Shown piece by piece: positions 1 through 64,000 of a stretch of DNA of 64,000 bases. Where the stretch lies: the NCBI GenBank assembly GCA_947466085.1, contig CANIEC010000004.1, positions 1 through 64,000 on the forward strand. The letters are read 5' to 3'. A program made the translations under genes and the position numbers. Within the stretch, counting starts at the first letter, position 1. Each line of letters starts with the position of its first letter. The notes beneath the pieces are model-generated. The model was given only the letters and a program-made list of their open reading frames with translations, was not told the origin of the DNA and searched no databases. The DNA is from Rhodospirillales bacterium. Lineage in GTDB: Bacteria; Pseudomonadota; Alphaproteobacteria; Reyranellales; Reyranellaceae.

Positions 1-1235
<1,235 letters not shown>

Positions 1236-1361
1236 GACAGGATGACCCTAGAGTGCCGGACCTTCGCTCTCAAGCTCGCGTTCGCGAACTGTCGCGGGTG
1301 TTCCGCATTTCCGTAACCGCCCCCCTCTAAGCCTTGACCAGCAAGCGTGGGGGAATAGCCG

Positions 1362-2702
1362 ATGGTGCGCGTACCACTGTCCGCCAGGATGACCAGCTGG
1401 ATTGCCTTTGCCTTGCTGGTCGTTGCGCCGCTCAAGCTGGGTCACACCCAGGACCTTCCGGCTCCGGCGGAACCGCCTGACAGCGGGCTCAAGGCTGAAC
1501 TGCAGCGCTTCCTCTACGACGAGGCGACGGCCGTCCTGCATCTTCGCAGCTACCTGTTCGACCGCCAGAACCAGAGGCCGCCCAACCTGGCGGCCATCGT
1601 CACCGGCGGTTGGGTGGGCCTGCAGACCGGATGGTTCTACGACACGCTCCAGCTCGGCGCGGTCGGCTACACGACACAACCGGTCTGGGCGCCGCAGGGT
1701 CGCGACACCACCTCCGATGGCACGTCGCTGCTCAAGCCGGGCGGATACGGCTACTTCACGCTCGGCCAGGCCTACGCCTCGGTCCGCTGGCAGAAGCAGA
1801 CCGCCACGGTCTTCCGGCAGTATCTCGACGAACTGGAAGTGAATCCGCGCGACGACCGCGAGCTTCCCCAGACCTTCGAGGCCTATGCGCTGCGCGGCGC
1901 CCTCGGGCCGGTCAATTACTTCGCAGGCTACGTCGCCGCGATGAAGCCGCGCGACTATTCGGCCTTCATCAACATGGGCGAAGCGGCCGGTGCGCCGAAC
2001 GTGAACAAGGGCATGGGCCTGTTCAGCGCCAGATACGGCAGCATGAGCGACCTGCAGGTCCGCGCCTCGACCTACTATGTCCCGGACATCCTGTGGTCGA
2101 GCTACGGCGATGTCGGCGGCACGATCAAGGTGAACGAGGATCTCCGCGTCGCGCTCGCCGCCCAGTTCGCGGTGCAGGGCAGCAACGGCCTCAACCTTCT
2201 CACCGGCCAGCCCTTCAGCGCCTTCTGGGGCGGCTTCCGCGCGGACGCTTTCTGGGGGCCGATGGCCTTCCGCGTGTCCTACACGCAGATCGGCTCGGCG
2301 GCGAACTGGCGTAACCCCTACGGCATCTTCATCGGCTACAACAAGATGCAGTCGCTGGACTTCAACCGGGCCGGCGAAATGGCCGTGACCGCAGGCGCCA
2401 GCTACGATTTCAAGGGCGCGGGGCTTCCCGGCGTGATCTTCCTCGCGACGGCGACCGGCGGCAGCAATGCGGTCAATCCCGCCACCGGCGCCGGTCTCTC
2501 CACCAATTGGGAATACAATCTCGAGCTGGCCATCCGGGGCGATGCCATGGACAATGCACCCGACTGGTTGAAGCCGTTCAACCTGCGCAACCGGGTCGCC
2601 TTCGTCGATCAATACCAGGGTCGCACGGTCAACTCCTATACGGAGTACCGCCTGCAGCTGAACTACGAGCTGACCTGGAAAGGTCCGCGCCTGCGTCAGT
2701 AA
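1362..2702 (+). CDS. OprD-family outer-membrane porin
   Basis: A 446-residue predicted outer-membrane beta-barrel. It starts with a hydrophobic signal peptide (about residues 10-30), followed by features of the OprD family: an early block with LRSYLFDRQNQ, alternating aromatic/polar strands throughout, and the C-terminal strand ending YELTWKGPRL. OprD porins admit basic amino acids, peptides or aromatic acids; the substrate here cannot be told. The ATG at 1362 has GGGGAA six bases upstream; a second ATG at 1389 would also keep a signal peptide. It is transcribed divergently from thiC and stands alone, followed by a palindromic repeat. Confidence 0.85.
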   Translation: MVRVPLSARMTSWIAFALLVVAPLKLGHTQDLPAPAEPPDSGLKAELQRFLYDEATAVLHLRSYLFDRQNQRPPNLAAIVTGGWVGLQTGWFYDTLQLGAVGYTTQPVWAPQGRDTTSDGTSLLKPGGYGYFTLGQAYASVRWQKQTATVFRQYLDELEVNPRDDRELPQTFEAYALRGALGPVNYFAGYVAAMKPRDYSAFINMGEAAGAPNVNKGMGLFSARYGSMSDLQVRASTYYVPDILWSSYGDVGGTIKVNEDLRVALAAQFAVQGSNGLNLLTGQPFSAFWGGFRADAFWGPMAFRVSYTQIGSAANWRNPYGIFIGYNKMQSLDFNRAGEMAVTAGASYDFKGAGLPGVIFLATATGGSNAVNPATGAGLSTNWEYNLELAIRGDAMDNAPDWLKPFNLRNRVAFVDQYQGRTVNSYTEYRLQLNYELTWKGPRLRQ

Positions 2703-2718
2703 CGGCGCATGGCCCTCA

Positions 2719-2826
2719 CCTCACCCTGAGGAGGCGCGGAGCGCCGTCTCGAAGGGTGGGCAACAGACAGGGTGCTCGCGCCCATGCTTCGAGACGCGCT
2801 CCTGCGGAGCGCTCCTCAGCATGAGG
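2719..2826. repeat. Long palindromic repeat, family A copy 1
   Basis: The left end reads CCTCACCCTGAGGAG and the right end, inverted, CTCCTCAGCATGAGG; both arms continue inward with GCGCGGAGCGC-like and GTCTCGAAGG/GCTTCGAGAC segments. The whole unit is a long imperfect inverted repeat of about 108 bases, 17 bases after the oprD stop. A related copy lies at 47176-47301. This is a REP-like intergenic palindrome; it could act as a 3' hairpin for oprD. Confidence 0.8.
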
Positions 2827-2849
2827 TTCGTGGTAATGATCGTCAGACG

Positions 2850-4043
2850 CTAAACGACCAGGGCGCTGCGCATCTCGGCGATGTCGGCGTCGGAATAGCC
2901 GGCTTCCTTCAGCACCTCGTCGGTGTGCTGGCCGAGCGTCGCCGGCGGGCGGTCGATCGACCCGCCGCCATGTTCCAGTCGGAAGCCCGAGCCCACGACC
3001 TTGATGGGACCGTGCTCGGTCTCGACGGTCTGCAGCACGGTGCGGTGCTTGAACAGGTCGAGCTGCGCGGTCTCCGGGATGCTGTGCACGCGGCCGGCCG
3101 GCACGTCGGCCTTGGCGAAGCGCTCGATCCAGGTGGCAGAGTCCTCGGTCTTCATCGCGCCTTCGACGATCTCGTGGAGCGCGGTGTTGTTGGCGATGCG
3201 CGTGCCCCAGTCGACGAAGCGCGGATCGGCCAGCACCTCCTCGCGGCCCAGCACCTTCATCAGGCGCTTGAACTGCGGATCGGTCATGACGGCCAGCACG
3301 ATCCAGCCGTCGCGGGTCTTGAAGAGATTGCCCGTGGGCTTGCGCGTCACCGACAGGTTGGCGGCCTGGCCGTGAACGCGGCCGGTCATCAGGTGCTCGG
3401 TGAACTGCTGGGCGAGATAGCCCATCACCGAGTCGATCATGGCGACGTCGACGAGCTGGCCCGTGCCGGTGTGCGTCCGCTGATACAGGGCCGAGGCGAT
3501 GCCCAGCGCCGCCGTCGCGCCCGACATCACGTCGGCGCCGGCGAAGCCCACCCGCGTGGGGCCGTTGTTCTCGAAGCCGGTGATCGACATCAGGCCGGAC
3601 ATGGCCTGGATCATGCCGTCGAAGGCCGCGGTCTTGGACTCAGGGCCGACCTGGCCGAAGCCCGACACGGCACAGTAGATCAGCCGGGGATTGATCTTCT
3701 TCAGCGTCTCGTAGCCGATGCCGAGCTTGTCCATCACGCCGGGGCGGAAGTTCTCGACGACCACGTCGGCCGTCTCGACCAGGCGTTTGACGACCTCGAT
3801 CGCCTTGGGCTGCTTGAGGTCCAGCGTGATCGAGCGCTTGTTGCCGTTCACCGCGACCCAGGGCGCCGCCAGGCCGCGCTTCTCCCAGTCGTTGGAGCGA
3901 GTGCCGAAGCGCATGTCGTCGCCTTCGCGCGATTCGATCTTGACCACGTCGGCACCGAGCAGGGCGAGCTGGTAGGAGCTGTAGGGCCCGGCCAGCACAC
4001 GCGTGAAATCGACGACCTTTACGCCCTTGAACGGCTTGCTCAT
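2850..4043 (-). CDS. CaiB/BaiF family CoA-transferase
   Basis: A 397-residue class III CoA-transferase, the family that moves CoA between carboxylic acids (formyl-CoA:oxalate, carnitine, succinyl-CoA users). N-terminal block VVDFTRVLAGPYSSYQLALLGADVVKIE (split: 10-20, 21-37), then NFRPGVMDKLG (98-108), and the putative catalytic aspartate Asp171 in GFAGADVMSG. Length is normal. It starts 7 bases after the stop of the selenoprotein gene upstream on the same strand, so the two are probably co-transcribed. The acyl substrate is unknown; no decarboxylase or ligase partner is adjacent. Confidence 0.92.
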   Translation of the reverse strand: MSKPFKGVKVVDFTRVLAGPYSSYQLALLGADVVKIESREGDDMRFGTRSNDWEKRGLAAPWVAVNGNKRSITLDLKQPKAIEVVKRLVETADVVVENFRPGVMDKLGIGYETLKKINPRLIYCAVSGFGQVGPESKTAAFDGMIQAMSGLMSITGFENNGPTRVGFAGADVMSGATAALGIASALYQRTHTGTGQLVDVAMIDSVMGYLAQQFTEHLMTGRVHGQAANLSVTRKPTGNLFKTRDGWIVLAVMTDPQFKRLMKVLGREEVLADPRFVDWGTRIANNTALHEIVEGAMKTEDSATWIERFAKADVPAGRVHSIPETAQLDLFKHRTVLQTVETEHGPIKVVGSGFRLEHGGGSIDRPPATLGQHTDEVLKEAGYSDADIAEMRSALVV

Positions 4044-4050
4044 GTCACTC

Positions 4051-4977
4051 CTACGCCACGCCCGCCTGCTTGCGCTGGCTGAGCGCGACCTGCTTCACCT
4101 TGTCGAATTCGGCCCGCCGCTTGGCGACCTCTTCGGGCGGCATGCGCTCGAGATTGTTGTAGTCGTTCTTCCAGTCCCCGTCGGCGGTCCAGCGCAGCGG
4201 CGACTGAACCGTCGTGCGCGGACCGATGGCGCTCTCCAGCACCTTCAGCGCCAGATCGAGCGTGAAGCGCTGGGTGTCGGGCTCGTGCGGCTTGCCGCAG
4301 GAATTGCCCAGCGGGAAATCGCTGAACAGGAACCGGGGCACGCCCGTCCATTCGACGATGTCCTTCGCCGCCCCCATCACCACGGTGGGGATGCCGTTCC
4401 GTTCGAGGTATCGTGCGACCAGACTCACGGTCTGGTGACAGACGGGTCATGTAGGGACGAGCAGCGCGGCATCGACCTGGTCCTGGCGGCAGCGGGCCAG
4501 GATCTCGGGCGCATCGGTCTCCAGGGTCACGCGCTGGCTGCGATTGGTCGGCGCGCCGTGGAACCGCGCCGCCAGCTTGAAGCGGCCCTGGCTGGCGAAC
4601 TCGCGCATCAGCGGCAGCGGGAACCAGGTGTTGCTGTCCTTCGCCGTCGTGTGCTTGCGGTCGTAGCCGATATGGGAAATGCGGGTGTCGTGGTCCTGCG
4701 ACGAGTCGCCCGAATAGACCGAATAGAACTTGGCGGCGGCGTTGTAGAGCGCGCCGGGTCCCTGATCGCCCTTGTCCGGCTGGTACGGCGCCGCGGTCGA
4801 GATCAGCGCGAGCGTGCTGTCCTTCAGCGGCTTCGTCAGCGGCGTGAAGGGCGCATCGGTGTAGTGCGCCCAGCGATACGGATTGTCGTAGCCCAGCGCG
4901 AGGTAGTACTCGCGGGTGCGGCGCATGTATTCGAGCGGTGCATCGAATTCTGGCGCAAAATCTATCGTGTCGACCAT
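4051..4977 (-). CDS. Selenoprotein, glycine/sarcosine/betaine/D-proline reductase subunit B-like (in-frame TGA read as Sec)
   Basis: Two same-frame open segments (4977-4450 and 4446-4051) are separated only by one TGA at 4447-4449. Read through, they give one 308-residue protein with Sec at residue 177 in LLVPT-U-PVCHQTVSLVAR. The U-x-x-C pair and the following helix, RYLERNGIPTVVMG, are what the GrdB/PrdB selenoprotein group shows at its redox site, and similarity to that family continues on both sides of the TGA. A SECIS-like hairpin lies just downstream. ATG 4977 starts the conserved part (MVDTIDFAPEF); the frame is open upstream to 5076 but looks non-conserved. Exact reaction unknown: the known family reduces amino-acid derivatives in anaerobes, while the proteobacterial branch is uncharacterised. 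It is co-directional with the CoA-transferase that follows. No selA, selB or tRNA-Sec gene lies in this window. Confidence 0.85.
4418..4449 (-). promoter_or_regulatory. Candidate bacterial SECIS element with Sec UGA codon
   Basis: After the TGA (4449-4447) come 10 bases, then a perfect 7-bp stem ACCAGAC/GTCTGGT (4436-4430 with 4424-4418) closed by the loop CGTGA (4429-4425). The loop begins 17 bases after the UGA and has a G in its first two positions. This agrees with the general description of bacterial SECIS elements: a small apical loop with an early G, roughly 16-37 bases after UGA. SelB-dependent recoding is inferred, not shown. Confidence 0.75.
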
Positions 4978-5147
4978 GGGCGAAAACTGAACCCGCCGTT
5001 GCTCCAAGTCAAATTCGCAGGGCGCCTGACGGCCCTGCACGGAACGCCGGGTGAAGCTGACCCCGATGTAACCCACCGGCCATAGTGCCGCCCAACTCCC
5101 TCGCGCTATATATGAAGCGAGTTCGGACAGGCTGGGGAGCGCATCGC

Positions 5148-7001
5148 ATGGCGATCAGACGGCGCAGCGTATTGGCGGGCAGCGCGGCCCTTTGGGTCGG
5201 CGCGCCGGCGATTCTGCGGGCTCAGACCCCGGCTACGGCGGCCAAGGTCAATGTCAGTCACGGTTTCGCCATGCACGGCGAGCCCAAGTACAAGGCCGAT
5301 GCCGGCCCACCCGACTATCTGAATCCCGGCGCCCCCAAGGGCGGCAGCGTCCGGCTGGGCGCCCGCGGCACCTTCGATTCGCTGCATCCCTTCATCGTGA
5401 AGAGCGTGCCGGCGGCCGGCATCACCCAGATCTGGGACACGCTCTGCTGGAACTCGCGCGACGAGGCCTCGACCGAATACGGGCTGATCGCCGAAACGAT
5501 CGAATGGCCGGACGACCGGTCCTGGGTCGCCTTCAACCTGAGGCCGCAGGCGCGCTGGCACGACGGCAGCCCGATCACCGTCGAGGACGTGATCTTCTCC
5601 CTCGACATCCTGAAGGCGAAGGGCGCGCCCAACTATTCCTTCTACTATCACGACGTCCTGAAGGCGGAGAAAGTCGGCGACCGCAAGGTGCTGTTCACCT
5701 TCCGCGACAGCACCAATAGGGAGCTGCCGCTGATCGTCGGCCAGCTTCCCATCCTGCCCTCCAAATGGTGGGCGAGCCGCGATTTCGAGAAGGTGTCGCT
5801 CGAGATCCCGCTCGGCAGCGGCGCCTACAAGGTCGACGCCTTCGACGTCGGCCGCTCGATCGCCTATCGCCGCGTTCCCGACTGGTGGGCCAAGGACCTC
5901 TGGATGAATCGCGGGCGCAACAATTTCGACGTGCTCCGCTACGAATACTATCGCGACGTGACCGTCCAGTTCGAGGCCTTCAAGGCGGGCGACCTCGACG
6001 TCCGCCAGGAAAACATCGCGCGCAACTGGGCGACGGCCTACGACATTCCGGCGGTGCGCGACGGCCGCATCCAGCGCGCCGAGATTCCGCACGAGCTGCC
6101 GACCGGCATGCAGTGCTTCGCCTTCAACACGCGCCGCGACTACTTCAAGGACAAGCGCGTGCGCGAGGCGATCGCCACCATGTTCGACTTCGCCTGGGCC
6201 AACAAGAATCTGTTCTACGGGATGTACAGGCGCAACGTCTCGTTCTTCGGCAATTCCGAGCTCGCCTCGTCGGGCCTGCCGACGGCGGCGGAGCTGAAGT
6301 ACCTCGAGCCGCTGCGCGGCAAGATTCCCGAGGAGGTCTTCACCAGGGAGTTCATGCTTCCCGAGTCTGATGGCACCGGCAACGTCCGCGATCTGGCGCG
6401 GCGCGCGCTCGCGCTGCTCAAGGAGGCCGGCTGGGAGATCAAGGACGGCAAGATGACGGAGACGAAGACGGGCAAGAAGCTCGCCTTCGAGATGCTCCTG
6501 AACGACGCCAGCTTCGAGAGGGTCGTGCTGCCCTACAAGCAGAACCTCGAGCGCATCGGCATCGACATGAACGTGCGCACGGTCGACACCGCGCAGTTCA
6601 AGCGCCGCGAGGACGAGTTCGACTACGACATGATGGTCGAGGGTTTCGGCCAGTCGCTGTCGCCGGGCAACGAGCAGCGCGACTTCTGGGGCTCGAAGGC
6701 GGCCGACACGCCGGGCAGCCGCAATTCGCTGGGCATCAAGGACGCCGCCATCGATTCGCTGATCGACACGCTGATCGCGGCCCCGGATCGCGAGAGCCTG
6801 ATCGCCGTCACCCGGGCGCTGGACCGCGTGCTGCTCTGGAGCAACTTCGTGGTGCCCAACTGGCACAACAACAAGGTGTTCGTCGCCTACTGGAACCGTT
6901 TCGCCCGTCCGGAGAAGAGCGCCCGCTACGCGCCCTTCGCCTTCGACACCTGGTGGATCGACGAAGCCAAGGACCGCGCCCTTCAGCGCGAGAGGAAGTA
7001 G
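5148..7001 (+). CDS. yejA: Peptide ABC transporter substrate-binding protein (YejA/SBP family 5)
   Basis: A 617-residue periplasmic solute-binding protein of family 5 that delivers oligopeptide-like ligands (microcin C-type in Enterobacteria) to the YejBEF importer. The N-terminus MAIRRRSVLAGSAALW is a likely twin-arginine or Sec signal with cleavage near ILRAQT. Family blocks: HDGSPITVEDVIFSLDIL, NTRRDYFKDKRVREAIA and the late NWHNNKVFVAYW. The ATG at 5148 is preferred to the upstream in-frame start because it has GGGGAG at good spacing and begins at the signal peptide. It is followed by yejB, yejE and yejF, the usual order. Confidence 0.93.
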   Translation: MAIRRRSVLAGSAALWVGAPAILRAQTPATAAKVNVSHGFAMHGEPKYKADAGPPDYLNPGAPKGGSVRLGARGTFDSLHPFIVKSVPAAGITQIWDTLCWNSRDEASTEYGLIAETIEWPDDRSWVAFNLRPQARWHDGSPITVEDVIFSLDILKAKGAPNYSFYYHDVLKAEKVGDRKVLFTFRDSTNRELPLIVGQLPILPSKWWASRDFEKVSLEIPLGSGAYKVDAFDVGRSIAYRRVPDWWAKDLWMNRGRNNFDVLRYEYYRDVTVQFEAFKAGDLDVRQENIARNWATAYDIPAVRDGRIQRAEIPHELPTGMQCFAFNTRRDYFKDKRVREAIATMFDFAWANKNLFYGMYRRNVSFFGNSELASSGLPTAAELKYLEPLRGKIPEEVFTREFMLPESDGTGNVRDLARRALALLKEAGWEIKDGKMTETKTGKKLAFEMLLNDASFERVVLPYKQNLERIGIDMNVRTVDTAQFKRREDEFDYDMMVEGFGQSLSPGNEQRDFWGSKAADTPGSRNSLGIKDAAIDSLIDTLIAAPDRESLIAVTRALDRVLLWSNFVVPNWHNNKVFVAYWNRFARPEKSARYAPFAFDTWWIDEAKDRALQRERK

Positions 7002-7016
7002 GCGTCCGGCCGCTCC

Positions 7017-8120
7017 ATGATCGCCTATATCCTGCGACGCCTGATGCTGGTGGTGCCGACCCTGTTCGGCATCATGGTGGTCAACTTCTTCATCATCCAG
7101 GCCGCGCCCGGCGGGCCGGTCGAGCAGATGCTGTCCCAGATCCAGGGTACGGCGGTCGATGCCACCGAGCGCTTCTCCGGCAGTTCGAGCGGCGGCGAGA
7201 CGCTACGCAAGTCGGCGTCGGATTCGTCGGGCGGTTCCGGCACCTATCGCGGTGCCCGCGGCCTGCCGCGCGAGCTGATCGAGCGCATCGAGAAGATGTA
7301 CGGCTTCGACAAGCCGATCGGGGAACGCTTCGTGCTGATGATGAAGAACTACCTGGTCTTCGACTTCGGCGAGAGCTTCTTCCGCAACAAGCGGGTGGTC
7401 GACCTCATCATCGAGAAGATGCCGGTGTCGATCTCGCTCGGCCTCTGGACCACGCTGCTGATCTACATGGTGTCGATCCCGCTGGGCATCGCCAAGGCGG
7501 TGCGCGACGGCTCACGCTTCGACGTGTCGACCTCGACCACCCTGATCGTGCTGAACGCCATCCCGGGCTTCCTGTTCGCGCTCCTGCTCGTCGTGCTGTT
7601 CGCCGGCGGCGGCTACTTCAAGTGGTTCCCCCTGCGCGGCCTGGTCTCCGACGACTGGAGCTCGCTCGGGCCCATCGACAAGGTGCTCGACTATTTCTGG
7701 CACATGGCGCTGCCGATCGGCGCCATGGTGATCGGTGGCTTCGCCACGCTCACCTTCCTCACCAAGAACTCGTTCCTGGAGGAGATTCACAAGCAGTACG
7801 TGCTGACCGCCCGCGCCAAGGGCCTGGTCGAACGCCGCGTGCTGTACGGCCACGTCTTTCGCAACGCCATGCTGATCGTGATCGCGGGCTTTCCCGCCGC
7901 CTTCGTCGGCGTGCTGTTCACCGGCTCGCTGCTGATCGAGGTGATCTTCTCGCTCGACGGGATCGGCCTGCTGGGCTTCGAGGCGGCGCTGAACCGCGAC
8001 TATCCGATCATGTTCGGCACGCTCTACTTCTTCGGCCTGATCGGCCTCGTGATGGGGATCCTGGGCGACATCATGTACACGGTGGTCGATCCGCGGATCG
8101 ATTTCGAGGCGCGCGGCTGA
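7017..8120 (+). CDS. yejB: Peptide ABC transporter permease (YejB)
   Basis: A 367-residue inner-membrane permease. The N-terminal [21 protein letters not shown] is typical of DppB/OppB-type permeases. A variable Ser/Gly-rich stretch (about 55-80, [20 protein letters not shown]) sits in the first periplasmic loop. The C-terminal half carries the binding-protein-dependent transport domain with several membrane segments and the coupling motif around [18 protein letters not shown], which contacts the ATPase. It starts 15 bases after yejA and overlaps yejE by the ATGA junction at 8120, so the four genes form one operon. Confidence 0.95.
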
Positions 8121-9139
8121 TGAACCCGATGAACCGGCGCCGGCTCGCGGCCTTCCGCTCCAGCAAGCGCGGCATGATCTCGCTGGCGATCTTCGGCTTG
8201 CTGTTCTTCCTCTCGCTGTTCGCCGAGCTGCTGGCCAACAACAAGCCGATCCTGATCCGCTACGACGGCGGCTTCTACTCGCCGCTGGTGAAGGACTATC
8301 CCGAGACGACCTTCGGCGGCGATTTCCCGACCAACACCGTCTATTCCGACCCGGAAGTGCAGAAGCTGATCGAGGAGAAGGGCTGGATCCTCTGGCCGCC
8401 GATCCCCTACAGCTACGACACGGTGCTGAAGGGCGAAGGCCGGACGACCCTGCAGCCGCCCTCGCGGCAACACTGGCTGGGTACCGACGACAGCGGCCGC
8501 GATGTGATGGCCCGCCTCATCTACGGGTTCCGCATTTCCGTCCTGTTCGGGCTGGCCCTCACCGTGGCCAGCACGGTGATCGGCATCGCCGCCGGCGCCG
8601 TGCAAGGCTATTTCGGCGGCGTGGTCGACCTCCTGATGCAGCGCTTCCTCGAAATCTGGTCGAGCCTGCCGACCCTTTATCTCCTGATCATCCTGGCGAG
8701 CTTCATCCAGCCGGGCTTCTGGGTGCTGCTGGGCATCATGCTGCTGTTCAGCTGGATGGCGCTGGTCGGGCTGGTGCGCGCCGAATTCCTGCGCGGCCGC
8801 AACTTCGACTATGTCCGCGCCGCCCGCGCCCTGGGTATGATGGACGCGCGCATCATGTACCGGCACATCCTTCCCAATGCGATGACGGCCAGCCTCACCT
8901 TCCTGCCCTTCATCCTGGCAGGGTCGGTCACGACACTGACCTCGCTCGACTTCCTGGGCTTCGGCCTGCCGGTGGGCTCGCCCTCGCTCGGCGAGCTGCT
9001 GCTGCAGGGCAAGAACAACCTCACCGCCCCCTGGCTCGCCTTCACCGGCTTCTTCGTGATCGCCCTGATGCTGTCGCTGCTGGTGTTCATCGGCGAGGCG
9101 GTGCGCGACGCCTTCAACCCGCGCAAGGTGCTGGTGTGA
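8120..9139 (+). CDS. yejE: Peptide ABC transporter permease (YejE)
   Basis: A 339-residue second permease of the importer, DppC/OppC type. It has an N-terminal membrane segment (about 18-35), a large periplasmic domain as in YejE proteins, and then five hydrophobic segments with the coupling block YVRAARALGMMDARIMYRH. The ATG overlaps the stop of yejB (ATGA) and its own stop overlaps the GTG of yejF (GTGA), showing translational coupling on both sides. The longer upstream-open frame in the same phase is a shadow of yejB. Confidence 0.95.
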   Translation: MNPMNRRRLAAFRSSKRGMISLAIFGLLFFLSLFAELLANNKPILIRYDGGFYSPLVKDYPETTFGGDFPTNTVYSDPEVQKLIEEKGWILWPPIPYSYDTVLKGEGRTTLQPPSRQHWLGTDDSGRDVMARLIYGFRISVLFGLALTVASTVIGIAAGAVQGYFGGVVDLLMQRFLEIWSSLPTLYLLIILASFIQPGFWVLLGIMLLFSWMALVGLVRAEFLRGRNFDYVRAARALGMMDARIMYRHILPNAMTASLTFLPFILAGSVTTLTSLDFLGFGLPVGSPSLGELLLQGKNNLTAPWLAFTGFFVIALMLSLLVFIGEAVRDAFNPRKVLV

Positions 9140-10770
9140 GTGACTCTCTCCTGCTCGAGGTCAAGGACCTCTCCGTCAATTTCGGCACCGGCGACAAGGC
9201 CGTGCGCGCGGTCCGCGGCGTCAGCTTCGACATCAGACGCGGCGAGACCGTCGCACTGGTGGGCGAATCGGGCTCCGGCAAGTCGGTGACGGCGCTGTCG
9301 GTCCTGCAGCTCCTGCCCTATCCGGCCGCCAGCCATCCCACGGGCAGCATCCGTTTCCAGGGCAAGGAGCTGGTCGGCGCCTCGACGCGCGAGCTCCTGT
9401 CGGTGCGCGGCAACCGGATCTCGATGATCTTCCAGGAGCCGATGACCTCGCTCAACCCGCTGCACACGATCGAGCGGCAGGTGAACGAGGTGCTGATCCT
9501 GCACAAGGGCCTGTCGCGCGAGGCGGCGCGCAAGCGCACGCTCGAACTGCTCGAACAGGTCGGCATTCCCGACGCCGCCAACCGCCTCGACGCCTACCCA
9601 CACCAGCTCTCGGGCGGCCAGCGCCAACGCGTGATGATCGCCATGGCGCTCGCCAACGAGCCCGACCTGCTGATCGCCGACGAACCCACGACGGCGCTGG
9701 ACGTCACCATCCAGGCGCAGATCCTGAAGCTGCTGAAATCGCTGCAGGCGCGCTACGGCATGGCACTTCTGTTCATCACCCACGACCTCGGCATCGTGCG
9801 CAAGATGGCCGACCGGGTGTGCGTGATGACCCAGGGTCGGATCGTCGAGCAGGGCCCGGTCGCCGAAGTCTTCGACCGGCCGCAGCACAGCTACACCCAG
9901 CATCTTCTGTCGGCGGAACCCAAGGGCCGTCCGGCAGCGGCCGATCCCGCCGCGCCCGAGATCCTGCGGCTCGACGATCTCAAGGTGCATTTCCCGATCC
10001 GGCGCGGCGTGATGCGCCGCACGGTCGGGCACGTGAAGGCCGTCGACGGCGTCAGCCTCGCACTGCGCGAGGGCCACACGATCGGCCTGGTCGGCGAATC
10101 GGGATCGGGCAAGACGACCCTGGGTCTCGCCCTGCTGCGGCTGGAGCGCAGCGAGGGCGGCATCCAGTTCGACGGGCGCGAGCTGCAGGGGCTCAGCCAG
10201 CGCGAGCTGCGGCCGATGCGGCGCGAGATGCAGATCGTCTTCCAGGATCCGTTCAGCTCGCTCAGCCCGCGCATGTCGGTGGGCGAGATCGTGGGCGAGG
10301 GGCTGGAGGTCCACCGCATCGGCACCAAACAGGAGCGCGACGTCCTGATCGACCAGGTCCTGCGCGAGGTCGGCCTCGATCCGTCGAGCCGCGAACGCTA
10401 CCCGCACGAATTCTCCGGCGGCCAGCGCCAGCGCATCTCGATCGCCCGCGCCCTGGTCCTGAAGCCGCGGCTGATTGTGCTCGACGAGCCGACCTCGGCG
10501 CTCGACATGAGCGTCCAGGCCCAGATCGTCGACCTGCTGCGCGACCTCCAGCAGCGACACAAGCTTGCCTATCTTTTCATCAGCCACGATCTGAAGGTCG
10601 TGCGGGCGCTGGCCGACGAGGTCGTCGTCCTGCGCCACGGCAAGGTGGTCGAACGCGGCCCGGCGCGCCAGATATTCGACGCACCCCAGACCCCCTACAC
10701 GCAGGCGCTCATCGCCGCGGCCTTCAATCTCGAAGCGATCGGCGGCGATGGCCGGACCGTCACCTCTTAG
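9136..10770 (+). CDS. yejF: Peptide ABC transporter ATP-binding protein with two nucleotide-binding domains (YejF)
   Basis: A 544-residue duplicated ATPase that powers the YejBE permease. Each half has a complete set: Walker [10 protein letters not shown] and GESGSGKTT, signature LSGGQRQR and FSGGQRQR, and Walker B LLIADEP and LIVLDEP. Both halves end with the oligopeptide/dipeptide ABC extension. Fusion of two domains in one chain is normal for YejF. The start is GTG at 9136, overlapping the yejE stop. The last gene of the transport operon; ghrA follows 58 bases later. Confidence 0.95.
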
Positions 10771-10828
10771 TCGCGAAGAAAGCAGGAACGGGGCTCGACC
10801 CGGCGAGGCTCCCCCAGTAAAAGACCGA

Positions 10829-11764
10829 ATGACCGGCGCTATTGCCTATATCAGCCGCGATACCGACGGCATCCTCTGGAACAAGGTCCTCGAAGCGGGC
10901 CTTGGCCCGCTCGATTTTCGCACCCGGGACAATCTCGGCAACAAGGACGATGTCGAGATCGTCCTTGCCTGGAAGCCGGACCGGGGCCTGATCGCCTCCT
11001 TTCCCAACGTGAAGCTGATCGTGTCGCTGGGCATGGGCGTCGACCATCTGCTGGCCGACGACCAGCTCCCCGCCGGCGTGCCGATCACGCGCATCATGGA
11101 CGACGGTCTGGTCGGTCAGATGAGCGAGTACGCCATCTACTTTGCGCTGCGTCACCATCGCGACATCGACAAGTACGCGGCGAGCCAGCGGGCCAGGCAG
11201 TGGAAGCCCGAGGACTTCGTCGACACGATCCATCGCCGCATCGGCATCACCGGCCTCGGCACCATCGGCCAGGACACGGCCAAAAAGTTCGCGGCGCTCG
11301 GCTTCCCCACGGCCGGCTGGAGCCGCACGCAGAAGACCCTGCCCGGCGTCGAGACGTTCCACGGCCCGGACGGGCTGGCGGCCTTCCTCGCCCGCACCGA
11401 CATCCTGGTCAACGTGCTGCCGCTCACGCGCGACACAAAGGGCCTGCTCGACGCCAGGCTGTTCGCGGCCCTGCCCAAGGGCGCCTACCTGATCAACATG
11501 GGTCGCGGCGGGCATGTCGTCGACGAGGACCTGCTCGCGGCAATCGACTCCGGGCACCTCTCCGGGGCGGCGCTCGACGTGTTCAACACCGAGCCGCTGC
11601 CCGAGAGCCATCCCTACTGGACGCATCCCGAGGTCAAGGTGACACCGCACATCGCCGGCGCCACCAACCCGCGCACCGCCTCGCCCGGCGTGATCGAGAA
11701 CATTAAGCGGATGCGCGCCGGGCAACCGTTGATCAACACGGTCGACCCGGTCACGGGCTACTAA
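10829..11764 (+). CDS. ghrA: Glyoxylate/hydroxypyruvate reductase A-like D-2-hydroxyacid dehydrogenase
   Basis: A 311-residue cytoplasmic NAD(P)H-dependent reductase of 2-oxo acids such as glyoxylate and hydroxypyruvate. It shows the Rossmann motif GITGLGTIGQDTAKKF, the conserved INMGRGGHVVDEDLL block with the substrate-binding arginine region, and the catalytic histidine in VTPHIAGAT. Length matches GhrA (about 312). The ATG at 10829 is chosen because the upstream in-frame part overlaps yejF and is not conserved. Co-directional with the peptide importer, possibly in the same transcript, but no functional link is evident. Confidence 0.92.
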   Translation: MTGAIAYISRDTDGILWNKVLEAGLGPLDFRTRDNLGNKDDVEIVLAWKPDRGLIASFPNVKLIVSLGMGVDHLLADDQLPAGVPITRIMDDGLVGQMSEYAIYFALRHHRDIDKYAASQRARQWKPEDFVDTIHRRIGITGLGTIGQDTAKKFAALGFPTAGWSRTQKTLPGVETFHGPDGLAAFLARTDILVNVLPLTRDTKGLLDARLFAALPKGAYLINMGRGGHVVDEDLLAAIDSGHLSGAALDVFNTEPLPESHPYWTHPEVKVTPHIAGATNPRTASPGVIENIKRMRAGQPLINTVDPVTGY

Positions 11765-11811
11765 GTCAAAAAAGCCGTCGTCTCGACCAGAGCCGCGCGG
11801 CGCTCGGCGGC

Positions 11812-11913
11812 GTGGAGAGACCTTCTCTCAACGATCTGCCGGCTTTTGGCGGAGAGGAGATCTCTCCACTCCGCACCTTCGGTGCTTCGGTTCGGGCGGG
11901 GTAACCCCCGCCC
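11812..11913. repeat. Palindromic intergenic segment between convergent genes
   Basis: GTGGAGAGA (11812-11820) is matched by TCTCTCCAC (11871-11879), and a compact hairpin GGGCGGGG-TAAC-CCCCGCCC lies at 11894-11913. The region separates the converging ghrA-like and aminopeptidase genes, so these structures may serve as bidirectional 3' ends, although no T-run follows. I see no second copy in the window. Confidence 0.5.
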
Positions 11914-11934
11914 TGAGATGACGGGCTCTGCTTC

Positions 11935-13335
11935 CTACTTCCCGAACCGGTCGGCGATCGTGCGATAGATCGCGCGGGCGACCTGCGCTTCGCCACCCTC
12001 GGGCCGGCCCGGCCGGCTGCTGTTGTTCCAGGCCATCATGTCGAAATGAGCCCACGGCACGTCGTCGGGCACGAACTCCTTGAGGTAGAGCGCGGCGGTG
12101 ATCGAGCCGCCGAAGGCGCCGGCCGAGACGTTGTTGATGTCGGCCACCTTGCTGGACAGCATCTGGCGATAGGGTGCGAACAGCGGCATCCGCCACATCG
12201 GATCGGTCACCGCGTCGCCTGCGGCGATCAAGGAGTTCGCGAGCTTGTCGTCGTTGCAGAACAGTGCCGGCAGATCGGGTCCCAGCGCCACGCGGGCGGC
12301 ACCGGTGAGGGTCGCGCAATCGACCATCATCGCGGGCTTCTCCGACGCGCCCTCGTGCAGCGCATCGCACAGGATCAGGCGGCCTTCGGCATCGGTGTTG
12401 CCGATCTCGACAGTGATGCCCTTGCGCGTCGTGATCACGTCCATCGGCCGGAAGGCATTGCCCGACACGGAATTCTCCACCGCCGGCACCAGCACGCGCA
12501 GCCGCACCGGCAGGCCCGTCGCCATGATCATCGACGCGACCGCGAGCACCGTCGCCGCGCCGCCCATGTCCTTCTTCATCATCAGCATGCCGGTCGCCGG
12601 CTTGAGGTCGAGACCGCCGGTATCGAAGCACACGCCCTTGCCGACCAGCGTCACCTTGGGGTGGCTTGCCTTGCCCCAGGTGAGGTCGATCAGGCGCGGC
12701 GCGCGCGTCGAGGCGCGGCCGACCGCATGGATCGTCGGATAGTTCTGCTTCAGCAGGTCGTCGCCCACGATCACCTTGACCCTGGCCTTGTGCGCCTTGG
12801 CAAGGCCTTGCGCTGCCGCCGCCAGTTCGGCCGGGCCCATGTCGGACGACGGCGTGGTGATCAGGTCGCGCGCCATCGAGATCGCCTCGATAGTGGCCGT
12901 CGCGCGCTTCCGGTCGGCGTCGGCAGGCCACACGAAGCGTGGCCCCGCCTTGCTCTTGGTCGCGCGGTAGTGCTCGAATTTCCAGGCGCCGAGCCCGATC
13001 GCCACCGTCACATCCGTCATGGAAACCGGTGCGGTCTCGCCCTCCAGACGCCACGTCGCGACCGGCAGTTTCGACGCGAGCGCGCCGAAGTCCCACAGGG
13101 TCGGCGCGTTTGGAATCACAAGCACTGCACCTGACGCCTTGCCGTCATCGCCCGGCAACACGACGACGTCTCCCGGCGATCCCGGGATGCCGAGCGATTC
13201 GATCCAGGCACGCCGCGTGGCGGACTGCGCCTTCAGCCAGGCGCCCCATTGCGATTGACCCACAAACTGCAGGGGCAAGGAGGAAGAAGAACGGTCGACG
13301 AACGGCAGCGACATGGCCATGCTCACAATATTCAT
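11935..13335 (-). CDS. Leucyl aminopeptidase family protein (peptidase family M17)
   Basis: A 466-residue cytoplasmic metallo-aminopeptidase that removes N-terminal residues from peptides. The C-terminal catalytic domain is intact: VGKGVCFDTGGLDLKP (metal-binding lysine and aspartate), MMKKDMGGAA, and the M17 signature NTDAEGRLILCDAL. The N-terminal domain is diverged, as usual. Two further in-frame ATGs lie within the first eight codons, so the start is uncertain by a few residues; no strong ribosome site separates them. A single-gene unit divergent from the GST gene. Confidence 0.93.
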   Translation of the reverse strand: MNIVSMAMSLPFVDRSSSSLPLQFVGQSQWGAWLKAQSATRRAWIESLGIPGSPGDVVVLPGDDGKASGAVLVIPNAPTLWDFGALASKLPVATWRLEGETAPVSMTDVTVAIGLGAWKFEHYRATKSKAGPRFVWPADADRKRATATIEAISMARDLITTPSSDMGPAELAAAAQGLAKAHKARVKVIVGDDLLKQNYPTIHAVGRASTRAPRLIDLTWGKASHPKVTLVGKGVCFDTGGLDLKPATGMLMMKKDMGGAATVLAVASMIMATGLPVRLRVLVPAVENSVSGNAFRPMDVITTRKGITVEIGNTDAEGRLILCDALHEGASEKPAMMVDCATLTGAARVALGPDLPALFCNDDKLANSLIAAGDAVTDPMWRMPLFAPYRQMLSSKVADINNVSAGAFGGSITAALYLKEFVPDDVPWAHFDMMAWNNSSRPGRPEGGEAQVARAIYRTIADRFGK

Positions 13336-13388
13336 GAAGAACGGTTAACATTGCCGGCCAAACTCGATGGCTGGCAAGGAGGGCGTGG

Positions 13389-14057
13389 ATGGCCGAGTTC
13401 ACCGTCGTGATCGGCAACAAGAACTACTCGTCGTGGTCGATGCGCGGCTGGCTGATGGCCAGGATCGCCGGCATCGAGTTCGACGAGATCGTCGTGCCGC
13501 TCGACAGGCCCGAGACGCAGGCGACGATCCGCAAGAGCTCCCCGTCGGGCCGCGTTCCGGTGCTACTGCACCGCGGGCTGGCGGTATGGGATTCGCTCGC
13601 CATCGCCGAATACCTGAACGACCTCAAGCCCGAGGCCGGCCTGTGGCCGCCTTCGGCCGCCGCGCGGGCCCATGCCCGTTCGATCTCGGCCGAAATGCAC
13701 TCGAGCTTTGTCGACCTGCGCGACAACATGCCGATGAACATCCGCGCCTCCTATTCCGGCAAGGGCATGACGCCGGGCGTGCGCGCCGACATCGAGCGCA
13801 TCACCTTCCTGTGGCGCGACTGCCGCAGGCGCTTCTCCGGCGCCTTCCAGAAGGACGAGGGATTCCTGTTCGGTGCCTTCGGCGCGGCCGATGCGATGTT
13901 TGCGCCCGTGGCAACCCGCTTCAAGACCTACGGCGTCACGCTCGACAACGACGCCGACGCCTATTGCAAGGCCGTGCTGGCCCATCCCGCGATGAAGGAA
14001 TGGATCGACGCCGCCGAGCACGAGCCCTGGCTGATCGACAAGTACGAGTTCAAGTAG
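13389..14057 (+). CDS. Glutathione S-transferase family protein
   Basis: A 222-residue soluble protein with thioredoxin-like N-terminal domain (VVIGNKNYSSWSMRGWLMA, then SGRVPVLLHRGLAVWDSLAIAEYL split around residue 55-78, giving the cis-proline VPVL and the glutathione-contacting D-S pair) and an all-helical C-terminal domain. The SSWSxR active-site region resembles the zeta/beta-like bacterial GSTs. The ATG at 13389 follows AAGGAGGGCG. GC-rich stem-loops without clear T-runs follow at 14065-14086 and 14145-14160. Confidence 0.9.
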   Translation: MAEFTVVIGNKNYSSWSMRGWLMARIAGIEFDEIVVPLDRPETQATIRKSSPSGRVPVLLHRGLAVWDSLAIAEYLNDLKPEAGLWPPSAAARAHARSISAEMHSSFVDLRDNMPMNIRASYSGKGMTPGVRADIERITFLWRDCRRRFSGAFQKDEGFLFGAFGAADAMFAPVATRFKTYGVTLDNDADAYCKAVLAHPAMKEWIDAAEHEPWLIDKYEFK

Positions 14058-14171
14058 CGGGCAGGCGGGGCCAGCAAGAGCCCCGCGGCCGGGTCGTCGC
14101 GCTGGTCACGAATGCCCTCGGTCTCAGCGCCGACCTCATCCAAAGCGGGGGCAACCCCGCGGGGGCGCTCG

Positions 14172-14351
14172 TCAGGAATTGGGCTTGGGCAGCGTCATCG
14201 GGCTGATCCGAAGGATCTTGTAGCCCACCTGTTCCAGTTTGACCGCCTCCGCCTGGGCTTCCACCAGGCTCGAATAGCCGATGCCGATTTCAGACTGGGT
14301 GCGCGGGTCCACCGTCCACACCATGTGCTTGCCGAATGCTGCGTTGCTCAT
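14172..14351 (-). CDS. Small hypothetical protein, 59 aa
   Basis: An open frame of 60 codons on the minus strand from ATG 14351 to TGA 14172. The product begins MSNAAFGKHMVWTVDP and ends RISPMTLPKPNS; it is soluble, with no signal or membrane segment. AAGGAG lies just before the ATG, with rather short spacing. Codon use is like the neighbours, and it lies directly upstream of nothing else on this strand. I do not recognise the family. The central part (SSLVEAQAEAVKLEQVGYKI) looks like one helix followed by a strand. Confidence 0.65.
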   Translation of the reverse strand: MSNAAFGKHMVWTVDPRTQSEIGIGYSSLVEAQAEAVKLEQVGYKILRISPMTLPKPNS

Positions 14352-14402
14352 TGCTCCTTGTACAGGTCTTCCGGCACGGAGTCCGAACCTTCTCGCTTTC
14401 GT

Positions 14403-15218
14403 TCAATGCGCCAGCAGAAGCGGCACGGGGCATGAAGCGATCACCTTGGACGTGGCGCCGCCGAGCCCCAGGAAATTGGACAGCCCTCCGTGACCGTAGG
14501 ACCCCATGACGAGCAGGCCGGCACCCTTGTCCCGGGTGTAATCCAGCAAGGCCCGGCCGCGGGCGCGGCCCGACACGTCCCCTGGATCCATCGTCCCCAC
14601 CGTGGCTGCGATGCCGTGACGGCCGAGCATGCGCACGAGAAACGGCGTGCCGACGGTGTCGGGCGCCACGCCGGCCACGAGGATCATCACCTTCTCGGCC
14701 CTTGCGAGAAACGGCAGGGCGTAGCGAACGGCACGGGCTGCCGGCGCGCTGCCGTTCCAAGCGACGACGACGGATGACATCGGCCTGGGACCGGGATGCG
14801 GCGGCGCGATCAGCACAGGCCGTGCGCACTCATGGAGCGCGGCCTGGAAGATCGCGGGCGCGATATTCTCGGGATCGGTGCCCGGCCTGCCGAGCAGCAG
14901 CAGGCTCGATTCGCGCCCCATGGCGACGAGGCGCGCGCGCGTCAGTCCCGGGCCGGTGAACGTGGCACCCGGCAGCGAGGCGATCAGCTCGCGATAGGCT
15001 CGCTCGGACTCGCGGGCGCGGGCTTCGACGCGCGTGTCGGATTCGGACTTGAGAAAGGGCATCGACTGAAGCGCGATATCGGCATCGCCCTGGCGAACCT
15101 CCGAGAAGTGGACCGCGTCGACGGTCGCATCGAAAAGAGCGGCGATCCGGGCAGCGAGGCGAAACGACATGGCCGCGTCCGGACCGCCCTCGGATATCGC
15201 CAGAATGGTCTTGTACAT
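14403..15218 (-). CDS. Universal stress protein with two Usp domains
   Basis: A 271-residue cytoplasmic protein with two tandem UspA folds. The first (1-140) starts MYKTILAISEGG and is degenerate in its nucleotide-binding loop. The second (about 146-271) starts SSVVVAWNGS and has the complete ATP-binding signature near its end: GSYGHGGLSNFLGLGG followed by T-S. Tandem Usp proteins of this length are common in alphaproteobacteria and help survival under stress; no specific stimulus can be read from the context. The small 59-aa gene lies downstream on the same strand. Confidence 0.93.
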   Translation of the reverse strand: MYKTILAISEGGPDAAMSFRLAARIAALFDATVDAVHFSEVRQGDADIALQSMPFLKSESDTRVEARARESERAYRELIASLPGATFTGPGLTRARLVAMGRESSLLLLGRPGTDPENIAPAIFQAALHECARPVLIAPPHPGPRPMSSVVVAWNGSAPAARAVRYALPFLARAEKVMILVAGVAPDTVGTPFLVRMLGRHGIAATVGTMDPGDVSGRARGRALLDYTRDKGAGLLVMGSYGHGGLSNFLGLGGATSKVIASCPVPLLLAH

Positions 15219-15297
15219 GCTCCGTCTCCCCCCGCCGTCGTTGACGAGGGCATTAGCACGAACCGGCCGTCACCGAGCACACCGAAGCTCGCCGCGC

Positions 15298-15567
15298 TCA
15301 ACCGCGCCGGAACGCGGCGAGGTCGCGCTCCTCGACGAAGCGGTTCATCGCGTCGGTACGCAGCAGGACTTCGCATCCCAGGATGCCGGCGGCGAGCGTG
15401 AACAGGAGAAGCGAGGCATTCCGCAGTCACGGCGCCGCCGCCAGCATCAGCAGGAACCAGACTGTGACGAGCACCATCGCGCCCAGCACCGACGAGGCCC
15501 AGGTGACCGCCGCCCAGAAGCCAAGCACCGGAACGGCGAGCAGAAGAAGCAATGCCGCGACGGCCAT
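15298..15567 (-). pseudogene. Small hydrophobic reading frame interrupted by in-frame TGA
   Basis: Downstream of the TctC gene on the same strand, ATG 15567 opens 46 codons of strongly hydrophobic protein (MAVAALLLLLAVPVLGFW, then VLVTVWFLLMLAAAP), stopped by TGA at 15427-15429. The same frame continues with another 42 hydrophobic and amphipathic codons (LRNASLLLFTLAAGILGCEV, ending RDLAAFRRG) to TGA 15298. Composition suggests one two- or three-helix membrane protein of about 90 residues broken by a nonsense codon (possibly TGG to TGA), or two tiny adjacent genes. No SECIS-like hairpin follows this TGA. Family not recognised; the position after a TctC gene recalls a reduced TctB-like partner but this is only a guess. 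Confidence 0.35.
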
Positions 15568-15617
15568 CCTCCACAACGGAGGACGGCGCGACGGTTCGAT
15601 ATCCGGGGAGGCCGGCC

Positions 15618-16604
15618 TCAGCCGTCCACCTTGGCGCCGCTCGCCTTCACGATGGGCGCCCACACCGCGATCTCGCTCACGATACGATCCTGCAGTCCCT
15701 TCGGCGGCATCGGCCAGGGATCGCTGCCGAGGGCCGCGAACTTCGCCTTCACGTCGGGATCCTCGAGCGCCCTGGTACCGACGGCGGCCAGCTTGTCGAC
15801 GATCGGCTGCGGCACGCCGGCCGGTCCGCCGAAGCCCATCCAGACCTCGACCACATAGTTGGGCACGAACTCGATGATCGCCGGCACGTCGGGCGCCGCC
15901 TTGTTGCGCGTCCGGCTGGTGACGCCGAGCGCCCGCAGCTTGCCCGCCTGCACATGCGGCCAGCAGCTCGGCATGTTGTCGAACATGATGTGCACGTTGC
16001 CGGCGAGGAGATCCTGGATCGCCCCGGCGCTGCCCTTGTAGGGAACGTGCAGCATGTCGGTGCCGGTGAGCTGCTTGAACATCTCGCCGGCCAGATGGAT
16101 CGTGGTTCCTGAGCCGGACGAGGCCATGTTGTACTTGCCGGGATTGGCCTTCAGCAGGGCGATCAGCTCCGGCACGGTCTTCGCAGGCACGCTGGGATGG
16201 ACCACCAGCATGTTGGGCCACACCGACATGCCGGCCATCGGCGAGAAATCCTTCACCGGATCGTAGGGCAGCTTGGCATAGAGCGCGGGCGCCATGCAGA
16301 ACATGGAAATGGTGATCAGGCCGATCGTGTAACCGTCAGGCGCCGCCTTGGCGAGCGCGTCGGTCCCGATGGTGCCGCCGCCCCCCGCCCGATTGTCGAT
16401 CAACACCTGCTGGCCCAGCATCTCAGAGACCTTGGCCATGACGATGCGCGAGATGTTGTCTGTCGCGCCGGCCGGCGTGTAGGGCACGATGAACTTGATC
16501 TGCTTGTTGGGGAAGGCGTCCTGGGCGCGGGCAAGGCCCGGCGCGGCGAGGGTGGCGGCGGCGCCGACCAACAGGGCGCGGCGGCTGGTCTTGAACTGGG
16601 GCAC
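15618..16604 (-). CDS. Bug/TctC-family tripartite tricarboxylate transporter substrate-binding protein
   Basis: A 328-residue periplasmic binding protein. The N-terminus has a twin-arginine-like signal (SRRALLVGAAATLAAPGLARA). The mature part carries family blocks IKFIVPYTPAGATDNISR, a VLIDNRAGGGGTIGTDALAKA-like block (about residues 68-88), and LHVPYKGSAGAIQDLL. Bug proteins bind carboxylates or small acids. The start is GTG with GGAGGAAT upstream. No TctA/TctB permease genes are adjacent apart from the doubtful small frame downstream, so it is an orphan binding protein, as is common where this family has expanded. Confidence 0.93.
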   Translation of the reverse strand: MPQFKTSRRALLVGAAATLAAPGLARAQDAFPNKQIKFIVPYTPAGATDNISRIVMAKVSEMLGQQVLIDNRAGGGGTIGTDALAKAAPDGYTIGLITISMFCMAPALYAKLPYDPVKDFSPMAGMSVWPNMLVVHPSVPAKTVPELIALLKANPGKYNMASSGSGTTIHLAGEMFKQLTGTDMLHVPYKGSAGAIQDLLAGNVHIMFDNMPSCWPHVQAGKLRALGVTSRTRNKAAPDVPAIIEFVPNYVVEVWMGFGGPAGVPQPIVDKLAAVGTRALEDPDVKAKFAALGSDPWPMPPKGLQDRIVSEIAVWAPIVKASGAKVDG

Positions 16605-16826
16605 GATTCCTCCGAACGATGATTCTTGAGTGTGCGGAAACGCTAACAGCCAGCTGGAGAGGCGTCACGCAATCCGGCGGCAGCGGCTCGCGCTGCGGCC
16701 CGCGAGGCCGCTCAGCGGTGCCGACGCCAGGAAATCGGCAGGATGAGAATTCCTGTGCCTTGCCGTCGAAATGCTCGCTGGCAGCATCATTGCGTGACCG
16801 CAAAGATCAAAGCGAGAGGAGATGCC

Positions 16827-17591
16827 ATGCTCGTTTACCGGACACCCGCCGAGATCATCGGCCACGACGGCCTGCGCATCGTGCTGGTGCGCGGCGTGCC
16901 GAGTCCGTGGAGCCAGGCGGCCAAGACGATCCTCGAGATCAAGGGCCTCGACTATGTCGCCGCCCCGCTCGATGTCGGCACCGCCAACGAGGAGATCGTG
17001 GCCTGGTCGGGCCAGAACAGCGGACCCGTCGTCGCCTGGCGCGACGGCCCGCCGCTCAACCGCTGGCTCGACATCCTGCTGCTGGCCGAGCGCCTCGCGC
17101 CGACACCCGCTCTTCTCCCCGCCGATCCGCTGCAGCGCGCGCTGGCCATCGGCCTGGGCCACGAGATCCTGGGCGAAGGCGGCATCGCCTGGAACCGCCG
17201 CCTGCAGATGTTCTCGATGGCCGTGAAGGCCGGCGCCGGCGCGCGCATGGCGCCGCTGATCGACAAATACGGCTTCGATGCCGGCGACGCCGAGGCGGCG
17301 GGCACCCGCATTGCCGCTATCTTGCTCGGCCTCGCGACACAGCTCCGCGCGCAGCAGGCACGCGGCGTGCACTACTTCGTGGGCGAAGAGTTGAGCTGCG
17401 TCGACATCTACTGGACATCGATCATGAGCATGATCCTGCCGCTGCCCGCTGCACAGTGTCCGATCCGGGAATCGTCACGCCCGGTCTTCACCGCAAGCGA
17501 CCCGCAGATCGTGGCGGCGCTCGACCCGATCCTGATCGAACACCGCGACCGCATCTTCAAGGCGCACTTCCACGACCCGATGGAGTTCTGA
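16827..17591 (+). CDS. Glutathione S-transferase-like protein
   Basis: A 254-residue protein with a thioredoxin-fold N-terminal domain (IVLVRGVPSPWSQAAKTILEI) and a helical C-terminal half, consistent with a GST-fold. The usual N-terminal catalytic Ser/Cys is replaced by the V-P-S-P-W-S region, so glutathione transfer is not certain. The ATG at 16827 is preferred over the ATG at 16743 because it follows AGAGGAGATGCC and starts the conserved part. Transcribed toward the amino-acid binding protein gene, with only three bases between the two stops. Confidence 0.8.
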   Translation: MLVYRTPAEIIGHDGLRIVLVRGVPSPWSQAAKTILEIKGLDYVAAPLDVGTANEEIVAWSGQNSGPVVAWRDGPPLNRWLDILLLAERLAPTPALLPADPLQRALAIGLGHEILGEGGIAWNRRLQMFSMAVKAGAGARMAPLIDKYGFDAGDAEAAGTRIAAILLGLATQLRAQQARGVHYFVGEELSCVDIYWTSIMSMILPLPAAQCPIRESSRPVFTASDPQIVAALDPILIEHRDRIFKAHFHDPMEF

Positions 17592-17594
17592 GCT

Positions 17595-18779
17595 TCACTG
17601 CATAGGCAGCGGATACATCACGCCACCCCTGGTCCAAAGCGCATTGACGCCACGGGAAAACTTCAACGCGGATTCGGCCCCGAAGTAGCGTTCGTAGCTT
17701 TCGCCGTAATTGCCGACCTGCGCGATGATTCGGTAGGCCCATTGCTCGTCGAGGCCGAGCGACTGGCCGTTGCCGGTGTCGAGGCCGAGCAGCCGGCGAG
17801 CGGCAAGCAATCGCGTGTTGCGGAAGCTTTCGACGTTCTGCGACGTGATGCCGAGCTCCTCGGCTTCAAGGCGCGCATTGTGCGTCCAGCGCACGATGTC
17901 GATCCACTCGTCGTCACCCGCCCGCACGTACGGGCCCTGCGGCTCCTTCGAGATGATCTCGGGCAGCATGAGATAGTCGTCGGCCTTGCCGGTGCCGACG
18001 ATAGCCGCGGCGAGACCAGTCGACTGCTGGGTGACCGCCTCGCACGCCCCGGTCACGAACGCCTCGAAGGTTGCTTCGGTCCTGTCGAACAAGACGAGCT
18101 TCACCGACAGGCCGAGGCCGGCGAACCAGTCGAGCGTATTCTCCTGATAGGTCGTGTCGCGCGTTAGGCAAATGCGCGCCTTGTCGAGTTGGACGAGGTT
18201 CTTGATGCCGGACCGCTTGGACACCACGAAGCCCTGGCCGTCGATGTAAGTCACGGCGGCGTAGCGCACACCGGTGTCCCCGGTGCTGCGACGCAGGGTG
18301 ATCGTGGTATTGCGCACCAGAAGGTCGATCTGCCCGCTCTTCAGCAGGTCGAACCGGTCGGTCGCGGTCGAGGCGACGAACTTTACCTTGCTGACGTCGC
18401 CCAGGGTCGCGGCCGCGATCGAGCGGCAGAAATCGACGTCGAAGCCCGACCACCGCCCCTGCGTGTCGACGGCGGAGAAGCCGGGCAACTCACCATTGAC
18501 GCCACACAGGACCTGGCCGCGCTTCTTGATGAGCGCGAGCGTCGGCTCAGGCGCCTGGGGAGCGGTCGCTGCGGCAGGTGAAACACCCGCACCCACCTGC
18601 CCCGGTGTCTGAATCGGCAACAGTGGTTGACCAGGTGGTGTGCCGGAAGCCTGAGCCGCGGGCGGTCTCGCTGAATCTTGCGGTGACGCGGGCGAGGGTT
18701 GCGCCGACACGGAAAGCGGTGCCGCAAGAGCCACCATCGCCGACGCAGCGAGAAGTACTGCCGAAAATCTTGTGTTCAT
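17595..18779 (-). CDS. General L-amino-acid ABC transporter substrate-binding protein (AapJ/BztA-like)
   Basis: A 394-residue periplasmic binding protein of family 3. After a signal peptide (1-24, ending SVSAQ) comes an unusual Pro/Ala/Gln-rich linker (about 25-80) and then the binding domain: LCGVNGELPGFSAVDTQGRW, FDVDFCRSIAAATLGD, QNTT-like VRNTTITLRRS and NYGESYERYFG near the end. These blocks are those of AapJ. The linker is longer than in standard AapJ. The ATG at 18779 begins the signal peptide. No permease or ATPase genes are adjacent. Confidence 0.9.
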   Translation of the reverse strand: MNTRFSAVLLAASAMVALAAPLSVSAQPSPASPQDSARPPAAQASGTPPGQPLLPIQTPGQVGAGVSPAAATAPQAPEPTLALIKKRGQVLCGVNGELPGFSAVDTQGRWSGFDVDFCRSIAAATLGDVSKVKFVASTATDRFDLLKSGQIDLLVRNTTITLRRSTGDTGVRYAAVTYIDGQGFVVSKRSGIKNLVQLDKARICLTRDTTYQENTLDWFAGLGLSVKLVLFDRTEATFEAFVTGACEAVTQQSTGLAAAIVGTGKADDYLMLPEIISKEPQGPYVRAGDDEWIDIVRWTHNARLEAEELGITSQNVESFRNTRLLAARRLLGLDTGNGQSLGLDEQWAYRIIAQVGNYGESYERYFGAESALKFSRGVNALWTRGGVMYPLPMQ

Positions 18780-19111
18780 CTCACCCCACACCGCTGGCCA
18801 TCGGGACTCGACAAGATGGCGCATCCTAACAATGCAGATGAGGCTGCCGAAAGAGGCGCGCCGGAAACCGTTCGCAGCGCGGCTCCGCTTCTAGGGCCGA
18901 TGCAGGTCGAGGGCGAAGACGGCACAGAAGAAGACGACCGAGCGGAGCGCGCCGTCGGGCGTCGACGAGCGCAGGTAGATCTTGAGGCTATCCTTGCCGT
19001 CGACAGTCTCCTCGGTCGCGGTCGTCGCGGTGTCTCTCCCCGACGCTGAAATCCAAGGACAGAGTCTTGCTGCACCACTACGACATCGGCCATTCGATCC
19101 AAGACGAGGTG
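18780..19111. other. Intergenic stretch without a recognisable gene
   Basis: Between the amino-acid binding protein start and the next stop there are about 330 bases. On the minus strand a frame ending at 18891 has a protein-like tail (DGKDSLKIYLRSSTPDGA, then VVFFCAVFALDLHRP), but its upstream part is Arg/Ser-rich noise and no start with a ribosome site is evident. It may be the remnant of a small gene. No repeat, RNA or terminator is recognisable. Confidence 0.4.
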
Positions 19112-20119
19112 TCATTCGAGCCAGCGCAGGCAGCCTGTCGCTTCGAGCACGGGATCGAGCCGCCGGCGCACGTCGGCCGGCAGCGCCGCCAGCTTCTTGC
19201 GCAGAGCGTCGTAGCACTTGGCCTGGTAGCGGAAGGGAGCCTGGCTCCACGGCCGGCCGAGAATGTCGAGATCGACCGACGGTGCACCCGCTTCGAGCGC
19301 TGCGCGGTTGGCGGCCAGGAACGGCAGGTAGGTCTCGCCGCAGTGCTTCAGCAGGGCGATCACGCCGTCCGGCAACGGCGCGTCAGCCGCCAGCCATTCG
19401 CCTTCGACACCCGACGCATCGTCGAGCCGCAGCAGCCAGCAATAGACGTCAGGCGCCCTTGCCCGCATCTCCATCATCGGCGTCGGATCGACCGACAGGA
19501 TCTGCAGCTGGCCGAACAGGCCGAAATCGGCCAGCGACGGGCGCGAGCCGAACAGGAACTCGATCTTGCGGACGTGGGCGTCGAGCGCGTCGAGGATGAA
19601 GCGGTAGCTGTCCTCGATGATCGGACGATTGCCCTCGGTGCAGCCGACCATCGCCATGCGGCCGACCTGGCGGTCGTTGAAGGCCTGCATCGCCGCGCGC
19701 CGCTCGGCCTCAGGCATCTGCGGATCGCGCGAGGTGATCACCCAGACCTGGGCGAATTCCCGGTCGGGCGCATAGAACCAGCGGTAGTGGAACATCATCT
19801 TGGTGACCCACTCGTCGCCGAAATCCTCCAGGAGGTCGCTGAGATAGGCGTGCGCCGGATCATCTGGAATGATCGAGCGCTGGCCGGGATGGGCGCGCTC
19901 CAGCGCATGAGCGAGCGGCGTCGAATCGTTCATCACCGTGCCGTCGGGGAACGTCAGCGCCGGGATTACCGGCGGCAGGCCCGCCGCGACCGCGACATCG
20001 CGCGGCGAGCCCACGGCCTTCCAGACGAAGGGCAGCCGGCGGTAGCGCAGGAGCGCGCGCATCTTCACCGAATAGGGCGAGGGGCCGAAGCCGTGGAGGA
20101 TGTAGGGATTCGTGCTCAT
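19112..20119 (-). CDS. Glutathione S-transferase N-terminal domain protein
   Basis: A 335-residue protein whose first 80 residues form a thioredoxin-like GST domain (YILHGFGPSPYSVKMRALL, then cis-proline VIPALTFPDG and NDSTPLAHAL). The remainder is helical and longer than in standard GSTs (about 220), as in the metaxin-like or sugar-modifying branch. Whether it uses glutathione is unknown. The ATG at 20119 (MSTNPYILHG) is chosen because it begins the domain. It lies 13 bases after the sulfatase stop on the same strand, so the two may be co-transcribed. Confidence 0.85.
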   Translation of the reverse strand: MSTNPYILHGFGPSPYSVKMRALLRYRRLPFVWKAVGSPRDVAVAAGLPPVIPALTFPDGTVMNDSTPLAHALERAHPGQRSIIPDDPAHAYLSDLLEDFGDEWVTKMMFHYRWFYAPDREFAQVWVITSRDPQMPEAERRAAMQAFNDRQVGRMAMVGCTEGNRPIIEDSYRFILDALDAHVRKIEFLFGSRPSLADFGLFGQLQILSVDPTPMMEMRARAPDVYCWLLRLDDASGVEGEWLAADAPLPDGVIALLKHCGETYLPFLAANRAALEAGAPSVDLDILGRPWSQAPFRYQAKCYDALRKKLAALPADVRRRLDPVLEATGCLRWLE

Positions 20120-20132
20120 GTCACTACTCATT

Positions 20133-21698
20133 TCACCACTGGCCGAAGAAGATGCCGTGCTGGCGATGCTTTGCCGTACGCGCCGCGACATAGGCGTCGT
20201 CGACGGTGACGCGGGTCTTGCGCGCCTTCGCCCAGGCGTTCAGCCGCTCCTCCATCTCACGGAAGATCGGCGCGTAGGTCAGGTCGCCCCCGAGATCGCG
20301 CCGCTCCTTGGGGTCGTTGGCGAGATCGAACAGCATCGGCCGGTAGCCCTGCCACCAGACGTATTTCCAGCGGTCGGTGCGCACCATGATGGCGCGGCAT
20401 TCATCGGGCTTGCGGCCGAGGATCGTACGCGCCTCGCGGAAGGAATAGTCGAGTTCCGAGAAGACCGCGTCGCGCCAGGTGTCGAGATGGATCCTGCGCA
20501 GCAGCGGCAGCAGCGAACGGCCTTCGAGCAGATGATCCTGCGGCGGCAGGCCGAGCGTCTCGAGGATGGTCGGCACGACGTCGATCGCCTCGACGAAGCG
20601 CTCGTCGACCGTGCCGCGCGTCAGGTCGGCCTCGGGATCGGGATCGACCACGATGAAGGGCACGCGCTGCGCCTCCTCGTAGAACATTTCCTTCTCGCCC
20701 AGCCAGTGGTCGCCCAGGAAGTCGCCATGGTCGGCGGTGAAGATGATCAGCGTGTCGTCGAGCCTGCCGGCGCGGTCCATGTGGGCGAACAGACGGCCGA
20801 GCCAGTCGTCGAGCTGGCGGATCAGGCCCATGTAGGCCGGCCGCACGATGCCCGGCGCCTCGGGCCGGCTGAAGGAAACCGATTCCTCCATCTCGCGATA
20901 GGCGGCAAGCACGGGATGCTCGTTCGCCCTCTCCTGCTCGTCGCGGTTCAGCGGCAGCATGTCGGCGGCGCCGTACATGTTGTGATAGGGCGCCGGCGCC
21001 ATGTAGGGCCAGTGCGGCTTCACGTAGCTGAGATGCAGGCACCACGGCTTCTCGCCCATCTCGTCGATGAAGCGCATTGCCTCGCGCGTCATGTAGGCGG
21101 TCTCGGAATGCTCCTCCTTCACGCGCGCCGGCAGGTGGACGTTGCGCATGTGCCAGCCCGAGGCCTTCTCGCCGCCGGGCCCGTCGGCCGCGATCACGAA
21201 GTCGCTCCACGGATCGTTGGAGACGTAGCCGTGCCGCCGGAGATAATCGGCATAGCCGCTTTCCGCGCCGGGCGGCGAGTGGCCGTCGTAGCGGTCCAGC
21301 TCCTCGAAGCGGCCGGCGCGCATCAGCGCCTCCAGGGCCGAACCGCCCTCGATGCCGAAGCGCTCCAATGCTTCGAGATCCGGCAGGACGTGGGTCTTGC
21401 CGGCCAGCGCCACCCGGATTCCGGCGGCCGACAGGAATTCGCCGAGGGTCTTTTCGCGCAAGGAGAGCGGCACGCGGTTCCAGGTGGCGCCGTGGCTCGA
21501 CACGTAGCGGCCGGTGTAGAAGCTCATGCGGCTCGGGCCGCAGACGCCGGACTGCACATAGGCGCGTGGGAAGCGCACGCCGCGCGCCGCCAGCGCATCG
21601 ATCGCCGGCGTCTCGAGATGCGGATGGCCGGCGCAGGACAGATGGTCCGCGCGCAGCTGGTCGCACATGATGAACAGAACGTTCTTAACCTTGCCCAC
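20133..21698 (-). CDS. Sulfatase / phosphonate monoester hydrolase family protein
   Basis: A 521-residue alkaline-phosphatase-superfamily hydrolase. Residues 5-20 give the first metal site (KNVLFIMCDQLRADHL). The sulfatase signature VCGPSRMSFYTGR has Cys53, expected to become formylglycine. IIFTADHGDFLGDHW gives the second metal ligands. The C-P-S-R form and overall length fit Cys-type sulfatases or phosphonate monoester hydrolases; the substrate is unknown. No signal peptide, so cytoplasmic. The GTG at 21698 is chosen because GAGAGGAAACC precedes it and the product starts at the conserved strand; an in-frame ATG further upstream gives an unconserved extension. No formylglycine-generating enzyme is adjacent. 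Confidence 0.9.
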   Translation of the reverse strand: MGKVKNVLFIMCDQLRADHLSCAGHPHLETPAIDALAARGVRFPRAYVQSGVCGPSRMSFYTGRYVSSHGATWNRVPLSLREKTLGEFLSAAGIRVALAGKTHVLPDLEALERFGIEGGSALEALMRAGRFEELDRYDGHSPPGAESGYADYLRRHGYVSNDPWSDFVIAADGPGGEKASGWHMRNVHLPARVKEEHSETAYMTREAMRFIDEMGEKPWCLHLSYVKPHWPYMAPAPYHNMYGAADMLPLNRDEQERANEHPVLAAYREMEESVSFSRPEAPGIVRPAYMGLIRQLDDWLGRLFAHMDRAGRLDDTLIIFTADHGDFLGDHWLGEKEMFYEEAQRVPFIVVDPDPEADLTRGTVDERFVEAIDVVPTILETLGLPPQDHLLEGRSLLPLLRRIHLDTWRDAVFSELDYSFREARTILGRKPDECRAIMVRTDRWKYVWWQGYRPMLFDLANDPKERRDLGGDLTYAPIFREMEERLNAWAKARKTRVTVDDAYVAARTAKHRQHGIFFGQW

Positions 21699-21745
21699 GG
21701 TTTCCTCTCTCGACGGGTTCTGCGTGCCCGGTCTAACTAAGCCGC

Positions 21746-22321
21746 ATGACACAGGCGCCGTCCATCCGCGACATCATCGATTTCTGGTTCCTGCCGCTCG
21801 GCCATCCCGACCACGGCAAGCCGCGCGACATCTGGTGGAAAAGCACGCCGGAATTCGACGCCGAGACCGTCGACCGATTCGGTCCCGCGATCGAGCGGGC
21901 CATCGCCGGCGAACTCGACGCCTGGAAGGACTCACCCGAGGGCGCGCTAGCGTTGATCCTTCTCTGCGACCAGTTCACCCGTAACTGCTTCCGCAAGACG
22001 GCGCGCGCCTTCGCGGGCGACGCCCGGGCGGTCGAGATCGCGCGTTACGCGCTGGCGCGCTTCTATGCGTCGGTCTTTCCCGTCGACATGCGGCTGTTCT
22101 TCTACATGCCGTTCGGCCACAGCGAGCATCTCGCCGACCAGCAGCTCGCCTGCGCCCTGTTCGAGACGATCGGCGGCGAGAACAACATCAAGTCGGCCCT
22201 GGACCACCGCGACGTCGTCGCCCGCTTCGGCCGCTTCCCCCACCGCAACGAGGTCCTGGGCCGCGCGACGACGGCGGAGGAACTCGAGTACCTGAAGAAC
22301 GCCAACAGATACGGGCAGTAA
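21746..22321 (+). CDS. DUF924 family protein
   Basis: A 191-residue soluble helical protein. It contains the DUF924 hallmarks: IIDFWF near the N-terminus, LILLCDQFTRNCFR (about 70-83), FFYMPFGHSEHLADQ and GRFPHRNEVLGR. The family has a TPR-like fold and no assigned reaction. It is transcribed divergently from the sulfatase with only 47 bases between the chosen starts, so their promoters overlap. A paired palindromic repeat follows. Confidence 0.93.
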   Translation: MTQAPSIRDIIDFWFLPLGHPDHGKPRDIWWKSTPEFDAETVDRFGPAIERAIAGELDAWKDSPEGALALILLCDQFTRNCFRKTARAFAGDARAVEIARYALARFYASVFPVDMRLFFYMPFGHSEHLADQQLACALFETIGGENNIKSALDHRDVVARFGRFPHRNEVLGRATTAEELEYLKNANRYGQ

Positions 22322-22351
22322 GACACGGATTGAGCCATCAGCGCTCAATTG

Positions 22352-22472
22352 CTTCCCCATTCAGATGGGGAAGTGCCCCGTCATACGGGGCGATGGGGTC
22401 ATGGGCATCGCAAGCTTATGACCCCTCCGTCGGCGATTACGCCGCCACCTCCCCATTTGAATGGGGAGGAAG
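22352..22472. repeat. Paired two-hairpin repeat, family B copy 1 (convergent modules)
   Basis: The left module is hairpin CTTCCCCATTCAGATGGGGAAG, split here as CTTCCCC / GGGGAAG, followed by hairpin CCCCGT-CAT-ACGGGG and then GATGGGGTCATG. The right module is the same plan on the other strand, with arms CCTCCCC / GGGGAGG and GGCG-ATTA-CGCC. The modules face each other around a short spacer that contains AAGCTT. Related copies lie at 31174-31297 and 59984-60102. Confidence 0.85.
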
Positions 22473-22479
22473 GCGATCC

Positions 22480-22974
22480 TTAGCCGCCCAGGATCTCGCG
22501 ATAGAGGTCGGCCGTTGCGGTGTCGAAGCAGCAGAAGATCACGTGCTCGGGCATACCGATCAGGCGGACCTCGCGGACGGCGATCTCGGCGGCGGCTTCC
22601 TTCGGATAGCCGTAGATGCCGGTCGATATGGCCGGGAAGGCCATGCTTCGCAGGCCCTCGACGACCGCCAGCGCCAGCGCGTTGCGATAGCAGCGAGCCA
22701 GCAGTTCGGGTTCGCCGTGCGTGCCGCCGCGCCAGACCGGACCGACGGTATGGATGACGCGGCGCGCTTTGAGGCGATAGCCGGCGGTAACTTTCGCTTC
22801 GCCGGTGGGGCAGCCGCCCAGCGTGCGGCACTCGGCCAACAACTCGGGGCCGGCGGCGCGATGGATGGCGCCGTCGACGCCACCGCCGCCCAGCAGGCTC
22901 TCGTTGGCAGCGTTCACGAGGGCATCGACGTCGAGGCGCGTGATGTCGCCCTCGACGATCTCGATGCGGCTCAT
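22480..22974 (-). CDS. Macro domain protein (ADP-ribose / O-acetyl-ADP-ribose hydrolase, YmdB-like)
   Basis: A 164-residue single macrodomain. Residues 3-30 read [22 protein letters not shown], the canonical start with the catalytic N-A-A-N stretch. Next are [16 protein letters not shown], the diphosphate-binding loop, and [13 protein letters not shown], the second loop. It should bind and hydrolyse ADP-ribose derivatives, as known for this class. The ATG at 22974 is in the gap immediately after the DUF882 gene stop (22994) on the same strand, so the two may be co-transcribed. The downstream side is the palindromic repeat. Confidence 0.95.
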
Positions 22975-22993
22975 TTTCCTGCCAGTAGCGGCC

Positions 22994-23746
22994 TCACCAG
23001 TAACGAACGGGGCCGGTGTCGATGTGCACGAAGCCGGAGCGCGGGTAGAAGCCGACGCCGCCCATGTTGAGCGAACGCGCCGCCTGGCGGATGCGGAACA
23101 CCGGGACACCCGGGAAGCGGATGTCCATGGCGTTGCCGTTGATGTGCTGGCTGTCGCGGGCCACGCCGCGGTTGACGCTGGCCAGCCAGGCATTGCTCTC
23201 GGGCGAGCGGAAGGCCGACAGGACCTCGACCTGGCCGCCGTATCCGGAGATACGGGCCGTGTGCCAAAGCACGTCGAACAGCAGCGGATCCATCTCGGTC
23301 GTGCCGCTGTCGCGGCTGTCGCGCAGGAACTGGTTCAGCTGGTCGAGCGCACTGCGGTGATAGGCGCCGTTCGACCAGTAGGTGACGGTCACCTCTTCCT
23401 TGGTGTTGAAGTTCACCAGGCTGAGGCTGCGCGGGCTGGACAGGTCGAGATCGGGCGTCGGAACCGGCGCGGCGAGGGCGGCGGCGGCTGGTGCGAAGCC
23501 GCCGTAACGGGACGCACTCATTTTCTGCTGCGCGGCGGGCGTTGCCTTCTTCTGCTGGGCAGCGGTCTTCTGCACATTCGCGGACTTGGCGGGTGCAGCG
23601 GTCTGCTTTTTCGTGGTAGCGGTCTGGGTGGTCGTGGTCGCGGCTGTCTTGACCTTGGGAGCGGTCGAAGCCCCTGTATTGGTCTGGGCGAAGCCCGTGC
23701 CGGCAAATACCAGCAGGGTCGCCAGGCTCAGTACAAAACTACGCAT
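22994..23746 (-). CDS. DUF882 / peptidase M15-like (YcbK-type) exported protein
   Basis: A 250-residue exported protein: signal peptide (1-20, ending GTGFAQ), then a low-complexity Ala/Thr/Lys-rich linker (about 21-75), then the DUF882 domain (about 105-250). The domain has [12 protein letters not shown], the zinc-site block [13 protein letters not shown] and the final [13 protein letters not shown]. The family is related to M15 peptidoglycan peptidases (YcbK), so a role in the cell wall is likely. The linker is typical of periplasmic tethers and may bind polyanions or the wall. Confidence 0.92.
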
Positions 23747-23788
23747 CCGCGCCCCGGTGTTGTTGCATTTTTGTCACAGACACCCTTA

Positions 23789-25195
23789 TCAGAGACCCAT
23801 TCTCGACTCAAAGTTAAATTCCTGTTCCCGCCCCACGGCGAGCCCGACAACCGCACCCACCATGCAAAGTGTTGGTCCGCTCAGGAAGGCCCGCTGGACC
23901 TGCCGGTCGATGGTGGCCAGGGTCCCGACGATGCGACGCTCCCGGTCGGTCGTGCCGTTTTCGATCAGGGCGATGGGAGTAGAGGCCGGCAGCCCGTGGG
24001 CAATGAGCTGCGCCGCAATCTGGGGCAGCGCGCCTGTCCCCATATAGATGACGACGGTCTGCCGCGGCCGGGAGAGCATCTTCCAGTCGAGATCGACCGT
24101 GCCGTTCTTCAGGTGCCCGGTGACCAGCACGCAGGCCTGGGCATGGTCGCGATGGGTGAGCGGAATGCCCGCGCTGGAGGCACATCCCAAGGCGGCCGTC
24201 ACGCCGGGCACCACCTCGACCGCCACGCCTGCCTTGACCAGCGCTTCGACCTCCTCGCCGCCGCGGCCGAACACGAAGGGGTCGCCCCCCTTCAGCCGCA
24301 CGACGCTCTTGCCCGCCCGGGCCAGCGCCACCAGCCGGTCGTTGATCTCTTCCTGCGGGACGCAATGGTTCGCCCGCCGCTTGCCGACATAGACCCGCTC
24401 TGCGTCCCGACGCGCCAGCGACAGGATCTCGTCCGAGACCAGCCGGTCGTAGACCAGGACGTCGGCACGCTGCAGCAGGCGGTGCGCCTTCAGGGTGAGA
24501 AGATCGGGATCGCCCGGTCCGGCGCCGACGAGATGCACCATGCCGACCGACGGCGCCTCGCTGCGAACACCATCCAGCAGCCGGATCAGTTCGCGGCGCG
24601 CCCCGATCTCGTCACCGGCCAGGGCGAGCTCGCCGACCCGGCCTTCGAAGACGCGATCCCAGAAGCGGCGCCGCGCGCGCGGCACGACGAGGGTGCGGCG
24701 AACCTGTTCGCGAAAGACGTCGGCGAAGCGAGCCAACCGCCCCAGGGCCGCCGGCAGGCTGCGTTCGATCTCGGCGCGGATGCGGGCTGCCAGCACCGGC
24801 GCAGTCCCTCCCGTCGATACGGCGATCGTGATCGGCGAACGATCGATGATCGCCGGCATGATGAAGCTCGAAAGCGCGGGCCGGTCGACGACATTGACCG
24901 GGACGCAGCGCCTCTGGGCGGCGGCGGACACGCGCGCCTGCAGCGATTCGTCGTCGCTCCCCACGATGACCAGCGACATGCCCTCGAGGTCGTTGTCGTC
25001 GAAGGAGCGACCGGCCCAGGACACATGTCCGTCGGCAATGAACTGCGCGACCTCGCCGCCGACCGTCTCGGCGATGAGCGAGACCTGGGCGCCGGCCTTC
25101 AGCAGCAGCTCCGCCTTGCGCGCGGCTGCATCGGCGCCGCCGACGACCAGCGCACGGCGGCCCTGCAAAGTCAGGAAGAGCGGAAACGTCTGCAT
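23789..25195 (-). CDS. cysG: Siroheme synthase CysG (trifunctional)
   Basis: A 468-residue fusion. The N-terminal part (1-215) is precorrin-2 dehydrogenase/ferrochelatase (FLTLQGRRALVVGGADAAAR NAD-binding start; dimerisation region after 115). The C-terminal part (about 218-460) is uroporphyrinogen-III methyltransferase with VHLVGAGPGDPDLLTLKA, VYVGKR, RLKGGDPFVFGRGGEE and VVPGVTAALG. It makes siroheme, the cofactor of nitrite and sulfite reductases. Its ATG overlaps the nasA stop (TGATG), so it is translationally coupled to nitrate reductase, consistent with supply of siroheme to assimilatory nitrite reductase. Confidence 0.96.
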   Translation of the reverse strand: MQTFPLFLTLQGRRALVVGGADAAARKAELLLKAGAQVSLIAETVGGEVAQFIADGHVSWAGRSFDDNDLEGMSLVIVGSDDESLQARVSAAAQRRCVPVNVVDRPALSSFIMPAIIDRSPITIAVSTGGTAPVLAARIRAEIERSLPAALGRLARFADVFREQVRRTLVVPRARRRFWDRVFEGRVGELALAGDEIGARRELIRLLDGVRSEAPSVGMVHLVGAGPGDPDLLTLKAHRLLQRADVLVYDRLVSDEILSLARRDAERVYVGKRRANHCVPQEEINDRLVALARAGKSVVRLKGGDPFVFGRGGEEVEALVKAGVAVEVVPGVTAALGCASSAGIPLTHRDHAQACVLVTGHLKNGTVDLDWKMLSRPRQTVVIYMGTGALPQIAAQLIAHGLPASTPIALIENGTTDRERRIVGTLATIDRQVQRAFLSGPTLCMVGAVVGLAVGREQEFNFESRMGL

Positions 25196-27801
25196 CACGC
25201 GGCCTTCACGAGGCGCGCTGCCCGCAGCAGCGCACGGATCTCGGAACGGCAGGAACCGCAGTTCGTGCCGGCCTGCGTGGTCGCGCCGATCGCGGCCAGC
25301 GAGGTCGCTCCGTCGGCGATGGCCGCCTCGACAGCGCCGCAGGACACGCCGAAGCAGGCGCACAGTTCGCCGCCGCGATGCGTGTCCGTTCCGCCGTGCA
25401 GCAGCTCGTCGCGCTGCTCCGTCGTGAGCCGATCCAGCGCCATGAACGGTGCGAACCGGTCGCGTGCATCGGCCTGGTATGTCGACCCCAACGTCATGAC
25501 CGCTTCGACCCGGCCATCGCTGATCACCACGCCCACGCCATTCTCGCCGGCAAGCCAGGGGCCAGGGTTGACCGTGCGCACCGCGGCGGACAGTGCCTGT
25601 TGTGCAACCGCGAAAGGCTGGTCGCCTGCAACGAGGTAGGCGTGATAGCCGGCGCCTCTGATCCGCGCCCAATAGGAAATTTCCGGTAGCATCACCGCGC
25701 GACGAGCGAGAATCGTGCCATGCCAGCGCATATCAAGACGACGAATCTCGACGGGCGTATGTTTCAGTTCCGGTTGGCCCGAGATCGGATCGACCGCTGG
25801 ATTCACTGCAGCGTTGATGCGACCCGCGCGGCTGACCTGCGCGGTCCAGTGCATCGGTGTGAAGGACTCGCCGGTGCGTAACGAATCAGACACATGGACA
25901 CGCAACACGCTGCGGCCCCATGCGCTCGTCACCTCCGCGATGTCGCCATCGGCGAGGCCTCGCGCCGAAGCATCATGCGGATGCACCTCGATCGTCGGCT
26001 CGGGACGATGGCCGGCCAGGCGCACCGACTTTCCGGTACGCGTCATGGTGTGCCACTGGTCCCGCACGCGACCGGTGTTGAGGATCAGCGGCCGTGACTC
26101 GTCTGGCGCATTGACGGGCGCGCGCGCCATCGTGACGATGAATCGCGCACGACGGTCGGCATGGAAGAAGCCGCCGTCGCCGAAGAAGCGCTGGCCCGGC
26201 CCGCCTCCCCACACGAACGTTTGCAAGGACTCGTAGGCCGCATCGTCGAGCGTGGCACAGGCCCCGATATCGAAGTCGCGCGTGCCGGCGTTCTCGAAGC
26301 CCGAGAGGGCAGCGTGTTCGCGGAAGATGTCGGCCACGCCGCGCCAGGTAAAGGCCTCGCCATGACCGAGGCGCCGCGCGACCTCGGAGACGATCCACCA
26401 ATCCTGCTTCGCCTCGCCGGGCGGCGGCAGGAACGGCCGCTGGCGCGAGATGCCGCGCTCGGAGTTGGTCACCGTGCCGTCCTTCTCCGCCCAAGCGAGG
26501 GCGGGCAGCCGGATGCGGCAGGCATCGACCGTGTCGGTGGCGCGGATCGCCTCCGAGACGATCGCGTACTCGCAACCCCGCAGCGCCTCGCGGACCGCGT
26601 CGGCATCGGGAAGGCTGGCGACCGGATTGGTCGCCATGATCCACACCGCCTTGATGCGGCCGGCGCGAACGGCCTCGAACAGGTCGACCGCCTTGAGGCC
26701 CGGCTTCGTCGCCATGCGCGGGGCTCGCCAGAAGCGGGCGACCCGGTCGATCTCGGCCGCCCCGAAATCCATGTGCGCGGCCAGCGTGTTGGAGAGCGCC
26801 CCGACCTCGCGGCCGCCCATCGCGTTGGGCTGGCCTGTGATCGAGAACGGCCCCATGCCGGGCCGGCCGATGCGGCCGGTCAGCAGATGGCAATTGATCA
26901 GCGCATTGACCTTGTCGACGCCGGCGCTCGACTGGTTCACGCCCTGGGAATAGAGGGTCACGACCTTCTCGGTACGGGCAAACCAGTCGAGGAAAGTCTC
27001 GATGTCGGCGCGCGGCAGTCCGCAGGCAGCAGGATCGGTCGCCTGCGCGGCGACGAGCGCCTCGTCGAGACCCGATGTGTGCCGTTCGACGAAGCCGCGG
27101 TCAGCCGCCCCGCGCTCCGCAAGACCGGCCAGCAGAATGTTGAACAGCGCCACGTCGCTGCCGGGCTTGAGCGCAAGATGGAGATCGGCGATGTCGCAGG
27201 TTTCCGTGCGGCGTGGATCGACGACCACGATCCTCATCGACGGTCGCGCCTGCCTGGCGGCTTCGAGCCGCTGGAAAAGCACCGGATGGCACCAGGCGAG
27301 ATTGCTGCCGACCAGCACCACGAGGTCGGCGAGTTCTAAATCCTCGTAGCGGCCGGGCACCGTGTCGCTGCCGAAGGCGCGCTTGTGGCCGGCCACCGAG
27401 GAGGCCATGCAGAGACGCGAATTGGTGTCGATGTTGGCGGTGCCGAGGAACCCCTTGATCAGCTTGTTGGCGGCGTAATAGTCCTCGGTGAGGAGCTGGC
27501 CGGAAACATAGAAGGCAACGGCATCGGGTCCGTGCCGCTCGATCGTCTGCCGGAAGCCGTTCGCCACCGTGTCGAGTGCGACCTCCCAGGAGACGCGCTG
27601 ACCGTCGATCTCGGGATGCAGGAGGCGATCCTCGAGCGAAAGCGTCTCGCCCAGCGCCGCGCCCTTGGAGCACAGTCGCCCGCGATTCGCGGGATGGTCA
27701 TGGTCGGCCGCGATGGCCGCGCCACCCTTTCCGTCGGGCGTCGCAACGATCCCGCACCCCACGCCGCAATAGGGGCAGGTAGTGTGGACGCCGGTCGTCA
27801 T
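25195..27801 (-). CDS. nasA: Assimilatory nitrate reductase catalytic subunit (NasA)
   Basis: An 868-residue molybdopterin oxidoreductase reducing nitrate to nitrite in the cytoplasm. Domains in order: [4Fe-4S] site CPYCGVGC (about 9-16) with the fourth cysteine in GRLCSKGA; the bis-MGD domain with molybdenum-ligand cysteine in NSRLCMASSVAGH; the MGD-binding C-terminal barrel; and a [2Fe-2S] BFD-like domain at the end (CACFGVSCG, later GTNCGSC). The ligand is Cys, not Sec. The ATG at 27801 starts the Fe-S domain; the frame is open further upstream through the IS remnant but that part is not conserved. No nirBD nitrite reductase lies upstream; an IS30-type fragment sits there instead. Confidence 0.96.
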   Translation of the reverse strand: MTTGVHTTCPYCGVGCGIVATPDGKGGAAIAADHDHPANRGRLCSKGAALGETLSLEDRLLHPEIDGQRVSWEVALDTVANGFRQTIERHGPDAVAFYVSGQLLTEDYYAANKLIKGFLGTANIDTNSRLCMASSVAGHKRAFGSDTVPGRYEDLELADLVVLVGSNLAWCHPVLFQRLEAARQARPSMRIVVVDPRRTETCDIADLHLALKPGSDVALFNILLAGLAERGAADRGFVERHTSGLDEALVAAQATDPAACGLPRADIETFLDWFARTEKVVTLYSQGVNQSSAGVDKVNALINCHLLTGRIGRPGMGPFSITGQPNAMGGREVGALSNTLAAHMDFGAAEIDRVARFWRAPRMATKPGLKAVDLFEAVRAGRIKAVWIMATNPVASLPDADAVREALRGCEYAIVSEAIRATDTVDACRIRLPALAWAEKDGTVTNSERGISRQRPFLPPPGEAKQDWWIVSEVARRLGHGEAFTWRGVADIFREHAALSGFENAGTRDFDIGACATLDDAAYESLQTFVWGGGPGQRFFGDGGFFHADRRARFIVTMARAPVNAPDESRPLILNTGRVRDQWHTMTRTGKSVRLAGHRPEPTIEVHPHDASARGLADGDIAEVTSAWGRSVLRVHVSDSLRTGESFTPMHWTAQVSRAGRINAAVNPAVDPISGQPELKHTPVEIRRLDMRWHGTILARRAVMLPEISYWARIRGAGYHAYLVAGDQPFAVAQQALSAAVRTVNPGPWLAGENGVGVVISDGRVEAVMTLGSTYQADARDRFAPFMALDRLTTEQRDELLHGGTDTHRGGELCACFGVSCGAVEAAIADGATSLAAIGATTQAGTNCGSCRSEIRALLRAARLVKAA

Positions 27802-27820
27802 GACGAAAGGTCCCCTTGGG

Positions 27821-27990
27821 CTCACAGACGAAGTGCAACACCAGACAAGAGTGTTGCCATGGGAAGCCGGTATGACCAGCTCAGTCTGGAGGAGCGCTGC
27901 AGCTCTGGATCGCCCGCCATTGACAGTCTCTCGTGAGCTGAAGCGCAACGCCGGCGTACAGGTCGACTTCAAGCCGCAGGCCGCAACTTC
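27821..27990 (+). mobile_element. IS30-family insertion sequence remnant (5' end of transposase)
   Basis: From ATG 27859 the sequence encodes MGSRYDQLSLEERC, and after a frame change ALDRPPLTVSRELKRN (about 27898-27950) and VDFKPQAA. These are the two conserved blocks of the N-terminal HTH of IS30 transposases, with the intervening residues lost and the frame broken. Upstream, GCAACAC (27835-27841) and GTGTTGC (27851-27857) form an inverted repeat, as often seen near an IS end. The rest of the element is absent. It lies between divergent nasA and the convergent kinase 3' end. Confidence 0.75.
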
Positions 27991-28003
27991 CGTGCCACTG
28001 ACA

Positions 28004-29926
28004 TTACGGCGCCGTCTCGACCAACTTTCCGTCCGCCCACCGCCCCGGGCTCGTCTTGCCGTCGGCATCGGTGACCTGGCCGTAGCCGTTGCGCTGCCCA
28101 CCGCGAAAGCCGCCCTCGTAGCGTTCGCGCTCGCCGATCCGTTCGACCCCCGGCCCGTCGAGCTGGTCGCCGTGAAATTCGCCAGCCTGCACGACGTTCG
28201 GGTCGGCGAGCGTGCGCCGGACCGCGAGGCCTTCGAGACGGCCGCCGACGAAGTTGCCTTCCGACCGCTCGGCGCCGGGCTTCTCGCGAAGACCGAGCCC
28301 GGTCGACTTGCCTTCCTTCCACTGCCCGCCATAGCGCGTATCGTCGGAAAGCCGCACCGTGCCGAGACCATTCATCAGGTCCGCGCTCCAGTCCCCGGCC
28401 TGGCGTTCGCCATTGCCCAGTTCGGCGACGCCCAACCCCTGGCGCTTGCCGTCGACGACCTGGCCGATGTAGCTCGCGCCACCGCCATAGGTGAGCCGCT
28501 CACTGTTCTCGAGATCGGGGCGCGCGGCCCGCGCCGCCACGATACGCGCTTCGCCCGCCATGGCGCGTGCCGCCCGCGCTGCTTCCTCGGCGCGCTCGGC
28601 CATCGCCCGCGCGTCCGTCGCGGCGCGCTGCGCCTGATCGGTCAGCGCCTTCTGGGCCGATGTATCGGGCGCCGTAACCGGCGGTCTGGCCGGCGCTGGC
28701 GTCGAGGCGGCTGACGGAACCGGCGCCGGGGTCGGGGCCGCTCGCGACGGCTCCGCCGGCCCGGCGATCGGAACCGGCGAAGGCAGGCTCGCCTGCGTCT
28801 CGACGCCGGGCGTGCCGAGAAGGCGCTCGCGAATCTGCGGCGCGTACTTCCAGGTCGCGACGGCGGCAAGCACCAGCAGCACGATCGGCAGACGCCGGCG
28901 GAAGAAGCCTTTGCGCCGCGAGACAGGCGGCTCGGGGTCAATCTCCTCGGTTGCCGCCCGACTCGCCCCGCCGAGACGCGGCCCCGAGGCGACGGACGGC
29001 GGAGCGGGCTCCGCCATCATGCGTTGCGTCGGCGCATCTTCGACACGCGGCAGCGACCCGCCGAACAGCGTGCGCCATTCGACGATCGATTGCGGCCGCT
29101 GCTCGGGGGCAAACGCCAGGCCGCGGTCGATCGCCGACAGCATCGAGGGATCGAAGCGATCGGCATGGGTCACTGCGAGCGGCCGGTACGGATCGGTACC
29201 GACGCGGCTCACCGCTTCGGGCGGTGGGGAACCCGTGATCGTGTGATGCAGCACCGCGGCGGTCGCATAGATGTCGGTCCACGGCCCCTGCTTGCCGTCC
29301 ATCGCGTATTGCTCGATCGGCGCATACTGCGGCGTCAGGATGCTCGTCAGGGTGCGCGTGCGCCCGCCCATCGCCTGTCGCGCCGCACCGAAGTCGATCA
29401 GGATAGGCACGCCGTCGCGCCGGACGATGACGTTCGACGGCTTGATGTCGCGGTGCAGGAAGCCTTGGGCATGCACGGCGCCAAGGCCGCTCAGCATGCC
29501 TTCAGCGAGGCGCCGGATCTCTTCGGGCTGCAGGCGGCGGCCGGGCTGGCGCAGGAGCTGCGCGACGCTGTGGCCGTCCTCGAATTCCATGACCGTGTAG
29601 GCAGTGCCGTTGGCCTCGAAGTAGCGCAGCACCGGCACGATATGGACATGACGGAACCGCGCCAGCGCCCGCGCCTCGTCGAGGAAGCGCTCTCGACCCC
29701 AGGTGAAATCGTCGGCGAAGCGCGAGCCGCGCGGCGCCACCTGGCCATCGGCCCGTCGCATCGCGAACTCGACGGGCATGTATTCCTTGATGGCGACGAA
29801 CTTGGCGAGCTGGGTGTCGAAGGCCCGATAGGTGATGCCGAAGCCGCCATGGCCAATCAGAGCGTCGAGGCGAAAATCGCCCAGTCGCGTGCCGACCGGC
29901 AAAGCTTGATCGTGTTCTGCTGTCAT
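28004..29926 (-). CDS. Membrane Ser/Thr protein kinase with C-terminal MORN-like repeats
   Basis: A 640-residue protein. The kinase domain (about 10-270) is complete: glycine loop GHGGFGITY, VAIKEYMP lysine, catalytic HRDIKPSN, LIDFGAAR (DFG) and activation-loop region with TLTSILTPQYAPIEQ. After a Pro/Ala-rich region comes one membrane helix (RRLPIVLLVLAAVATWK, about 345-361), another Pro/Ala linker, an Ala/Arg-rich coiled-coil-like segment (QAQRAATDARAMAERAEEA), then a MORN-like series: YIGQVVDGKRQGLG, GDWSADLMNGLG, YGGQWKEGKSTGLG, YEGGFRGGQRNGYG. The kinase is cytoplasmic and the MORN part is expected outside. ATG 29926 is used; a TTG upstream is possible. Single gene, no phosphatase nearby. 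Confidence 0.9.
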   Translation of the reverse strand: MTAEHDQALPVGTRLGDFRLDALIGHGGFGITYRAFDTQLAKFVAIKEYMPVEFAMRRADGQVAPRGSRFADDFTWGRERFLDEARALARFRHVHIVPVLRYFEANGTAYTVMEFEDGHSVAQLLRQPGRRLQPEEIRRLAEGMLSGLGAVHAQGFLHRDIKPSNVIVRRDGVPILIDFGAARQAMGGRTRTLTSILTPQYAPIEQYAMDGKQGPWTDIYATAAVLHHTITGSPPPEAVSRVGTDPYRPLAVTHADRFDPSMLSAIDRGLAFAPEQRPQSIVEWRTLFGGSLPRVEDAPTQRMMAEPAPPSVASGPRLGGASRAATEEIDPEPPVSRRKGFFRRRLPIVLLVLAAVATWKYAPQIRERLLGTPGVETQASLPSPVPIAGPAEPSRAAPTPAPVPSAASTPAPARPPVTAPDTSAQKALTDQAQRAATDARAMAERAEEAARAARAMAGEARIVAARAARPDLENSERLTYGGGASYIGQVVDGKRQGLGVAELGNGERQAGDWSADLMNGLGTVRLSDDTRYGGQWKEGKSTGLGLREKPGAERSEGNFVGGRLEGLAVRRTLADPNVVQAGEFHGDQLDGPGVERIGERERYEGGFRGGQRNGYGQVTDADGKTSPGRWADGKLVETAP

Positions 29927-29991
29927 GGGCACGCGCAACCTCGGCCCCTAGATGCGCGCTCCCGAGCAGCCGCACAAGCGGCTGAAGAGGG

Positions 29992-30162
29992 TCAGCGGCT
30001 GATGTCCGAGGCGACGAAAGACCGGAACGGGCCAGCGTCGCGCATTTCAGGCATGAGCTGCATGATCATGAGCAGGACGCAAAGGCCGATCGCGGTCAGC
30101 ATCGTGGCAGGGCCCGTGCGCAGATAGGGGGTGGGCGTCGAGGCCCGTCGCTCGTCCGTCAT
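29992..30162 (-). CDS. Small single-pass membrane protein, 56 aa
   Basis: Open frame from ATG 30162 to TGA 29992 giving MTDERRASTPTPYLRTG, then a hydrophobic helix (about residues 20-38, MLTAIGLCVLLMIMQLM) and a short tail ending FVASDISR. It has a cytosolic basic start, so N-in orientation is likely. It lies 66 bases upstream of the kinase start on the same strand and may be in the same transcript. Family not recognised. An upstream in-frame ATG at 30234 would add an unconserved extension with a second weak start. Confidence 0.6.
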   Translation of the reverse strand: MTDERRASTPTPYLRTGPATMLTAIGLCVLLMIMQLMPEMRDAGPFRSFVASDISR

Positions 30163-30416
30163 GTCGGACAACTCCAAAAAAATCGACTTTGTCAAAAAAT
30201 ACCGATGGCCCGAACGGCCCTGAAAATGGGCCAAGCCTGCAGCGAAGCATAAATCAAATCGCCCCAGAAATCCAACAAAGTCTTTGAATTACAAAGGTTT
30301 AGTAGATGATGTGAAGAACAAAAGCGAACCCCACAAGCCGTGGCGTAGGGCTTGCGTCACACGTTAGAGCCAAGATCGGCCGCGAACTCCGGCCCCGGCC
30401 GGGTTAGGATCGTTCC

Positions 30417-31169
30417 ATGAATACAGTCCCACGCGACAATGTCAGGACGTTGGTCCTGACCGGCGCCAGCCGAGGCATCGGCCATGCGACCGTCAAGAAA
30501 TTCAGTGCCAATGGCTGGCGGGTCATCACGATCTCGCGCCAACCCTTCAGTGCGCTGTGCCCGTGGCCGAGCGGCGGCGAGAACCACGTACAGCTCGACC
30601 TCGCCGATCCCGTCGATATCGGCCGCGGCATCGAGCAGATCCGCTCGCGTCTCGCCGGCGGCCGCCTCGACGCCCTGGTCAACAACGCGGCCATCTCGCC
30701 CAAGGGCAAGGGCGGCAGCCGGCTCGGCGCCATGGATACGCCGTTCGACCTCTGGCGCCAGGTGTTCAACGTCAACTTCTTCGCGCCCGTGGCGCTCGCC
30801 CGCGGGCTGGTCGACGAGCTGTCGAAGGCGCAGGGTTGCGTGGTCAACGTGACATCGATCGCCGGCAGCCGCGTCCATCCGTTCGCGGGCTCGGCCTACG
30901 CCACCTCGAAGGCGGCACTCGCGGCGCTCACCCGCGAGATGAGCCACGATTTCGGACCGCGCGGCATCCGCGTGAATGCGATCGCGCCCGGCGAGATCGA
31001 CACCGCGATCCTGTCGCCCGGCACCGAGAAGATCGTCGAGGAGCAGATCCCGATGCGACGGCTCGGCACACCGGACGAGGTGGCGGACGTGATTCACTTC
31101 CTTTGCGAGAAGGGATCGAGCTACGTTTCAGGCGCCGAGATCCAGATCAACGGCGGCCAGCACGTCTGA
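30417..31169 (+). CDS. SDR family NAD(P)-dependent oxidoreductase
   Basis: A 250-residue short-chain dehydrogenase. Cofactor loop TGASRGIG (15-22), NNAAIS, the catalytic serine in VNVTSIAGS and the YxxxK pair in SAYATSKAA, then VNAIAPGEIDT and the C-terminal YVSGAEIQINGG. A basic residue after the cofactor loop is absent, so the NAD/NADP preference is unclear. The preceding 250 bases hold no gene and are comparatively AT-rich, presumably promoter DNA. The paired repeat of family B follows. Confidence 0.93.
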   Translation: MNTVPRDNVRTLVLTGASRGIGHATVKKFSANGWRVITISRQPFSALCPWPSGGENHVQLDLADPVDIGRGIEQIRSRLAGGRLDALVNNAAISPKGKGGSRLGAMDTPFDLWRQVFNVNFFAPVALARGLVDELSKAQGCVVNVTSIAGSRVHPFAGSAYATSKAALAALTREMSHDFGPRGIRVNAIAPGEIDTAILSPGTEKIVEEQIPMRRLGTPDEVADVIHFLCEKGSSYVSGAEIQINGGQHV

Positions 31170-31173
31170 AACT

Positions 31174-31297
31174 CCTCCCCATTCAAATGGGGAGGTGTCG
31201 ACGTCATACGGCGACGGAGGGGTCGTGAGCCGCAGCAGGCTGCCCCTGACCCCTCCGTCGCGGATTACCGCGCCACCTCCCCATGTGAATGGGGAGG
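31174..31297. repeat. Paired two-hairpin repeat, family B copy 2 (convergent modules)
   Basis: Left module: CCTCCCC-ATTCAAAT-GGGGAGG hairpin, then a second stem around TCGACG...GGCGA and GGAGGGGTCGTG. Right module inverted: CCCCTCCGTCG, stem CGCGG-ATTA-CCGCG, then CCTCCCC / GGGGAGG. It lies between the SDR and DUF1445 genes. The ribosome site of the next gene lies just outside it. Confidence 0.85.
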
Positions 31298-31316
31298 AAG
31301 TAATAAGGAGACCGTC

Positions 31317-32120
31317 ATGGACAGCACGATCACCAGCTTCAAGGGCGAGACCGGCCGCGATGCGCGGCGGCGCATCCGTGCAGGGGCCGCCCGCCTGCCG
31401 ACCTCCGGCATGGCGCCGGGCTATGTACAGGGCAACCTCGCGATCCTGCCCAAGGCGCTCGCCGCCGACTTCGCCCGCTTCTGCATGCTGAACCCCAAGC
31501 CCTGCCCCCTGCTCGGCCAGTCCGAACCAGGTGACTGGCGCCTGCCGACCCTGGGCGAGGATCTCGACATCCGCACCGACATCCCGCTCTACCGCATCTG
31601 GAAGAACGGTGAGCTGGTCGAGGAAGTCACCGACCTCAAGGGTGTGTGGCGCGACGACCTCGTCTCCTTCGTCCTGGGCTGCTCCTTCTCCTTCGAGGAA
31701 GCGCTGATCGAGAACGGCCTCGAGCTTCGCCATCAGACCTGCAACAGCAACGTGCCGATGTTCCGCACCAACATCGAATGCGCGCCGGCCGGCCCGTTCC
31801 ACGGCCCGATGGTCGTGTCGATGCGGCCCTTCAAGCCCGCCGACGCGATCCGCGCGGTGCAGGTGACGACACGGTTCCCGTCGGTGCACGGCGCCCCCGT
31901 GCATCTCGGCAAGCCCGAGATGATCGGCATCAAGGACATTTCCAAGCCCGACTACGGCGACGCCGTGCCGGTGCGTGACGACGAGTTCCCTGTCTTCTGG
32001 GCCTGCGGCGTCACTCCGCAATCGGTCGTGGCGACGGTGAAGCCCGAATTCTGCATCACCCACGCGCCGGGCTACATGCTCGTCACCGACCTGCTCAACT
32101 CCCGCCTGGCCGTCCTCTGA
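31317..32120 (+). CDS. DUF1445 family putative hydro-lyase
   Basis: A 267-residue protein of the DUF1445/YcsI group, annotated in general as putative hydro-lyases or D-glutamate-cyclase-like. Blocks: [12 protein letters not shown] (about 34-45), FLVLG-like [26 protein letters not shown], the conserved [13 protein letters not shown] and [11 protein letters not shown] at the end. ATG at 31317 follows ATAAGGAGACCGTC. Three bases separate its stop from the DUF2848 gene, so both are in one operon, which may extend to the CoA-transferase. Confidence 0.92.
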
Positions 32121-32122
32121 CG

Positions 32123-32809
32123 ATGGCGCGCCTGGAATTCGAGGGCCACGCCAAGGGCGCGGTCGAACAGGTCGCCGTCGAGATCAAGGATCTGGTGATC
32201 GCCGGCTGGACGGGCCGCGACGTCACGGCGCTCAACCATCATATCGAGGAACTCAAGGCGATCGGCGTACAGCCGCCGTCCCGGGTGCCGATCTATTACC
32301 GCGCGGCCGCGCAGATGCTGACCCAGGCCGATCGCATCCAGGTGCTGGGTGAGGACAGTTCGGGGGAGGTCGAGCCGGTGCTGATCGGCGCCGCCGACCG
32401 GCTCTGGGTCACGGTCGGCGCCGACCATACCGACCGCAAGGTTGAGAGCTACGGGATCGCCGTATCCAAGCAGATGTGCGCCAAGCCGGTCGGCCGCACC
32501 GCCTGGCGCTTCGAGGAAGTCGAGGCACACTGGGACAGCCTCGTGCTGCGCAGCTTCGTTCAGGAAGGCGGCAAGAAGACCCTCTATCAGGAAGGACCGC
32601 TGTCCAGGATCCGCGATCCGCGAGAGCTGATCTTCGCTTGGAAGGACAACAAGCGCCTGCCCATGGGGACCGTGATGTTCTGCGGCACCATGCCGGCGAT
32701 CGGCGGCATCCGCTCCTCCTCGCGCTTCGATATGGAACTCGAGGATCCCGTGCTGGGCCGCAAGATCAGCCACGCCTACGACATCGAAACCCTGCCGATC
32801 ATCGCCTGA
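32123..32809 (+). CDS. DUF2848 family protein
   Basis: A 228-residue soluble protein. DUF2848 features: the start block VAVEIKDLVIAGWTGRD, the HHIEEL motif, PSRVPIYYR, GAADRLWVTVGADHTDR, and near the end GTVMFCGTMPAIGGI. The fold is related to fumarylacetoacetate-hydrolase-like proteins, and the HTDR and GT stretches fit a metal and acid binding site, but the reaction is not known. It is directly downstream of DUF1445 (2-base gap) and 99 bases upstream of a CoA-transferase gene. Confidence 0.92.
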   Translation: MARLEFEGHAKGAVEQVAVEIKDLVIAGWTGRDVTALNHHIEELKAIGVQPPSRVPIYYRAAAQMLTQADRIQVLGEDSSGEVEPVLIGAADRLWVTVGADHTDRKVESYGIAVSKQMCAKPVGRTAWRFEEVEAHWDSLVLRSFVQEGGKKTLYQEGPLSRIRDPRELIFAWKDNKRLPMGTVMFCGTMPAIGGIRSSSRFDMELEDPVLGRKISHAYDIETLPIIA

Positions 32810-32908
32810 AGGCGGTCCTGCATGGCGAAGACGCATGGCTCGGCTGCAGCTCGGGCCTTGCGTGTACCGCGTCGCTAAACGTAGGTTCAGCGCCTTCGGG
32901 AGGAACAA

Positions 32909-34114
32909 GTGACCACCATCAAGGGCGCCTACGACGGCATTACCGTTCTCGACTTCACGCAGGGCATTGCGGGGCCGCACGCCTCCATGCTGCTCGCGCT
33001 GCACGGCGCCGACGTCATCAAGGTCGAGCCGCCGGAAGGTGACTGGGGCCGCGCGCTGGGCGAGCTGAAGGGCGACCATTGCGCCCATTCCGTCGCCTTC
33101 AACCGCGGCAAGCGTTCGATCGCGCTCGACCTCAAGTCCGCCGACGGCATCGAGGTCGTGAAGAAGATCGCCGCCAAGGCGCATGTCGTGATGGAAAGCT
33201 TCCGCCCCGGCGTGATCTCGCGGCTGGGCTTCGGCTACGATGACATCAAGAAGATCAACCCGAACGTCGTCTACTGCTCGGTGTCGGGCTTCGGCCAGAC
33301 CGGCCCCTACAGCAAGCGTCCGACCGTCGATGGCCTGATCCAGGCGTTCAGCGGCATGATGGTGATGAACAAGATGCCGGACGGCACGCCCTGGCGTCAG
33401 GGCATGATCGCCGTCGACGTGACGACCGGCCTCTATACCTTCCAGGCGCTGTCGACGGCGCTGATGCGCCAGTTCCGCTACAACGAAGGCTGCTTCATCG
33501 ATTCGAGCCTGATGCGCGCCGCCGCCGCCTTCCAAGGCGCCAAGCTGATGGAATGGGTGTTCTCCAAGGGCAACCCGCCGGTCCTCTACATGCCCGCCGG
33601 AAGCTACAAGTCGTCGAATGGCTACATCATGGTGAGCGCCATGCGGCCGCACCATTTCCGGCTGCTGTTCGAGCTGATCGGCCGCCAGGATATCGCCGAC
33701 GACCCCGACCTGCAGAGCCATGAGAACCGCATCAAGAACGCGCCCAAGATCATCAAGGCATTGAACGAGACGATGCCGACCAAGACGACCGAGGAGTGGA
33801 TCGCGATCCTGCAGCCCAAGGACGTGTTCTGCGAGCGGGTGAACAATTACTCCGACTATCTCGACCATCCGCACGTCAAGGAATCGGGCGCCATCGACTG
33901 GATCGAGCAGGACGGGTTCGGCCGCATGCCGGTCGCCAACATCGCAGGCCTGCCGCCGGCCTCCGAGCATGCGCCACAGCAGCACGCGCCGCATATCGGC
34001 GAGGACGGGCCCACCATCTTGAGCGAGCTGGGCTACGGCGCCGCCGACATCGACGCGATGTTTTCGCGCGGCGGCGTGCGGACGCCGGCGCCGGCGGTCA
34101 AGGCAGCGGACTGA
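32909..34114 (+). CDS. CaiB/BaiF family CoA-transferase
   Basis: A 401-residue class III CoA-transferase, second in this window. It starts at GTG 32909 after GGGAGGAACAA. N-terminal VLDFTQGIAGPHASML, ALHGADVIKVEPPEGDWGR, SFRPGVISRLGFGYDDI, and the probable catalytic Asp170 in GMIAVDVTTGL. The C-terminal small domain is complete. Its neighbours DUF1445 and DUF2848, both acid-related, suggest that the three handle one carboxylic acid as a CoA ester, but the substrate cannot be inferred. Its end overlaps the converging P-loop gene by 17 bases. Confidence 0.93.
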   Translation: MTTIKGAYDGITVLDFTQGIAGPHASMLLALHGADVIKVEPPEGDWGRALGELKGDHCAHSVAFNRGKRSIALDLKSADGIEVVKKIAAKAHVVMESFRPGVISRLGFGYDDIKKINPNVVYCSVSGFGQTGPYSKRPTVDGLIQAFSGMMVMNKMPDGTPWRQGMIAVDVTTGLYTFQALSTALMRQFRYNEGCFIDSSLMRAAAAFQGAKLMEWVFSKGNPPVLYMPAGSYKSSNGYIMVSAMRPHHFRLLFELIGRQDIADDPDLQSHENRIKNAPKIIKALNETMPTKTTEEWIAILQPKDVFCERVNNYSDYLDHPHVKESGAIDWIEQDGFGRMPVANIAGLPPASEHAPQQHAPHIGEDGPTILSELGYGAADIDAMFSRGGVRTPAPAVKAAD

Positions 34115-34625
34115 GCACGAAGCGTTCGATGTCGCGGCGGCTGCGCAGCCGCACGACGCGCTTCTCTCCGGCCAGCGCTTCGCACTCTTGGGCGAAGCGC
34201 TCGCGATTCCGGCGATGCGTCTTCAGCGCATAGAGCAGGATCGAGTTCCGGCTGAGGAAGGCGTTGGACAGAGTCTCGCGATTGCCGGTGCCCCACAATT
34301 CCTCGCGCGTGACGGCGCGCTTCACCGTCCGTCGCAGCAGGCGCGACATCACGACGGGTAACGGCAGGTCAAGCCAGACCAGCGTGTCGGCCGGACGCCA
34401 TACGAGGTCGCGCACCTGGCCGTAATTGCCGACGACGATCCAGCCCTCGTCTGCGGTCTCCCGCTCGACGCGATGGCGGAACAGGTCGACCGGCGCGGGT
34501 TGCCAGTCGCGCCCCCAGAAGAGCGCATCGAGTTCGACCACGCGCAGCCCGGCACGCTCGGCGAGGCGCTCGGCCAGCCAGCTCTTGCCTGATCCCGTCG
34601 TTCCAAACACCGCCACCCGTCGCAT
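34098..34625 (-). CDS. P-loop nucleotide kinase (FlaR/adenylate-kinase-like)
   Basis: A 175-residue small P-loop protein with Walker A GTTGSGKSWLAERLA (residues 8-22), the D-LFWG substrate region and an Asp/Leu-rich second motif VWLDLP. It resembles the DNA-topology-modulation or adenylate-kinase-related small kinases (FlaR group). Function unknown. ATG at 34625 is used; an upstream TTG would add two residues. The 3' end overlaps the CoA-transferase end by 17 bases in convergent orientation. Divergent from the racemase-like gene. Confidence 0.9.
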   Translation of the reverse strand: MRRVAVFGTTGSGKSWLAERLAERAGLRVVELDALFWGRDWQPAPVDLFRHRVERETADEGWIVVGNYGQVRDLVWRPADTLVWLDLPLPVVMSRLLRRTVKRAVTREELWGTGNRETLSNAFLSRNSILLYALKTHRRNRERFAQECEALAGEKRVVRLRSRRDIERFVLSPLP

Positions 34626-34732
34626 GGACAAACTCTAGCGTCGGCAGCAGCCGTTCTGCAGGCACGCTTTTCGCCACACCCCGACCGCGCCGCCGCTGTT
34701 GCCGCCCGGCGGCGGATCGGGGACAGTCGCCC

Positions 34733-35401
34733 ATGCATATCGGACTCATTGCCGGCATCGGACCCGCCGCCACCGACTTCTACTATCGGGGCCTGATCGA
34801 CCGGCACGTCGCCGGCGGTATTCCGCTCGACCTCACCATGGCGCATGCCGACGTGCGGGAGATGAGCCGCAACCTCGTGGGTAAAAATCCGAAGAGACAG
34901 GCTGAAATCTTCGCCGGGCTCGTCGGGCGCCTGAAAGCGGCCGGCGCACAGGCCGCCGCCATCACCTCGATGGGCGGACATTTCTGCGTGAACGAGCTCA
35001 TGGCGATCTCGCCGCTCCCGATGCTCAACGCCATCCCGGCGGTCGATGCGGCGCTGGCCAAGGGACGGTTCAGGAAGATAGGCATCCTGGGAACACGCAC
35101 TGTCATGGAATCGAAACTCTATGGCGGCATCCCCTCGGTCGAGGTCGTCCCGACGGAAGGCGCCGCGCTCGATCTCGTCCATGACAACTACGTCGCCATG
35201 GCGACCATCGGGCAGGTCACCGACGCACAGCGCCGGGTCTTCTTCGACGCCGGCCGCGAACTCTGCGCGCGCGGCGCCGAGGCGATCATGCTGGGCGGCA
35301 CCGACCTCTTCCTGGCTTTCGCCGGACACGATCCCGGCTTTCCTATCATCGACTGCGCCGACATACATGTCGACGCGATCTACGCCAAATCGGCCGCCTG
35401 A
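34733..35401 (+). CDS. Aspartate/glutamate racemase-fold protein lacking the usual catalytic cysteines
   Basis: A 222-residue protein of the Asp/Glu/hydantoin racemase superfamily: start MHIGLIAGIGPAATDFYY, the mid block GRFRKIGILGTRTVMESKLY and ending with IIDCADIH. In the family, two cysteines act in C-N-T and G-C-T-E motifs. Here the first is ITSMGGHF (Ser) and the second MLGGTDLF (Gly). The fold and other motifs are intact, so it is probably a divergent enzyme or ligand-binding protein, not decayed. The ATG at 34733 is directly upstream of the conserved strand. The NYN gene follows 17 bases later. Confidence 0.85.
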   Translation: MHIGLIAGIGPAATDFYYRGLIDRHVAGGIPLDLTMAHADVREMSRNLVGKNPKRQAEIFAGLVGRLKAAGAQAAAITSMGGHFCVNELMAISPLPMLNAIPAVDAALAKGRFRKIGILGTRTVMESKLYGGIPSVEVVPTEGAALDLVHDNYVAMATIGQVTDAQRRVFFDAGRELCARGAEAIMLGGTDLFLAFAGHDPGFPIIDCADIHVDAIYAKSAA

Positions 35402-35418
35402 CGGCCCGGAGCATCGAC

Positions 35419-36240
35419 ATGGCCGAAGACACCCGCCCCCGCCGCTTCGCCGTCCTGATCGACGCCGACAACACCTCGCCGCGCATCGCCGCCGGCCTGT
35501 TCGAAGAGATCGCCAAGTTCGGCGAGGCCAGCGTTCGCCGCATTTACGGCGACTTCTCGAGCACGCGCCTCAAGTCATGGGCCGAGATCCTGCAGAAATA
35601 CGCGATCGACCCCTACCAGCAGTTCGCCTACACCTCGGGCAAGAACGCCTCCGACATCGCGCTCGTGATCGACGCGATGGACCTGCTGCACAGCCGGCGG
35701 TTCGACGGCTTCTGTCTCGTTTCTTCCGACAGCGACTTCACGCGACTTGCATCCCGTCTGCGCGAGGAGGGGGCGGACGTCTATGGCTTCGGCGCGCAGA
35801 AGACGCCCGAGAGTTTCCGGCAGGCCTGCCGCCGGTTCATCTACACCGAGAATCTCCTGCCCGAGGCCGCGGTGACCACGCCCGGGGAGGGCGCGGCTGC
35901 GAATTCCCTGCAGCCAGCCAGCGCCGCCATTCCGTTCCTGACGAAGGCGATCGCGCAGATGGAGACGGAAGACGGTTGGGTGAGCCTCGGCGCGGTGGGC
36001 CAGCGCCTCGCCAACATCGCGTCGGACTTCGACCCGCGCACCTACGGCTTCCGCAAGCTCAGCGACCTGATCCGCAAGACCGGCGCGTTCGACATGGAAC
36101 AGCCCGACGGACGCACCGTGCGGATTCGCGCCAAGCCGATACAGCCTCCTGCAGAAAGCACCCCCGCCCGCAGTCGCAGCCGCGGCAGGGGACGAGGCAG
36201 AGGAGCCGCTTCGGCCGCACCGCGGTCACAATCGGCTTAG
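35419..36240 (+). CDS. NYN domain / LOTUS (OST-HTH) protein with basic tail
   Basis: A 273-residue protein. The N-terminal NYN (PIN-like nuclease) domain (about 10-150) has acidic residues in AVLIDADNTS, SGKNASDIALVIDAMDLL and FCLVSSDSDFTRLA. An OST-HTH/LOTUS domain (about 168-240) follows: FLTKAIAQMETEDGWVSL, then the YGFRKLSDLIRKTGAFDM region. The last 30 residues are Arg/Gly/Ser-rich (RSRSRGRGRGRG), likely to bind RNA. The family (LabA/DUF88-like) is linked with RNA processing; the target here is unknown. It is 17 bases downstream of the racemase-fold gene on the same strand. Confidence 0.93.
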   Translation: MAEDTRPRRFAVLIDADNTSPRIAAGLFEEIAKFGEASVRRIYGDFSSTRLKSWAEILQKYAIDPYQQFAYTSGKNASDIALVIDAMDLLHSRRFDGFCLVSSDSDFTRLASRLREEGADVYGFGAQKTPESFRQACRRFIYTENLLPEAAVTTPGEGAAANSLQPASAAIPFLTKAIAQMETEDGWVSLGAVGQRLANIASDFDPRTYGFRKLSDLIRKTGAFDMEQPDGRTVRIRAKPIQPPAESTPARSRSRGRGRGRGAASAAPRSQSA

Positions 36241-36354
36241 TCGCAAAGATTCGCGGCGCTGGGCCACTTCGCTCGTTGCTTTTGCCCAGACCGCCCCCTA
36301 AGCCCGATTTGCGGCTGCCGACGCCCGCTCCTCTTCTCAAGGAAATTCACTCGT

Positions 36355-37395
36355 TTGAGCACACCTCCGGAAGCTGCCGGCCCGCGCGCGCACGTGGCAA
36401 AAGCCGCCCGCGCATGGGCCCAAATCCTCGCGCGCTATCGACAGCCCAGCAACAGCCGCAGCATTTTCGAGATCGCCGTCACGGTGGTGCCGCTGGTCGC
36501 GTTGTGGGCGCTGGCCTGGGCGACGCTCGACATCGGCTACTGGCTGGCCCTGCCGCTGGCCTTTGCGGCCGGCGCCTTCATGGTTCGGCTGTTCGCGATC
36601 CAGCACGATTGCGGGCACGGCGCCTTCTTCCGCCAGCGCTCGGTGAACGACTGGATCGGGCGCATTGCCAGCGTCCTCACGCTGACCCCTTACGAAGTGT
36701 GGCGCCGTACGCATGCGACCCATCATGCCAGCACCGGCAATCTCGACAAGCGCGGCCTCGGAGACGTCGACACGCTGACGGTCGAGGAATACCGCGCCCG
36801 CTCGATGTGGGGCCGGCTGCGCTATCGTCTCTATCGCCATCCGCTGGTCATGTTCGGTCTCGGACCGGCCTATCTATTCATCGTCCAGCATCGCCTTCCG
36901 ATCGGCTTGATGCGCGATGGCTGGCGGCCGTGGGTCAGTACGATGACGAACAACCTGGCGATCGTTCTGGTCGCCGGTCTGCTCATCTGGCTGGTCGGCA
37001 TCAAGGCTTTCCTGCTGATCCACCTTCCGGTGCTGCTGCTCTCCGCTTCGGTCGGCGTGTGGCTGTTCTTCGTCCAGCACCAGTTCGAGCACACGAAGTG
37101 GGACAACGATCCTGACTGGAACCTGCACGAGGCCGCCCTGCACGGCAGCTCCCACTATGATCTGCCGGCCTTCCTGCGCTGGTTTACCGCCAACATCGGC
37201 ATCCATCACGTCCATCATCTCAGCAGCCGCATTCCCTACTACCGGCTGCCTCATGTGCTGCGCGACCATCCCGAGCTTCGGGACGTCGGGCGCCTGACCC
37301 TGATCCAGAGTTTCCGTTGCGTGCGCCTGGTCCTGTGGGACGAGACGCAGCGTCGCCTCGTGTCCTTCCGCGAGGCGCGCACATTACGCGTCTGA
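36355..37395 (+). CDS. Fatty acid desaturase
   Basis: A 346-residue integral membrane di-iron desaturase. Three histidine boxes are present: HDCGH (about 83), HATHH (about 119) and HHVHH (about 282), with HQFEH between, and pairs of membrane segments before and after. The product inserts double bonds in lipid acyl chains, or oxidises a related lipid substrate. The start is TTG 36355, with AAGGAA nine bases upstream; no in-frame ATG lies near the start. The 3' end overlaps the adenylate cyclase end by 12 bases (convergent). Confidence 0.92.
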   Translation: MSTPPEAAGPRAHVAKAARAWAQILARYRQPSNSRSIFEIAVTVVPLVALWALAWATLDIGYWLALPLAFAAGAFMVRLFAIQHDCGHGAFFRQRSVNDWIGRIASVLTLTPYEVWRRTHATHHASTGNLDKRGLGDVDTLTVEEYRARSMWGRLRYRLYRHPLVMFGLGPAYLFIVQHRLPIGLMRDGWRPWVSTMTNNLAIVLVAGLLIWLVGIKAFLLIHLPVLLLSASVGVWLFFVQHQFEHTKWDNDPDWNLHEAALHGSSHYDLPAFLRWFTANIGIHHVHHLSSRIPYYRLPHVLRDHPELRDVGRLTLIQSFRCVRLVLWDETQRRLVSFREARTLRV

Positions 37396-39339
37396 GGGAC
37401 AGCTCTTCAGCAGATTGGCGGCCGCCGGATCGGCCGGCGCCAGTGTGAGACTTTCCTCGAAGTGGGTGCGCGCCGCCGCGATGTCATGGCGGAGCAGGGC
37501 CTCGACCCCGCGCAGCAACGGCTCGCGTGTCCTGAGCTTGGCCTCGCGCTCCGCCGACGGGTCGCGATCGAACACCTCGAACAGCACCACCGGTCGCGTC
37601 TTGCCCCTGACCACCACGACATCGAGTGGCCGGATCGCATAGGCAGCGGGATCCGCCAGCTGATCGTAGGTGTACTGCGAGATCAGCATATGGACCCGAT
37701 AGACCTTGGTGAGGCTCTCGATCCGGGAGGCAAGGTTGACGGCGTCGGAAATCACCGTGCCGTCCATGCGATGCTGCTCGCCGATCGTTCCCATCATCAG
37801 CGAGCCGGTGTTGAGTCCGGTCCCGATGGCCACCGGCGCCAGGCCCTTCGCCACGCGAGAGGCATTGAACGAGTCCAGGGCGTCCAGCATCGCAAGACCG
37901 GCCCGCACGCCGTCGTCAGCCGTTTCGAACAGGGCCATGATCGCGTCGCCGATATACTTGTCGATGAAGCCGCCATGGTCGCGGATCACCGGCCCCACAT
38001 GCTTGAGATAGGCGTTGATGAACGCGAAGTTCTCGTCCGGCGTCATCGTCTCCGACAGCGCCGTGAAGTTGCGGATATCGGAGAACATGACGGTCATGTG
38101 CTCGCGCTTGTTGTCGCCCAGCGCGACCGACACGATGTTCGGCTTGCCGATCTTGGCCAGGAAGGCCTGCGGCACGAACCGCTCGATCGCCAGGTTGGTT
38201 TCCCGGAGGTCGTTGATCCGCGACCGCACCGAATCCCGCATCGAAGAGAAGCTGCGGGCGAGATGCCCGATCTCGTCGCGCCGGTCGGTGTTGGCGATCG
38301 CGTGATCGAGGTCGCCGCCGGCGATGGCGCCGGCCTCGCCGCGCAGGTTCAGGATCGGATCGATGATCCCGCGCTGCAGCAGGCGCGAGGCGATCCAGTA
38401 GATCAGCGGCAAGGTGAGCGCGACCAGGACCATCGAACTCACGAACACGTGCACCACGGCCTCCCGCGCGAGCGCCAGGTCGTAGGTGACCTTGCGCACG
38501 ATCATCATCGGCCTTTCGTCGTTGATCGTGTCTGCCCTGTTGTAGCGGCTGTAGGTCGTGACGCGATGGCCGGAGGCGTCGGGCACCTGGAGGCGACCCT
38601 CTTTCAGGATCTCGGCGGCACGGATGGGATCGAGCTTCTCGCCAGGCCGGATCAGCGACCAGGTCCCCGAGTCGTTGACCAGGTACATGTCGACATCGGC
38701 CACATAGGCGCTCGACCTGACCGCATCGGAAAAATAGTCCTCGAAGAAATAACGGCTCATCCAGCCGAAGTCGCTCTGCTTCAGCGTCGTGCGCACCTCG
38801 GTGGAGGCCTCGATGAGGTAGTCCTTACCGGGCGGACCGTAGTAGGTGTAGGTCCGCAGGGTGCCCGTGACCGACGACAGGTCGATCCCGCCGCTCATCG
38901 CCTGGCCCTTGCCGAATACCGAATCGAGAAAGCCCGTGAAGGGCCCCTTCGGAAACACCAGGCCCCTGTCGGAGACGAGGTTGGTTTTGAAGACCTTGTG
39001 GTCGCGGTTGATGAAATAGATGTGCTCGACGCCGTACCGGGCCGAGAGTTCGTTCAGCTCGTCGACGGTCAGGTCGGCTGGATTGCGGCCGGTACTTTCA
39101 ACATCCGCCTCGATCCGGGGGAGCACCTTCGCCATGACCGCCGTGTTGCGCTCGTTCTCGCTGCGCAGCATCGTCTCGAAGACGTCGAAGCGCTGGCTGA
39201 GGCTGGCCTCGATGCGGTGCAGCTCCTCGTCCTGCAGCCTCGACACCAGATGGTACATGGCGAGCGAAGCGACGATCGTCGAGCCCAGGCTGACGGCGAC
39301 CAGGACCACGAGGAGGAACAGACCGACCTTGCGCTTCAT
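37384..39339 (-). CDS. Membrane class III adenylate/guanylate cyclase with HAMP domain
   Basis: A 651-residue protein: membrane helix (5-28), large periplasmic sensor (about 30-295, Cache-like), second helix (about 297-318), HAMP (about 320-375) and a class III cyclase domain (about 415-560). The catalytic blocks are MFSDIRNFTALSE (metal aspartate) and GGFIDKYIGDAIMALF (second aspartate), with NLASRIE (NxxxR) further on. It makes cAMP or cGMP in response to an external cue. The C-terminal 70 residues may hold TPR-like helices. Overlaps the desaturase end by 12 bases. Confidence 0.93.
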   Translation of the reverse strand: MKRKVGLFLLVVLVAVSLGSTIVASLAMYHLVSRLQDEELHRIEASLSQRFDVFETMLRSENERNTAVMAKVLPRIEADVESTGRNPADLTVDELNELSARYGVEHIYFINRDHKVFKTNLVSDRGLVFPKGPFTGFLDSVFGKGQAMSGGIDLSSVTGTLRTYTYYGPPGKDYLIEASTEVRTTLKQSDFGWMSRYFFEDYFSDAVRSSAYVADVDMYLVNDSGTWSLIRPGEKLDPIRAAEILKEGRLQVPDASGHRVTTYSRYNRADTINDERPMMIVRKVTYDLALAREAVVHVFVSSMVLVALTLPLIYWIASRLLQRGIIDPILNLRGEAGAIAGGDLDHAIANTDRRDEIGHLARSFSSMRDSVRSRINDLRETNLAIERFVPQAFLAKIGKPNIVSVALGDNKREHMTVMFSDIRNFTALSETMTPDENFAFINAYLKHVGPVIRDHGGFIDKYIGDAIMALFETADDGVRAGLAMLDALDSFNASRVAKGLAPVAIGTGLNTGSLMMGTIGEQHRMDGTVISDAVNLASRIESLTKVYRVHMLISQYTYDQLADPAAYAIRPLDVVVVRGKTRPVVLFEVFDRDPSAEREAKLRTREPLLRGVEALLRHDIAAARTHFEESLTLAPADPAAANLLKSCPSDA

Positions 39340-39362
39340 CGACGGGCCGGTCCTTCAGCCGA

Positions 39363-39986
39363 TCATGTGTTCTGCCACAGCCGCGTCGTGTAGGCGCCCT
39401 CGACATTGGCATCGATCTGCGCCGCGACGGCGTCGCTCTCGCCGATGCGCGGCGCGATGATCTTGCCGAACGAGATGCGGCCGGGCGCAGGCCACGCCTT
39501 CGGGTCCCACAGCTTGGCGCGCACGATCGAGCGGGCGCAGTGGAAGTAGCAATGCTTGATGCGGACGCGGGTCGCGAGCAGCGCCGGCTTGCCCAGCGAG
39601 CTGAGCGATGCCACGAGGTCGGGGTCGTCGTGGATCTCCGCCGTGCCGGAGATGCGCAGCGTCTCACCGGTCGCCGGTACCAGCGCGATGATGCCGATCT
39701 CTCCGGTATCGATGATGTTGTTCAGGCCGAAGGCCAGGTTGTTGCCGACCCGCTCGGGGATCAGCAGCGTCTTCGCATCCTCGACCCGGATGAACCCCGG
39801 CTCGTCGCCCTTGGGAGAGACTTCGACCGTCCCGTCCGCCGACGTGGTGCCAACCAGGGCGAACGGGCAACGCTTCAGGAACTCGATCGACTGCTCGTCC
39901 AGCGCGTCGAGGACCTTGACGCGGGTGGCCGGTCGCGGCTCGGCAATGATGCGCCGCAGGTCTTCCTTCGTGCTGATGCGAGCCAT
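39363..39986 (-). CDS. Pyridoxamine 5'-phosphate oxidase family FMN-binding protein
   Basis: A 207-residue split-barrel FMN protein. MSMEG-like family blocks: FALVGTTSADGTVEVSPKGD (about 42-61), LLIPERVGNNLAFGLNNI and the later LRISGTAEI. The length is that of the MSMEG/PPOX-related oxidases, but the reaction is not known. ATG at 39986 is preceded by GAGGGAGTTTGTCTC (plus-strand reverse), giving a usable ribosome site. It lies 22 bases upstream of the cyclase gene start on the same strand, so these two may be in one transcript. Confidence 0.9.
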   Translation of the reverse strand: MARISTKEDLRRIIAEPRPATRVKVLDALDEQSIEFLKRCPFALVGTTSADGTVEVSPKGDEPGFIRVEDAKTLLIPERVGNNLAFGLNNIIDTGEIGIIALVPATGETLRISGTAEIHDDPDLVASLSSLGKPALLATRVRIKHCYFHCARSIVRAKLWDPKAWPAPGRISFGKIIAPRIGESDAVAAQIDANVEGAYTTRLWQNT

Positions 39987-40078
39987 GAGACAAACTCCCT
40001 CGAGACGCGTGGTGCACCAACATCCGCCACTTGCGAACGACTTGCAACCTCGCCCGTGATGGGGGCTCTGCGGCGGCG

Positions 40079-41134
40079 TCAGGCGAAGTGCGGCGCCACC
40101 TCGAGCATGAAGCGCTGCATCTGCTCCTTCACCATCGCATGCGGCTTCTGCCCGTAGTTGAAGTACAGGATGACCTCGGCGACGCCGGCCGCCTCGACCT
40201 GCTTCAGGGTGTCGACGATGTGCTGCGGGCTGCCGCACAGGATCGACTTGTCGGTCAGCTTCTCCGGCCGCATGTCGCGCAGGATGTTCACGATCTCGAC
40301 GAAGTATTTGTAGGTCGGTGGCACCTTCTCGCCCGACGACGAGGGGAAGGCCGCGATCAGCGCATCCTGGAAATAGCGGACCAGGGCCTCCTTTCCGTAG
40401 CGCTCCTCCTCCGGCGTCGAGGCGATGTGCACGAAGTAGGAGCACATGGCCCGTCGCATCGGCCGCTTGAAGCCGGTCTCGCAGGTCTCGCGATAGACCC
40501 GCACCGCATCAGCCAGCGACCCGTAGACCATGGCCGCCGCGAACGGCGCATAGATCACGTTCCAGTCGTTCTTCGCCGCCAGCTCCATCGAGGGCCGCGA
40601 AAAGCAGGCCACATAGGGTCTGAGGGGGCTCTGCGCCGGCTTCGGGCGCACCTCGACGTCATTGAATTCGTAAAATCGGCCCTTGTGGGACCACGTGCCG
40701 GGCTCGGTCCAGGCGCGCCACACGATCTCCAGCCCCTCGGCGAACAGCTCGGCGGACTCATCGAAGGGCATCTGGAACGGATCGTATTCCTTCCGGTCGT
40801 AGCCGCGGCCGGCCGCGAAATCGACCCGACCGCCCGACAGGAGATCGAGCGTCGCCCATTCCTCGGCAACATGCAGCGGATGGTGGACCGGCAGCAGGGT
40901 CACGGCCGGCGCCAGCCGCAGCTTCGTCGTGGCGCCCGCCAGCTGCGCCAGCATCGCCAGCGGCGAGGCGTTGACGCCCAGCAGGTTGAAGTGATGCTCG
41001 CCGATCCAGGCCGAGTTCAGCCCGACCTTCTCGGCCCACAACGCCTCGGCATAGATGTCCTTGATGAAGGACTCGGCCGAGCGCGGGTTGTTCGGATACC
41101 GGTTATCCGACAGCGTGAAATAGCCGAATTGCAT
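40079..41134 (-). CDS. LLM-class flavin-dependent oxidoreductase (luciferase-like)
   Basis: A 351-residue alpha/beta-barrel flavin monooxygenase of the bacterial luciferase family: MQFGYFTLSDNRYPNN start, WIGEHHFNLLG, RLAPAVTLLPVHHPLHVAEEW, and GRVDFAAGRGYDRKEY. The ATG follows GGAGAAACGCC. It needs reduced flavin from a separate reductase. The GntR regulator is immediately upstream on the same strand (57 bases apart), and a flavin monooxygenase-like gene is divergent beyond it, so the three probably act on one substrate. Confidence 0.93.
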   Translation of the reverse strand: MQFGYFTLSDNRYPNNPRSAESFIKDIYAEALWAEKVGLNSAWIGEHHFNLLGVNASPLAMLAQLAGATTKLRLAPAVTLLPVHHPLHVAEEWATLDLLSGGRVDFAAGRGYDRKEYDPFQMPFDESAELFAEGLEIVWRAWTEPGTWSHKGRFYEFNDVEVRPKPAQSPLRPYVACFSRPSMELAAKNDWNVIYAPFAAAMVYGSLADAVRVYRETCETGFKRPMRRAMCSYFVHIASTPEEERYGKEALVRYFQDALIAAFPSSSGEKVPPTYKYFVEIVNILRDMRPEKLTDKSILCGSPQHIVDTLKQVEAAGVAEVILYFNYGQKPHAMVKEQMQRFMLEVAPHFA

Positions 41135-41191
41135 GGCGTTTCTCCGGACAGGATTTCATTCATTGCGATGAAGGGAATCTTCGCTGGGCCG

Positions 41192-41920
41192 CTATTGCTT
41201 CTCCGTTTGGGCGCGCCGCTCCAGCAGCTCGGCAACATGCCGACCCAGGCGAACCAGATAGCGCCGGGTCTCATGCTCCGCTGCCGGACCATCACCGGCG
41301 ACCACGGCCGAAACGAACGCGGCGTGCCCGGCCCTGACGAAGGACGGCAGATCGCGATGGCCGAAGGCCACCCGGATGAGGAAGTCGCTCTCGTCCCAGA
41401 ACGATTCCGCAATCTCGACACTGCGGGGCGAGCGGGCGAGTTCATGCAGAAGTTCATATCGCCGTCGGTTTCTCTGCCGCAGCTCCACGAACCGGGCGGC
41501 CGGTTCATCGGGCAGTCCCGCCGTGGAGGCCAGGGCGGCGCATCGACGCCCGAAATCCTCCGCTTCAACGGCCGATCGCCGCTCGGCGGCCAGGCGAGCG
41601 ATGACGCCCTCGGTCGCTCCGAAGAGCTCATAGAGGTCCTTCACCTCGGCGGCGACGGGGCGGACCACGCGGCAGCCGACCTGGGGCCGTATCTCGAGCA
41701 GGCCTTCGACTGTGAGACGGCGGATCGCGTCGGCAACCGGCGCGCGACTGATCGACAGGACGCGACCGACCCCCTCGGACGAGATCTGGTCACCGGGATC
41801 CAATCCCCCGCCGAGCAACAGGCCCTTCAAGTACGCGTACGCCAGATCGTGCAGCCGGGGAGCGCCCTGCCACAGCGCGTCGGGCGCGTCGGGGAGAAGC
41901 ACATTGAGAGAAATTCGCAT
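41192..41920 (-). CDS. GntR family transcriptional regulator (FCD type)
   Basis: A 242-residue DNA-binding repressor or activator. The winged helix-turn-helix spans about 20-90 (LKGLLLGGGLDPGDQIS and SRAPVADAIRRLTVEGLLEI). A helical FCD-type effector domain (about 95-230) starts LYELFGATEGVIARLA and binds an organic-acid or amino-acid ligand with a metal. It lies between the divergent monooxygenase gene and the co-directional LLM gene. An inverted repeat sits just upstream of its start and is the likely operator. Confidence 0.93.
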   Translation of the reverse strand: MRISLNVLLPDAPDALWQGAPRLHDLAYAYLKGLLLGGGLDPGDQISSEGVGRVLSISRAPVADAIRRLTVEGLLEIRPQVGCRVVRPVAAEVKDLYELFGATEGVIARLAAERRSAVEAEDFGRRCAALASTAGLPDEPAARFVELRQRNRRRYELLHELARSPRSVEIAESFWDESDFLIRVAFGHRDLPSFVRAGHAAFVSAVVAGDGPAAEHETRRYLVRLGRHVAELLERRAQTEKQ

Positions 41921-41925
41921 GGTCT

Positions 41926-41947
41926 ATATACTAACATACTAGTATAT
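41926..41947. promoter_or_regulatory. Candidate GntR operator, inverted repeat in divergent promoter
   Basis: ATATACTA (41926-41933) is an 8-bp inverted match of TAGTATAT (41940-41947), with six bases between. It begins 6 bases upstream of the gntR start codon and lies about 40 bases upstream of the divergent monooxygenase start, a natural site for autoregulation and control of both units. Confidence 0.6.
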
Positions 41948-41987
41948 TCAAGCATAACGAACACTCACCGGGTCTGTGGAGGACGCC

Positions 41988-43139
41988 ATGTACGACGCGG
42001 GCAACGCGCTGAAGATCGTGGACGCACTGAAGGACACCGAGGCCGAGTCGGAAGCCAACCGACAGCTCAGCTCTCGCGCGGTGGACCTGCTGCATCAGTC
42101 CGGAGTCACCCGCATCGTGGCCCCTGCCGCTTATGGCGGCTACGAACTGCCGGTCCGGGCCTTGGTGGAAGCCGAGCGGACGATCGCCCAGGGCAGCACG
42201 GCGGCCTCATGGGTCCTGATGGTGTGCGCCGCCCACACCTTCATCGCCGGCCGCCTGCCCTCCCAGGGCCAGGATGAAATCTTCGGCGGCCACCCGGGCA
42301 TGCTGATTCCGGGCGTGCCGTCGCTTCGCGGCACCTGCCAGCGCGCCGAGGGTGGCTACATCCTCAACGGCCGGTGGCCTTATGCCAGCGGGGCCGACCA
42401 CGGTGACTGGGTCCTGGTGGGCTGCAAGGGAATCCGCAACGAAGCCGGCGCCTCCTGCCCCTCCCTGATCGTGGTGATACCCAAGAAGGACGCCGTCATC
42501 GACGACACCTGGTTCACCCTCGGCATGCGCGGGACCGGTTCCAAGGACATCGTTCTCGATAACGTCTTCATTCCGGAGCGCTACGCGGTCCCCATGCTCG
42601 AGGCTCAGCAGGGCACCGTCCCGGGAATCGAAATCCCTCTCTATCGGCTTCCGATCCGCCCGACCCTGGCGACCATGCTGCTCGGCACGATCGTGGGAAT
42701 GGCCGAGCGTGGATTGCAGCTCTTCATCGACAAGACCCGCGGTCGACGCGACGTCTACACCGGCGCGATGAAGGCCGAAAACGCAGGGGTACAGCGGAGG
42801 GTCGCGGAGGCGAGCGTGGAGATCTCCTGCGCCTGGGCGCTGACGCGGCAGAACTGCGATCTTCTCGAGGAGGCGATGCTGCGCGATCCACCGATGCCCG
42901 CGGCGAAGCGGGCACAAATCCGCTGGAATGCGGCCTACGCCACCGAGCTGTGCCGGCGTGCCTGCAACAGGCTGTTCGAGGGTGCGGGTGCGGGTGCTGC
43001 CCATGACAGCCACGTCATGCAGGTCTTCTTTCGCGACATGAACACCGCGTCACATCACGCGATGCTGGATTTCGACGTGAACGTTGAAATCCAGGGCAAG
43101 AGCCTGCTGGGTGTGCACCTCGACGACGCCTGGGTGTGA
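41988..43139 (+). CDS. Flavin-dependent monooxygenase, acyl-CoA dehydrogenase-like (HsaA-type)
   Basis: A 383-residue protein of the acyl-CoA dehydrogenase superfamily, group-D two-component flavin monooxygenase type. Blocks: VAPAAYGGYELPVRALVEAE split as VAPAAYGGYELP and VRALVEAERTIA, followed by STAASWVLMVCAAHTF, then a C-terminal helical bundle with HHAMLDFDVN. Such proteins hydroxylate aromatics, sterols or desulfurisation substrates with reduced flavin. ATG 41988 is preferred because GGAGG lies 6 bases before it. It converges on the LysR gene with no gap. Confidence 0.85.
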   Translation: MYDAGNALKIVDALKDTEAESEANRQLSSRAVDLLHQSGVTRIVAPAAYGGYELPVRALVEAERTIAQGSTAASWVLMVCAAHTFIAGRLPSQGQDEIFGGHPGMLIPGVPSLRGTCQRAEGGYILNGRWPYASGADHGDWVLVGCKGIRNEAGASCPSLIVVIPKKDAVIDDTWFTLGMRGTGSKDIVLDNVFIPERYAVPMLEAQQGTVPGIEIPLYRLPIRPTLATMLLGTIVGMAERGLQLFIDKTRGRRDVYTGAMKAENAGVQRRVAEASVEISCAWALTRQNCDLLEEAMLRDPPMPAAKRAQIRWNAAYATELCRRACNRLFEGAGAGAAHDSHVMQVFFRDMNTASHHAMLDFDVNVEIQGKSLLGVHLDDAWV

Positions 43140-44042
43140 TCACCCCGCCTGTTGCGCCACTTCTGACAGGGAGACGATCCAGTCGCGGAACGCCTTGATC
43201 TTGCGCCGCCGGATCGCCTCGGGCGGATAGACGAGATAGTAGGCAAAGTCCGAGGAGCGCTTGAACTCGAAGGGCACGACCAGCCGGCCGGCCTTGAGGT
43301 CGGGCTCGACCAGCGGATTGCGCCCGACCGCCACCCCGAGCCCATCCATCGCCGCCTGATAGGCTGCTAACGGGAAGTCAAACGAGACGCCACGCGAGGC
43401 GTCGACGCCTTTCACGCCGGCGGCCGTCAGCCAGACCTGCCAGTCGTCCGGGAAGTTGCCGATATGCAGCAGCGTGAACCGCTTGAGGTCGGTCGGCTTC
43501 TTCAGGCCGTTCGGCCCCTTGAGCAACGAGGGCGCGCAAACCGGCATGACGTCCTCGGCAACCAGCCGCTCGGCCATCAGGTTCGGCCATTGGCCGCGGC
43601 CATAGCGGATGCCGATGTCGACATCCTCGCGCGAGAAATCGACCAGCCCGGTGCCGGTCGAGATGCGCACGTCGATCTCGGTGTTGGCGCGTTGAAAGCC
43701 GCCCAGCCGCGGCACCAGCCATTTCATGGCGAACGACGCGGTGGTCGTCACCGTGAGGTGGCCGCCCTTGTCCTTCTGCAGCAGCTTCTCGGTCGCCTCG
43801 TTCAGCTGGTCGAAGGCAGCACGCACCGAGGGGAGATAGGCCTGGCCGGCCTCGGAGAGCAGCAGAGAGCGATTGCGCCGCACGAACAATTTTAATCCGA
43901 GTCGCTGTTCCAGCCCGCGCACCTGGTGACTGATCGCGGCCTGCGTGACGCTCAATTCTTCCGCGGCATCGGTAAAGCTCATATGGCGCGCCGCTGCCTC
44001 GAAGGCGCGCAATCCATTGAGCGGCGGCAGGGATCGTTTCAT
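43140..44042 (-). CDS. LysR family transcriptional regulator (GcvA-like)
   Basis: A 300-residue regulator: N-terminal winged HTH (LNGLRAFEAAARHMSFTDAA, ELSVTQAAISHQVRGLE, about 5-42) and the type-2 periplasmic-like effector domain (90-295). The HTH and the block MKWLVPRLGGFQRANTEIDV fit the GcvA branch. Target and ligand unknown. It ends exactly where the monooxygenase ends (convergent) and is divergent from the DUF1127 gene, 116 bases apart. Confidence 0.94.
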   Translation of the reverse strand: MKRSLPPLNGLRAFEAAARHMSFTDAAEELSVTQAAISHQVRGLEQRLGLKLFVRRNRSLLLSEAGQAYLPSVRAAFDQLNEATEKLLQKDKGGHLTVTTTASFAMKWLVPRLGGFQRANTEIDVRISTGTGLVDFSREDVDIGIRYGRGQWPNLMAERLVAEDVMPVCAPSLLKGPNGLKKPTDLKRFTLLHIGNFPDDWQVWLTAAGVKGVDASRGVSFDFPLAAYQAAMDGLGVAVGRNPLVEPDLKAGRLVVPFEFKRSSDFAYYLVYPPEAIRRRKIKAFRDWIVSLSEVAQQAG

Positions 44043-44158
44043 CGTGCGTCCTTCACATGAGCTAAATTAATCAAAACAGGACAAAGGGTCGTTTGTAAAG
44101 GGGGGTTCCGGAGCGCACATCAGCCCCATCAGAACTCAACCCTTTCGAGAGAAGTCCC

Positions 44159-44362
44159 ATGGCCAACATATCGCTCCACTATTCCTCGCAGGCCCCGCTG
44201 GCCGGCACCTTCACCGCCTTCGGCCAGATCCTCGCCACCTGGCGCGAGCGGGCCAGGCAGCGCCGCGAGCTCGTCAACCTGGACTACCGGACGATGCGTG
44301 ATCTGGGCATCAGCCCGACCGACGTCCAGTTCGAGGCGAACAAGCCCTTCTGGCGCAGCTGA
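44159..44362 (+). CDS. DUF1127 (YjiS-like) small protein
   Basis: A 67-residue protein with the DUF1127 core in its second half: WRERARQRRELVNLDYRTM and DLGISPTDVQFEANKPFW. These small arginine-rich proteins in alphaproteobacteria affect phosphate, carbon and RNA metabolism; some bind RNA. The first 25 residues are specific to this protein. A stem-loop and a strong terminator follow. Promoter lies in the region shared with the LysR gene. Confidence 0.93.
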   Translation: MANISLHYSSQAPLAGTFTAFGQILATWRERARQRRELVNLDYRTMRDLGISPTDVQFEANKPFWRS

Positions 44363-44370
44363 CATCCGAA

Positions 44371-44419
44371 ACCGGAGGGGTCCCGTTCCTTACCCTGCGC
44401 GGGACCACCCCACTCCGGT
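44371..44419 (+). other. Structured 3' leader/UTR hairpin after DUF1127 gene
   Basis: ACCGGAG (44371-44377) pairs with CTCCGGT (44413-44419), and inside it GGTCCCG (44379-44385) pairs with CGGGACC (44400-44406), leaving a 14-base loop. This two-step stem-loop begins 8 bases after the DUF1127 stop and is followed 6 bases later by the terminator hairpin. It may be a 3' UTR structure or the 5' part of a short RNA. Confidence 0.6.
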
Positions 44420-44424
44420 GCCTG

Positions 44425-44466
44425 GCCGGCGGTCGCTCCAGCCTCCCTTGCGACCGCCGGCTTTTT
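44425..44466 (+). terminator. Rho-independent terminator after DUF1127
   Basis: A perfect 12-bp stem GCCGGCGGTCGC / GCGACCGCCGGC (44425-44436 with 44450-44461), 13-base loop, followed by TTTTTCTTTG. It ends the DUF1127 transcript before the TPR gene at 44503. Confidence 0.9.
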
Positions 44467-44502
44467 CTTTGCCATCCGGCACGGCTCTGCTAGAGCCGCC
44501 GC

Positions 44503-45729
44503 GTGCCGCTCAACGACCAACAGATCCAGACCCTCGGCCGCGATGCTCTTCAGCGCGCGGCGGCGGGCGATTTCGCGTCGGCCGAAGAGATGTTCGCCCG
44601 CATCGTCGAGGCGCGGCCCAACATGGGCCAGGCACTCCACCTGCTGGGCCAGGTACGGCTGAAGCTTGGCCGCTTCGACGAGGCGCGCGAGCCGCTGGAG
44701 CGTGCCGCGCAGTTCCTGCCGCGCGACGTCTCCGCTCAGACCAACCTTGCAGGCTGCCTGACGCAGCTCGGCCGGCACGAGCAGGCGCTGGCCGCGCTCG
44801 CCAAGGCGGCGCGGCTCAGGCCGGACGACGCTGTCATCTCGCACAATACCGGCCGCACCCTCGAGGCGCTGGGCCGGCCCGAAGAAGCCGAGCGCGCTTA
44901 CGATCTCGCTCTGTCGATCGACCACCGGCTGCTGCCGGCGCTGAGCGCGCGGGCGGAGCTGCTGGCCGCGCGCGGCGAATGGGCCGGCGCCCTCGCCGAT
45001 CTCGAAACGGCGCTGGTGAGCCAGCCCGACGATCCGCGTCTCAGGCTGCGGCGCGGCGAGCTGATGTTGCGCCAGGGCGACTGGTGGCGCGGGCTCGGCG
45101 ATTACGAAGCGCGGCTCGAGATCCCGGGCGAGCGCTACGCGCCGGATCTGCCGCGCTGGCAGGGTGAACCGCTGCAGGGACGGCTGCTGCTCTACCCTGA
45201 GCAGGCCGACATCGAGAGCGAGGCAGCCCTGCGCGATACCTTGATGCTGGCGCGCGGCGTCGAGGCGACCGTGCAATGCAGTGCGACCCTCGCCGGCTGG
45301 GTCGACGGGCCGACCGTGCGCCGCGGCGAGCCGCTCGACGGGTTCGTGGCTGCCGCCCCGCTGCGCAGCCTGCCGCTTCTCCTGAACTGGACGCGCGACG
45401 CGCTGCCGCCGCCGGTCAAGCTTCACCGCAGGCCCGAGCCCACATCACGCATCGGCTGGTTCAGCGCCGGCGAGCCTCCCCCTGGCCTGGCCGGTCTCGG
45501 TCTCGTGCGCTCTCCAGAGGAGATTTCGACTTGTCGTCTCGTCGTGGGCGACGACACTTGGCCCGTTCATGCTGCGGCGGCGCTCGGCATCGCGACGGTG
45601 ATCCTGATACCCCCTATCGCAGACTGGCTCTGGGGACCGAACCTCGGAACATCGCCGTGGTATGCGTCTGCGGAACTGCTGCGCGACGATGATCGCGAAG
45701 GACTGGCGGCGCGGCTCGCCGGGTGCTGA
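44503..45729 (+). CDS. Tetratricopeptide repeat protein
   Basis: A 408-residue protein starting at GTG 44503. Tandem TPR helices run from about 5 to 205: LGRDALQRAAAGDFASAEEMF, LGQVRLKLGRFDEARE, LAGCLTQLGRHEQALAAL, TGRTLEALGRPEEAERAY, RAELLAARGEWAGALADL. The remainder (about 215-408) is a non-TPR domain resembling the C-terminal part of TPR glycosyltransferase-41-like proteins, with no clear catalytic motif. The in-frame C-terminus ends next to leuC. No signal peptide. Partners unknown; the leuC start lies 44 bases downstream. Confidence 0.85.
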   Translation: MPLNDQQIQTLGRDALQRAAAGDFASAEEMFARIVEARPNMGQALHLLGQVRLKLGRFDEAREPLERAAQFLPRDVSAQTNLAGCLTQLGRHEQALAALAKAARLRPDDAVISHNTGRTLEALGRPEEAERAYDLALSIDHRLLPALSARAELLAARGEWAGALADLETALVSQPDDPRLRLRRGELMLRQGDWWRGLGDYEARLEIPGERYAPDLPRWQGEPLQGRLLLYPEQADIESEAALRDTLMLARGVEATVQCSATLAGWVDGPTVRRGEPLDGFVAAAPLRSLPLLLNWTRDALPPPVKLHRRPEPTSRIGWFSAGEPPPGLAGLGLVRSPEEISTCRLVVGDDTWPVHAAAALGIATVILIPPIADWLWGPNLGTSPWYASAELLRDDDREGLAARLAGC

Positions 45730-45773
45730 TATCCGCCTCCGGCGGAAACACCCAACACCCAGAGGCCAACCCC

Positions 45774-47168
45774 ATGGGCAAGACCCTGTTCGACAAGATC
45801 TGGGACAGCCACGTCATCACCGATCTCGGCAACGGCTTCGTGCTGCTGCATATCGATCGCCTGCTGCTCCATGACATGTCGGGCGGCAAGGCGCTGAAGG
45901 AAGCCATCGACAAGGGCTATCCGCCGGTGCAGCCGCGGCTGATCTACGGCACGCCCGATCACACCATGTCGACGAAGCCCGGCCGCACCGAGCACACCCA
46001 TCCGCCGGGCCTGCCGCTGATCAAGTCGATGCGCGAGACGACCAGCGCCTACGGCATCAAACTGTTCGACCTCGGCCAGGATGGCCAGGGCATCGTTCAC
46101 GTGATGGGTCCCGAACAGGGGCTGACGCTTCCCGGCACGACGCTGGTGTGCGGCGACAGCCATACCTCCACGCACGGCGGCATGGGCGCACTGGCCTTCG
46201 GCATCGGCTCGTCCGAGCTGGTGCATGTGATCGCGACGCAAACGATGGTGCAGCGCAAGCCGAAGCGGATGCGTGCCCGCTTCGAAGGCAAGCTGATGCC
46301 GGGCGTCACAGCCAAGGACATGATCCTTCACCTGATCGGCGAGCTCGGCACCGCCGCCGGCACTGGCTATTCGGTCGAGTATGCGGGCTCGGCGGTGCGG
46401 GCGCTGCCGGTCGAGGCGCGCCTCACGCTCTGCAACCTCACCATCGAGATGGGCGCGCGCACCGGCATGGTGGCGCCCGACGACACGACCTACGAATATC
46501 TGAACGGCCGCGACTACGCGCCCAAGGGCGCGATGTGGGACCGCGCCGTCGCGCACTGGCGCACTCTCCCCACCGATCCCGACGCCGAGTTCGATCGCGA
46601 GCACACGATCGACATGAAGAACGTCGCGCCGCAGATCACCTGGGGCACCAGCCCCGAGCATGTCATCGCCGTCGATCGTGCCATCCCCGATCCGCGCACC
46701 GGCCCGGAGGAGAAGCGCGGCGCCTGGGAAGCCGCGCTCCAGTACCAGGGCCTGGAGCCCGGCAAGCCGATCGAGGGCACCCAGGTCGATTGGGTGTTCA
46801 TCGGCTCCTGCACCAACAGCCGCATCTCCGACCTGCGCGCCGCCGCCGAGATCGTGAAGGGCCGCCACAAGGCCGACCATGTGACCGCCTGGGTCGTGCC
46901 GGGCTCGGTACGGATCAAAGCCGAGGCCGAGGCCGAGGGACTCGACCGCGTGTTCCTCGATGCCGGCTTCGAATGGCGCGAGCCCGGCTGCTCGATGTGC
47001 CTCGCCTCCAACGGCGAGCGGGTGCCGCCTGGCAAGCGCAGCGTCTCGACCTCCAACCGCAACTTCGTCGGCCGACAAGGCCCCGGCGCGCGCACCCATC
47101 TCGCCAGCCCCGCCATGGCCGCCGCCGCTGCCATCAAGGGCGCCATCGCCGACGTCAGGAAGATCTAG
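45774..47168 (+). CDS. leuC: 3-isopropylmalate dehydratase large subunit (LeuC)
   Basis: A 464-residue aconitase-family [4Fe-4S] hydro-lyase subunit, acting in leucine biosynthesis with LeuD. Start MGKTLFDKIWDSHVI; cluster cysteines in FIGSCTNSRISDLRAAA and GCSMCLASNGE, and VCGDSHTSTHG. Length is standard. ATG 45774 begins the canonical N-terminus; the frame is open farther upstream but not conserved. leuD follows after 152 bases that hold a long palindromic repeat. Confidence 0.97.
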   Translation: MGKTLFDKIWDSHVITDLGNGFVLLHIDRLLLHDMSGGKALKEAIDKGYPPVQPRLIYGTPDHTMSTKPGRTEHTHPPGLPLIKSMRETTSAYGIKLFDLGQDGQGIVHVMGPEQGLTLPGTTLVCGDSHTSTHGGMGALAFGIGSSELVHVIATQTMVQRKPKRMRARFEGKLMPGVTAKDMILHLIGELGTAAGTGYSVEYAGSAVRALPVEARLTLCNLTIEMGARTGMVAPDDTTYEYLNGRDYAPKGAMWDRAVAHWRTLPTDPDAEFDREHTIDMKNVAPQITWGTSPEHVIAVDRAIPDPRTGPEEKRGAWEAALQYQGLEPGKPIEGTQVDWVFIGSCTNSRISDLRAAAEIVKGRHKADHVTAWVVPGSVRIKAEAEAEGLDRVFLDAGFEWREPGCSMCLASNGERVPPGKRSVSTSNRNFVGRQGPGARTHLASPAMAAAAAIKGAIADVRKI

Positions 47169-47175
47169 TCAACGA

Positions 47176-47301
47176 CCTCACCCTGAGGAGCGCGTAGCGC
47201 GTCTCGTCGCGCGGAGTAACCTTCGCGCTGGGGTGGTAACGAGCACCACGATTGTTGCCCATCCTTCGAGACGCGCGCTGCACGCGCTCCTCAGGATGAG
47301 G
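47176..47301. repeat. Long palindromic repeat, family A copy 2 (between leuC and leuD)
   Basis: CCTCACCCTGAGGAGCGCG at the left and CGCGCTCCTCAGGATGAGG at the right form the outer arms; GTCTCG and CTTCGAGAC lie inside. Compared with 2719-2826 the outer arms are almost identical but the centre is different, with an insertion around 47208-47250. In the leuCD operon transcript it would form a large stem-loop between the two coding regions; the leuD ribosome site GGAGGAG lies just outside it. Confidence 0.8.
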
Positions 47302-47320
47302 TGGGAGGAGGAGACTCAAG

Positions 47321-47938
47321 ATGGACAAGTTCACCAAGGTGACCGGCGTCGCCACGCCGCTGATGCGCCAGAACGTCGACACCGATCTGATCATTCGCAT
47401 CGAGCGGCTGGTCGACAATGTGACGCGCGAAGGGCTCGGCCCCTATGCCTTCGAGCAGATCCGCTTCAAGCCCGACGGCAGCGAGGATCCGGACTGCATC
47501 TTCAACCAGACGCCCTATCGCGACGCGCCGATCATCCTCAGCCGTGAGAATTTCGGCTGCGGCTCGAGCCGCGAGGGTGCGGTGTGGGCGCTGAAGGGCA
47601 TGGGCATCAAGGCGGTGATCGCACCCTACTTCGGCGACATCTTCAACAACAACTGCTTCCAGAACGGACTTCTCCCGGTGGCGCTACCGATCCACGAGAT
47701 CGAGCAGCTCGCCGACGAGATGAAGGCCTCGCCCGGCAACGCGCGAATCACCGTCGACCTCGAGAACTGCCAGGTGATCTCGCCGACCGGCCGCACGATT
47801 CCGTTCCAGGTCGACGCACGGCGCCAGCACGCCATGCTGAACGGCCTCGATGACATCGCGCTGACCATGTCGCGCCGCGATGAGATCGAGGCCTGGCAGA
47901 CGTCCGACAAGAGTTCGCGTCCGTGGGTCTGGCTGTAG
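47321..47938 (+). CDS. leuD: 3-isopropylmalate dehydratase small subunit (LeuD)
   Basis: A 205-residue partner of LeuC. Start MDKFTKVTGVATPLMRQNVDTDLII; active-site loop REN-FGCGSSREGAVWALKG (about 73-91), the arginine and serine that bind substrate; AVIAPYFGDIFNNNCFQNG. Length standard (about 200). GGAGGAGACTCAAG gives a good ribosome site for ATG 47321. leuB is not in this window. Confidence 0.97.
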   Translation: MDKFTKVTGVATPLMRQNVDTDLIIRIERLVDNVTREGLGPYAFEQIRFKPDGSEDPDCIFNQTPYRDAPIILSRENFGCGSSREGAVWALKGMGIKAVIAPYFGDIFNNNCFQNGLLPVALPIHEIEQLADEMKASPGNARITVDLENCQVISPTGRTIPFQVDARRQHAMLNGLDDIALTMSRRDEIEAWQTSDKSSRPWVWL

Positions 47939-47971
47939 GCGCTTGAGCCCGCTGCATCCCCAGCGCCGGGC

Positions 47972-48835
47972 ATGAGCCCGACGCATTTGGCGGCGGCCCT
48001 TCTCATCGTGGCGATGTGGGGGCTGAATTTCACGGTCATCCGCTTCGGCCTCGACGAGTTCACGCCCTTCGCCTTCGCGACCTGGCGCTTCCTGCTGGGC
48101 GCGCTCCCGGCCTTCTTCATTCCCAAGCCCGCCGTCTCCTGGTCCGTCCTGGCGGGGATCGGCGGCCTGATGTTCGGCGGCCAGTTCATCTTCCTGTTCT
48201 TCGCCATGGGGGCAGGCCTGCCGCCCGGACTAACGTCGGTGCTGGTACAACTCCAGGGACCGCTAACCGTCGTGCTGGCCGCCCTGCTGATGCGCGAGCA
48301 TGCAACGCGCGGACAGTGGCTCGGCCTCGCCGTCGCGGTCGCCGGCGTTGTGCTGCTCGCACGCTCGATCTCCGACGACACGCCGCTGCTGGCGATTGGC
48401 CTGGCGCTGATGTCGGCCTTCACCTGGGCGCTGGGCAATCTCGTCTTCCGCTCGGCCCGCGGGGTCTCGATGTTCGCGGTCACGGTCTGGGCGAGCGTCC
48501 TGCCGCCGATCCCGCTTGCCCTCGCCTCCCTCGTGCTCGACGGGCCGGCGGCGCTGGCCGCACCGATCCTGGCGCCGACCTGGCTTGGCTGGTTCGTCCT
48601 CTTCTACACGGTCGTTCCCGTGATGTGGCTGGGCTACCTGATCTGGGGCACGCTGCTGCGCACCTATCCCGCCGCGAAGGTCGGCCCCGTCAGCCTGCTC
48701 GTACCCTGCGCCGCGCTCGCGATCTCGGCCTACCTGACCGGCGAGCCGCTGTCGGCGGAGCGCCTCGCGGCCGTGGCGGTCGTGCTGGGCGGCGTGGCGC
48801 TCGGCGTCTACGCTTCGGCGCGACGCCTGCGCTGA
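47972..48835 (+). CDS. EamA/DMT-family transporter
   Basis: A 287-residue membrane protein with ten predicted helices in two repeated EamA domains (1-135, 140-285). Features: the N-terminal LLIVAMWGLNFTVIRFGLDE, the mid GPLTVVLAALLMREHATRGQW and the second-half VVPVMWLGYLIWGTLL. It resembles the EamA/YdcZ exporters of amino acids and metabolites (O-acetylserine and cysteine). The 3' end overlaps the Lrp gene end by 28 bases in convergent orientation. Confidence 0.92.
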   Translation: MSPTHLAAALLIVAMWGLNFTVIRFGLDEFTPFAFATWRFLLGALPAFFIPKPAVSWSVLAGIGGLMFGGQFIFLFFAMGAGLPPGLTSVLVQLQGPLTVVLAALLMREHATRGQWLGLAVAVAGVVLLARSISDDTPLLAIGLALMSAFTWALGNLVFRSARGVSMFAVTVWASVLPPIPLALASLVLDGPAALAAPILAPTWLGWFVLFYTVVPVMWLGYLIWGTLLRTYPAAKVGPVSLLVPCAALAISAYLTGEPLSAERLAAVAVVLGGVALGVYASARRLR

Positions 48836-49317
48836 GCACTTCGCGCCGTCTTACCGAACACCGACGGCGGCACCGCGCGGTTCACGACCTCGCGCAACGC
48901 GAAGCTCGATTCCAGCCGCGCGACCCGCGGCAGGCGCGAGAGCTCGGTGCGGTGGATGCGCTCGAAATCCTCGATGTCGCGCGCCAGCACGATCACGACA
49001 TAGTCGTCGCTGCCCGACATCAGGAAGCAGCGCACCACCGAGGGACAGTCGATGACTCCCCGCTCAAATGCGGTCAGCGCCTCGTCGCTCTGGCTGTCCA
49101 GCGTGATCCGCACCACGACCGTCGTGGCCAGCCCGAAGCGGCCGAGATTCAGCACGGCCTGGTAGCCGCGGATCAGGCCCTCCTCCTCGAGCGCGCGCTG
49201 CCGCCGCGCTACCGCCGTGCTGGACAGGCCGACCCGCGCCGCGAGATCGACCTGGCTCACACGGGCATTCTCCGTCAGCTCCGAGAGGATGGTGGCGTCG
49301 ATCTTGTCGGGATGCAT
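48808..49317 (-). CDS. Lrp/AsnC family transcriptional regulator
   Basis: A 169-residue regulator. The HTH (about 5-60, DKIDATILSELTENARVSQVD, LAARVGLSSTAVARRQRALEEE) is followed by the RAM ligand domain (about 65-150, with TVVVRITLD and SGSDDYVVIVLARD). Divergent from ald, the classic arrangement of an alanine-responsive AldR-like activator. ATG 49317 starts the HTH; the in-frame extension upstream is not conserved. The C-terminal tail is Arg-rich (SAQRRRRAEA). Confidence 0.94.
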   Translation of the reverse strand: MHPDKIDATILSELTENARVSQVDLAARVGLSSTAVARRQRALEEEGLIRGYQAVLNLGRFGLATTVVVRITLDSQSDEALTAFERGVIDCPSVVRCFLMSGSDDYVVIVLARDIEDFERIHRTELSRLPRVARLESSFALREVVNRAVPPSVFGKTARSAQRRRRAEA

Positions 49318-49398
49318 GTTCGGATTCCTGCGTGTTTTCGCCCTTGAGCGTAGAATTTCGGCAAGAGCGACACAATTCGTCATCAGAATGCCGGGAAA

Positions 49399-49420
49399 CA
49401 AACCTGCATTCCTTGGTTTG
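49399..49420. promoter_or_regulatory. Candidate Lrp/AldR operator
   Basis: CAAACC (49399-49404) and GGTTTG (49415-49420) form an exact inverted repeat with 10 bases between, located 32 bases before the ald start and 80 bases before the lrp start. It lies in the divergent promoter region and may be a binding site for the neighbouring regulator. Confidence 0.4.
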
Positions 49421-49452
49421 ATGACACTCGATTCAGCCTGGAGATGGACCCT

Positions 49453-50568
49453 ATGCGCGTCGGTGTGCCGAGAGAAATCAAGACCCATGAATATCGCGTC
49501 GGGCTGACACCCGGCGCGGTCCGCGAATACGTCCATGCGGGCCACGAAGTCGTGGTCGAGACCGGCGCCGGCGCCGGGATCGGCGCAAGCGACGAGGTCT
49601 ACCGCACGGCGGGCGCCCGCATCGCCGACACCGCCGCCGCGATCTTCTCGACCGCGGAGATGATCGTGAAGGTGAAGGAGCCGCAGCCCGGCGAATGGGC
49701 GCAACTGCGCCCCGGCCAGATCCTGTTCACCTATCTCCATCTGGCTGCCGATCCCGCGCAGGCCAGGGGCCTGATCGAATCGGGCTGCACGGCCATCGCC
49801 TACGAGACCGTGACGGATTCTCGCGGCGGCCTGCCGCTGCTCGCGCCGATGAGTGAAGTCGCCGGGCGACTTTCGATCGAGGCGGCGGGCGGCGCGCTGC
49901 AGCGCCATCGTGGCGGTCGCGGCCTGCTGCTGGGCGGCGTGCCGGGCGTAAAGCCGGCCCATGTCGTCGTGCTGGGCGGCGGCGTCGTGGGCACGCATGC
50001 CGCGCGCATGGCCGCGGGCCTCGGCGCCGAGGTCACGGTGCTCGACCGCTCGCTGCCGCGGTTGCGTGAGCTCGACGAGCTGTTCCAGGGCCGGGTCCGC
50101 ACACGCTACTCGACGATCGACGCCATCGAGCAGGAAGTCTTCTCGGCCGACGCCGTGATCGGCGCCGTGCTGGTGGCCGGCGCCACCGCACCCAAGCTCG
50201 TGACCAGGGCGATGCTGAAGTCGATGAAGCCGGGCTCGGTGATCGTCGACGTCGCCATCGACCAGGGCGGCTGCTTCGAGACTTCACACGCCACGACGCA
50301 CGCCGAGCCGACCTACGAGGTCGACGGCATCATCCACTATTGCGTGGCCAACATGCCCGGCGCGGTGCCGCTCACGTCCAGCGAGGCGCTGAACAACGCG
50401 ACCCTGCCGTTCGGCGTCGCCCTGGCCGCCAAGGGCCTCGCCGCCATCTCCGCGAACCCGCATCTCGCCGCCGGCCTCAACGTCCATCGCGGTCGCCTGA
50501 CGCACAAGGCGGCGGCCGAAAGCCTCGGCCTTCCCTACGCACCCGCTGACCAGGCGGTCGCCGGCTGA
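49453..50568 (+). CDS. ald: Alanine dehydrogenase
   Basis: A 371-residue cytoplasmic enzyme converting L-alanine to pyruvate and ammonia with NAD. Start MRVGVPREIKTHEYRVGLTPG, the catalytic residues in that region and VKVKEPQPGEW; AYETVTD; NAD loop VVVLGGGVVGTHAARMAAGLG; and the end-part ALNNATLPFGVALAAKG. ATG 49453 is chosen because MRVGVP is the canonical start and GGAG is 9 bases upstream; ATG 49444 is possible. Length is typical. A GC stem (CCCCG...CGGGG, about 50578-50599) follows the stop. Confidence 0.97.
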   Translation: MRVGVPREIKTHEYRVGLTPGAVREYVHAGHEVVVETGAGAGIGASDEVYRTAGARIADTAAAIFSTAEMIVKVKEPQPGEWAQLRPGQILFTYLHLAADPAQARGLIESGCTAIAYETVTDSRGGLPLLAPMSEVAGRLSIEAAGGALQRHRGGRGLLLGGVPGVKPAHVVVLGGGVVGTHAARMAAGLGAEVTVLDRSLPRLRELDELFQGRVRTRYSTIDAIEQEVFSADAVIGAVLVAGATAPKLVTRAMLKSMKPGSVIVDVAIDQGGCFETSHATTHAEPTYEVDGIIHYCVANMPGAVPLTSSEALNNATLPFGVALAAKGLAAISANPHLAAGLNVHRGRLTHKAAAESLGLPYAPADQAVAG

Positions 50569-50680
50569 CCTGGATTCCTCCCCGCCTTCTCCTCGGGGCG
50601 GTGCGAAAACCCTGCCTCGCATGGCTTGATTCCATCATTCCAACGATCTATGGATATTTGGATCAACAGCAAGGAACCCC

Positions 50681-50980
50681 ATGCCAAAAGCGGCCGGCGG
50701 CCGGTACCTGGAGGATGCGGCTCGCATGTTCGATGCGCTGTCGGACATCGCGCGCCTGCGCACCCTGATGCTGCTCGCCGACAACAGCCTCAGCGTTTCG
50801 GAAATCGCCGCCGCCGAGGATGAGAAGATCACCACCGTTTCGGCGCGCCTGCAGGTCCTGCATGCCGCCCGGCTGATCGATCGCCAGCGAGAAGGCAAGA
50901 GCGTCATCTACCGGATCGCCGACGATCACGTTCTCACTCTCGTCCGCAACGCCATCGCCCATGCCGCCGAGAGGCACTGA
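50681..50980 (+). CDS. ArsR/SmtB family transcriptional regulator
   Basis: A 99-residue winged helix repressor: ALSDIARLRTLMLLADNSLS, then VSEIAAAEDEKITTVSARLQVLHAARLIDRQREGKSVIYRIAD in two parts. The C-terminal helix contains H-V-L and H-A-A-E-R-H residues that could bind a metal; no cysteine pair is present. The coding start follows CAAGGAACCCC. The histidine-rich protein gene begins 25 bases downstream, so the two are one operon. Near 50645-50670 short TCCA/TGGA and TTGAT/ATCAA inverted pairs may form the operator. Confidence 0.9.
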   Translation: MPKAAGGRYLEDAARMFDALSDIARLRTLMLLADNSLSVSEIAAAEDEKITTVSARLQVLHAARLIDRQREGKSVIYRIADDHVLTLVRNAIAHAAERH

Positions 50981-51005
50981 ATTTGTTCACGAAAGGATGA
51001 ATGTC

Positions 51006-51371
51006 ATGTCCAGCCACGACCACAAGATCCATGCCGACCATCCGCACGCGCATGGCCCGGCCTGCGGCCATACCGCGATCAAGCACGGCGACCACCTCGA
51101 CTACCTGCACGATGGCCATCTCCATCACCCGCACGGCAATCACGTCGACGAGCACACGATCGAGGTGAGCGCCCACAATCCGGGGGCCTGCACGCCCGAC
51201 CATGTCTGCGCCGGCCATGACAAGAACCACAAGCATGGCCCGGGCTGTGGCCACGAGGCGGTGCCGCATGGCGACCATGTCGACTACCTGGTCGACGGGC
51301 ACCTGCATCACCCCCACGGCACCCATTGCGACAATCACGGGCCCGTGGAGATCGTTCAGAAAGCCGCGTAA
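51006..51371 (+). CDS. Histidine-rich metal-binding protein with internal duplication
   Basis: A 121-residue protein with 30 histidines. Two homologous halves: HGPACGHTAIKHGDHLDYL (about 16-34) then HDGHLHHPHGNH, and HGPGCGHEAVPHGDHVDYL then VDGHLHHPHGTH. Cysteines and acids in the same positions also fit metal chelation. There is no signal peptide, so it would sequester zinc or nickel in the cytoplasm. ATG 51006 is preferred because AAAGG lies 9 bases upstream; two more starts are in frame. It sits between ArsR and the Zur-controlled COG0523 genes, and ends before a terminator. Confidence 0.85.
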   Translation: MSSHDHKIHADHPHAHGPACGHTAIKHGDHLDYLHDGHLHHPHGNHVDEHTIEVSAHNPGACTPDHVCAGHDKNHKHGPGCGHEAVPHGDHVDYLVDGHLHHPHGTHCDNHGPVEIVQKAA

Positions 51372-51384
51372 CGCGGACCGATGA

Positions 51385-51415
51385 AAGGGCGGGAGGCAAC
51401 TCCCGCCCTTTTTGT
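51385..51415 (+). terminator. Rho-independent terminator after His-rich gene
   Basis: AAAGGGCGGGAG (51385-51396), loop GCAA, CTCCCGCCCTTT (51401-51412) followed by TTT. A strong tetraloop stem with a T-run; it separates the arsR/His-rich transcript from the COG0523 operon. Confidence 0.92.
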
Positions 51416-51447
51416 TTGGCCCTGCAACCTCAGCAGCTTGACCATTG

Positions 51448-51470
51448 GAAATGTTATACTGTACCAATTC
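51448..51470. promoter_or_regulatory. Candidate Zur box upstream of COG0523 operon
   Basis: The left half-site GAAATGTTATA is a full match to the known proteobacterial Zur half-site. After one C, the right half TGTACCAATTC matches the inverted half-site TATAACATTTC at 8 of 11 positions. It lies 56 bases before the start of the first COG0523 gene, in its promoter region. Zur represses zinc-scarcity genes when zinc is plentiful. Confidence 0.75.
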
Positions 51471-51525
51471 ACGGAGGTAACCAGACACATCCCCTGCGCC
51501 CGCACAGGACTCCCGAGAGGCATTC

Positions 51526-52485
51526 ATGGATCAGGTCCCCGTTACCGTGCTGACCGGATACCTCGGCGCCGGAAAGACGACCCTCCTCAACCGCCTGCTG
51601 ACCGAGCAGCACGGCCGAAAGTTTGCCGTCATCGTCAACGAGTTCGGCGAACTGGGCATCGACAACGATCTCGTCGTCGATGCCGAGGAAGAAGTGTTCG
51701 AGATGAACAACGGCTGCATCTGCTGCACCGTCCGCGGCGATCTGATCCGCATCATCGACGGACTTATGAAGCGCAAGGGCCGCTTCGATGCGATCCTGAT
51801 CGAGACCACGGGCCTGGCCGACCCAGCACCGGTCGCCCAGACCTTCTTCGTCGACGAGGACGTGCGCAGCCGGACCCGGCTCGATTCCATCATCACGGTC
51901 GTCGATGCGAAGAACTTTCTGCAACGGCTGGAAGACAGTCATGAAGCCGCCGAGCAGGTCGCCTTCGCCGACATCGTTCTCCTGAACAAGATCGACCTCG
52001 TCCCGGCCGAAGAGGCGGCCCGCGTCGAGGCCCGCATCCGCGCGATCAATCCGATGGCCCGCCTGCACCGGACCGATCATTGCGCCCTGCCGGTCACGGA
52101 GCTGCTCGATCGCGGGGCCTTCGACCTCAACCGCATCCTCGAGATCGAGCCCGGCTTCCTCGGCGAGGACGATCACGAGCACGACGAGGCAATCACCAGC
52201 GTCTCGCTGCGGGCCTCACGGCCCGTGGATGCGCACCGGTTCACGACATGGATTTCAGAACTGCTGCGCGTTCGTGGCACCGACATCCTCCGCTGCAAGG
52301 GCATCCTCGAGCTGAACAACAGCCCCAACCGCTATGTCTTCCAGGGCGTGCACATGCTGATGGATGCCACCGTCGGCAGACCCTGGAAGGATCACGACAC
52401 ACGCGAATCGCGCTTCGTCCTGATCGGTCGGAACCTCGACGCGGCGGCCCTCAGGGCGGGATTCGAGTCTTGTCTCGCGCCATGA
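51526..52485 (+). CDS. COG0523 (CobW-like) GTP-binding metallochaperone 1
   Basis: A 319-residue G3E GTPase. Walker [13 protein letters not shown] (11-22), the metal-binding CxCC motif in NNGCICCTVRGD (about 62-73), ETTGLADPAPV, and NKID for guanine. The C-terminal CobW_C domain has SVSLRASRPVDAHRF and the short His/Asp stretch DDHEHDE. COG0523 proteins deliver zinc or other metals to client proteins; the Zur box upstream points to zinc. ATG overlaps nothing upstream, and its stop overlaps the DUF1826 start. Confidence 0.95.
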   Translation: MDQVPVTVLTGYLGAGKTTLLNRLLTEQHGRKFAVIVNEFGELGIDNDLVVDAEEEVFEMNNGCICCTVRGDLIRIIDGLMKRKGRFDAILIETTGLADPAPVAQTFFVDEDVRSRTRLDSIITVVDAKNFLQRLEDSHEAAEQVAFADIVLLNKIDLVPAEEAARVEARIRAINPMARLHRTDHCALPVTELLDRGAFDLNRILEIEPGFLGEDDHEHDEAITSVSLRASRPVDAHRFTTWISELLRVRGTDILRCKGILELNNSPNRYVFQGVHMLMDATVGRPWKDHDTRESRFVLIGRNLDAAALRAGFESCLAP

Positions 52486-53088
52486 GCGTGCAGGTCGTCG
52501 AGAGCAGCGATGACGCCGTCCTGCATCGGGTTTCCGAGAACGACGTCGCCCTCGCCATCTGGCATCGCCCCCAAACGGCGGGGCTGGCCGCCTGGCTCGA
52601 TTCCCTGCCGGCGGAACGCCTGCCGGAGGGCCACTTCATCGGACCGGTCGCCTGCGTCCCGGCACGGCTCGCCGCCCTCTGCGATCTCGTGGAGTTGGCC
52701 GACAGTCCCGAGCGCCGCGCGCTGATCGACGACATTGCCGGGCTTGCACGCTGCTTCGCCGCACGCGCCGGCAGCCTCGACGTCGACCTGCGCCTCGAAG
52801 CGATTGCCCACGATGCCTGCTGGCGCTTCCATCGCGACCATGTCGGCTACCGTCTCAACGCAACCTATCGCGGCCCCGGCACACAATGGCCGCCGCTCGA
52901 GCATGCCGCCCGCGCGCTGAAGGCCCAGCGCCGTTATCGCGGTCCCCTGAACGAATTCCCGCGCTTTGCCGCCGGTCTGTTCAAGGGCGTGGTGCGGGCC
53001 GGCACGGAGGCCATCGTGCATCGATCCCCACCGGTCGCCGGCAGCGGCCAGACGAGACTCTTTCTCTGCCTCAACGAGGTTCACGACG

Positions 53089-53096
<8 letters not shown>
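52482..53096 (+). CDS. DUF1826 family protein
   Basis: A 204-residue soluble protein of DUF1826, known to occur beside COG0523 genes in zinc-responsive operons. Blocks: [39 protein letters not shown] and [16 protein letters not shown]. The conserved histidines and cysteine C-W-R-F-H could bind a metal. ATG 52482 overlaps the stop of the upstream gene (ATGA) and its own stop overlaps the next start by 8 bases, so the three genes form one operon with translational coupling. No known function. Confidence 0.92.
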
Positions 53097-54294
<1,198 letters not shown>

Positions 54295-54382
54295 GCCATC
54301 GACACTCATAAAGACTTCGGTCGAGAGCTTGGGCGGCTTGCTCTTCTGCCGCCGCCCCGGACTGGCCGCGCCTGATCGACCC

Positions 54383-55363
54383 CTATCGCGGAGGCTCGAC
54401 GCTTACCACCACGCTGCCACGCTTGCGGCCGGACTCGACATAGGCGTGCGCCTCGGCCATTTGCGCGAACCGGTAACGGCGGTCGATCACGGGTTTCAAC
54501 GCACCGGCTTCCGCCAGGGCGGCCATCTCCGGCAAATCACTGACCCGCTCCTCGGCAGGGCCGGCGATGATTCGCCGGCTGCCCGTCAACGGCGCCCACA
54601 GGGTCGCCAGCATCTCCGGAATCCCTGCGGCCACCGCGAGCAGCCGGCCTTTGTCCTTGAGCACGGGCTTGCAGCGCGCGAACGGCATCTTGCCGACCGT
54701 ATCGACGACGATGTCGTAGGTCTCGCGGCGCGTCGTGAAATCGTCCTTCGTATAGTCGATCACCCTGTCGGCGCCGAGCGAGGCGACGAGCGCCAGGTTG
54801 TTCGTGCTGGTGACGCCGGTCACCTCGGCGCCGCGATGCTTCGCGAGCTGCACCATGGCTGTCCCCACGCCGCCGGACGCGCCGATCACCAGGACCTTGT
54901 CGCCCGGCCTGATGCCCGCCTTGCGCAGGAAATGCAGGGAGGTCGACGCGCCGAAGGGCAGCGATGCCGCTTCCTCGAACGACAGGTTGGCGGGCTTCCG
55001 CGCCAGCCTGCCGTCTTCAGGCATCGCCCGATACTGGGCGTGGCATCCCATCGCGCCGCCGGGAAAGCCGAACACCTCGTCGCCGACCCGGAACCGCGTG
55101 ACGTCCTTCCCGACGGCCTCGATCGTTCCGGCCATCTCGGACCCCATGATCGGTTGGCGCGGCCGTGTGAACCCGAAAGCCAGGCGCGCAAAGGTTCCGA
55201 GTCCGGTCGGAACGCACATCGTCCGCACGCGCCAGTCGCCCGAGGTCACCGTCGTTGCGTGAATCCGGACGAGTACCTCGTTGTGCCGAGGCACGGGCTT
55301 CGGCACCTCGCTGAGTTCGACGACGTCGGGCCCGCCATAGCGGCGATAGACGAAGGCCTGCAT
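54383..55363 (-). CDS. NAD(P)-dependent alcohol dehydrogenase (MDR, quinone oxidoreductase type)
   Basis: A 326-residue medium-chain oxidoreductase: MQAFVYRRYGGPDVVELSEV start, GSEMAGTIEAVGKDVTRFRVGD region, cofactor loop VLVIGASGGVGTAMVQLAKHRG. The usual zinc-binding cysteine set is not evident, as in the zinc-free quinone/enone reductase branch. ATG 55363 is chosen since it begins the family; the in-frame upstream extension to 55528 runs through the TTCGTTT-type repeat (reading INETNEINETNETN) and is unlikely to be coding. Confidence 0.9.
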   Translation of the reverse strand: MQAFVYRRYGGPDVVELSEVPKPVPRHNEVLVRIHATTVTSGDWRVRTMCVPTGLGTFARLAFGFTRPRQPIMGSEMAGTIEAVGKDVTRFRVGDEVFGFPGGAMGCHAQYRAMPEDGRLARKPANLSFEEAASLPFGASTSLHFLRKAGIRPGDKVLVIGASGGVGTAMVQLAKHRGAEVTGVTSTNNLALVASLGADRVIDYTKDDFTTRRETYDIVVDTVGKMPFARCKPVLKDKGRLLAVAAGIPEMLATLWAPLTGSRRIIAGPAEERVSDLPEMAALAEAGALKPVIDRRYRFAQMAEAHAYVESGRKRGSVVVSVEPPR

Positions 55364-55426
55364 GGTACCGGCGCGCAACATTGTTGCGCCAACGGTCACC
55401 ACGGCCCAGGATTCAGGGGGTGCGAC

Positions 55427-55471
55427 ATTCGTTTCATTTGTTTCGTTTATTTCGTTCGTTTCGTTTATTCG
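55427..55471. repeat. Short tandem-like TTCGTTT repeat
   Basis: A 45-base stretch made of variants of TTCGTTTC, TTTCGTTTA and TTCG (for example TTTCGTTTATTTCG then TTTCGTTTATTCG). It lies in the gap between the MDR gene start and the M20 peptidase stop. Locally very T-rich in this GC-rich genome; a microsatellite-like tract. Confidence 0.7.
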
Positions 55472-55503
55472 CAACGACTCCGACTTATTCAACGGCCTGT
55501 TGG

Positions 55504-56784
55504 CTAGACCTTCTGCAGGCCGCACCATTCGGCGATGAACAGCGCCGTCGATTGGGTGATCTTGCGGATCGACTCGAGATTCACGCGTTCGTCGTAGCCG
55601 TGGATGTCATCGGACTGCGGGCCGTAGACCAGCGCGGGGATGCCCGCATAGAGGCCGAAGAAGCGGTTGTCGGCGGTCCCGGTCGAGGTCTTGTCCTCGA
55701 GCGCAGTGCCGAACACCGTCTTGTGCGCCTCGGCCAGCACGACCCGCACATGCTCGTGATTCTTCAGCACGAACGGCTCGGCCTGGAAGCCCTCCCACGT
55801 CACGCTGGGCAGGTTGTTGCCGAGGAACGGATCGTTCGCGGCGGCGCCGCGGATAAGGTCCTCGATCTCCTGCCGGCATTCCTTCAGGTTCTGCGACGGC
55901 AACACGCCCACGCGCATGTCGAAGGTACACCAGGCCGGCACCGAACTCGCCCAGTCTCCGCCAGCAATCTTGCCGACGTTGAAGTTCACCGGGTGATGGT
56001 GATCGCAGAAGTGCTTGTCGTGCGCCTTCCTGGCGTTCCACTTCTTTTCGAGTTCGCGGAGCTGCTGGATGAGGCGGTACGCCGACTCGATGGCGTTGGA
56101 TCCGGCATCGGCCTTGTAGACATGCACCGGATGGCCGGTGACCTTGACCTGGAACCACATGACGCCCGTCTGCGCGACCGTGAGCACGCCGGACGATGGC
56201 TCCGGGATGAGGGCGGCGTCGGCGCGATAGCCGCGCTGCAGGCAGGCGAGCGCGCCGTTGCCCGTGCACTCCTCCTCGACCACCGACTGCTGGTAGACGT
56301 CGGCCGCCGGCATGTAGCCCAGCGCGCGCAGCGCGCGCAGCGCGAAGACGTTCAGGATCAGCCCGGCCTTCATGTCGCCCGAGCCGCGGCCGTACATCCA
56401 GCCGTCCTTGACGTAGGCGTCGTAGGGATTGCGCGTCCACATCTCGTGCGGCCCCTCGGGCACCACGTCGATGTGGCCGTTGAGGATCAGCGACCGGCCC
56501 TTGGGATTGGACGGACGCCAGGCGCCGACCACGTTCCAGGCATCGTCATAGTCCAGCGAGTGCGGCGAGTAGCCCGGCAGGTGCTTGAGGTCATCGATCT
56601 TGATCTGCCAGCGATCGACGCCCAGCCCGTCTTCCTTGAACAGGCGCGCCATCATGTCCTGCGCCGGCGCCTCCTGGAACCGGGTCGAGGGAATCCGCAC
56701 CAGGTCGGCCGTTACGTTCGTCTGATCGTCGAAGCGGCGATCGACTTCGTCCATGATCTTGGACTTGAGCGATGAATCGAGCAT
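55504..56784 (-). CDS. M20 family metallopeptidase (ArgE/DapE-like)
   Basis: A 426-residue di-zinc amidohydrolase. Blocks: LILNGHIDVVPEG (metal His/Asp), YGRGSGDMKAGL (metal Asp), and VEEECTGNGALA (catalytic Glu), with the dimerisation domain in the middle and the late metal His in TSTGTADNRFFGLYAGIPA and later H. Length near the usual 380-430 for ArgE/DapE relatives. Substrate cannot be told. Divergent from the AMP-ligase gene with a 56-base gap. Confidence 0.94.
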   Translation of the reverse strand: MLDSSLKSKIMDEVDRRFDDQTNVTADLVRIPSTRFQEAPAQDMMARLFKEDGLGVDRWQIKIDDLKHLPGYSPHSLDYDDAWNVVGAWRPSNPKGRSLILNGHIDVVPEGPHEMWTRNPYDAYVKDGWMYGRGSGDMKAGLILNVFALRALRALGYMPAADVYQQSVVEEECTGNGALACLQRGYRADAALIPEPSSGVLTVAQTGVMWFQVKVTGHPVHVYKADAGSNAIESAYRLIQQLRELEKKWNARKAHDKHFCDHHHPVNFNVGKIAGGDWASSVPAWCTFDMRVGVLPSQNLKECRQEIEDLIRGAAANDPFLGNNLPSVTWEGFQAEPFVLKNHEHVRVVLAEAHKTVFGTALEDKTSTGTADNRFFGLYAGIPALVYGPQSDDIHGYDERVNLESIRKITQSTALFIAEWCGLQKV

Positions 56785-56840
56785 GCGCGGACTTTGGCGC
56801 AGCCCCGGTACGCCGTCTATAGTTTGGCAGGAGGAAACAA

Positions 56841-58403
56841 ATGTACCCGGGCAAACACGCGACGACGCAGGCGTCCCATCCTGCGGTGATCATGGCCGGC
56901 AGCGGCGAGACCGTGACCTATGGCGAGCTGGAAGCGCGCAGCAACCGGCTGGCGCACCTGCTGCGCGCCCGTGGCGTGAAGCGGCTCGACCACTATTCGA
57001 TCTTCATGGAAAACAACGCGCGCTACGTGGAGTGCTGTACCGCCGGCGAACGCACCGGCACCTACTACACGTGCGTGAATTCGTTCCTGACGGCCGATGA
57101 GCTTGCCTACATCCTGAACAACAGCGCCTCGAAAGTGCTCATCACCTCCCAGGCCAAGCGGGACGTGGCCCTCGCGGCCCTGCCGCACTGTCCGGGGATC
57201 GCGCTCTGCATCGTCGTCGACGGGCCCGGTGGCGGATCGGCCGGCGGCGCGAAGATCGTCAATCTCGCGGAGGCGACGGCCGGCCTGCCCGCGACGCCGA
57301 TCGCCGACGAATCGCTCGGGACCGCGATGCTCTACTCGTCCGGCACCACGGGACGGCCGAAGGGGATCGTACGGCCGCTGGCCGAACAGCCGCCGTCGCA
57401 GCTCCTGCCGATCTTCTCCTTCCTGCTGAAGCTCTGGCAGTACCGCGAAGGCATGATCTACCTCTCGCCGGCGCCGCTCTACCATTCGGCGCCGCAGGCG
57501 GCGGTGAACCTCACGATCCGCATGGGCGGCACCGTGATCATCATGGAGCGCTTCGACCCCGAGCATTACCTGCAGCTCATCGAAAAGTATCGCGTCACGC
57601 ACAGCCAGCTCGTGCCGACGATGTTCTCGCGGATGCTGAAGCTGCCGGAGGAGACGCGGAAGCAGTACGACCTCGGTTCGCTGGAGATCGCCATCCATGC
57701 GGCGGCGCCCTGCCCGGTCCAGGTGAAGGAACAGATGATCGGCTGGTGGGGCCCGATCATCCACGAATATTACGGCGCCACCGAGGGGCTGGGCTTCACC
57801 GCCTGCAACTCGCAGGAATGGCTGGCGCACAAGGGTACGGTGGGACGCGTCCTCCTGGGCGAACTGCACGTGCTCGACGATGACATGAAGCCGCTGCCCG
57901 CCGGCACGGCCGGGACCCTGTGGTTCAAGACCGCGACGCCGTTCGAGTACTTCAACGACCCCGCCAAGACACGCGAGGCGCGCTCCGAGGACGGCACGAT
58001 GAGCACGGTGGGCGACGTCGGCTATGTCGATGCCGGCGGCTACCTCTACCTGACCGACCGGGCGACTTTCATGATCATTTCCGGCGGCGTGAACATCTAC
58101 CCGCAGGAATGCGAGAACCTGCTGATCACCCATCCCAAGGTGGCCGACGCGGCGGTGTTCGGCGTCCCCAACGCCGATCTCGGCGAGGAGGTGAAGGCGG
58201 TCGTCCAGCTCATGCCGGGCGTGCCGAAGACGGATGCCACCGCCGAGGAGCTGATCGCCTTCTGCGGCCAGCATCTCGCCCGGCAGAAGGTGCCGCGCTC
58301 CGTCGATTTCGAAGACGAGCTGCCGCGCCTGCCGACCGGCAAACTCTACAAGCGCCTGCTGCGCGACCGTTACTGGGGCGACAAGACGAGCCGCATCGTG
58401 TGA
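56841..58403 (+). CDS. AMP-dependent acyl-CoA synthetase/ligase
   Basis: A 520-residue adenylate-forming enzyme that activates a carboxylic acid as an acyl-AMP and then acyl-CoA. The AMP-binding P-loop is AMLYSSGTTGRPKG (about 165-178); EYYGATEGLGFT is the substrate/adenine motif; the hinge and C-terminal subdomain include TDRATFMIISGGVNIYP and the catalytic lysine in LPTGKLYKRLLRDRYW. ATG 56841 follows GGAGGAAACAA. Its stop is only 4 bases from the opposing emrB stop. Chain length of the acid unknown. Confidence 0.95.
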   Translation: MYPGKHATTQASHPAVIMAGSGETVTYGELEARSNRLAHLLRARGVKRLDHYSIFMENNARYVECCTAGERTGTYYTCVNSFLTADELAYILNNSASKVLITSQAKRDVALAALPHCPGIALCIVVDGPGGGSAGGAKIVNLAEATAGLPATPIADESLGTAMLYSSGTTGRPKGIVRPLAEQPPSQLLPIFSFLLKLWQYREGMIYLSPAPLYHSAPQAAVNLTIRMGGTVIIMERFDPEHYLQLIEKYRVTHSQLVPTMFSRMLKLPEETRKQYDLGSLEIAIHAAAPCPVQVKEQMIGWWGPIIHEYYGATEGLGFTACNSQEWLAHKGTVGRVLLGELHVLDDDMKPLPAGTAGTLWFKTATPFEYFNDPAKTREARSEDGTMSTVGDVGYVDAGGYLYLTDRATFMIISGGVNIYPQECENLLITHPKVADAAVFGVPNADLGEEVKAVVQLMPGVPKTDATAEELIAFCGQHLARQKVPRSVDFEDELPRLPTGKLYKRLLRDRYWGDKTSRIV

Positions 58404-58407
58404 CTCA

Positions 58408-59979
58408 TCAGCGCGACCGGCGCTGCGAACGCGACAGCATCGCTGCGGGAATCAGGGCGGCCAGCGCGACCACGCCCACCACGATGAACGTGTCGGAAAA
58501 GGCCATGATCTGGGCCTTGCTCTGCACGATCGTCGCCAGGTAGTCGATCGCGCCCGCCTTCTGCTGCTGGTGCGGCAGGCCACTCCTCTGCAGGAGATGC
58601 TCGAGCTGCGTCAGCATCCGCTCGGTCGTGCGGTTGCCCCAGTCCTGGGTCCCCGTCAGCGCGTCGGCATGGAATCGCGTGCGGATCTCGAAGAAGGCGA
58701 CCATCAGGTTGATGCCGAAGGCGCCGCCGAGCTGGCGCATGAAGTTGGCGACGCCCGAGCCCTGGCGCACCTTGTCCGCCGGCAGGGCCTTGAGCGACGA
58801 GGCGTTGAGGCTGGGATTGATGAAGCCCAGTCCCAACCGGGACAGCATGACCATGCAGACCAGTGTCCAGAAGGTCGTGTCGACGTCGGCGGTCGTCATC
58901 CAGGCGAAGCCGGCGGCGAACAGGACCAGCCCGCCGATGATCATGGTCGAGGCCGGCATGGCATCGGATAGGCGCCCGGCCAGCGGGAAGATGAAGGCCA
59001 GCATGATGCCGGCCGGCATCATCATCAGCCCGGCCACCAGCGGCGTGAAGCCGATGATGGTCTGCACGAAGACCGGGATGATGTAGGTCGAGCCCATCAT
59101 GCCGGCGCCGAAGATGAAGGCGATGAGGGCGGCGGCGGCGAACTCGACATTGCCGAAGATGCGCACATCGAGCAGCGCGCGGGGCGTGTGGAGCTCCCAG
59201 AAGACGAAGGCGACCGTAGCGGCGGCGCCCAGGACCAGCCGGAACACGATCGCATCGGAACTCCAGCCCTCGCGCTGACCGTCGGCGATGCCGGTCATCA
59301 GGCCGAACAGCGCCGTGCAGAGCAGGGCGAAGCCCAGCCAGTCGAACGGCGGAATCACTTTGGGGATCGACCGGGTCGGCATGAAGACCATGCCCATGAC
59401 GGCCGCGATGACGCAGAAGGGCAGCGAAATGAAGAAGACGTAGCGCCAGGAGAAGTACTCGATCATCAGACCGCCGAGGGTCGGGCCGATGGCCGGCGCA
59501 AAGACGACGCCCAGGCCGAACACGCCCATCGCCATGCCGCGGCGCTCCGGCGGAAAGACGGTGAAGATCGTGGCCATCACCAGCGGCTGCGCGACTCCGG
59601 CGCTGAAGCCCTGCAGGACGCGGGCGAAGATCAGCGCGTCCTCGGTCGGCGCCGAGCCGCCCATCAGCGCACCCACCGAGAAGAAGAACAGCGCGCCCAC
59701 GAAGGTGCGGCGTTCACCCAGGACGCCGCTCAGCCAGGCATTGATCAGCATGCCGGCGGTCATCGTCGCCATGTAGGCCGACGACATCCACTGCGCCTTG
59801 TCCTGACCGATGCCGAAGGCGCCCATGACGTCGGGCACCGCCACGTTCACCGTGGTCATGGCGAGCACCATGGAAACGACGCCCATCATGCCGGTGATGG
59901 TGACCAGCCAGCGATAGGAGGGCCCGTAGCGCTCGGTGAGCGCCGCGGCGGTCTGCAGGGGGACGGCGGCGGCGGTCAT
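58408..59979 (-). CDS. MFS multidrug efflux transporter (DHA2/EmrB-like)
   Basis: A 523-residue, 14-helix drug:H+ antiporter of the inner membrane. Markers: TTVNVAVPDVMGAFGIG, the motif GERRTFVGALFFF in the first loop and the antiporter stretch GLGVVFAPAIGPTLGGLMIEYFSW (split as GLGVVFAPAIGPTLGG and LMIEYFSW). The N-terminus includes MTGMMGVVSMV-like helices. It pairs with the HlyD-type protein encoded 127 bases upstream, as in EmrAB. A repeat of family B lies between them, ending 4 bases before the ATG. Confidence 0.95.
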   Translation of the reverse strand: MTAAAVPLQTAAALTERYGPSYRWLVTITGMMGVVSMVLAMTTVNVAVPDVMGAFGIGQDKAQWMSSAYMATMTAGMLINAWLSGVLGERRTFVGALFFFSVGALMGGSAPTEDALIFARVLQGFSAGVAQPLVMATIFTVFPPERRGMAMGVFGLGVVFAPAIGPTLGGLMIEYFSWRYVFFISLPFCVIAAVMGMVFMPTRSIPKVIPPFDWLGFALLCTALFGLMTGIADGQREGWSSDAIVFRLVLGAAATVAFVFWELHTPRALLDVRIFGNVEFAAAALIAFIFGAGMMGSTYIIPVFVQTIIGFTPLVAGLMMMPAGIMLAFIFPLAGRLSDAMPASTMIIGGLVLFAAGFAWMTTADVDTTFWTLVCMVMLSRLGLGFINPSLNASSLKALPADKVRQGSGVANFMRQLGGAFGINLMVAFFEIRTRFHADALTGTQDWGNRTTERMLTQLEHLLQRSGLPHQQQKAGAIDYLATIVQSKAQIMAFSDTFIVVGVVALAALIPAAMLSRSQRRSR

Positions 59980-59983
59980 GGAT

Positions 59984-60102
59984 CATGACCCCATCGCCCC
60001 GTAAGACGGGGCACTTCCCCATTTGAATGGGGAAGAAAGCTTTCGGGCGCCTCCCCATTCAAATGGGGAGGTGTCGGCGTTTTCGCCGACGGAGGGGTCA
60101 TG
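59984..60102. repeat. Paired two-hairpin repeat, family B copy 3 (divergent modules) between emrA and emrB
   Basis: Here the two modules point away from each other. Left, inverted: CATGACCCCATC, stem CCCCGT-AAG-ACGGGG, then CTTCCCC / GGGGAAG hairpin. Right: CCTCCCC / GGGGAGG hairpin, then TCGGCG-TTTT-CGCCGA and GGAGGGGTCATG. The outer end lies 4 bases before the emrB start codon, so the emrB ribosome site region is inside or next to the repeat. Confidence 0.85.
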
Positions 60103-60105
60103 GCC

Positions 60106-61284
60106 CTACCGAATGTCAATGTCGACTTCGACCATCATGCCGGGGGTCAGCGGCTTCGGCATCTGGACGATGTCGATCTTCACCGGCACGCGCTGCGTGA
60201 TCTTGGTGAAATTGCCCGACGGGTTCGGGGTGGGCAGCAGGGCGAAGCGTGCCGTCGTGGCGCTGCCGATCCGCGCGACCCGGCCGACGAAGGTATCGTT
60301 GGGATAGGCGTCGACGGAAACGCGCACGGTCTGGCCGAGTTTCAGCTTGCCGACCTGCGTCTCCTTGATGTTGGCCTCGACCCAGACCTCGTCGGGATTG
60401 TGCAGCAGCAGGATGCGCTGGCCCGCCGCCACATACTCCCCCGGCAGGGTGAAAGTGCGGTCGATCACGGCCGGGATCGGGCTCTTGATCGTGCGGTCCT
60501 CGACATCCACCTGCTGCTGGCGCATTTGCGCCGCCAGCACGGCGACCTGGTGGGTCAGCGCCTCGATCTGCGCATCGATCACGCCCAGCCGGTCATGGCC
60601 GACCCGCGCCTCGCCGAGGCTGCCTTCGGCCTGCTCATGCTCGGCCTGGAGCTGCAGGATCTGGATCTCGAACTTCGTGACCGCCGCCTGCGCCATCTGG
60701 AGCTGCCGCTCGTTGACGACCTTGCTGGCGAACAGGGTCCGGCTGCGATCGAGTTCGAGCCTTGCGAAATCGAGATCGGCCTGCAGCGCGGCCAGCGCCT
60801 TCTCGCGGACCATGATGGTCGAGGTGCGCGTACGCATCGCGGCATCGGCCTGATTCTGGTCGAGCTTGCGCTCGGCGCGCAGCCGCGCCCGCTCGACCCG
60901 GACGCCTTCAATCTGCGCGCGCAGGCCGTCGACCCGCAGCTTGGCCGCGCGGTCGTCGATCTTCACGAGGGTCTGTCCGGCCTCGACGCGCTGGCCCTCG
61001 CGCACCACGAGGTCGACGATCCAGCCCTCGGCGCGGCTCGACACCGTCACGATGTCGGCGGTCACGCGGGCATCGTATTCGTAGACATGGGTGAGACGCA
61101 GATGGACCTCGCGGCCGCCATAGGCGACCGCCGCGAGCAGCAGGAGGCCGACGACGATGAAGCGCGGCCGCAACAGGACCCGGATGAGGCCGGATGTCCG
61201 GCTCGCCCGCACAGGAGGCCTCACGCCGACCGCCGGCGATGCGGGCGGTGTCTTCAGGGCGGGCGGCGGCACCGACTGATCCAC
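60106..61284 (-). CDS. HlyD/EmrA-family membrane fusion protein
   Basis: A 392-residue periplasmic adaptor anchored by one N-terminal helix (about 43-60, FIVVGLLLLAAVAYGG). It has the barrel-sandwich (VTADIVTVSSRAEGWIVDLVVREGQRVEAGQ split at residue 95), a long coiled-coil hairpin (about 130-225, with RARLRAERKLDQNQADAA) and then ANIKETQVGKLKLGQTVRVSVDAYP near the end. It links an MFS pump to an outer-membrane channel. It is upstream of emrB on the same strand. No TolC or MarR gene is adjacent. Confidence 0.94.
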   Translation of the reverse strand: MDQSVPPPALKTPPASPAVGVRPPVRASRTSGLIRVLLRPRFIVVGLLLLAAVAYGGREVHLRLTHVYEYDARVTADIVTVSSRAEGWIVDLVVREGQRVEAGQTLVKIDDRAAKLRVDGLRAQIEGVRVERARLRAERKLDQNQADAAMRTRTSTIMVREKALAALQADLDFARLELDRSRTLFASKVVNERQLQMAQAAVTKFEIQILQLQAEHEQAEGSLGEARVGHDRLGVIDAQIEALTHQVAVLAAQMRQQQVDVEDRTIKSPIPAVIDRTFTLPGEYVAAGQRILLLHNPDEVWVEANIKETQVGKLKLGQTVRVSVDAYPNDTFVGRVARIGSATTARFALLPTPNPSGNFTKITQRVPVKIDIVQMPKPLTPGMMVEVDIDIR

Positions 61285-61534
61285 GACCTATCCTGCCGTT
61301 CTCAACCGGGGTTTCGCGCTGTCGTCATGAAAAAAGAATAAGGCGGAAACATTTGGCGGGCCAACGATCTTCACGCAGGGGCGTCGACTTGCTGCAACGC
61401 GCGCACTGCATGACGGTCGGCAGTTCCGCATTCGTGCTTGCCGCGCTTGCCAAAACGGACGGTCGGGTCGACGCTGATCGTGAAAGCCCGTCGGACACCT
61501 CTCGCAGAGCAAAAATCACACCCGGAGCCGTCGC

Positions 61535-63193
61535 ATGCCCGATGCTTCCCACACGCCCGCGCCTCGTCAGCTCGATGTCGCCCCCCTTGATGTCGCCATC
61601 GTGGGCGGCGGCCTGGCCGGCCTCTATGCCATCCATCGCCTGCGCAAGCTCGGACTCAAGGTCCGGGCCTATGAGGCCGGCTCCGGAATCGGCGGCACCT
61701 GGTTCTGGAACCGCTATCCGGGCGCGCGCTGCGACGTCGAGAGCCTGGAATACTCCTACAGCTTCTCGGACGAGCTGCAGCAGGAGTGGAAGTGGCCGGA
61801 ACGCTACGGCACGCAGCCCGAGATCCTGAAATACATCAACCATGTCGCCGACCGCTTCGACCTGCGCCGCGACGTCCAGCTCGACACGCGCATCAAGGCC
61901 GCCACCTTCGACAGTGCGACCAACGAATGGACGTTGCGCACCGACAAGGGCGAGGTGGTCCGCGCGCGCTACTGCATCATGGCGGCGGGCAATCTCTCGA
62001 CGCCGCGCGTGCCCGACTTCAAGGGGATCGGGAGCTTCAAGGGCAAGTGGTACCATTCGGGGCTGTGGCCGCATGAGGGAGTCGACTTCACCGGGCTGCG
62101 GGTCGGCGTCATCGGCACGGGCTCCTCGGGCGTCCAGATGATCCCGTTGATCGCCCGGCAGGCCAAGCACCTGCATGTCTTCCAGCGGACCGCCAATTTC
62201 AGCCTGCCGGCGCGCAACGCGCCGATGGAGGAAGAGCGCGAGAGCCGCCACAAGGCCGAGTACCCGGCGCGCCGGCGCGCCGCCTACGACACGCCCTTCG
62301 CGATCGGCGGCTATCCGCGTCCGACCAAGTCGGCGCTCGACGTCACCGAGGAGGAGCGCAACGCCGCCTACGAGGCCAAGTGGCAGGAAGGCGGCAGCAT
62401 CAGCTACCTCTATACCTACACCGATCTCCTGGTGAACAAGGAGGCCAACGACACGGCCTCGGAGTTCGCGCGCAACAAGATCCGCGGCATCGTGAAGGAC
62501 AAGGCGACGGCCGAACTGCTGGCGCCCAAGGACCATCCGATCGGCACCAAGCGGCTCTGCCTCGATACGAACTATTACGAGACCTACAATCGCGACAACG
62601 TCGTGCTGGTCGACGTCCGCTCCGATCCGATCCAGGAGATCACCGAGAAGGGCGTGCGCACCGGCAAGAAGGAGTACGAGCTCGACGCCATCGTCTTCGC
62701 CACCGGCTTCGACGCCATGACCGGCGCGCTGCGCGAGATCGACATAAGGACCAGCGACGGCGCGGTGCTGGCCGACCATTGGGAGGGCGGCCCCCTCACC
62801 TATCTCGGCCTGATGGTTTCGGGCTTTCCCAACATGTTCGTGGTCACCGGGCCCGGCAGCCCCGGGGTGAAGACGCAGATGATCGCGTCGATCGAACAGC
62901 ACGTGGACTGGATCGCCGATGCACTCGATCACCTGGGCAAGCACCAGCTTGACCGCATCGAACCGTCGCCGCAGGCCGAGGCCGATTGGGTCGGGCACGT
63001 CAATGCGGTGGCCGACAGCACCCTCTATCCGCTGGCCAATTCCTGGTACGTCGGCGCCAACATTCCCGGCAAGCCGCGCGTGTTCATGCCCTATGTCGGC
63101 GGCTTCGACCGCTACAAGAGGCGCTGCGACGAGGTCACGGCCGGCGGCTACGAAGGCTTCACGCTCAGCCGGCACAAGGCCGAAGTGGCTTGA
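61535..63193 (+). CDS. Baeyer-Villiger-type flavin monooxygenase
   Basis: A 552-residue class B flavoprotein: FAD loop GGGLAGLYAIHRLRKLG, then AGSGIGGTWFWNRYPGARCDVES, the BVMO fingerprint FKGKWYHSGLWPHEG, and NADPH loop GTGSSGVQMIPLIA. Its sequence fits BVMOs that turn ketones to esters or lactones. No signal peptide. ATG 61535 lies after GGAGCCGTCGC. The small protein gene that follows overlaps its stop by 4 bases (TTGA), suggesting co-expression. Confidence 0.95.
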   Translation: MPDASHTPAPRQLDVAPLDVAIVGGGLAGLYAIHRLRKLGLKVRAYEAGSGIGGTWFWNRYPGARCDVESLEYSYSFSDELQQEWKWPERYGTQPEILKYINHVADRFDLRRDVQLDTRIKAATFDSATNEWTLRTDKGEVVRARYCIMAAGNLSTPRVPDFKGIGSFKGKWYHSGLWPHEGVDFTGLRVGVIGTGSSGVQMIPLIARQAKHLHVFQRTANFSLPARNAPMEEERESRHKAEYPARRRAAYDTPFAIGGYPRPTKSALDVTEEERNAAYEAKWQEGGSISYLYTYTDLLVNKEANDTASEFARNKIRGIVKDKATAELLAPKDHPIGTKRLCLDTNYYETYNRDNVVLVDVRSDPIQEITEKGVRTGKKEYELDAIVFATGFDAMTGALREIDIRTSDGAVLADHWEGGPLTYLGLMVSGFPNMFVVTGPGSPGVKTQMIASIEQHVDWIADALDHLGKHQLDRIEPSPQAEADWVGHVNAVADSTLYPLANSWYVGANIPGKPRVFMPYVGGFDRYKRRCDEVTAGGYEGFTLSRHKAEVA

Positions 63194-63879
63194 GCCCTAC
63201 CTTCGTTCATCACCGCATCGCCGCCGCCCCGCGTCGCTGGCAGGCGGTTGCCGACCGGCTCGCCGGCGATGGCGCGCGGCGGGTCGCCGACGCAGGTGGC
63301 CATCTCTACGGCGCCTGGCGCAGCCAGATCGGCCGGCCGCGCGACGAGGTGCAGGCGATCAGCGCCTGGCCGCAGGGAATCACGGCGGCGGCTGCCGAAA
63401 GCACGCTGCTGGGGACCAGGGACGACATCCGCGCCGTGACCAGCGAGGCCCTGACGCCGACGCTTCGCCCGACCGACACGGTGCCGCCGACGCGCCAGGG
63501 CAACTACGCCTTCCGCTGGTTCGCCGTTCCCGAACCGAACTGGCCGGAGTTCCTCGATCTCTGTGCGGCCGCCTGGCCCGGCTTCGAGGGCGCCTACGAT
63601 TCGCAGGTGATCGGTCTCTGGCAGGCGAGCGGCGTCCGCACCGGCACCGGCCCGGACGAGGTGACGGGCGCGGGCCTGCACGGCGGCGTGCGCAGCCTGC
63701 TGCTGACCCGCCGGCCCAACCTCGCCATGTGGGAGCGCTCCAAGCTGCCCGAAGGGGCAGCCGAGGCGGCGGTGCGCGACAAGCTCAGCCGCCGTTACGA
63801 CCTCTGTGACTGGACCGTGGTGTCGACCGCGACCCTTCTGACCGCCGTCGACCGGGCCGATACGGCTCGCTGGACCTGA
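63190..63879 (+). CDS. Hypothetical protein, NIPSNAP-like two-domain, TTG start
   Basis: A 229-residue protein. The frame overlaps the BVMO stop, and TTG 63190 (TTGAGCCCT) is the earliest plausible start. Two halves look like repeats of a small alpha/beta domain: FVHHRIAAAPRRWQAVADRL and FRWFAVPEPNWPEFLDLCAA, each followed by a glycine-containing strand. NIPSNAP-type ferredoxin-like folds have this pattern, but I do not identify a family with certainty. No signal. Translational coupling to the monooxygenase suggests a related function. Confidence 0.55.
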   Translation: MSPTFVHHRIAAAPRRWQAVADRLAGDGARRVADAGGHLYGAWRSQIGRPRDEVQAISAWPQGITAAAAESTLLGTRDDIRAVTSEALTPTLRPTDTVPPTRQGNYAFRWFAVPEPNWPEFLDLCAAAWPGFEGAYDSQVIGLWQASGVRTGTGPDEVTGAGLHGGVRSLLLTRRPNLAMWERSKLPEGAAEAAVRDKLSRRYDLCDWTVVSTATLLTAVDRADTARWT

Positions 63880-63942
63880 GGGACCGCCGGACCTGAGCAG
63901 CCGCTGGACTCAAGCGGCCCTGCCGCCTATCTCCACGCCGCC

Positions 63943-64000
63943 ATGCCGACCCTGCGTTCCCTGGAAGCTCTCGAAAGCGAGGGCCTCCTGTCGCCCGACC
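63943..64000 (+). CDS. Start of an unidentified gene running off the right edge
   Basis: From ATG 63943 the frame reads MPTLRSLEALESEGLLSPD and is open to the window end, continuing the phase that was open since 63880. Too little is visible to assign a family. The start is tentative. Confidence 0.35.
   Translation, partial: MPTLRSLEALESEGLLSPD

Follow-up and report, generated by a model that had tools for sequence, protein, structure and literature searches.

A predicted PrdB/GrdB-like selenoprotein gene next to a CoA-transferase gene in Reyranella, and its cysteine-encoding counterparts

The window, i.e., the whole stretch of 64,000 nucleotides analyzed here, originates from a Reyranella MAG of 5.17 Mb (322 contigs, 89.25% complete, 3.9% contaminated). 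Its closest relatives are members of Reyranella, a soil and water bacterium; most of them are MAGs, and R. massiliensis, R. soli and R. aquatilis are also included. Features of the locus are compiled in Table 1. Translation of the minus strand from 4977 to 4051, with TGA read as selenocysteine (Sec, U), yielded a single frame of 308 amino acids starting with ATG, whose sole internal stop is the TGA at residue 177 within the context LLVPT-U-PVCHQTV. The original prediction, according to which two same-frame segments are joined solely by this TGA, was exact to the base, the minus strand being the only detail absent from it. As it had also anticipated for a standard annotation, ORF calling with the ordinary code split the gene into two ORFs, namely 5076..4447 (209 aa) and 4428..4051 (125 aa), both with a GTG start. 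Homologues being 65–99% identical are full-length across the complete span, and what pipelines would list as two "hypothetical proteins" becomes one conserved enzyme. Elsewhere in the window, a TPP riboswitch was recorded on the minus strand (1114-1243, 69.7 bits).

Table 1. Features of the locus and related genes on other contigs. Positions refer to the window unless a locus is named.
Feature	Position	Strand	Basis and remarks
Family III (CaiB/BaiF-type) CoA-transferase gene	2850..4043	-	Pfam CoA_transf_3, 394.7 bits; 7 nt downstream of the selenoprotein gene
Predicted PrdB/GrdB-like selenoprotein gene	4051..4977	-	308 codons + stop, Sec at residue 177, UPVC motif; TGA=U translation and full-length homologues
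Bacterial SECIS hairpin	4418..4436	-	7-bp stem, CGTGA loop, 10 nt past TGA; fold, covariation, loss in Cys forms, covariance model
Predicted Sec codon (in-frame TGA)	4447..4449	-	TGA or Cys codon in homologues, no third kind
Divergent gene for a family 5 solute-binding protein, heading an oligopeptide-type ABC transporter set	5085..7001	+	Pfam SBP_bac_5
Third, longer PrdB-like selenoprotein (predicted)	L134 7111-8283 (contig C105)		C-terminal extension, GC-rich SECIS
AhpD/CMD-family protein, in-frame TGA in GCPF-U-ID	L133 3356-3907 (contig C157); also L140 8383-8934		Pfam CMD, 32 bits

The CoA-transferase gene was found directly downstream in 70 of the 80 homologous loci, for Sec and cysteine (Cys) forms alike; these 70 include 13 of the 20 distant loci (mostly Acetobacteraceae and Rhodospirillaceae). 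Based on this gene order, the selenoprotein gene and the CoA-transferase gene are presumed to belong to one operon. The transporter set starting with the SBP_bac_5-type gene is usual in Reyranella loci and absent from more distant ones; a functional link between this set and the selenoprotein may exist.

Comparison of the homologues at the Sec column (80 loci and the window) showed TGA in 59 database loci and in the window, making 60 in total, TGC or TGT in 21 and other codons in none, so that the outcome named beforehand as refuting, a column that never holds Sec or Cys, was absent. From 60 genomes of the same genus, 55 full or near-full orthologues were obtained, 50 of which contain one TGA and five of which are stop-free. 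Since the TGA-bearing orthologues include those of single-contig genomes, a sequencing error, raised as a further objection to the prediction, is excluded. The TGA-bearing gene occurs in R. massiliensis 521 and R. soli, among others, and the TGA is shared by more distant homologues as well. Among the Sec forms, substitutions at the three codon positions amounted to 634, 520 and 2475 before the TGA and to 386, 275 and 1514 after it. This third-position bias on both sides implies that translation continues in frame through the downstream half, and both sides are under purifying selection.

The hairpin following the TGA (4436-4418, ACCAGAC-CGTGA-GTCTGGT) agreed with the original prediction in position, stem length, loop and ten-base spacer. 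It also has the form of a SECIS element, being located closely 3' of the TGA and carrying an early G in a short loop. RNA folding, suggested as a check, gave a divided result: the hairpin belongs to the minimum-free-energy fold, but the folding energy of its region was unexceptional (z -1.08 and -1.80). Folding energy was dropped as proof because these values are too weak, and covariation was used instead. Of the seven stem pairs, 6.9 are kept in Sec forms versus 4.4 in Cys forms. Within Sec forms and paralogues, four of the seven pairs changed on both sides with 96% of cells paired, which was reached in none of 500 shuffles; sliding the partner positions abolished the signal, and the Cys-form control showed no covariation excess in the stem. 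In the paralogue on contig C105, the helix is mostly swapped to GC pairs, and the loop is kept as CGTGG. Moreover, nearly all Sec forms use AGT for the loop-side serine, a codon representing 2.3% of the serine codons in neighbouring genes. Within the genome, a covariance model of the hairpin had significant matches (E<=2.3e-6) only in the three PrdB-like genes; since these genes are part of the training set, the match shows specificity and is not independent proof. Because pairing is kept and covaries in Sec forms and is lost in Cys forms, the hairpin, as judged from sequence comparison, is the SECIS element that it had been predicted to resemble.

The genome was also screened for the selenium machinery, as had been suggested with the original prediction. 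The tRNA-Sec gene selC (71.5 bits; anticodon tca according to ARAGORN), selB (410 bits) and selA (on two contig ends that overlap, scoring 476 and 461 bits) were present, all above their cut-offs, whereas selD had no match above cut-off in this 89%-complete MAG; among 60 genomes of the genus, 55 carry selD and 57 have selB above its cut-off. The three genes identified are located on short contigs that align to the selA-selB-selC regions of complete genomes of the genus. Identity in the overlap of the two selA-bearing ends is 96.8%, and some strain mixture in the MAG is therefore possible. Among the same-genus selD genes, open frames of ~350–420 aa covering the whole model were observed alongside frames of ~750 aa, the latter suggesting a SelD fusion in many Reyranella members.

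Considering the column restricted to Sec or Cys, the presence of selA, selB and selC and the conservation of the TGA within the genus, the TGA at codon 177 is almost certainly read as selenocysteine, and the forecast of one 308-residue selenoprotein was borne out to this extent. SelB and Sec-tRNA would decode the UGA, aided by the SECIS hairpin that follows it. A pseudogene or an erroneous sequence, with the TGA ending translation or being miscalled and the 3' half either defunct or initiated on its own, would agree with the two ordinary ORFs and with the fragmented MAG from which the window comes. However, an identical TGA in 50 of 55 orthologues, single-contig genomes included, a third-position bias of the downstream half matching that of the upstream half, Cys at this column in the remaining homologues and the covarying SECIS stem leave this explanation with hardly any probability. 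Suppression or reassignment of UGA, for example to Trp, draws on the fact that the frame is open whichever residue the TGA encodes; it is regarded as extremely improbable, given that the column holds Cys and never Trp in homologues, that tRNA-Sec, SelA and SelB are encoded in the genome and that the SECIS decays where the codon specifies Cys.

Further selenoproteins were predicted for this genome. The formate dehydrogenase alpha subunit contains an in-frame TGA in the context NQARI-U-HGPTV and represents a further selenoenzyme (contigs C253/C278; loci L149, L150 and L132). Contig C278 carries both the 3' end of the formate dehydrogenase gene and selA, and its gene order resembles the fdh-selABC arrangement described for alphaproteobacteria. 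Two further PrdB-like selenoproteins are encoded on contigs C157 and C105; with the Pfam model GRDB, the C105 paralogue scored 36.4 bits and the C157 paralogue remained below the threshold. The AhpD-like gene with its in-frame TGA lies directly upstream of the PrdB-like gene on C157 and occurs in a second genome with 91% identity and the same TGA. Past this TGA, a short inverted repeat (CCAGC-CGTGT-GCTGG) is present, but it is not the minimum-energy fold. Accordingly, Reyranella can be described as a multi-selenoprotein alphaproteobacterium whose set comprises formate dehydrogenase, the three PrdB-like proteins and, probably, the AhpD-like protein. In a survey of 2006, formate dehydrogenase was the only selenoprotein then known in alphaproteobacteria (PMC1794560).

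The designation as PrdB/GrdB-like held at the superfamily level. The protein marginally passed the gathering cut-off of Pfam PF07355 (GRDB; 24.3 bits versus 22) and is 31% identical over 237 aa to clostridial PrdB, with the Sec column aligned. At the equivalog level it failed: the PrdB model TIGR04483 gave 83 bits versus a cut-off of 300, a clostridial PrdB control reaching 425 bits, and GrdB-type models gave 35–43 bits versus cut-offs of 602–800. No PrdA/GrdE-type gene (PF09338, Gly_reductase) was detected in the own genome or in 60 relatives; the control set of the genome search likewise gave no positive, and the PF09338 model recognizes clostridial PrdA at 80 bits. Around the selenoprotein gene, no prd or grd genes were observed. 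Furthermore, a sequence search of solved structures returned no relative (best match: a designed protein, E 0.031), and viral contigs contained no relative. Because the PrdA/GrdE partner was not found and the PrdB equivalog cut-off was failed, the protein is not classified as a D-proline or glycine reductase; it is a distant PrdB/GrdB homologue and superfamily-level member. A true subunit of D-proline reductase (PrdB) or of glycine/betaine/sarcosine reductase (GrdB) in an aerobe is suggested by the identity to clostridial PrdB, by the GRDB score barely above cut-off and by the naming of such proteins as PrdB in marine surveys (PMC2398784), but is very unlikely in view of the equivalog scores, the lack of a PF09338 gene despite a model that finds clostridial PrdA, and the lack of prd/grd neighbours.

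In an AlphaFold model (mean pLDDT 86.9), U177 is placed between a strand (170-174) and a helix (178-193), and this strand-to-helix-start position is a usual site of a reactive selenolate or thiolate. The UxxC motif, which follows a beta strand and opens a helix, would form a selenolate/thiol redox pair. As a stand-alone relative of PrdB/GrdB, the protein may use thiols to reduce, or to cleave reductively, a small carboxylate or its CoA ester, rather than D-proline or glycine. This role is proposed because the CoA-transferase gene is very probably co-transcribed and the PrdA/GrdE partners are lacking. Based on operon context and motif, such a CoA-linked reductase role, in which the protein would be a thiol-linked oxidoreductase, is advanced tentatively. 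A general thiol/peroxide defence protein using UxxC redox chemistry, functionally unrelated to the neighbouring CoA-transferase, is a rather unlikely alternative. Antioxidant selenoproteins often carry UxxC motifs, and the C157 paralogue adjoins the AhpD-like TGA-containing gene and is located several kb from another CoA-transferase gene, with ~33% identity. The tight linkage to the CoA-transferase in Reyranella, Acetobacteraceae and Rhodospirillaceae, for Sec and Cys forms, and the family likeness to the substrate-reducing PrdB/GrdB proteins argue against it. The fact that the selenoprotein gene and a family III CoA-transferase gene stay together across loci provides a first lead on the job of the abundant non-clostridial PrdB-like selenoproteins.

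Six loci of the Reyranella group encode Cys forms (L094, L096, L097, L104, L105 and L106; gene at 6001-6924). In the protein tree these forms cluster (96/69, or 99/92 for five of the six). The CoA-transferase tree places five of the Cys loci at scattered positions among Sec species, the sixth having no such gene. Forced grouping of the five was rejected (p-AU 1.3e-25), and the PrdB-like data reject a grouping of L096 and L097 with the close relatives of the window (p-AU 7e-5), both p-values serving as guides only, as they originate from quick trees with groups picked after viewing the data. L097 and L051 are 95% identical on both flanks and 83.5% identical inside the gene; for L104 and R. massiliensis, the corresponding values are 93/83/92 (flank/gene/flank). 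Silent-site divergence of the gene versus the adjacent CoA-transferase gene amounted to 36% versus 15% for L097 and 40% versus 25% for L104, and only a small difference of this kind was found for L096 and L106. In-place mutation from Sec to Cys was ruled out for L097 and L104, since silent sites are far more diverged in the gene than in the CoA-transferase gene. Because identity falls inside the gene only, the sequences of these two loci point to replacement of the whole gene by a Cys allele within an otherwise conserved locus. Ancient duplication followed by differential loss is a formally conceivable source of the Cys alleles; against it, no genome of the genus showed two copies at >80% identity. 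All five same-genus genomes with a stop-free orthologue possess selB, and most of them also encode a TGA-containing paralogue.

A wider interpretation can be put forward as possible, though somewhat short of probable: Sec and Cys forms would be interchangeable alleles, exchanged by whole-gene recombination in several lineages of a genus that retains its Sec machinery, with the operon neighbours kept and with shifting selection for Sec or Cys at a single locus, and the gene together with the CoA-transferase gene would encode a carboxylate pathway of alphaproteobacteria that depends on selenium and is as yet undescribed. The occurrence of both allele types at the same locus would represent a natural experiment on the benefit of selenium to an enzyme.

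Selenocysteine-containing PrdB was reported as the third most abundant selenoprotein family in the Sargasso Sea with 42 genes (PMC1088965) and with 235 Sec members in the GOS data (PMC2398784), and it is among the commonest selenoprotein families of surface-ocean metagenomes (PMC1088965, PMC2398784). The RefSeq name of the Cys homologues is 'glycine/sarcosine/betaine reductase selenoprotein B family protein'. The claim that a role in such bacteria had not been described stood insofar as the literature search found no description of the role of a PrdB-like selenoprotein in proteobacteria, nothing about the family name used by RefSeq or about selenoprotein B combined with a CoA-transferase, and no relevant work on Reyranella selenoproteins; novelty is reduced by the marine Sec PrdB sequences and the named Cys homologues. 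PrdB-type selenoproteins were thus already known; what this analysis adds is the assignment to Reyranella, the operon, covariation in the SECIS stem and the exchange of alleles.

With clostridial PrdB (TIGR04483), the Reyranella protein shares the aligned Sec column, the UxxC motif and 31% identity over 237 aa, but it contains ~65 extra residues and fails the equivalog cut-off, and its gene resides in an alphaproteobacterial host next to a CoA-transferase gene and without a detected PrdA partner. It resembles the C-terminal half of GrdB, GrdF and GrdH including the UxxC motif (Pfam GRDB), whereas their N-terminal half is missing and no GrdE-type gene (PF09338) was found. The marine PrdB sequences are metagenome fragments without operon information, unlike the locus described here; as far as can be judged by their description, they are similar in being Sec-containing UxxC proteins under pfam07355 that are abundant in surface water and have Cys homologues (PMC1088965, PMC2398784).
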